This document shows, in pieces, positions 1 through 8,552 of a DNA stretch of 8,552 nucleotides. Source of the DNA: an uncultured Terrimonas sp. (lineage in GTDB: Bacteria; Bacteroidota; Bacteroidia; Chitinophagales; Chitinophagaceae); assembly GCA_946886925.1 (NCBI GenBank), contig CAMPJQ010000084.1, forward strand, positions 1 to 8,552. The letters are read 5' to 3'. The notes below the pieces were generated by a model. The model was not told where the DNA came from, made no database searches, and worked only from the letters and a program-made list of their open reading frames with translations. Position 1 is the stretch's first letter; each line of letters begins with the position of its first letter. The position numbers and the translations under genes are program-made.

Positions 1-17
1 ACGATAAATTGAAAACT

Positions 18-61
18 GCAACACGCACACCTTGCAACCTGCAACCCGTAACCAGCAACTG
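18..61 (+). repeat. Degenerate heptamer tract, family A (GCAACCY)
   Basis: Units read GCAACAC, GCACACC, a two-base slip TT, GCAACCT, GCAACCC, GTAACCA and GCAACTG, so the period is seven bases with substitutions between copies. The tract fills most of the visible spacer upstream of mnmA. No reading frame runs through it. Its last unit supplies the CTG that I read as a weak -33 element for mnmA. The periodicity is seen directly; any function is unknown. Confidence 0.75.
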
Positions 62-89
62 CACAAATGCTGCTTTTTTCGTATTTTTG
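59..89 (+). promoter_or_regulatory. Probable mnmA promoter, Bacteroidota type
   Basis: A perfect -7 box TATTTTTG (consensus TAnnTTTG) lies at 82-89. Twenty bases upstream is CTG at 59-61, a one-mismatch version of the -33 TTG. The spacing is within the usual 17-23 bases. Transcription would start a few bases after 89, leaving a leader of roughly 15-20 bases before the ATG at 110, with no Shine-Dalgarno sequence. The -33 half is weak. Confidence 0.5.
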
Positions 90-109
90 CAGGCTAATTT
101 GTAAATATT

Positions 110-1222
110 ATGAGCCGTAAAGGAAAAGTTCTGGTGGCAATGAGCGGCGGTATAGACAGTACTGTTACGGCCCTCATGCTCCACGATGAGGGTTATGAAG
201 TGGTTGGCATTACCATGAAAACATGGGATTACGCCAGTGCGGGCAGCAGCAAAAAGGAAACCGGCTGCTGCAATGTAGACAGTTTCAACGATGCCCGTAT
301 GGCGGCGGTGGAACATGGCTTTCCTCATTTTATACTTGATATCCGGAGCGAGTTCGGAGATGCTGTAATAGAGAATTTTGTAGAAGAATACCTGGCAGGA
401 CGCACCCCCAACCCCTGCGTAATGTGCAATACCCATATTAAATGGAGAGCGCTTTTAAAAAGAGCCGACGCATTAGATTGCGAATATATTGCTACAGGGC
501 ATTATGGTAATATTCACCGGCATTCCAACGGACGATACTATATCAGCAAAGGCGCAGATGAAACCAAAGATCAGAGTTACGTATTATGGGGCCTGCAGCA
601 GGATCTGCTAAGCCGTACCATGCTGCCCCTGGGCAAATACCGCAAAACAGAGATCAGGCAAATGGCCATGGATTATGGCTATCCCGAACTGGCTAAGAAA
701 AGTGAAAGCTATGAAATTTGCTTTGTACCCGATAATGATTACCGGGGTTTTCTGAAACGCAAAGTGGATGGACTGGAAGAAAGGGTAAACGGGGGAAATT
801 TCGTGGATGCAACCGGAAAGGTCATCGGACAGCATAAAGGATACCCTTTTTATACCATTGGCCAACGCAAAGGGCTGGATATTGCCTTGGGTAAACCCGC
901 TTATGTAACACAGATTATACCCGAAACCAATACCATTATGTTGGGAGATGAGGAAGACCTGAACCGCCAGGAAATGCTGGTGGGCAAGCTAAACTGGCTA
1001 AAGTACGACGGTATTACTGATGGAATGGAAGCGATAACCAAAATCAGGTATAAAGACAGCGGGGCCCTTTCTGTTTTACAAAACCACGAAAAAGGTATAC
1101 AGGTTAGTTTTTATGATCATGTAAAGGGAATAGCCCCTGGTCAAAGTGCAGTATTTTACGAAGGTGAAGATGTAATTGGCGGAGGGGTAATTTTGAGGGG
1201 AGAGGGCAAAGGTGAAAAGTGA
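110..1222 (+). CDS. mnmA: tRNA-specific 2-thiouridylase MnmA
   Basis: MnmA (TrmU) is a cytoplasmic enzyme that adenylates U34 of tRNA Lys, Glu and Gln and replaces its C2 oxygen with sulfur, giving the s2U part of the mnm5s2U wobble base. The N-terminal ATP-pyrophosphatase PP-loop is SGGIDST at residues 12-18. The NPCVMCN motif (101-107) holds the first catalytic cysteine, C106, and YEICFVPDND (201-210) holds the second, C204. TGHY (129-132) and the QSYVLW segment (155-160) are also family-typical, and the barrel domains follow to about residue 360. The 370-residue length is normal for the family. The ATG at 110 starts directly before the PP-loop strand and lies behind a good -7 box. The last residues, after GGGVIL, are oddly charged (RGEGKGEK) and are encoded by a heptamer repeat that also contains the stop codon, so the native C-terminus has probably been replaced. 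The gene ends at an intrinsic terminator about 95 bases downstream. Confidence 0.97.
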   Translation: MSRKGKVLVAMSGGIDSTVTALMLHDEGYEVVGITMKTWDYASAGSSKKETGCCNVDSFNDARMAAVEHGFPHFILDIRSEFGDAVIENFVEEYLAGRTPNPCVMCNTHIKWRALLKRADALDCEYIATGHYGNIHRHSNGRYYISKGADETKDQSYVLWGLQQDLLSRTMLPLGKYRKTEIRQMAMDYGYPELAKKSESYEICFVPDNDYRGFLKRKVDGLEERVNGGNFVDATGKVIGQHKGYPFYTIGQRKGLDIALGKPAYVTQIIPETNTIMLGDEEDLNRQEMLVGKLNWLKYDGITDGMEAITKIRYKDSGALSVLQNHEKGIQVSFYDHVKGIAPGQSAVFYEGEDVIGGGVILRGEGKGEK

Positions 1223-1247
1223 GATGTGTGAATAGTGAGACGTGAAA
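1197..1247 (+). repeat. Heptamer tract, family B (GGTGARA), across the mnmA stop
   Basis: Units are GGGGAGA, GGGCAAA, GGTGAAA, AGTGAGA and TGTGTGA, a two-base slip, then AGTGAGA and CGTGAAA. The tract starts inside mnmA, encodes its last eight residues, supplies the stop TGA at 1220-1222 inside the unit AGTGAGA, and continues into the spacer. It belongs to the same family as the two tracts at about 4.43 and 4.95 kb, and the G-rich strand is plus in all three. Confidence 0.75.
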
Positions 1248-1252
1248 GGTAT

Positions 1253-1287
1253 GCTGATACATTCTTGCTGATTGCTGAAAGCTGTCT
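1253..1287 (+). repeat. Heptamer tract, family C (GCTGAWN)
   Basis: Five consecutive seven-base units read GCTGATA, CATTCTT, GCTGATT, GCTGAAA and GCTGTCT; the second is heavily diverged. The tract begins only five bases after the family B tract, so two heptamer families sit side by side between the mnmA stop and its terminator. A related tract lies at 4040-4069. No coding capacity is apparent. Confidence 0.65.
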
Positions 1288-1316
1288 TGCAATAAAAAGA
1301 AAGTCAAAACGTTAGC

Positions 1317-1348
1317 AATCGGAAAGCTTCTTTCCGATTTTTATTTTT
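1317..1348 (+). terminator. Intrinsic terminator of mnmA
   Basis: A perfect 10-base-pair stem joins AATCGGAAAG (1317-1326) to CTTTCCGATT (1330-1339) around a three-base loop, CTT. It is followed by a T-rich run to 1348. This is a textbook Rho-independent terminator on the plus strand. It separates mnmA from the downstream lipoprotein-protease unit and shows that the latter needs its own promoter. Confidence 0.88.
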
Positions 1349-1359
1349 AACGGGCATAT

Positions 1360-1384
1360 GCAACCTTATGCTTGTTTGGGTTGC
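1360..1384. repeat. Inverted repeat GCAACC / GGTTGC upstream of lipoprotein gene
   Basis: Six-base arms GCAACC (1360-1365) and GGTTGC (1379-1384) flank a 13-base loop. The right arm overlaps the proposed -33 TTG at 1381-1383, so this could be an operator. The arms also match heptamer family A, so they may instead be two stray units in opposite orientation. The symmetry is real but short. Confidence 0.35.
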
Positions 1385-1412
1385 CTGTATTAAAGCTTTT
1401 TTCTAATCTTTG
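1381..1412 (+). promoter_or_regulatory. Probable promoter of the lipoprotein-protease unit
   Basis: TTG at 1381-1383 is followed after 21 bases by AATCTTTG at 1405-1412, which matches TAnnTTTG at all but the first base. The box ends only three bases before the ATG at 1416, so transcription would begin at or within a few bases of the start codon, predicting a leaderless or nearly leaderless message. The terminator just upstream supports a new promoter here. Confidence 0.5.
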
Positions 1413-1415
1413 TGT

Positions 1416-2276
1416 ATGAGCAAAAGCAGAAAATATTTTTTTCTTATCCTGGCGATACCTATTTTTTTAAGCCTGCAGTTTTGCAAAAAACAAAGAGACC
1501 AGTTTTCTGTAATGCCGGTTAGTGCATATTACCCTACACAGGTTGGAAAATATATTGTTTACCAAATGGATTCTACGGTATTTACCAATTTTGAAACAAC
1601 TAAGGAAATTCATAGTTACCAGGTAAAGGATATAATAGATGCTGAGATAACAGATAATATGGATCGTCCCAGTTTTCGTATTCGCAGAATGATCAGGGAT
1701 TCAGCAGGTACAAAGCCATGGACAGATATTGCTACGTTTATGGTAACCCCGCTGGCTAACTCGATAGAATATGTTGAAAATAATCTGCGTTACATAAAAT
1801 TAAAAGCACCTGTAAAAGAAAATTACTTCTGGCAGGGCAACAGCTATATTAATGCAGAGGGAGCTTTAAGCTACCTGAACCTGTGGGAGTACAATTATAT
1901 CAATGTAGATCAGCCGTATAGTATTGATAATACCCTTATTGAAAATACCGTAACAGTTTTACACATTGATGAATCTACAGGCGACCCATTATCATCTCCC
2001 AACAATATTGCCTCAAAAAATTATAGCATGGAGGTATATGGAAAAGATATAGGTCTTATTTATAAAGATCTTATTCATTGGCTGTACCAAAAAAACAATA
2101 CGCTGGGCAACTGCCGTGTAATAGTTGAAGGACAAGCGGATACACCCTGTCCGTACGATGTAAACTGCGATTCGCTTGCCCAAACGATGAGCGGGTACAT
2201 GAAATGCGATACGGTAGCCAGCCGGTATTCCTACGATGGTTATGGAATCAGGCTAAAAATGCTTGAACACAACTAA
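1416..2276 (+). CDS. Putative lipoprotein of unknown function
   Basis: I do not recognise this 286-residue protein. The N-terminus has basic residues (KSRK), a hydrophobic segment at about residues 8-20, and then FCKK, so C23 is a candidate lipidation site. Phenylalanine at the -1 position (LQFC) is atypical for a lipobox, where G, A or S is expected, so lipidation is not certain. The rest is soluble and rich in Tyr, Asn and Asp, with a YYPTQVGKYIVYQMDS stretch (about 36-51) of a style common in secreted Bacteroidota proteins. A cysteine cluster near the C-terminus (CPYDVNC and KCDT, plus an earlier C) could form disulfides outside the cytoplasm. An in-frame TTG at 1410 would add two residues, but the ATG at 1416 is the better start. 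The S8 protease follows after 20 bases on the same strand, so the two are probably cotranscribed and both exported. No enzymatic motif is visible. Confidence 0.8.
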   Translation: MSKSRKYFFLILAIPIFLSLQFCKKQRDQFSVMPVSAYYPTQVGKYIVYQMDSTVFTNFETTKEIHSYQVKDIIDAEITDNMDRPSFRIRRMIRDSAGTKPWTDIATFMVTPLANSIEYVENNLRYIKLKAPVKENYFWQGNSYINAEGALSYLNLWEYNYINVDQPYSIDNTLIENTVTVLHIDESTGDPLSSPNNIASKNYSMEVYGKDIGLIYKDLIHWLYQKNNTLGNCRVIVEGQADTPCPYDVNCDSLAQTMSGYMKCDTVASRYSYDGYGIRLKMLEHN

Positions 2277-2296
2277 CGCACATCATTCCTGTTTTT

Positions 2297-3979
2297 ATGA
2301 AAACAATAGCGCCCTTATTGATTTTTTTTCTCGCATTCGCATTGAATGCTTATACACAATCTTCAAGGTATATTATTGTTTTAAATAACAAAAACAACAA
2401 TCCTTATACACTTACAAATCCTTCGCAATACTTATCGCCCAAAGCCATCAAAAGAAGAGAAAAGCAGCAGATTTCCATTGACAGTTCCGATCTTCCTGTT
2501 AACCCTGCCTATCTCGACAGTATACGCCATGCAGGAACGATGAGCATACTTAATGTTTCCAAATGGCTGAACCAGGTATTGATACAGACTACCGATCCAT
2601 CCGCGCTACAAAACATAAACAACTTTTCCTTTGTAAAATCTGTTTCAGTTATTGCACCAAGGGTTTCGGGCTGGGAAAAGGATAAAGAAGATAAATTCAG
2701 CGAAATGATCTCTCCTGTAAAAAGAAGCCATATGGTACAGGGTGGCAACGATTATTATAGTTACGGTAATATGTATGCGCAGGTAAATATTCATGAAGGA
2801 GAATTCTTACATAATAAAGGTTTCCGGGGGGAAGGCATGACCATTGCCATATTAGATGCAGGCTTTTACCATTACAATACCAATCCCGCGTTCGACAGCG
2901 TGAGGCTGAATAACCAGGTATTGGGCACCTGGGATTTTGTAGCCAATAAATCCAGCGTAACGGAAGAGCATACCCATGGAATGGTTTGCTTTTCTACCAT
3001 AGCTGCAAACCGGCCCGGACTATTGGTTGGCACAGCGCCTAAAGCAAAATTTTATTTATTCAGAACAGAGGATGTTGCCACTGAATACCCCGTGGAAGAA
3101 CAAAACTGGGTAGCCGCCGCCGAAAGGGCCGACAGCCTGGGTGTTGATCTTATTACATCTTCTTTGGGATACAATACTTTTACCAATCCATCCTTAAATC
3201 ATAGCTATTCCGATATGAATGGTGAGTCTACCATTATTACAAAAGGCGCGGAAATGGCAGCAAAGAAGGGAATATTTGTTACCAATAGTGCAGGCAATTC
3301 CGGCACCGATAGCTGGCACTATATTATAGCCCCGGCCGATGGTGAACACGTGCTGGCCATTGGTGCGGTAAATGCCAACAAGCAGGTGGCCGGTTTTTCA
3401 AGCTATGGACCTTCTTACGATGGAAGAATAAAACCCAATGTTGCCTCTGTGGGCTGGGGAACCGTAATTGCGGGCATTGATGGCAATCCTGCAAGCGCCA
3501 GTGGCACTTCGGTTGCCAATCCCAACCTTGCGGGCCTTATAACCTGCCTGTGGCAGGCATTCCCAGAGTTCAGCAATGCAACCATTTTCGACGCGGTACA
3601 AAGAAGCGCAGACAAATACAACAACCCGGATGACCGCGTTGGATACGGCATTCCCAACATGCGTATAGCATATGAAATATTGGAGAAGAAAAGGCAATTG
3701 CAAAATGCTGACCGTATTCTGAACAACGACTGGCTGAAAGCCTATCCAGTGCCTTTCGTAAACGATTTTACGGTGTTGCTAAAACCAAAAGCAAATGGTA
3801 AAATTTCTTTTTCATTGTATGACGCTGCCGGTAAAAAACTATTGATAAAAACAACGGACGCACAGACCGGAATAGTTCAATTCATATCATTCAGCAACCT
3901 CACCTCTTTGCAGCAGGGCGTTTACTGGCTCAGCTATTCCGATGGAAAAAATAAGCGTATTGTGCGGTTGATGAAGTAG
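2297..3979 (+). CDS. Secreted S8 (subtilisin-like) serine protease with type IX secretion tail
   Basis: This is a 560-residue serine endopeptidase precursor. Residues 1-20 form a Sec signal peptide with a long hydrophobic core ending near AYTQS. Residues 23 to about 122 look like a propeptide (RYIIVLNNKN through VKSVSVIAPRV), which in this family folds and inhibits the protease. The catalytic domain covers roughly 155-460. D187 lies in AILDAGF, H227 in EEHTHGM, the oxyanion asparagine N334 in SAGNSG, and the nucleophile S405 in SGTSVANP, so the full triad is present. Residues from about 480 to 560 form a beta-rich type A C-terminal sorting domain: it opens with AYPVPF, has a SLYDAAGKKL strand, and ends KRIVRLMK. 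Such tails direct passage through the outer membrane by the type IX system (PorSS) and are then removed. The histidine motif is followed by M rather than the usual T, a mild deviation. The gene follows the lipoprotein by 20 bases with no clear promoter of its own. The substrate is unknown. Confidence 0.93.
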   Translation: MKTIAPLLIFFLAFALNAYTQSSRYIIVLNNKNNNPYTLTNPSQYLSPKAIKRREKQQISIDSSDLPVNPAYLDSIRHAGTMSILNVSKWLNQVLIQTTDPSALQNINNFSFVKSVSVIAPRVSGWEKDKEDKFSEMISPVKRSHMVQGGNDYYSYGNMYAQVNIHEGEFLHNKGFRGEGMTIAILDAGFYHYNTNPAFDSVRLNNQVLGTWDFVANKSSVTEEHTHGMVCFSTIAANRPGLLVGTAPKAKFYLFRTEDVATEYPVEEQNWVAAAERADSLGVDLITSSLGYNTFTNPSLNHSYSDMNGESTIITKGAEMAAKKGIFVTNSAGNSGTDSWHYIIAPADGEHVLAIGAVNANKQVAGFSSYGPSYDGRIKPNVASVGWGTVIAGIDGNPASASGTSVANPNLAGLITCLWQAFPEFSNATIFDAVQRSADKYNNPDDRVGYGIPNMRIAYEILEKKRQLQNADRILNNDWLKAYPVPFVNDFTVLLKPKANGKISFSLYDAAGKKLLIKTTDAQTGIVQFISFSNLTSLQQGVYWLSYSDGKNKRIVRLMK

Positions 3980-4082
3980 AGGAGGCCTCAGGTTGCAGGG
4001 GGATTCCCTACTTGACAGCAGAATGAATACACCTTCTTCGCTCAAAGCTGATCGCTCTGATAGCTGACAGCCAAATTTCAAA
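3980..4082. other. Convergent spacer between the protease and methyltransferase genes
   Basis: This 103-base stretch separates two genes that read towards each other. It holds an 8-base palindrome GAGGCCTC at 3982-3989, one inverted copy of the family A heptamer (AGGTTGC at 3990-3996), and a family C heptamer tract in its right half. I find no hairpin with a T run on either strand, so neither gene has an obvious intrinsic terminator here. Confidence 0.7.
4040..4069 (+). repeat. Heptamer tract, family C (GCTGAWN), in convergent spacer
   Basis: Units are GCTCAAA, GCTGATC, GCTCTGATA (a unit with two extra bases) and GCTGACA. It matches the family C tract downstream of mnmA in both period and unit sequence, and lies on the same strand. 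Both copies sit just beyond gene 3' ends. Confidence 0.6.
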
Positions 4083-5348
4083 TCAGCATGTTGGCACTGT
4101 TAACAAGGCAGCAAACAAGGTATCGGCCTTCTTATCATATCCTTTCAGCATTTCCATCTCTAATAACTGCAGGTTGAATTTTTCTCTTATTTCATCAACC
4201 ATTGCTTCATTCTCCTTTTTAAAAACGGAGCAGGTAATATACAGCAAATGGCCGCCGGATTTAATTGATGGAATTACATTAGAAAGAATTCTTCTTTGAA
4301 GCGCTGTATAATGATCTATATTTTCTTCCTCCCAGTTGTACAGTTGTTCCGGCGTTCTTGCCCAGGTACCGCTTCCGGAGCAGGGAGCGTCGCAGATAAT
4401 GAGATCAAAAAGGGAGCGGTGAATGGTGAAAGGTGAAAGGTGGGAGGTGAGAGGTGAGTTGGTAAGATCAGCTAATTGGGCAGTGTACTCTTTTATACCG
4501 GCGGAGGCAAAACGATTTTTGAGGTTTATGAGTATGGACTTTCGGATATCCGATACCGTTAAATGAATGTTCTTCAGTATGTCTTTTGCCAGTATGGATT
4601 TTCCACCGCTGGCTGCACAACAATCCCACACGCTAAGCTGCTGATGGCCCTGCACCGGCTTCAAAAAGGCAGCTACCTGCTGCGAGCTGTAATCCTGTAT
4701 CACAGCTTCTTTATTGATTTCAAGTACAGCATCCAGCTTTGTGGTGTTGCTAAAAGCAATACAATTTTCATTCACGAACCGGTATTGTATTTTACCGGCA
4801 TCTAACTTTTGCTGCACTGCTGCTTTATAACCGGGCCGGATACGGATAAACAGATCGGGCTGCGTAAAAAAGGAATGGCAAAAAAGAGCGTGATCTATTC
4901 CCTCACTCAGCGCTGATTTCCAGGGGAAGACGCGGAGAGGTGAAAGGTGAAAGATGAGTGATGAGAGGTGAGAGTTCTGCAGTGGTTGATGGGTGGTGTT
5001 AAGGCTTTTATACAATACCTCACACTTCTCTTCTATGGGAAGATGCGCTTTTTCATTCCAGGCGGGTTTTAACTGTTGCAGCATTTCATTGGGTTGGGGG
5101 CTGCATAAAAATAAGCCTGCCAGTATATGGTACTGAATTACCTCATCGCCAGGCAGGGTATTTCCGTAGAACATTTTGCCGGTACGGTAATAACAATAAC
5201 ATAGATGACTGATCTGCTTCCTGTCTTTCGAGCCATATTTTTTATCGGCAGCAAAAAAGCTTTTCAGGAAAGCAGCAAGAGGCTGATCACCATTGTACCG
5301 CCTTATGATACCTGCGGATGTGTTGAGGTAAGAGTGATATCTGCTCAC
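4083..5348 (-). CDS. RsmB/NOP-family RNA (cytosine-C5) methyltransferase with two repeat-derived insertions
   Basis: This is a 421-residue SAM-dependent enzyme of the RsmB/NOP2 class that makes 5-methylcytosine in RNA, probably rRNA. The FPWK..LSEGID motif (141-151) and VIQDYSSQ (216-223) are family hallmarks. The SAM-binding motif I is WDCCAASGGK (241-250), with acidic D267 and D294. Motif IV is DAPCSGSG (320-327), whose C323 helps product release, and motif VI holds TCS (372-374), whose C373 is the nucleophile. All key residues are present, so the enzyme looks active. Residues 126-139 and 298-311 are each encoded by about six heptamer repeats, giving SHLSSLIFHLSPLR and SPLTSHLSPFTIHR. They fall between conserved blocks, probably in loops. 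Without them the protein would be about 393 residues. The start is GTG at 5348, four bases after a -7-like box. The exact rRNA target cannot be told, so I give no symbol. It follows the lipoprotein gene by 35 bases on the same strand. Confidence 0.92.
   Translation of the reverse strand: MSRYHSYLNTSAGIIRRYNGDQPLAAFLKSFFAADKKYGSKDRKQISHLCYCYYRTGKMFYGNTLPGDEVIQYHILAGLFLCSPQPNEMLQQLKPAWNEKAHLPIEEKCEVLYKSLNTTHQPLQNSHLSSLIFHLSPLRVFPWKSALSEGIDHALFCHSFFTQPDLFIRIRPGYKAAVQQKLDAGKIQYRFVNENCIAFSNTTKLDAVLEINKEAVIQDYSSQQVAAFLKPVQGHQQLSVWDCCAASGGKSILAKDILKNIHLTVSDIRKSILINLKNRFASAGIKEYTAQLADLTNSPLTSHLSPFTIHRSLFDLIICDAPCSGSGTWARTPEQLYNWEEENIDHYTALQRRILSNVIPSIKSGGHLLYITCSVFKKENEAMVDEIREKFNLQLLEMEMLKGYDKKADTLFAALLTVPTC
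4418..4459 (+). repeat. Heptamer tract, family B, inside methyltransferase (motif IV side)
   Basis: Six contiguous units on the plus strand read GGTGAAT, GGTGAAA, GGTGAAA, GGTGGGA, GGTGAGA and GGTGAGT. That is 42 bases, a multiple of three, so the minus-strand frame is kept. It encodes SPLTSHLSPFTIHR between ADLTN and LFDLIICDAPCSG of the host enzyme. This is the cleanest tract in the window. Confidence 0.85.
4932..4973 (+). repeat. Heptamer tract, family B, inside methyltransferase (N-terminal side)
   Basis: Six units read GCGGAGA, GGTGAAA, GGTGAAA, GATGAGT, GATGAGA and GGTGAGA; the first is the least certain. The 42-base length again preserves frame. On the minus strand it encodes SHLSSLIFHLSPLR just before the conserved FPWK block. 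It has the same strand orientation as the other two family B tracts. Confidence 0.8.
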
Positions 5349-5352
5349 ACTA

Positions 5353-5360
5353 CAAAAGTG
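5353..5360 (-). promoter_or_regulatory. Candidate -7 box of the methyltransferase gene
   Basis: The minus strand reads CACTTTTG, one mismatch from TAnnTTTG, and ends four bases before the GTG start. This is nearly the same geometry as the lipoprotein gene at 1416. I find no convincing -33 TTG at the right distance, so the gene may instead be read through from upstream. Confidence 0.3.
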
Positions 5361-5383
5361 AACAATTTAATGCGTTATGAAAG

Positions 5384-6241
5384 CTACTGGTAAAAATAAG
5401 TCAGGTTGATTTTTTCCTGTGTCACGGTATTGCTGTATACTCCCCTGGCAGGCTTATTAAAATCATTGTAGTCGTAGCTCATTTCCCATGACGCATCCGG
5501 TTCCGACGGATCACTTACACCTGAGAGGCAATGGGGCGAATTAAGCCCTTCCATAGCAAACCCTGTCAGCAATGCCTCATCGCCAAAATTCATCGGTGAA
5601 AGTTTGTCGTTGTACCTGAAACTGATCACTTGCGGGGGATCTTGTCCATTGGCACTGAATTTAATCGTCATCGTTGCGATGTTTCCTTTTCCATCATGAG
5701 TATACATAGTGGTTTGCTCGCCCCTGTAAACATTGGTGTTGAAATCCATTCTAAAAATATTAACCAGCACCATACGCCCTTTATCGTTATAAGAATAAAT
5801 AATGCTGTCTCTTGTCCAATCATTGGGTGAATGCAAAAAAGTTCTGATCCCATACGTATATTGTCCGCCGGAAGTAGAATGCAGGCTGAGTACAATGCTG
5901 TCCTTTGACTGGAAATTACCATCCTCATCAAAAATGTCCCAAATATCAACCACCCGTTCTATTAAGCCTTTACCGCTCCGGTAATACCTGGATTCCTGTT
6001 CTATATACGGTTCACTTACGTCTCCCTCAAATACATTTTTTACATTGACCAGTTTTTTTTCACTGTCGTACCCGAAAGTAGTAACGGCAGAATAGGATAC
6101 ATCCGTTGATTGCGAAATCACTTTTGTCAACAGCGGGACATTATTGTTATCACTCTTTCTTTTTTCAAAAGATTCTTCCTTGCTGCAGGAAATAATAAAA
6201 AGAGCGCCTGTTAGCAGGGCCAGTAAAAGTTTAGGGTTCAT
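5384..6241 (-). CDS. Putative lipoprotein, DUF4595-like beta-rich repeats
   Basis: The 285-residue protein starts MNPKLLLALL and has a short hydrophobic signal segment ending in IISC, a good lipobox, with C19 followed by SKEES. The frame stays open upstream to 6331, but that extension overlaps the 3' end of sucB and would bury the signal peptide, so I place the start at 6241. The mature part has recurring segments of the form Y..D..G/K..V (FGYDSEKKLV, YSYNDKGRMV, YTHDGKGNIA, FRYNDKLSP, YDYNDFNKP), which resemble the YD-like strands of DUF4595-type Bacteroidota lipoproteins. This likeness is from pattern only. It follows sucB by 28 bases; a weak -7-like box GATTTTTG (6262-6269, minus strand) lies in the gap, so it may be read from sucB or on its own. 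Its place beside TCA-cycle genes says nothing clear about its role, and the function is unknown. Confidence 0.82.
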   Translation of the reverse strand: MNPKLLLALLTGALFIISCSKEESFEKRKSDNNNVPLLTKVISQSTDVSYSAVTTFGYDSEKKLVNVKNVFEGDVSEPYIEQESRYYRSGKGLIERVVDIWDIFDEDGNFQSKDSIVLSLHSTSGGQYTYGIRTFLHSPNDWTRDSIIYSYNDKGRMVLVNIFRMDFNTNVYRGEQTTMYTHDGKGNIATMTIKFSANGQDPPQVISFRYNDKLSPMNFGDEALLTGFAMEGLNSPHCLSGVSDPSEPDASWEMSYDYNDFNKPARGVYSNTVTQEKINLTYFYQ

Positions 6242-6269
6242 ATATGAAGGAGCAGGGTTTACAAAAATC

Positions 6270-7829
6270 TTATAGTTCCAACAGGGTTTTAACAGGGTCT
6301 TTTCCAAACAGCAACAATTCCGGATTTTCAAGCAATTCTTTTACGCGAACCAGGAAGCTCACCGATTCCCTACCATCAATAATACGGTGATCATAGCTCA
6401 ACGCAATATACATCATGGGCTTTATTACTACCTGCCCGTTTATGGCCATAGGCCTTTCCTGTATTTTATGCATGCCCAGTATGGCCGCCTGGGGCAGATT
6501 AATAATTGGCGTACTCATCAATGAACCGAATACACCACCATTGGTAATGGTAAACGTTCCGCCCTGCAACTCATCCATGCTTAATTTATTATCACGGGCT
6601 TTATTTGCCAGTTCTATCACTTTTTTTTCAATATCGGCCATACTCAGGCTTTCTACATTGCGTATAACCGGAACGGTTAGCCCCCGTGGCGTGCTCACGG
6701 CAATGCTGATATCTGCATAGTCATGATATACCAGTTCCTCCCCGTCTAAATTGGCATTCACCGCAGGCCATTCTGCCAGTGCGATAGCGCATGCTTTTCC
6801 AAAAAAACTCATAAAGCCCAAACCTACACCATGAGTCTCTTTAAATTTATCTTTAAATGCCTTCCGAATCTCCATAATGCGAGTCATGTCCACCTCATTG
6901 AACGTGGTAAGCATGGCAGTGGTATTTTTTGATTCCACCAGCCGCCTGCTGATCGTTTTGCGAAGGCTTGTCATTTTTTGGTTACGCACATTCCGGGTAA
7001 ACAGTTCCTGCCCGTCGAAAGCTTTTTTGCCCGGGTTGGCCAAAGCAGCCAAAACATCACCTTTTACAATTCGGCCGGCCGTTCCACTGGCCGTTATACT
7101 TTTAGGATCAATTTTTTTATCGGCTATGATGGCAGCCGCAACCGGTGTAGCTTTTACATCAGAAGAATGAACTGCTGCAGGCTGCACCGCGGGTTTTATT
7201 TCGGCAACAGGCGGTTTCTGTGCCGCGGACTTTTGTTCAGCGGGTACGGCAATATCTGTGTCAATTGTGGCTATAACATCCCCTATTTTAATGGTATCAC
7301 CTTCTTTTGCCGAAGCAGACAGCTTTCCGGCTTCTTCCGCATTGAGCTCAAAAGTGGCCTTTTCACTTTCCAGTTCGGCAATCACTTCATCACGCCTTAC
7401 TAAGTCTCCATCTTTTTTTGCCCACTTCAATAAGGTAACCTCGCTTATAGATTCTCCTACCACAGGAACTTTCACCTGTATTTTGCCCTTCCCTGCCGCT
7501 TTGGCTTCTTCAGCAGGTTTTGTAGCTGCTCCTGCTTTGTCCTCAGCTTTGCCATTCGTTGAAGGAGCAGGCGCCTCCGCAACTGCCGGTTTAGCAGCCG
7601 TTTCATCTATTTTAGCCAATACAGAGCCTATGGCAATGGTATCACCTTCGCTTACCTGGGTTTTTAATACTCCCGCTTTTTCAGCATTCACTTCAAATGT
7701 AGCTTTTTCACTTTCCAGTTCCGCAATCACTTCATCCCTTTCAACATATGCACCATCTGGCTTAACCCATTTTAGTAAAGTAACTTCGCTTATAGATTCT
7801 CCTACTACCGGAACCTTGATGTCAATCAT
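6270..7829 (-). CDS. sucB: 2-oxoglutarate dehydrogenase E2, dihydrolipoyllysine succinyltransferase, with two lipoyl domains
   Basis: This 519-residue core subunit of the 2-oxoglutarate dehydrogenase complex moves the succinyl group from E1 through a swinging lipoyl arm to coenzyme A, giving succinyl-CoA in the cytoplasm. Two lipoyl domains, at about residues 2-76 and 117-191, each carry the ESEKAT motif with lipoylated lysines K42 and K157. Ala/Pro/Lys-rich linkers follow each. The peripheral subunit-binding domain lies at about 227-263 ([12 protein letters not shown]). The catalytic domain runs from about 285 to the end, with [11 protein letters not shown] (478-488) supplying H481 and D485. 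The HRxxDG motif and the sucA neighbour support E2 of the 2-oxoglutarate rather than the pyruvate complex. E. coli SucB has one lipoyl domain and about 405 residues; the second domain here accounts for most of the extra length. A promoter of its own lies in the end of sucA, 37 bases upstream. Confidence 0.95.
7326..7475 (-). repeat. Second copy of the duplicated lipoyl-domain segment in sucB
   Basis: This stretch encodes residues 119-168 and is a direct repeat of the segment encoding residues 4-53, at an offset of 345 bases. The two 50-residue segments agree at 42 positions. The DNA includes an exact 20-base match around the SISEV codons (tcgcttatagattctcctac at 7441-7460 and again at 7786-7805). 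Confidence 0.85.
7671..7820 (-). repeat. First copy of the duplicated lipoyl-domain segment in sucB
   Basis: This stretch encodes residues 4-53, the first lipoyl domain with K42. It pairs with the copy at 7326-7475. The closeness of the copies in DNA as well as protein suggests a fairly recent duplication or continuing gene conversion; this is inference. Confidence 0.85.
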
Positions 7830-7861
7830 GTTTTTTCAGTTTATGCTGATTTATCCTGTTA

Positions 7862-7889
7862 CAAAATTAAATGGAAAATGCCGTTTCAA
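7862..7889 (-). promoter_or_regulatory. sucB promoter embedded in the end of sucA
   Basis: On the minus strand TTG (7889-7887) is followed after exactly 17 bases by TAATTTTG (7869-7862), a perfect match to TTG-N17-23-TAnnTTTG. The first three bases of the -7 box are the TAA stop codon of sucA. Transcription would start just beyond 7862, giving a leader of about 30 bases to the sucB ATG at 7829. It is the best promoter match in the window. Confidence 0.65.
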
Positions 7890-8552
7890 TAATTTCTACC
7901 TGCTCCTGCGCATGTATTTTAGTGAATCCGGATGCAGGCGAAGCACTGCTTTCCCTGCTGATTACCCCATAATTCATTTCGGGCAGGGCCATTTGCCTTA
8001 AACCGGTATTAAGATTCATTTGCAGGAAGGAGGCGGCGCCCATATTCAGCGGCTCTTCCTGTACCCAATACCATATGGCTTTATTATACTTGCCATACAA
8101 AGCAGATAATTGCTTGTAAGGTAAGGGATATAATTGTTCTACCCGTATGAGTGCCACATCTTTTCTGCTGTCTTTTTGTTGTTTGGCGGCAAGATCAAAA
8201 TAAATTTTGCCCGAGCAAAAAATAACTTTCTTTACTGTAGCAGCATCCTCTGTAAAAGCATCATCAATAATTTCCCTGAAGCTCCCGCTTGTAAATTCAT
8301 CAACAGAAGAATAGCTGCCGGTATGGCGCAAATTGGCTTTGGGAGCAAACACGATCAACGGCTTGCGGAAAGGCCATGCCACCTGCCGGCGCAAAGCATG
8401 GAAGAAGTTAGCGGCAGTAGAAATGTTGGCAACTACCATATTTAACTCGGCACACATTTGTAAAAACCTTTCCATCCTGCCCGAGCTATGCTCCGGCCCC
8501 TGCCCTTCATAGCCATGAGGCAATAGCATGGTTATGCCATTCATTCTGTTCC
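7867..8552 (-). CDS. sucA: 2-oxoglutarate dehydrogenase E1 component, C-terminal part (cut by window edge)
   Basis: This is the 3' end of the thiamine-diphosphate E1 subunit that decarboxylates 2-oxoglutarate and reductively succinylates the lipoyl arm of E2. About 227 codons are visible. The frame stays open through the right edge; the methionine at 8544 is internal, since the segment MLLPHGYEGQGPEHSS is deep inside the family and binds near the active site. Further E1 landmarks are the PKANLRHTGSYSSVDEFTSGSF block, the KKVIFCSGKIYFDL strand, and VEQLYPLPYKQLSALYGKY with the following WVQEEPLNMGAASF. The C-terminus ends ETAFSI. It is followed by sucB after 37 bases on the same strand, as expected for an E1-E2 pair, and its stop codon forms part of the sucB promoter. 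No break is seen in the visible part. Confidence 0.95.
   Translation of the reverse strand, partial: NRMNGITMLLPHGYEGQGPEHSSGRMERFLQMCAELNMVVANISTAANFFHALRRQVAWPFRKPLIVFAPKANLRHTGSYSSVDEFTSGSFREIIDDAFTEDAATVKKVIFCSGKIYFDLAAKQQKDSRKDVALIRVEQLYPLPYKQLSALYGKYNKAIWYWVQEEPLNMGAASFLQMNLNTGLRQMALPEMNYGVISRESSASPASGFTKIHAQEQVEIIETAFSI

Follow-up and report, generated by a model that had tools for sequence, protein, structure and literature searches.

Seven-base repeat tracts recur in the same loops of an RsmB/NOP-type RNA methyltransferase in Chitinophagaceae

An RNA methyltransferase gene of an uncultured Terrimonas sp. carries a run of six heptamers next to its catalytic motif, and the locus raises the question of how a seven-base repeat came to lie within a coding sequence. 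The sequence-only reading had described a true feature and misread it as one lucky insertion; the array is really one case of a recurring pattern. The window, that is, the whole stretch of DNA that was analysed (8,552 nucleotides), contains the following features.

16..63, + strand: separate degenerate heptamer family, CTGCAAC, located upstream of mnmA (68% matches at period 7 in Tandem Repeats Finder)
110..1222, + strand: mnmA, tRNA 2-thiouridylase family (PF03054, PF20259, PF20258), whose end lies in the degenerate array below
1195..1250, + strand: degenerate array of the same family as site C, at the 3' end of mnmA, with the mnmA stop TGA (1220-1222) inside it
4083..5348, - strand: RsmB/NOP-type RNA m5C methyltransferase gene (421 aa, PF01189), carrying the arrays at sites A and C
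4418..4459, + strand: heptamer array at site C, six GTGARAN-type units (TTTCACC on the coding strand), peptide SPLTSHLSPFTIHR
4935..4974, + strand: another heptamer array of this gene, at site A (residues ~125-138), peptide NSHLSSLIFHLSPL (Tandem Repeats Finder)

At 2297-3979 on the + strand, the window also encodes a secreted subtilase (PF00082), which has a Por secretion tail (PF18962).

The site C array consists, on the + strand, of GGTGAAT, GGTGAAA (twice), GGTGGGA, GGTGAGA and GGTGAGT, in this order, giving six heptamers and 42 bases in a single orientation. It is in frame and lies between D294-L295 and the DAPCSG motif, where it takes up parts of codons 297 to 311; Tandem Repeats Finder called it as period 7 at 4418-4457. 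Allowing up to three mismatches, the dimer GGTGARAGGTGARA occurred at 17 places in the window against 1.75 expected, a count reached by 0 of 200 dinucleotide shuffles. The array as first reported from the letters was thus confirmed by the sequence, the repeat finder and the shuffles. The site A array (4935-4974) had been overlooked. Rfam gave no match anywhere in the window.

The host gene was correctly named as an RNA methyltransferase. Its protein scored 91.4 bits against PF01189 (cut-off 27), and the best NCBIfam RsmB model gave 109.2 bits against a cut-off of 375, which is below the equivalog threshold; it is therefore called RsmB/NOP-type here and not RsmB proper. An AlphaFold2 model (mean pLDDT 87.5) matched the fold of E. 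coli Fmu/RsmB (1sqg, E 1.6e-20, TM-score 0.68). Judged by its domain match and predicted fold, the protein is a member of the RsmB/F family (PF01189), and methylation of C967 of 16S rRNA is only a putative activity. In the model, pLDDT fell below 50 solely at residues 120-132 and 300-308, that is, at the two arrays; such low values are expected in any variable loop, and this predicted disorder marks the array position, not a function. The closest named relatives are Agriterribacter and Chitinophagaceae bins. Between the window and a sister genome (G001), identity was 95% for MnmA, 90% for the neighbouring lipoyl acyltransferase and 74% for RsmB.

The gene was compared across 81 RsmB genes, comprising the window and 80 loci from one genome scan. 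The loci were picked for the similarity of their proteins, using an alignment in which tract-bearing sequences were included and a scan with two conserved motifs, and RsmB itself was picked because the window carries arrays there, which is a selection effect. Tracts were detected by a generic self-match scan at a fixed offset, with score thresholds of 10, 11 or 13. At a score of at least 11, 19 of the 81 orthologues held 25 period-7 tracts and the other 62 had none, while periods 5, 6 and 8-13 yielded 0; lowering the score to 10 brought up one period-5 match. The tracts fell in four loops (window numbering): 5 at residues 108-138 (loop A), 1 at 181-191, 6 at 230-240 (loop B) and 13 at 297-316 (loop C). 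The units in loop C varied by species and included TCACCAC, AATTCAA, AATTCAG, TGTCAAC, AAATCCA, CCGACTC, CATTCAA, AGTCAAA and TCAATAA. The sister genome carried arrays at both loops A and C with units unlike those of the window, one genome (G009) had several distinct heptamers within one RsmB gene, and one locus (L054) had an identical 29 bases at two of its RsmB loops. Tracts were also present in named isolates, for example, Lacibacter luteus (L028) and Longitalea luteola. A seven-base period within ~30 bases does not stem from a periodic peptide, because a peptide repeat would need 21 bases. By eye only, loop C of L008, L012, L021, L042 and L078 and loop A of L017 appeared to hold other dispersed repeats, for example, CCTGCCGGACAGGCAGG-like palindromes. 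In one RsmB-type gene (L080, 24-1205), the sole such case among the 81, codon 174 is an internal stop, away from the loops that bear tracts in other species.

The density of tracts in RsmB resembles that of noncoding DNA. Across the 80 loci at a score of at least 10, RsmB held 28 tracts in 93.8 kb (0.30/kb) and noncoding DNA 51 in 221 kb (0.23/kb), compared to 7 in ~1.09 Mb of other genes, a rate about 46-fold lower than that of RsmB (p = 5.8e-25). In a control of five genomes (1,924 called genes in 2.78 Mb), the 2.31 Mb of coding sequence contained 9 tracts, versus 212 in the 0.47 Mb outside. Genes were called with our own caller, which covered 81-86% of the sequence, and the coding and noncoding labels contain errors (two RsmB tracts were initially labelled intergenic). 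For the part of the set in which host genes were identified, the rare other in-gene tracts lay, for example, in leucyl-tRNA synthetase (part of the editing domain), in the stretch that separates the two ATPase domains of an ABC transporter, in lipoyl acyltransferase, in DnaX and PyrD, and at protein termini.

PyrD, which emerged from the in-gene tracts of this control, was the second gene with tracts. Thirteen of 20 genomes carried 20 period-7 tracts in pyrD, and eight other periods gave 0; 11 tracts lay in a first loop, 8 in a second loop and 1 near the start. Thirteen of the 20 genomes had been picked for RsmB tracts, arrays or repeats and 7 otherwise, and a PyrD tract was present in 11 of the former versus 2 of the latter. 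The second loop had one length in 17 of the 20 genomes, tract or no tract. The length of the first loop differed in 48 of 69 disjoint pairs with a median identity of 0.96, and change there is therefore very fast. In the half of the best 120 PyrD homologues that was viewed, the sequence before the motif LIIGGN varied greatly (e.g., HSPLTIHHSPL, DSRLPTQDSRL).

It had been proposed that the site C array added a clean 14 residues and that units within genes would be limited to multiples of three. Neither was observed. Loop C is 12 residues long in 44 of the 81 orthologues, 12 also in the closest relative (P0002), and 19 in the window, a net excess of 7; in near relatives, it measured 12, 14, 19, 21, 26, 31 or 58 residues. 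The 50 in-gene tracts of RsmB and PyrD had ~4 units in 26 cases, ~5 in 14, ~3 in 8 and ~6 in 2, so that 40 stood at ~4 or 5 and only 10 at 3 or 6, compared to at least 54 of 180 intergenic tracts with 3, 6, 9 or 12 units. It is the length of the loop, not the unit count, that must be a multiple of three. The 12-residue loop C was found in 10 of 15 tract-bearing and 34 of 66 tract-free genes, and the tract therefore mostly replaces loop sequence. Orientation acts as a filter on survival within genes: where a heptamer has a stop on just one of its strands, the in-gene tract was in the readable orientation in 28 of 28 cases. In 13 further tracts the heptamer is stop-free on both strands, and in 9 the consensus would run into a stop on both, the real tract being too short or too varied. 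The evidence that lengths change by three units (7 residues) at a time is only suggestive. Among disjoint pairs, 19 of 93 length differences of at least 4 residues were multiples of 7, and a difference of 7 occurred 13 times versus 6 and 7 times for the neighbouring values (p = 0.058), with RsmB loops B and C giving only 1 and 2 cases of the 7-residue step. Nearest-neighbour pairs, in which sequences are shared between pairs, peaked at 7 in RsmB loops A, B and C.

In the whole genomes of eight related loci, a pattern of three GTGARA units was found at 253 places in G008 (reversed control, 3) and at 60 in the sister genome G001 (control, 18), and at 0 to 7 in the remaining six. None of the 155 GTGARAN arrays in a 1.19-Mb sample of G008, nor of the 13 in a 390-kb sample of G001, lay wholly within a called gene; 21 and 2, respectively, overlapped a gene end (23 of 168 combined). 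The family is thus mainly intergenic in these two relatives, in support of the earlier statement that it occurs outside genes; in the window, the copy outside the methyltransferase gene is the degenerate array over the mnmA stop. In G008, 52 of 75 clusters between tandem genes were closer to the preceding gene, at its 3' end; clusters of two arrays were '+-' in 37 cases and '-+' in 0. Period-7 tracts in general (score of at least 13, five genomes) were intergenic in 85 of 106 cases, at gene edges in 17 and inside genes in 4.

Some inverted array pairs of G008 are nearly perfect palindromes, and this genome (L111-L170) also has 38 period-7 tracts with a score of at least 13. As for a hairpin or terminator, the variable positions of 40 arm pairs in G008 agreed slightly more than those of shuffled partners (1.95 vs. 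a maximum of 1.92 in 200 shuffles); plain identity (0.669) was within the shuffled range (maximum 0.676), and a T-rich tail was absent. The hairpin idea does not apply to the single-orientation arrays within genes.

Heptamers specific to a genome were searched for in 20 or 22 genomes, with counts that take in overlapping places and the RsmB tract of some genomes themselves. Such a species dialect was strong for AATTCAR, with 29 of 70 places in 22 genomes falling in G010 (its own RsmB places included), partial for TCACYA and CCYRACT, and weak or hardly visible for CATTYAA. The genome richest in TCACC arrays (G018, 196) had one PyrD tract and no RsmB tract. This partial and uneven fit between loop heptamers and the intergenic heptamers of the same genome suggests a spread between sites. 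Two related genomes, G014 and G018, have heptamer tracts at matching places close upstream of a Y1 transposase gene (L262, 1342-1455; L263, 1346-1455). Period-8 arrays were also common in stretches of G018 and G019 (L191-L230), where all 44 with a score of at least 13 lay outside genes or at gene edges.

These data bear on several explanations. That a noncoding repeat was inserted or expanded once in the window gene, and persisted since its length is divisible by three, agrees with the dispersed and intergenic repeat family of the relatives and with the in-frame array at site C. The sister genome, however, has both loops arrayed with other units, the 19 tract-bearing orthologues hold unrelated heptamers in the same four loops, loop C often stays at 12 residues, and the units mostly number 4 or 5. 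The same loops have been refilled again and again with unrelated heptamers in other species, which contradicts a single event, and we regard it as quite unlikely. A mobile element driven by the Y1 transposase was rejected as a general cause: the transposase is present in 15 of 15 genomes, but tracts or arrays were found at only 5 of 30 Y1 loci; this differs from REP elements, whose repeats flank a Y1 (RAYT-like) transposase gene. Chance or an assembly artefact might be considered because the window stands alone as a record and metagenome bins supply many of the loci; it is extremely unlikely given that no shuffle reached the window count, that named isolates also carry tracts and that no other period is affected.

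Two further explanations assign the tracts a role. Haemophilus influenzae has known heptanucleotide contingency loci (PMC8262952), and, seven not being a multiple of three, any single-unit change shifts the frame, so that the slip of one heptamer could switch the methyltransferase off or on; some tracts are perfect, for example, those of four units in L054 and L064. No tract-linked frame break was found in 81 RsmB and 20 PyrD sequences, although rare off alleles would escape a sample of one genome per species. The RsmB stop in L010 is the normal gene end, the PyrD frames were open in 20 of 20, and the window arrays are imperfect by Tandem Repeats Finder. Such phase variation appears quite unlikely. 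Selection on the loop peptide for a function of its own, with the DNA period as a by-product, would account for HSPF- or HSPL-like peptides being common, and 39 of 120 homologues fit a loose site C pattern that was set after seeing the data. The same loop, however, holds NSKFKIQNSN, NCQLSSVN or TDSRLLTPDS in other species, and the period sits in the DNA on a scale shorter than a peptide repeat; we consider this explanation very unlikely.

We favor, with a probability of roughly 70%, a process that generates heptamer tracts in unconstrained DNA and also fills permissive protein loops, where the outcome is filtered by selection. This reading builds on the specificity for period 7, the return of tracts with different heptamers to shared loops of RsmB and of PyrD in other species, a density in RsmB like that of noncoding DNA, the stop-free orientation and the frequently constant loop length. 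The 42 bases would then be one instance of period-7 tracts that are made mostly between genes in Chitinophagaceae, and the process would reach a few loops in housekeeping proteins where nearly any sequence is tolerated; in the window methyltransferase, it may have filled two disordered surface loops. The tracts would originate at the DNA level, probably by misaligned copying at a seven-base offset, and an added step might be the spread or homogenisation of locally common heptamers. Plain slippage changes the length by one seven-base unit and so disrupts the frame, and loops of constant length therefore need compensating changes or copying without a change of length. Selection would then retain only tracts that read without a stop, whose phase suits the following strand of the fold and whose loop length is tolerated. 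The tract itself probably does nothing for catalysis and would act as a neutral linker. A bolder and rather doubtful extension is that heptamer periodicity is a mutational signature of replication or repair in Chitinophagaceae, in which an enzyme copies at a seven-base offset with near-constant length and overwrites DNA free of selection; the RsmB and PyrD loops might then be overwritten like intergenic DNA and thus record the process, which could be read and tested through alignments of proteins.

If the favored reading is true, a DNA repeat process, rather than a gradual change of codons, writes some protein loops across a whole bacterial family, and repeats that are as a rule intergenic would then also contribute to the make-up of proteins. 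Each species would carry its own, independent rewrite of a given loop, with the length nearly fixed, a natural experiment on loop tolerance. The loops would also give a handle on why seven-base repeats are common in bacteria, because alignable gene loops reveal births, losses and replacements that are hidden in intergenic DNA. In practice, tract-filled loops will mislead alignments and trees. No description of heptamer tracts in RsmB or PyrD loops was found in the literature searched, whose coverage excluded most subscription papers.

Heptameric simple sequence repeats are over-represented in bacteria, a finding that PMC4692102 credits to Mrazek and Huang (2007); the same source gives GGGAATC in Xanthomonas and GGGGA(C/T)T in Nostoc as examples and polymerase slippage as a proposed cause. 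They share with the present tracts imperfect seven-base tandem units, a mostly intergenic location and a length that varies among close relatives. The window arrays are seven-base tandem units beyond chance, and in the related genomes, such units are mostly intergenic. The repeats treated in the relevant parts of that source are intergenic and belong to one G-rich family, whereas many heptamers occur here in fixed loops of two Chitinophagaceae enzymes.

TAACTGA direct repeats occur in Beggiatoaceae, Cyanobacteria and some Bacteroidetes (MacGregor, 2015, PMC4679880). Those repeats, too, are heptamers with stops in all frames one way and a readable seven-residue repeat the other way, with a few cases within ORFs. 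As the sections of that paper dealing with them describe it, one conserved heptamer lies mostly just upstream of start codons, and the cases within ORFs are mostly at protein ends, whereas the Chitinophagaceae tracts have units that vary by species, lie deep within enzymes and occupy the same loop again. The window unit is GTGARAN, not TAACTGA, and in G008 most clusters between tandem genes are placed towards the end of the preceding gene instead of just before a start codon (see above). Six units of TAACTGA, the heptamer of MacGregor, were observed directly 3' of the RsmB gene in a bin named Rhodothermia (L062, 11210-11253).

Rickettsia palindromic elements (Ogata et al., 2000, 2002, as reviewed in PMC10969869) are likewise dispersed noncoding repeats found in frame within unrelated metabolic genes. 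They are described in the pertinent part of the review as integrated elements of ~150 bp, whereas the tracts here are tandem, 18-42 bases long, and often replace a loop at unchanged length; the window array lies in frame inside a protein gene and is not a ~150-bp palindrome. Finally, the tandem repeats of Borgs (PMC9879509) also lie within genes and encode disordered regions. According to the portion of that work concerned with ORF repeats, their unit length is divisible by three, in contrast to the seven-base unit of the Chitinophagaceae tracts.
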